A stretch of DNA of 13,529 nucleotides from Candidatus Eiseniibacteriota bacterium. GTDB taxonomy: Bacteria > JAFGKV01. Every line of letters begins with the position of its first letter. The first letter of the stretch is position 1. The notes beneath the pieces were generated by a model. It had not been told where the DNA came from and made no database searches. It worked only from the letters and a program-made list of their open reading frames with translations. The position numbers were made by a program, and so were the translations under genes. The stretch is from positions 1-13,529 of the forward strand of contig JALOPK010000060.1 of NCBI GenBank assembly GCA_025453925.1. Reading direction: 5' to 3'. This document shows positions 1-13,529 of the stretch, piece after piece.

Positions 1-1889
1 ACGACCGCGGCCAGCGTGGCAGCATCAATCCCTACGGCGGGCCGGATCCAGCAGCGGGCGGCGCCGGATGCTTCGCCGACGGCGATGATGGTCTGGCCGG
101 CCGGGATGGAATCGGTGTCGGCAACGAGGATGTTTCCCGCCCACGCGATGTCGGCCCCGATGAAGGGGGACAACGCGGTGCGGAGGGCGGGGGAGTCACC
201 CAGGACTACCACCGCCCTCGCATCGGGATCGTCCGTGGCAACCACGCGCACCGCGCCCTCGGCCGGCCACGAGGCCACGATCACGGAGTCCAAGGGGCCG
301 GAGAGCACGGCCACGGTGTCGGCGCCCAGGATCCTGCCGATGCCCGGAGGGCCTTCCCCCGGGGTGAGAAGGCGAAAGACATCATAGCCCGGGTCGACGA
401 CGACCCGGCGGACGGCTCCCTCGACCGTAAGCAGCGTGTCCAGCGTCGCACCGGTCATCATGAGCCTGACGTTGCGGACTTCGACGGAATCGCCTTCGGC
501 GATGGTCACCTCCAGGGGGACTCCCAAGGAATAGGCAGGCTCAGACTGCGTGAGTTTGATGCGCACGCCGCCGGAAACGGGCTCGGCCAGATCCAGGTCG
601 ATGGACGGCGCGCCGGTGCCGTGCACCCACTGCTGGAAGAAGCCGGCCAATGGCCTGCCCGCCGCCACCGAGAAGGCCCCTTCCACACTCTCCCAGGTCG
701 CCCTGCGGAACAGATGGTCGCGGTAGAAGGCGCGGACTCCAGAGAAGAACGCCCTGTCCCCCAGTTCGCGCCGCAGCATGTGGAACACCATGGCAGACTT
801 GCCGTAGCCCACGGCCTCGGTGGCCGAGGAGTGACGTTCCGTGAACTGAGTCAAGGGGATGTCCGCCCTGCCTGCCGTGTACCACTGATAGTGCTGGAGC
901 TGACGGAGGCGGTAGTCCCGGTCTTGCCCCGCACGCTCCTTGTAGTAGTGATCGGCCAGATATGCGGTAAGGCCTTCGCACCAATTGCCCGACTCATAGT
1001 CCACGTAGACGCCATTGCCGAACCAGTTGTGCAGGATTTCGTGGCCGTAGGACGTGTGCACGATGAAGGGCAATCGGATCACCACACTCCCCAGCAAGGT
1101 GAATGAGGGCATACCGTAGCCGGTTTGCCAGAAGTTCTCGACGAGCGCGAACTTCTCATAGGCATAGGAACCGATCATGCTGTCATACAGAGCCATGTAG
1201 CGGCAGGTGGCATCGAGATAGGTCTGGGCGAGGGTCGAATCCGGCGTGAGCAGGTATGCCTGGGCGGAGGCGTCTTCGCAGGGTTGCTCGTACTGATGGA
1301 AGCGCCCCGCCACCAAGTAGGCCTCCTCCATGGGATGGTCGCATTGCCAGGTGGTATGGCCCGTGCCGGTGATGCGCCTGCCCTGGCTTACGCAATCCCA
1401 TCCCGGAGGCAATTCCGCGCGCAGCCGGAACCGTATCATGCGATCAGGGATGGTGGGCAGCCAGAAGCTCGATCCCGAGAGGAAGACACCGACGGTGTCG
1501 ATGATACCCGCGGTGGTCTCGAATCCGCGAGCATACTCGCCCCTGCCCTCGAAGCCGTGGTGCAGCCTTCCCGCATAGTCCAGCACCAGTGGATCAGGGA
1601 GGAGACCCTCGTGCGCCGCCAGCCGCACGACTCTCGCCACGTCCCCCGGAATGTCCCACGCGGCGGTGGTGTCGGGATCAATGATGGCCACGCCGGGAAT
1701 GGAGTGAAGCTCCAGCGAACGGTTCAGGGCACACGCGAATTGGGTTTCACGTCCTCCCAGGGACACTGTGTCGACGACATCGATCCCGCTCGTCGCAGGA
1801 TCGATGCAGACACGCGCCCGGTGGGCGACGCAGACCGAGTCCGCGGGCAGCACCGCGACGGCGTACAAAGCGATCACGCTGATCAGCAT
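1..1889 (-). CDS. M1-like zinc metallopeptidase, exported (3' end beyond window)
   Basis: Reading leftward from ATG 1889 the frame is open for 629 codons to the window edge, so the C-terminus is missing. The zinc site is HEILHNWFG (H283, E284, H287), with the third ligand E305 in the motif NWCEGLTAYLADH. A likely catalytic tyrosine is Y362 in GYGKSAMVFHMLRREL. The first ~22 residues are hydrophobic and resemble a short signal peptide without a basic n-region, suggesting an envelope or secreted enzyme. ATG 1889 is the only ATG/GTG/TTG after the in-frame TGA at 1928-1926, and GAGGAG lies 6 nt upstream. M1 enzymes are usually aminopeptidases, but the GxMEN exopeptidase motif is not visible: the equivalent place reads GYGMPSFTLLG. 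The HExxH-to-E spacing is 17 residues rather than the usual 18. This points to a divergent M1-like subfamily whose substrate cannot be named. The region after about residue 430 looks like beta-rich accessory sequence. Confidence 0.88.
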   Translation of the reverse strand, partial: MLISVIALYAVAVLPADSVCVAHRARVCIDPATSGIDVVDTVSLGGRETQFACALNRSLELHSIPGVAIIDPDTTAAWDIPGDVARVVRLAAHEGLLPDPLVLDYAGRLHHGFEGRGEYARGFETTAGIIDTVGVFLSGSSFWLPTIPDRMIRFRLRAELPPGWDCVSQGRRITGTGHTTWQCDHPMEEAYLVAGRFHQYEQPCEDASAQAYLLTPDSTLAQTYLDATCRYMALYDSMIGSYAYEKFALVENFWQTGYGMPSFTLLGSVVIRLPFIVHTSYGHEILHNWFGNGVYVDYESGNWCEGLTAYLADHYYKERAGQDRDYRLRQLQHYQWYTAGRADIPLTQFTERHSSATEAVGYGKSAMVFHMLRRELGDRAFFSGVRAFYRDHLFRRATWESVEGAFSVAAGRPLAGFFQQWVHGTGAPSIDLDLAEPVSGGVRIKLTQSEPAYSLGVPLEVTIAEGDSVEVRNVRLMMTGATLDTLLTVEGAVRRVVVDPGYDVFRLLTPGEGPPGIGRILGADTVAVLSGPLDSVIVASWPAEGAVRVVATDDPDARAVVVLGDSPALRTALSPFIGADIAWAGNILVADTDSIPAGQTIIAVGEASGAARCWIRPAVGIDAATLAAV

Positions 1890-2010
1890 GGCATGCTCCT
1901 CTTCGGCAGGGTAGGAGAGGGTGAGTCAGTGGAGAAGTCGGCAGCCGGCAATCTGCGGCAGGCAGGACGCATGGACCAGAATCGGGAGACGGATGATCAT
2001 CCTTCCGGCC
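1890..2010. other. Gap between murI and the M1-like peptidase gene
   Basis: This 121-nt stretch holds the ribosome binding site of the peptidase gene and a perfect 12-bp palindrome, GGATGATCATCC, at 1991-2002, just after the murI stop. I see no convincing promoter and no GC stem followed by a T run, so read-through from murI is possible. Confidence 0.5.
1896..1901 (-). promoter_or_regulatory. Ribosome binding site of the M1-like peptidase gene
   Basis: GAGGAG on the minus strand, 6 nt before ATG 1889. It decides the start: another ATG at 1894-1892 lies in a different frame and meets a stop at its fourth codon. Confidence 0.7.
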
Positions 2011-2823
2011 CTATGAGGGCAATGACACCCGCTCCACGTGGGTCACGGGTCGTCCCAGAAAGCGGTCGGCGACGCCGATGAAGGAGGGAGGGATGTCGGT
2101 GAGATAACAGCGCATGGGGGACGCCGGGCCGGGATTCTCGAGTGCCAGACGGGCGAGCAAATCCCTCACCTCCCGGGATGTCTGGGTGGCGGAGTCCACG
2201 ATCCGCAGTGCGGTGCCGACGGCGCGACGCAGTGTCGGTATCAGCAAGGGGTAGTGCGTGCAGCCGAGCACCAGCGTGTCGATTCCCTGCGCCACGACGG
2301 GCGCGAGGTACTGGCGGGCGGTCATCACCGCTACCTCGCTCTCCTCCCAGCCTTCCTCCACCAGCGGTACGAAGAGGGGGCATGCCTGGCTGAACACCAG
2401 CCATTCGGGCCTTCGCGTCTGTATGCTCCGCCGGTAGGCCTGCGAGTTGATGGTTGCCGAGGTGCCGATGACGCCGATGCGGCCACCCACGCTGACACGG
2501 ATGGCTTCCTCCACGCCGGGATCGATGACGCCCACCACGGGCACGCCCATGGTGGAGGCCAGTTCCGGGAGGGCCGTGGCCGACATGGTGTTGCAGGCAA
2601 GCACCAGCAGCTTGATGCCCTTACCCAGGAGGAAGGAAGACCCCTCCTCGGCAAACCTGACGATGGCTTCGCGTGACTTGGTGCCGTAGGGTACTCGAGC
2701 CGTGTCGCCCAGGTAGATCAGGTCTTCGTGGGGAAGGTCGTGCAGCAGGGCGCGCACTACGGTGAGGCCGCCCAACCCGCTGTCGAAGACGCCGATGGGC
2801 GAACGTCCGCCAGGCTCAGTCAC
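2011..2823 (-). CDS. murI: Glutamate racemase MurI
   Basis: MurI interconverts L- and D-glutamate in the cytoplasm and supplies D-Glu for peptidoglycan. From GTG 2823 the product is 270 aa, the usual family length. Visible motifs are IGVFDSGLGGLTVVR (D14, S15), YLGDTARVPYG (37-47), ACNTMSA with catalytic C77, and LGCTHYPLL with catalytic C188. The frame stays open further upstream to position 2958, but that extra sequence lies inside the radical SAM gene and shows no MurI similarity, so I chose the GTG that puts the IGVFDSG motif at the usual distance from the N-terminus. This start overlaps the upstream stop by 8 nt. No strong Shine-Dalgarno precedes it, so translation probably depends on coupling to the upstream gene. 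The stop is TAG. Confidence 0.95.
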   Translation of the reverse strand: MTEPGGRSPIGVFDSGLGGLTVVRALLHDLPHEDLIYLGDTARVPYGTKSREAIVRFAEEGSSFLLGKGIKLLVLACNTMSATALPELASTMGVPVVGVIDPGVEEAIRVSVGGRIGVIGTSATINSQAYRRSIQTRRPEWLVFSQACPLFVPLVEEGWEESEVAVMTARQYLAPVVAQGIDTLVLGCTHYPLLIPTLRRAVGTALRIVDSATQTSREVRDLLARLALENPGPASPMRCYLTDIPPSFIGVADRFLGRPVTHVERVSLPS

Positions 2824-4153
2824 GGTAGGTGGCCGGGTTCTTGAGAACACGCACGAACTGCCGGGTCCGCCACACGGCGCCCAATGCAGCCAGAAGGGGG
2901 GCGATTCGAGACGACATGGGCGCCGGGTTGTAGTACACAGGTTCCAGGAGATCGTCATCGGCCTCGATGACGCCGTGCTCGACGGCGTATGCCTGGAGTC
3001 GCGTGTGGGGGTAGATGCGCACTACCAACACGAAACATCCGTTGAGCCTGAAGCGGCCGCCAAGCTTGAGTTTGGATCTCAGGAGGAATCTCCCCAGCTT
3101 GGCCAGAGATTCCGAAGTCTCTCCGGGGCCGTTGATCATGAAGTTCCACTCCCCGCTCATGCCGGTGCGCCGCAGTATCTCCACCGCGTGGTAGAGATCC
3201 TCCTCGCGAAGACCCTTCCCCCAGAGATCGAGCAATTCGTCGGATGCGACATCGGGGGAGAAGAACATCGCCTGACACCCTGCTCGCCGCCAGAGCATGA
3301 CCGATTCTTCCGCGAGTCCTCGTTCCTTGAACCATCCAGTCCAGCGGAGTTTGAGGCCGCGGCGGAGCATCTCCTCGGCGATGGCGTCGGCGTGAGACCG
3401 GGGATGGTTGAAGATCTCATCCGCGAACATGAACGCAGACAGGCCATAGTCGCGGACGAGCTGCTCCAGTTCATCAACCACCTGCCCCGGTTCCCGGACC
3501 CGTAGCGTTCGCTGGAACAGGTAATGGTTGCTGCAATGGATGCAGTCCAGCGCGCACCCTCGCTTCGCCTGCACGGCGATTCCCATGGGCTCCCGGGCGT
3601 AGGCCCTGACGTCGAAAAGGCCCCAGGCAGGGCGCTCGGACAGGCCGAAGGGCACCGGTGTGCTCCGTCCCGTGAACCGGATGGCTCCATCGTCTCTCCA
3701 CAAGACTCCCTCCAGTGAACCCGGATTGTCCAGGTCGGCCAGGAGCGCGGGGAAGGTCTGTTCGCCCTCGCCGAAGACCCCGAGGTCGATCTCCGGGATC
3801 TCCTTCATCAACTCCTGGGCGTACAGTGAGAAGCCGGAGCCTCCAACCACGATGGGCGCGTTCGCCGCCTGTTCTCTGATGGTACGAAGCACGGCCTGGT
3901 GTTCCTGCACCGTGGAGAGGTGCATGCCCGGCCGCGCGTTCTTTATGTTGCGGATCGAGACGCCGATCACGTCCGGCCGGACTGTCACCACTGCCCTCCG
4001 GAGGGCGCGCGAGTCGCCAATACCGAGATTGCAGTCATGCCCGTACACCTGATGGCCGGCGGCGCGGAGCGCACCGGCGAGGTACGCCAGCCCCAAGGGA
4101 AAAATGGGCGGCTCGTCGAGCAGTGTCTTTGTCTGAACCAAAAGGACTCGCAC
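2816..4153 (-). CDS. B12-binding-type radical SAM protein of unknown substrate
   Basis: The 445-residue protein has the two-part layout of cobalamin-binding radical SAM enzymes. The N-terminal Rossmann-like part (about 1-150) shows FPLGLAYLAGALRAAGH, GHDCNLG, GVSIRNIKNA and IVVGGSGFS. The radical SAM part carries KRGCALDCIHCSNH, with the cluster cysteines C200, C204 and C207 in the canonical Cx3Cx2C spacing, followed by FADEIFN and MINGPGETSES. The B12-type domain lacks the DxHxxG histidine (it reads DCNLG), as is common in this class, so cobalamin would bind without a histidine ligand. Members include methyltransferases and ring-forming enzymes; the substrate cannot be read here. The GTG start at 4153 has GGAGG 5 nt upstream. 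An ATG at 4155 is out of frame. It is the first gene of the leftward set and overlaps murI. Confidence 0.88.
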   Translation of the reverse strand: MRVLLVQTKTLLDEPPIFPLGLAYLAGALRAAGHQVYGHDCNLGIGDSRALRRAVVTVRPDVIGVSIRNIKNARPGMHLSTVQEHQAVLRTIREQAANAPIVVGGSGFSLYAQELMKEIPEIDLGVFGEGEQTFPALLADLDNPGSLEGVLWRDDGAIRFTGRSTPVPFGLSERPAWGLFDVRAYAREPMGIAVQAKRGCALDCIHCSNHYLFQRTLRVREPGQVVDELEQLVRDYGLSAFMFADEIFNHPRSHADAIAEEMLRRGLKLRWTGWFKERGLAEESVMLWRRAGCQAMFFSPDVASDELLDLWGKGLREEDLYHAVEILRRTGMSGEWNFMINGPGETSESLAKLGRFLLRSKLKLGGRFRLNGCFVLVVRIYPHTRLQAYAVEHGVIEADDDLLEPVYYNPAPMSSRIAPLLAALGAVWRTRQFVRVLKNPATYRD

Positions 4154-4158
4154 ATCTA

Positions 4159-4163
4159 CCTCC
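4159..4163 (-). promoter_or_regulatory. Ribosome binding site of the radical SAM gene
   Basis: GGAGG on the minus strand, 5 nt before GTG 4153. It supports the GTG start. Confidence 0.75.
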
Positions 4164-4203
4164 GGCCCCCACTCCGTTCATGCCTCGGGTATGAGACGTT
4201 CTC

Positions 4204-4231
4204 AAGATAGGCGCGGTCCCGCGGTCAGCAA
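4204..4231 (-). promoter_or_regulatory. Weak promoter candidate for the radical SAM-murI genes
   Basis: On the minus strand TTGCTG (4231-4226) is followed after 16 bp by TATCTT (4209-4204). The first hexamer matches TTGACA at 3 of 6 bases and the second TATAAT at 4 of 6. Transcription would begin near 4197, about 44 nt before the GTG. The match is modest and could be chance. Confidence 0.3.
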
Positions 4232-4255
4232 CCCGGGGCGGCCCGGGGTGAACTT

Positions 4256-4269
4256 CCCGGTCGACCGGG
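4256..4269. promoter_or_regulatory. Perfect 14-bp palindrome next to the rho promoter
   Basis: CCCGGTCGACCGGG reads the same on both strands and ends 3 bp before the -35 hexamer of the rightward promoter. Its position suits a dimeric regulator acting on rho, the leftward genes, or both. No factor can be named, and in GC-rich DNA some palindromes arise by chance. Confidence 0.4.
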
Positions 4270-4272
4270 CTC

Positions 4273-4301
4273 TTGACAAACGGGCGGCTCGGGTGTACTA
4301 T
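4273..4301 (+). promoter_or_regulatory. Sigma70-type promoter for the rho operon
   Basis: A perfect TTGACA at 4273-4278, a 17-bp spacer and TACTAT at 4296-4301 (4 of 6 to TATAAT). The predicted start near 4308 leaves a leader of about 245 nt before rho. It is the best promoter match I found in the window. Confidence 0.75.
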
Positions 4302-4316
4302 GGGACGTCCTTCTTG

Positions 4317-4553
4317 ATGCGCGAGGGCACCATCATTGCCCGTCTCGGGATGCCGGGGTCTCCAGAGCCCCGCCCGAGTTCCGTGGGTTCACCCCAGGTC
4401 TTCCATTTCGCCACGAGCCGTATCGCGTGCGCCCTTTCGTTGGCGGATCCATTCGCTTGTCCCCGATGCGGGCATGATGTGACGTGTTCCTCGAATTTCA
4501 AGCCGTGCCCCTTGGCACAGGCGACACCCCGTGACTTCTCACCAGGACTGTAG
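4317..4553 (+). CDS. Possible rho leader ORF (78 aa), uncertain
   Basis: An ATG about 9 nt after the predicted transcription start opens a 78-codon frame that ends with TAG 1 nt before the rho ATG. The product would contain [10 protein letters not shown] and a further cysteine pair, loosely like a zinc-binding knuckle. Against it: no Shine-Dalgarno is visible, third-position G+C is about 68% by my count and looks lower than in rho, and the frame covers strong RNA hairpins. It may be a regulatory leader peptide or a chance open frame. I recognise no family. Confidence 0.2.
4344..4378 (+). other. Nested GC-rich hairpin in the rho leader
   Basis: CTCGGG (4344-4349) pairs with CCCGAG (4373-4378). 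Inside it, CGGGG (4354-4358) pairs with CCCCG (4368-4372), followed by a bulged T, two more pairs and a CCAG loop. It begins about 36 nt after the predicted transcription start. There is no T run after it, so it does not look like a complete intrinsic terminator; an attenuator or stabilising leader structure is possible. Confidence 0.5.
4505..4518 (+). other. Small hairpin upstream of rho
   Basis: GTGCC, a CCTT loop and GGCAC form a perfect 5-bp stem ending 36 nt before the rho ATG. The function is unknown. Confidence 0.35.
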
Positions 4554-4554
4554 C

Positions 4555-5934
4555 ATGACCGACAGGGACCAGATCAATCAGACTCTGGACGACCTCGACA
4601 CTGTCTCCGACACGACCCTTGCGGCCCCCGACGATTCGGCCGGCCCGCTCATGAGGCGCGGCAGGGTCATCCGCGAACCATCCCACCTCGACATCTCCGT
4701 GCTCAAGAAGAAGACCGTGCCTCAGCTTTCCGAGGTCGCCGAAGAGCTTGGCATCCAGGGCTATACCGGCCTCAAGAAACAGGATCTGATCTTCAGGATC
4801 CTGGAGGGGCAGGCCAAACGAAACGGTCTGATCTTCTCCGAGGGAGTCCTCGAGATTCTCCCTGAGGGGTATGGCTTCCTACGGACTCCGTCCTACAACT
4901 ACCTGCCCGGCCCCGACGACATCTACGTGTCGCCATCGCAGATAAAGCGGTTCGGACTGCGGAAGGGCGACACCATCAGCGGGCAAATCCGCCCGCCGAA
5001 AAACGGAGAGCGGTACTACGCATTGTTGCGCGTAGAGGCGGTGAACTTCGAGAATCCGGATGTGGCGAAGAACACGCCGCTGTTCGACAATCTCACCCCG
5101 CTCTACCCGCTCCAGAAATTCCGCCTCGAGTTCGATCCCGACAAGATCTCCACCCGGATCATCGATCTGCTCTCCCCACTCGGGAAAGGACAGCGCGGTC
5201 TGATCGTTTCGCCGCCGAAGGCCGGGAAAACCATGCTGTTGCAGGAGATTGCCAATGCGATTTCCACTAACCACCCCGAGACAATCCTCATCGTTCTACT
5301 GATCGACGAGCGGCCGGAGGAAGTCACCGACATGGAGCGATCGGTCAAGGGTGAGGTCATCAGCTCCACCTTCGACGAGCCGGCTGAGCGCCACGTCCAT
5401 GTCGCCGACATGGTGATCGAGAAGGCGAAGAGACTGGTGGAGCACGGTCACGACGTGGTCATCCTCCTTGACTCGATCACACGCCTGGCACGGGCGCACA
5501 ACACGGTCATCCCCCACTCGGGACGCATTCTTTCCGGCGGTGTGGATGCCAATGCCCTGCAGCGCCCCAAGCGGTTCTTCGGAGCCGCGCGCAATCTGGA
5601 GGAGGGGGGGAGCCTCTCGATCATCGCCACGGCACTGGTTGACACCGGCAGCCGGATGGACGAAGTGATCTTCGAGGAGTTCAAGGGTACCGGCAACATG
5701 GAAATGGTGCTTGACAGGAAGCTGGCGGATCGCAGGATCTTCCCCGCTCTGGATGTCAATCGCACCTCGACCAGGAAGGAAGAGCTCCTGCTTGACCGGG
5801 AAACCCTCAACAAGGTATGGATTCTGCGTAAGTTCCTGAGCGAACTGAGCCCCCAGGAGGGTCTCGAACTCCTGATCGAGCGGATGCGAAAGACAAAGAG
5901 CAACAAGAAGTTCCTCGACTCCATGAGCGAATAG
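4555..5934 (+). CDS. rho: Transcription termination factor Rho
   Basis: Rho is a hexameric RNA-dependent ATPase that ends transcription of untranslated RNA. The 459-aa product has an N-terminal Rho_N-like helical part (about 47-85), a cold-shock RNA-binding fold with EGYGFLR (104-110), the P-loop SPPKAGKT (219-226), Walker B VVILLD (301-306), the Q-loop region [15 protein letters not shown] (321-335) and the R-loop region [12 protein letters not shown] (377-388). All expected active-site segments are present. The acidic tail of about 45 residues before Rho_N makes it longer than the 419-aa E. coli protein. I chose ATG 4555, which has AGGA 7 nt upstream. An in-frame GTG at 4531 would add 8 residues but has a poorer binding site. 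It leads the rightward operon behind a long structured leader, which would suit autoregulation; that is inference. Confidence 0.98.
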
Positions 5935-5956
5935 GCGGATCGAAGGAGAACGACCA

Positions 5957-6169
5957 ATGAAACCCAAAATCCACCCCACCTACGCGGAAACGACCATTAC
6001 CTGCGCCTGCGGGAATGTGATCCGCACGCGTTCCACCCAGGAGAACATCCGGGTGGAAATCTGCTCCCGCTGCCATCCCTTCTTCACGGGCAAGCAGAAG
6101 CTCATCGACACTGCTGGGCGCGTCGACAAGTATCGCAAGCGGTATGGCGACGCGACCGGGGCGCGCTGA
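5957..6169 (+). CDS. rpmE: Ribosomal protein L31, zinc-binding type
   Basis: This 70-aa protein of the large ribosomal subunit has the usual L31 length and N-terminus ([16 protein letters not shown]). C16 and C18 in CAC, and C36 and C39 in CSRC, form the zinc site of the C+ type, which is typically replaced by a C- paralogue under zinc limitation in other bacteria. AAGGAG lies 8 nt before the ATG. It sits 22 nt after the rho stop; the rho-rpmE-prfA order is common in bacteria. Confidence 0.97.
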
Positions 6170-6175
6170 ACACCC

Positions 6176-6184
6176 ATGGCATGA
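6176..6184 (+). other. Two-codon mini-ORF (ATG GCA TGA) before prfA
   Basis: A start codon, one sense codon and TGA lie between rpmE and prfA, just before the prfA ribosome binding site. No binding site of its own is evident, so it is probably incidental. Confidence 0.15.
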
Positions 6185-6191
6185 AGGGGAG
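6185..6191 (+). promoter_or_regulatory. Ribosome binding site of prfA
   Basis: AGGGGAG lies 8 nt before GTG 6200 and 11 nt before ATG 6203, but only 2 nt before the upstream GTG 6194. It therefore argues against the longest version of prfA. Confidence 0.55.
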
Positions 6192-6202
6192 TCGTGGCCG
6201 TG

Positions 6203-7306
6203 ATGGTGAATCCGGCGGCCCGCCTCGATGCGTTGAAGGCCCGGCTGGATGAGATCGACACAGAACTCTCGTCGCCACTGCTGCAACGGGACGGTGCGCG
6301 TTTCAGGACCATGGGCCGTGAGCGGTCACGGCTGCAGCGCATCGTAGACGAGATCCATGAACTGAGCCGTCTGGAAGACCGGCTGCGGGAAGCTCGGGCT
6401 CTCCTCTCCGACGGCGACCCCGAGATGGCGGCGCTGGCCGCGGAGGAAGTCGCGCAGGTCGAGCCGCGGGTCGAGGCCGTTGCCGCCTCGGTCGTGCGGG
6501 GTCTTCTGCCGCCCGATCCCCACCAGGACAAAGATGCAATTCTGGAGATCCGGGCCGGAACGGGCGGGGAGGAAGCGGCTCTCTTTGCCGCCGACCTGCT
6601 CCGCATGTACCTGCGCTACGCCGAGCGCAAGGGGTGGCGAACTGAACGAATCAGCACGAGCCCTACGGAGCTTGGCGGCGTCCGCGAAGTCATTTGCTCG
6701 GTGCAGGGCGCCGAGGCCTATGGTCTCCTCCGCTATGAGAGCGGCGTACACCGGGTTCAGCGTGTGCCCGCCACGGAAGCTTCGGGGAGGATCCACACGT
6801 CCGCAGTCAGCGTCGCCGTGCTCCCGGAGGCGGAAGATGTCGACGTGGAGATCGATCCCAAGGAACTCCGCATCGATGTCTTCCGATCCAGCGGCCCCGG
6901 TGGGCAGAGTGTCAACACCACCGACTCGGCCGTGCGGGTCACCCATCTGCCGTCGGGGATAATGGTGCAGTGCCAGGACGAGAAGTCCCAGCACAAGAAC
7001 AAAGCGAAGGCGCTGAAGGTGCTGAGGTCGCGGCTGCTCGACCTGGCGATCCGGGAGCGTGACGAGGAACTGGCCCGTCAGCGCCGCTCCCAGGTCGGCA
7101 CCGGTGACCGCAGTGCGAAGATCCGTACGTACAACTTTCCGCAATCAAGGGTCACCGACCACAGGATCGGTCTCACTCTCTACCGGCTGGATGAAGTGCT
7201 GGATGGCGCGCTCGATCCCTTCACGCAGGGCCTCCAACAGCATCACACCGAAGCGCAGCTCGCCGGACTGGAGGGCGTCGGCGGTGACGTGGCGAGAGGC
7301 GACTGA
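6203..7306 (+). CDS. prfA: Peptide chain release factor 1
   Basis: RF1 reads UAA and UAG stop codons and triggers peptide release in the ribosome. The 367-aa protein has the RF1 recognition tripeptide PAT (189-191, in HRVQRVPATEASGRIHTS) rather than the SPF of RF2, and the catalytic GGQ (233-235, in SSGPGGQSVNTTDSAVR). It also has the typical QCQDEKSQHKNKAKAL segment and the C-terminal RTYNFPQSRVTDHRIGLTLY. ATG 6203 gives a natural N-terminus; GTG 6200 or 6194 in the same frame would add 1 or 3 residues. It lies 33 nt after rpmE, and its last 23 nt overlap prmC, whose product methylates the GGQ glutamine. Confidence 0.98.
   Translation: MVNPAARLDALKARLDEIDTELSSPLLQRDGARFRTMGRERSRLQRIVDEIHELSRLEDRLREARALLSDGDPEMAALAAEEVAQVEPRVEAVAASVVRGLLPPDPHQDKDAILEIRAGTGGEEAALFAADLLRMYLRYAERKGWRTERISTSPTELGGVREVICSVQGAEAYGLLRYESGVHRVQRVPATEASGRIHTSAVSVAVLPEAEDVDVEIDPKELRIDVFRSSGPGGQSVNTTDSAVRVTHLPSGIMVQCQDEKSQHKNKAKALKVLRSRLLDLAIRERDEELARQRRSQVGTGDRSAKIRTYNFPQSRVTDHRIGLTLYRLDEVLDGALDPFTQGLQQHHTEAQLAGLEGVGGDVARGD
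7270..7275 (+). promoter_or_regulatory. Ribosome binding site of prmC, inside prfA
   Basis: GGAGGG lies 8 nt before GTG 7284. It decides the prmC start, which falls inside the end of prfA. Confidence 0.7.
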
Positions 7307-8147
7307 CCGGGTTACCCGGGTGTTTTCGGCATCCCTGCCGCCGGTGCACGCGAGGGCCGCTGCCTGGCGTTTCACTGCCGAGGTCGCGGGCACGAACATT
7401 GCCTCGCTGCTGCCCTCGGCCGCCGGCGACGTCATCCCGGAGCGGGAGTGGGAGGCGATGGAGGGTGCCGTAGCCCGCTTATCCGCGGGCGAGCCCGAAG
7501 CCTACGTGCTCGGCCGGGCGAGTTTTCACAACATCGACGTGCGCGTGGATCGCCGGGCGCTGATTCCCCGACCGGAAACCGAACTGCTGGTGGAGACGGT
7601 GATCGACTGGTGCCGAAGGGGACTGAGAGCGACACCCTCAATTCTCGACCTTGGAACAGGGTCTGGGTGCATCGCGCTGGCCCTAGCGCGGGCTTTGCCC
7701 GGTTCCCGGGTCACGGCAACCGATATCTGCGCGAGGGCCGCCAGCCTGGCGGCGGAGAACCTGCGCTCAGGCGCGGGGGGTGGAGCCATCGGCGTGATTC
7801 GCGCCGATTGGCTGAGTTGGACCACGGCGCGCTGGGACGTCATTGTCAGCAATCCGCCGTACATCGAGACCGGGTCGCTTTCCGGGCTTCCTTGTTCGGT
7901 GAGAGACTGGGAACCTCGAGTTGCGTTGGACGGGGGCGCGGATGGGTTCCATCACATCGGATCGATAATCGAGCAGGCATCGCATCACCTTCGGCCAGGG
8001 GGCCTGCTGGCCCTTGAGGTGGGCATCGAACATGGGGGCAAGGCCAGTTCAACGGCCATCGCCGCCGGTTTTCACGACGTGGATGTCGCGCGTGATCTGG
8101 CCGGCCGCCGGCGGGTGTTCACCGCGGTGTGGGAGGGGTTCTCGTGA
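7284..8147 (+). CDS. prmC: Release factor glutamine methyltransferase PrmC
   Basis: PrmC uses S-adenosylmethionine to methylate the glutamine of the GGQ motif in RF1 and RF2. From GTG 7284 the product is 287 aa, normal for the family, and begins MTWREATDRV, like the usual family N-terminus. Motifs in order are YVLGRASFHN (74-83), LIPRPETELLVE (93-104), the SAM-binding LDLGTGSGCIALALA (121-135), the catalytic NPPY (190-193) and EPRVALDGGADG (210-221). The frame is open far upstream inside prfA, but that part has no PrmC similarity. It overlaps prfA by 23 nt and shares 1 nt with yicC, so translation is likely coupled. Confidence 0.95.
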   Translation: MTWREATDRVTRVFSASLPPVHARAAAWRFTAEVAGTNIASLLPSAAGDVIPEREWEAMEGAVARLSAGEPEAYVLGRASFHNIDVRVDRRALIPRPETELLVETVIDWCRRGLRATPSILDLGTGSGCIALALARALPGSRVTATDICARAASLAAENLRSGAGGGAIGVIRADWLSWTTARWDVIVSNPPYIETGSLSGLPCSVRDWEPRVALDGGADGFHHIGSIIEQASHHLRPGGLLALEVGIEHGGKASSTAIAAGFHDVDVARDLAGRRRVFTAVWEGFS

Positions 8148-9007
8148 TGAGAAGCATGACGGGATTCGGCGCCGCTGCATGCACGATGGGCGGGCGCCAG
8201 TTGACCGCCGAGGTGCGAAGCGTCAACGCGAAGTTCCTGGATCTGTCGTTCCGTCTTCCGCCACGATGGGAAAGCCTCGAAGGGCCGCTCGCCAAGGCCG
8301 TTCGGCGGCGCGTGTCGCGGGGAAAGGTCGTCGTTTCCCTGTTTTGGTCCGCCGGGGGCGGGGCGGGTCTTGCGCTGACCACGCCGCTCTATCGCGCATG
8401 CGCCCGCCAACTGCGGTTGGCAAGGCCGGGGCCGGTGAGTCAGTCCGATGTACTCCGCGCGGCGTCTCTGGCAGGCACCACAGCCGGTGCGTCGCCGGAG
8501 GGACTTGCCGAAACGTGCGGCAACCTTCTGGAGCGGGCGCTGGATCAGCTCATCAAGGTGCGGGAGGCCGAAGGCCGGGAGATCATTGCGGAGTTTGCCT
8601 CGCAGATCGACGCCATCGGCTCACGGGTGAAGGCCATCGAGCAACTCCTGGCCGATGTCGCCGCTGACACGCAGGCGCGACTGGAGGCGGCGCTGTCGAG
8701 GCTTGGCCAAGCGGGTCTAGAGATCCTCGGCGACCGGGAGCGTGTCTCCCGGGAGGTGGCGATGCTCCTGCTCCGTTCGGACGCCAGAGAAGAAGTCGTG
8801 CGCCTTCAAGCACATCTGGCGGCGTTCCGTGAACGCATGGAGGGGCCCGGGCCGCACGGGAAAATGCTCGAGTTCCTGCTGCAGGAGCTGCAGCGGGAAC
8901 TCAACACACTGGGAGGAAAGACCACACAACTGGAGGTGAGCCGGCTGACGTTGCTGGCCCGTGCCGCCGTCGATCAGATGCGGGAACAGGTGGCAAATGT
9001 TGAGTAG
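8147..9007 (+). CDS. yicC: YicC-family endoribonuclease
   Basis: The 286-aa product begins MRSMTGFGAA, the hallmark YicC N-terminus, followed by AEVRSVNAKFLDLSFRLP. It ends with the conserved C-terminal (DUF1732) segment GKMLEFLLQELQRELNTLG and KTTQLEVSRLTLL. YicC proteins have been described as endoribonucleases acting on RNA; the substrate here is unknown. The central part (about 130-185) is helical and probably coiled. ATG 8147 overlaps the prmC stop as TGATG, with GGAGGGG about 9 nt upstream; an in-frame GTG at 8144 is an alternative. yicC next to gmk and rpoZ is a common bacterial arrangement. Confidence 0.93.
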   Translation: MRSMTGFGAAACTMGGRQLTAEVRSVNAKFLDLSFRLPPRWESLEGPLAKAVRRRVSRGKVVVSLFWSAGGGAGLALTTPLYRACARQLRLARPGPVSQSDVLRAASLAGTTAGASPEGLAETCGNLLERALDQLIKVREAEGREIIAEFASQIDAIGSRVKAIEQLLADVAADTQARLEAALSRLGQAGLEILGDRERVSREVAMLLLRSDAREEVVRLQAHLAAFRERMEGPGPHGKMLEFLLQELQRELNTLGGKTTQLEVSRLTLLARAAVDQMREQVANVE

Positions 9008-9647
9008 CCCTCGGCCATTCCCCGTGGTCATCTCCGCCCCCTCGGGTACGGGGAAGACCACCGTCGTCAGCCGCCTTGCCCGGCAGCATCCTGAGTTGTT
9101 CCATGTGTCAGTGTCCGCGACCACCCGTGCCCGCCGAGGGAACGAAGTCGATGGCGTGCACTACCATTTCGTGACTCAGGAAGAATTCACTCGGCTCATA
9201 GACGCGGGCCTGCTTCTTGAATGGGCGCTGGTGTTTGGCCGGCACTACGGGACTCCCCGGCGGGAGATTGACGGCGCGGCCAGCCAGGGGAAAATCACTC
9301 TGCTTGACATCGATGTTCAGGGAGGCACCCAGGTTCTTGCATCGGTGCCGGGTGCGGTGTCGGTGTTCCTCCTGCCCCCTTCAATGGACGATCTGCGTGG
9401 CCGCCTGGAGGCCCGGAGGACTGAGGGGGCAGAGACAATCGCCTCGCGACTGCGGGAGGCGTCACGGGAGATTGAGCAGGGCATTGCGGCCTACGACTAC
9501 GTGGTGGTCAATGACGATCTGGACGCGTGCGTCGGCACGGTGTGGGCAATCATACAGGCGGAGCGTGCGCGAACCTGGAGACTCCGGGCTCCGTGCGGCT
9601 CCGTGGAAGGAGTCAATGAAGCATGGTGTTTCCAATCGATGATGTAA
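8997..9647 (+). CDS. gmk: Guanylate kinase
   Basis: Gmk phosphorylates GMP to GDP with ATP, in the cytoplasm. The 216-aa product has the P-loop SAPSGTGKT (13-21), the GMP-binding TTRARRGNEVDGVHYHF (42-58), GRHYGTP (81-87) and LDIDVQGG (103-110). It is slightly longer than the usual length of about 205: the last ~25 residues (RLRAPCGSVEGVNEAW onward) do not look like guanylate kinase, and the final 8 codons plus stop overlap rpoZ. ATG 8997 overlaps the end of yicC by 11 nt. Only a moderate AGG-type binding site precedes it, so coupling is likely. Confidence 0.96.
   Translation: MLSSPRPFPVVISAPSGTGKTTVVSRLARQHPELFHVSVSATTRARRGNEVDGVHYHFVTQEEFTRLIDAGLLLEWALVFGRHYGTPRREIDGAASQGKITLLDIDVQGGTQVLASVPGAVSVFLLPPSMDDLRGRLEARRTEGAETIASRLREASREIEQGIAAYDYVVVNDDLDACVGTVWAIIQAERARTWRLRAPCGSVEGVNEAWCFQSMM
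9607..9612 (+). promoter_or_regulatory. Ribosome binding site of rpoZ, inside gmk
   Basis: AAGGAG lies 10 nt before ATG 9623. A nearer ATG at 9616 opens an out-of-frame 8-codon reading frame only 3 nt from the site, so 9623 is the better start. Confidence 0.6.
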
Positions 9648-9850
9648 TACGATCATTCGGCAACAAGTACGAAGCGATCATCGTATCCTCTCGGGAGGCA
9701 CGCCGGATCAACTCGTTGCGCCTCGCCGCCGGAGGTGCGCCGGAGGGTGCCGTCAAGCCTACCGTGGAGGCGTTGAGGCGACTCATGTCTCGAGAGGTGA
9801 AGTGGCGGTACGTTGAGAGGGACCAGCCTTCCTTCGTTGAAACCGAGTAG
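9623..9850 (+). CDS. rpoZ: RNA polymerase omega subunit
   Basis: Omega helps assemble and stabilise RNA polymerase by binding beta prime. This 75-aa protein carries the family core NKYEAIIVSSREARRINSL (about 14-32), followed by EALRRLMSREVKWRY in place of the usual second helix. It begins inside gmk with a 25-nt overlap in another frame. Its place directly after gmk is the usual one. Omega is poorly conserved, so the call rests on the core motif plus position. Confidence 0.88.
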   Translation: MVFPIDDVIRSFGNKYEAIIVSSREARRINSLRLAAGGAPEGAVKPTVEALRRLMSREVKWRYVERDQPSFVETE

Positions 9851-10541
9851 CAGGCGACTCGCGCTCGCCTATTTCCGGCAACTGCGTGATCTTGGCGAGC
9901 ATGAGATCCTGCGGGTGTCTCCTGGAGCCGGCGCGCATCAGACCGCGTGTTCGGCCGAAGGGGGATCGTTGGATGCCATCGCGCGTGACATCGCGGCGTG
10001 CACGGCGTGTGGGCTCCACAAAGGGCGCGTACGCGTGGTGCCCGGGAGCGGCAATCCGACCACGGGCCTGGTGCTGGTGGGTGAGGCGCCGGGCGAACAG
10101 GAGGATTGCCAGGGTCTTCCGTTCGTCGGCCCCAGCGGGCGGCTACTGCGCCGGCTTCTGAGACTGGCTGGCGTTTCCGATGACTCGTACTACATTGTCA
10201 ACGTGTTGAAGTGCAGGCCGCCGGGAAACCGCGACCCGCTGTCTGAGGAAGTCGACGCGTGCGCACCATTTTTCCACCGTCAATTGGCCGCGCTGGCGCC
10301 GCGGCTGATCATCTGCCTTGGCAGGTTCGCGGGACGGCAGGTGCTGGCGAACGAGGATGTTTCCATCCGCGCGATGCGGGGGAACGTGCATCAGCGGGGA
10401 GGCGCCCGCGTGATCCTGACCTATCATCCTTCTGCCCTCCTGCATCGAGTTGAGTTCCGAGCCGATGCATGGCGCGATATCAAGCGGGTGCGCCGTCTCA
10501 TGACGGAGCTGGGCCTGCCTCGCGAGGCGGTCTCACGATGA
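9837..10541 (+). CDS. Family-4 uracil-DNA glycosylase (iron-sulfur type)
   Basis: This enzyme removes uracil that arises in DNA from cytosine deamination. The 234-aa product has C55 and C58 (CTAC), C126 (VLKCRPPGNRDP) and C142, which match the four ligands of the [4Fe-4S] cluster. It also has motif A GEAPGEQED (82-90) and motif B YHPSALLHR (196-204). GEAPG rather than GLAPA favours family 4 over family 5. The start is uncertain: no ATG or GTG precedes the conserved N-terminal helix, and TTG 9837 gives MKPSSRRLALAYFRQLRDLG, a natural beginning that overlaps rpoZ by 14 nt. TTG 9813 would add 8 residues. The stop overlaps dnaB as ATGA. Confidence 0.92.
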   Translation: MKPSSRRLALAYFRQLRDLGEHEILRVSPGAGAHQTACSAEGGSLDAIARDIAACTACGLHKGRVRVVPGSGNPTTGLVLVGEAPGEQEDCQGLPFVGPSGRLLRRLLRLAGVSDDSYYIVNVLKCRPPGNRDPLSEEVDACAPFFHRQLAALAPRLIICLGRFAGRQVLANEDVSIRAMRGNVHQRGGARVILTYHPSALLHRVEFRADAWRDIKRVRRLMTELGLPREAVSR

Positions 10542-11887
10542 AGCCGGACCGGGCCACCGTGGGGTTGATCCCACCCCAGGCGCCGGAGGCGGAGTTGGCG
10601 GTGCTCGGGGCGGTGATGCTCGACCGCAACGCGCTCCTCACCGTGCAGGAAATCCTGGAGTCCGACGCGTTCTACTCCCCGGCCAACCGGACCATCTACC
10701 GCACCATGCTCGAACTCCAGGCAAAGGGCGTTCCCATCGACCTGGTCACGGTGCAGGAGGGGTTGCGGGCCGGGGGCACTCTGGACGCCACCGGCGGAAC
10801 CATGTACCTGAGCGAGCTGCTGGAGCATGTCGCGACCGCGGCCAATGTCGACTACTATGCCCACATCGTCGCCGAGAAGGCGCGCCTGCGGGAAATGATC
10901 AGTGTCGCGACGAAGATCACGTCGGGATGCTACCAGGGGCCCGACAATGTCGAGCGATTCCTCGACGAGGCCGAGCAGGCGGTCTACAATGTCGGCCAGT
11001 CGAAGCGAACCGGCCACTTCAGGCCGCTCAAGGAGCTTGTTGCCGAGGCCCTGGTGGAACTCGACGCCATCCACGGCGGCGACCGGAAGCGGACCGGATT
11101 GCCCACGGGGTTTCCTGACCTTGATGACCCCCTCAGCGGGCTTCATCCCGGGAATCTGATCATCATCGCCGGGCGACCCGCCATGGGGAAGACCGCCTTA
11201 GCCCTCGACATGATTCGCCATGCCACGGTGCGCGAGAAGGTGCCGTGCGCGTTCTTCAGCCTCGAAATGAGTCATTTTGAAATCGCGCAGCGGCTTCTCA
11301 GCGCGGAGTCCGGAATTGACTCCCATCGGCTGCGCACCGGCAGAATGAGCGAAAGCGACTGGCGGGCAGTCACCGGTGTGATGGGTGTGTTGTCCGAGGC
11401 GGCCCTCTGGGTGGACGACAGCGCGGGGCTGTCGGTGGCCGAGATCCGCGCCAAGTCCCGCAGGCTGAAGTCGGAACACGAGATCGGGCTCGTGGTGGTC
11501 GACTACCTCCAACTGGTCTCGTCGGGGAAGAACGCGGAATCCAGGCAGATCGAAATCTCCGAGATCTCGCGCGGGCTCAAGGCGCTGGCGAAGGAGCTTT
11601 CCCTTCCCGTGATTGCGCTTTCCCAGCTCAACCGAAAGCCGGAGGACCGCCGCGAAGGCAAGCGGCCCCAACTGTCCGACCTCCGGGAGTCCGGCGCCAT
11701 CGAACAGGACGCCGACGTTGTTCTGTTGATCTACCGGCCCGGCGCATACGATCGTGAGGAGGATCAGACCAAGACCGAACTGATCATCGCCAAGCAGCGC
11801 AATGGCCCGACGGGGACCGTCGACCTGGTGTTCAAGTCGGCGACCACCCGTTTCTATAGCGCTTCGTCGCGAGCCGTGACGCCGTGA
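10538..11887 (+). CDS. dnaB: Replicative DNA helicase DnaB
   Basis: DnaB is the hexameric helicase that unwinds DNA at the replication fork and recruits primase. The 449-aa protein has an N-terminal helical domain starting PPQAPEAELAVLGAVMLD, a linker (about 155-185) and a RecA-like domain. That domain contains GLHPGNLIIIAGRPAMGKT (Walker A 212-219), FFSLEMS (239-245), VVVDYLQL (319-326), ALSQLNR, DLRESGAIEQDAD (381-393) and AKQRNGPTG (418-426). No intein is present, although DnaB P-loops are common intein sites. ATG 10538 overlaps the glycosylase stop by 4 nt, with GAGG 10 nt upstream. The stop overlaps radA as GTGA. Confidence 0.98.
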   Translation: MKPDRATVGLIPPQAPEAELAVLGAVMLDRNALLTVQEILESDAFYSPANRTIYRTMLELQAKGVPIDLVTVQEGLRAGGTLDATGGTMYLSELLEHVATAANVDYYAHIVAEKARLREMISVATKITSGCYQGPDNVERFLDEAEQAVYNVGQSKRTGHFRPLKELVAEALVELDAIHGGDRKRTGLPTGFPDLDDPLSGLHPGNLIIIAGRPAMGKTALALDMIRHATVREKVPCAFFSLEMSHFEIAQRLLSAESGIDSHRLRTGRMSESDWRAVTGVMGVLSEAALWVDDSAGLSVAEIRAKSRRLKSEHEIGLVVVDYLQLVSSGKNAESRQIEISEISRGLKALAKELSLPVIALSQLNRKPEDRREGKRPQLSDLRESGAIEQDADVVLLIYRPGAYDREEDQTKTELIIAKQRNGPTGTVDLVFKSATTRFYSASSRAVTP

Positions 11888-13455
11888 CGAAGAAGATCGT
11901 GTTCCGCTGCGCCGAATGCGGGGCCCAGAGTCCACGCTGGCAGGGCCGCTGCCCCGAATGCGGGCAGTGGAACACCTACAGCGAGGAGCGGGACGAACCG
12001 CACTCCTCGTTCGCCATTCCTTCCGGGGAACGGCCGACGGCCCTCGCTGAGGTCGGCGATGCCGATGCGGCAAGGATCTCGTCGGGCTCTTCGGAACTCG
12101 ATCTCGTGCTCGGGGGAGGAATCGTCCCGGGATCCCTGGTGCTCCTCGGGGGCGACCCGGGAATCGGCAAATCGACCCTGCTTCTCCAGACTGCCGCGCG
12201 GGTCGCGTCATCCGGCCGCACGGTGCTCTACGCGTCCGGCGAGGAATCGAGCCGACAGATCGGGCTCCGGGCACAGCGGCTGGCGGTGCCGATCGCGGGC
12301 ATCCAGGTGATGGCCAACAACAATGTGGAGGACGTGGAGGAGGCGGCGCGAACCATCGCCCCCGATCTCCTCATCGCCGACTCAATCCAGACACTGTACC
12401 AGCCGAGCCTCCCCGGGGCTCCCGGCACGGTGTCACAGGTGCGGCAATGCGCATCACGGCTCATGGGGCTGGCCAAGGTGCAGAACGTCGCGACATTCCT
12501 GGTCGGCCATGTCACCAAGGAGGGTTCCCTGGCGGGCCCCAGGGTGCTCGAACACATGGTGGACACGGTGCTGTACTTCGAGGGAGAGAGGTTTCAGAGT
12601 TTTCGCGTCTTGCGGGCGACGAAGAACCGCTTTGGCTCGACCAACGAGATCGGCGTGTTCGAGATGGGCGAGCGCGGGCTGACGGACGCCACCGACGTTT
12701 CCCGCTTCTTCGTCGAGGAGCACGCCGAGCCGGTGTCGGGGAGCGTGCTCATCGCCACCCAGGAAGGCAGCCGTACGCTCATCGTCGAAGTGCAGGCCCT
12801 GATATCGCCTACGGCGTACCCGACTCCTCAGCGCGTCTGCACCGGGATCGAGCGCCAGAGGCTCTCTCTGCTGCTTGCCGTGCTGGAGAAGCGGGCGGGC
12901 ATCCACACCAGCACCAAGGACGTGTTCGTCAATGTGGTGGGTGGCGTCCAGGTGGTCGAGCCTGCCGCCGACCTCGGGGTGGTCCTGGCCGTGGCATCCG
13001 CGGTCATAGACGCACCTCTTCCGGGGCGTGTGGCCGTCTGCGGTGAAGTCGGCCTTGCAGGCGAAGTACGGCGGGTCACTCAGGCCGGCAAACGGGCAGG
13101 CAGCCAGGAGCCGCTGCTGGACGCGTACCTGTACAGGTCACGGGTGCGCTGCGGCCGCTTGGCGTGCCGGTGCATGCACAGCGACTACCGGCACGAGGCT
13201 TGGTGCCTGTCCTTCACCGAGGATGGTCGGTCCCGTACCTTGACTGTGCCGCGGGAGTGGCTCAGGCGGGTAGCCAAGGCCACGGACGCCTACCGCGAGG
13301 CTCGCAGCCTGCTGCGGAGCGTGGAGGCGGCAGCCCGCGTCGCGTCTGAGGCCTTCGGGGAGCGCCTCAACGCGAGGGTCAAAGCCGGCCGTGAACTGCT
13401 GGCTGAGCTGATCGCCGCCAAGACCGGCAGGTCAGCAAAGGGGGTGTCCCGATGA
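11884..13455 (+). CDS. radA: RadA recombination protein, C-terminus replaced by a foreign DUF6788-like segment
   Basis: RadA is a RecA-like ATPase that promotes branch migration in recombination. Residues 1-400 are normal: zinc finger C9-x2-C12 and C23-x2-C26, P-loop GGDPGIGKST (89-98), YASGEES, LLIADSIQT, the RadA motif KNRFG (247-251), and the Lon-like domain with FVNVVGGVQVVEPAADLGV and CGEVGLAGEVRRVTQ (386-400). A normal protein of about 455 residues would continue with its last 50 or so residues of RadA. Instead, after Q400 or A401, the frame runs into about 122 residues with RCGRLACRC and SRTLTVPREWL, unlike RadA, giving 523 aa. GTG 11884 overlaps dnaB by 4 nt and has no clear binding site, so coupling is likely. 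Whether the chimera retains RadA activity cannot be read; the ATPase part is intact. Junction placement is uncertain by about 4 codons. Confidence 0.9.
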   Translation: MTKKIVFRCAECGAQSPRWQGRCPECGQWNTYSEERDEPHSSFAIPSGERPTALAEVGDADAARISSGSSELDLVLGGGIVPGSLVLLGGDPGIGKSTLLLQTAARVASSGRTVLYASGEESSRQIGLRAQRLAVPIAGIQVMANNNVEDVEEAARTIAPDLLIADSIQTLYQPSLPGAPGTVSQVRQCASRLMGLAKVQNVATFLVGHVTKEGSLAGPRVLEHMVDTVLYFEGERFQSFRVLRATKNRFGSTNEIGVFEMGERGLTDATDVSRFFVEEHAEPVSGSVLIATQEGSRTLIVEVQALISPTAYPTPQRVCTGIERQRLSLLLAVLEKRAGIHTSTKDVFVNVVGGVQVVEPAADLGVVLAVASAVIDAPLPGRVAVCGEVGLAGEVRRVTQAGKRAGSQEPLLDAYLYRSRVRCGRLACRCMHSDYRHEAWCLSFTEDGRSRTLTVPREWLRRVAKATDAYREARSLLRSVEAAARVASEAFGERLNARVKAGRELLAELIAAKTGRSAKGVSR

Positions 13456-13529
13456 GCGAGTGCCACGCCGAGGCACAGACTGACTTCGAGGCGTTCTTCA
13501 GCCTCTGGTCGGAGGCCGATGTGGAGGCT
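13084..13529 (+). mobile_element. Left part of a probable two-ORF mobile element inserted in radA
   Basis: From about 13084 the sequence stops resembling radA. It encodes a segment with RCGxxxxCxC, an aromatic or basic stretch, SRTLTVPREW and a long helical tail. From recall, such small proteins (DUF6788-like) are often encoded beside transposases. A second ORF starts within its stop. The right end, the inverted repeats and the target duplication are not in the window, so the element type is inferred from protein style only. Confidence 0.5.
13452..13529 (+). CDS. Partial ORF after the radA chimera, possible transposase start
   Basis: ATG 13452 overlaps the preceding stop as ATGA and opens 26 codons to the window edge, beginning MSECHAEAQTDFEAFF. 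This acidic, helical opening would fit the N-terminus of a transposase of the kind paired with the upstream small protein (perhaps ISKra4-like), but 26 residues are too few to decide. No strong binding site is seen, so it is probably coupled to the upstream ORF. Confidence 0.4.
   Translation, partial: MSECHAEAQTDFEAFFSLWSEADVEA

Follow-up and report, generated by a model that had tools for sequence, protein, structure and literature searches.

An in-frame join of radA and an IS-associated DUF6788 gene near a contig end, most likely the product of assembly or of gene disruption by mobile DNA

The C-terminal Lon-like domain of RadA spans residues 290-453 of the S. pneumoniae protein and forms the scaffold of a planar hexamer (PMC5512693, PMC11612176). 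Among insertion sequences (ISs), some ISKra4 elements bear extra genes of unknown function (PMC3942029), and chimeric contigs arising from k-mers common to several species are a described failure of short-read de Bruijn assemblers (PMC7299287). All three subjects bear on the DNA stretch analysed here (the window), a complete contig (C418) of 13,529 bases, in which the last complete open reading frame (ORF; 11884-13455, plus strand, 523 codons) runs as a single open frame from radA into a DUF6788 coding region, with no stop at the join, as the preliminary description had it.

Set against RadA/Sms (TIGR00416; PDB 5LKM, 8RXC), residues 1-405 of the window ORF match along their whole length, but the Lon-like domain lacks its final ~44 residues, in whose place stand 118 foreign ones. 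Set against the DUF6788 ORFs of ISKra4-, IS701-, IS4-like and IS66-type ISs, the foreign tail has the same RCGxxxCxC motif, a similar length and a next ORF overlapping its stop codon, but lacks the start codon, the first ~7 codons, the 5' leader and the inverted repeat; the nearest relatives are only ~40% identical to the tail, and the probable transposase of the window is cut off. Chimeric short-read metagenome contigs resemble the locus in joining unrelated sequences close to where a contig of a fragmented bin ends, beside mobile-element DNA. The missing IS end, the nearby contig end and the short-read assembly lean towards an artefact or a broken gene, and in every likely reading the finding is ordinary: the join most likely arose in assembly or by disruption of radA rather than through evolution of a new protein.

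The radA part (11884-13098, plus strand) encodes the zinc finger, the ATPase and the KNRFG motif, together with the Lon-like domain over the first three quarters of its length. In a profile search, the ORF scored 519.8 bits against TIGR00416 (equivalog cut-off, 403.05), with residues 3-404 aligned to positions 4-415 of the 454-position model, and residues 1-407 are 86% identical to RadA of the same-genus genome G001. The zinc finger, P-loop and KNRFG motif are all intact, as previously described, and the native C-terminus is indeed missing: the RadA part ends at residue 405, whereas RadA of G001 has 449 residues and the native end REAAKLGLSKIIVPF, and RadA also ends normally in the same-family genome G002. 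In an alignment to PDB 5LKM, the residues lost at the join correspond to about 410-453 of S. pneumoniae RadA, or ~44 positions of the 164-residue Lon-like domain. With this end of the ring domain removed, RadA function has very probably been lost, a conclusion drawn from the sequence that gives no support to an ATPase still active behind its new tail, one of the possibilities raised earlier.

The family assignment of the preliminary description stands; its end point at residue 400 does not, because homology to RadA continues for ~5 more residues, to A405. The window and radA of G001 agree up to AAACGGGC (13090-13097), the last common base being at ~13097, and where G001 reads ACTCAGGCatcgAAACGGGC, the window reads ACTCAGGCcggcAAACGGGC. 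Identity between the two sequences is 10-12 per 15 bases before the join and 5-6 after it. The foreign part begins at about 13098-13099, which places the junction within 13097-13099 and, as the window is a complete contig, 432 bp from the contig end. The RadA and DUF6788 halves both score well above chance.

The tail (13099-13455, plus strand), searched on its own, matches PF20586 (DUF6788) with 31.4 bits, above the gathering cut-off of 27.2, in an alignment that covers only positions 27-96 of the 103-position model, in agreement with the view that it is foreign to RadA and DUF6788-like. No in-frame ATG, GTG or TTG occurs after residue 395 until the GTG at 13144, beside the motif, as had been stated, so that the foreign gene has no start codon of its own and the DUF6788 domain is not complete. 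Inspection of the sequence shows an AGGAG with CTG codons downstream of it, at 13114 and 13117 (13106-13119, plus strand), which might serve DUF6788 as a non-standard internal start, a speculative assignment. Codon usage in the tail shows no difference from that of the host, a comparison with little power over 354 bases, and composition was set aside as uninformative about the origin of the tail. We found no solved structure for DUF6788. Overlapping the DUF6788 stop as ATGA at 13452, a second ORF begins (13452-13529, plus strand), of which only 26 codons precede the contig end; these 26 residues, too short for family assignment by themselves, gave no score above shuffled sequences and no domain match, and with its start arranged as in the relatives, the ORF is probably the beginning of a transposase gene.

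A motif-based scan of the genomes of 85,000 species yielded 23 relatives of the tail, many in Actinomycetes, at up to about 44% identity; the closest ones found, at ~40%, belong to other phyla, and searches of plasmids, phages and viral contigs gave no close relative. At no fewer than 11 of these DUF6788 loci, the stop codon overlaps the next ORF by the same -3 arrangement as the ATGA at 13452, and the next genes that were scanned encode ISKra4, IS701, IS66 or DDE_Tnp_1 transposases. Because relatives share this stop/start overlap and the scanned next genes encode transposases, we conclude with high confidence that the tail represents the leading gene of an IS-like element, which bears out its earlier assignment to mobile-element DNA.

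In the ISKra4/IS701-type relatives, the start methionine of DUF6788 lies ~7 residues ahead of the first residue retained in the window. In the ISKra4-type relatives, a terminal inverted repeat of the GGGTGCGGCTCC-CTGGAGTGA type lies 140-300 bp upstream of DUF6788 and the repeat of the other end ~20-35 bp after the transposase gene; the repeats were clearly read at L060, L069, L071, L072, L073 and L076, and no clear repeat was seen at L064 and L065. The six loci with readable repeats represent Actinomycete ISKra4-type elements of ~2.0-2.1 kb with a common type of inverted repeat. The window contains neither the start methionine and leader of these relatives nor, with up to 3 mismatches allowed, a repeat of the GGGTGCGGCTCC-CTGGAGTGA type, although the element may be of another type. 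Insertion of a complete ISKra4-type element is excluded, the start, leader and repeat all being missing at the join.

The 3.9-Mb bin (G000) that contains the window consists of 502 contigs and is 82% complete, and its phylum is represented in the searched collection by three genomes only (G000-G002). Neither the bin nor the two related genomes contain another DUF6788 gene. The preliminary description had proposed looking for the missing radA 3' end downstream; no such end was found in the window or elsewhere in the bin, and the bin, at its 82% completeness, holds no second radA. Exact 17-bp matches to the radA 3' end at two contig ends were dismissed as chance, as they lie inside an unrelated 99-bp contig overlap. 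In G001 (C199, locus L082), radA and an rpoD-like gene are transcribed towards each other, and a tRNA-Met gene separates them; this rpoD-like neighbor and its tRNA stretch are not present in the bin, where the only match to the neighbor is 39% identical. Contigs C337 and C251 are exact reverse complements of each other over their first 99 bases (loci L091 and L092) and are probably neighbors in the genome; this exact overlap of contig starts indicates that the bin was assembled from short reads on a de Bruijn graph, at a k of ~99.

We favor, at a probability of roughly 0.5, an assembly or library chimera as the source of the join. The ordinary radA of the host would have been linked, either during assembly or already in a chimeric library fragment, with DNA from an IS-like element, and the point of linkage would lie where the element's first gene (DUF6788) starts or slightly within it, upstream of the transposase gene; the frame would have stayed open by luck, the join falling in phase (a chance of ~1 in 3) in DNA that is GC-rich and stop-poor. 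We infer that the join is then absent from the organism. Such a chimera agrees with the closeness of the join to the end of a contig in a fragmented bin, with its position within the element's coding region, or right where this region begins, instead of at an element end, with the ordinary RadA ends of G001 and G002, and with the lack of other DUF6788 genes in the bin and its relatives, the closest tail relatives being in other phyla. Against it, a final k of ~99 calls for long shared k-mers unless a join made at a smaller k was inherited, and no shared stretch could be demonstrated; the host-like codon usage of the tail, of little power at this length, also counts against it. A real break of radA by a truncated or unusual IS, the two variants taken jointly, is a serious contender at somewhat under an even chance, and IS-type DNA is expected at contig ends because repeats break assemblies. 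The variant in which a 5'-truncated or rearranged DUF6788-transposase IS sits in radA, leaving a radA pseudogene whose fusion protein, if made, would not function, is possible but doubtful: the DUF6788 frame is intact and the ATGA-coupled next start is kept as in the relatives, the codon usage agrees with that of the host, and the incomplete bin offers no second radA or free radA 3' end, but a fresh insertion should bring a complete left end to the join, which is absent, so that a further event, a deletion or recombination with its end point no more than a few codons from the element start, would be needed. That the join records insertion of an intact element belonging to an unsampled type, with its left end at 13098 and DUF6788 read from the CTG at 13117 behind the AGGAG or translated only as a fusion to a host gene, is improbable. 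The AGGAG (13106-13110) lies 6 bases before this CTG, many relatives have ATG, GTG or TTG in the same alignment column, and as the closest relatives are merely ~40% identical, the element end could differ; however, all ISKra4-type relatives with readable ends have 140-300 bp between inverted repeat and DUF6788, and the retained EPLLDAYLYR aligns with the coding sequence of the relatives, which leaves almost no room for an end repeat. CTG start codons, moreover, are rare.

Two further readings give the fusion a role. An element whose startless first gene is translated by in-frame capture of a host gene, with RadA-DUF6788 coupled to the transposase, is very improbable; among the features of the locus, only the AGGAG-CTG spacing favors an element that borrows the translation start of its host. 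The least credible reading is that RadA and DUF6788 have evolved into a functional fusion protein in which the C-terminus has taken on a new role. Such a fusion would fit the open frame and the intact zinc finger, P-loop and KNRFG motif but is seen in one contig only, has lost the part of the hexamer scaffold equivalent to about 410-453 in S. pneumoniae RadA and is followed by a probable transposase gene. The preliminary description had named relatives that normally carry this tail as grounds for abandoning the idea of a replaced C-terminus; no relative has the fusion, RadA being ordinary in both G001 and G002, and in the other searched genomes no match extends convincingly into the tail.

Taken at face value, the fusion would enter databases as a new RadA domain architecture, and fusions of this kind, in frame and close to where the contigs of a fragmented bin end, should be backed by reads before they are annotated as such. 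A real break would merely record the loss of a dispensable repair gene. The placement of mobile-element genes under the operon promoter, also proposed earlier, would hold only for a real join.

The loci of the scan provide an observation of their own. At L059-L081, DUF6788 genes lie directly before transposase genes of unrelated IS families (ISKra4, IS701, IS66 and DDE_Tnp_1/IS4-like), the stop codon of the one often overlapping the start codon of the other, and, judged from gene order, DUF6788 may recur at these loci as an accessory gene with a helper or regulatory role. We found no name for a DUF6788 gene beside transposases in the literature searched, and its placement before transposases of several unrelated families may aid annotation of the domain. 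At the other end of the fused ORF, the stop codon of dnaB and the start codon of radA overlap as GTGA (11884-11887), which suggests that the replicative helicase and RadA are translationally coupled.
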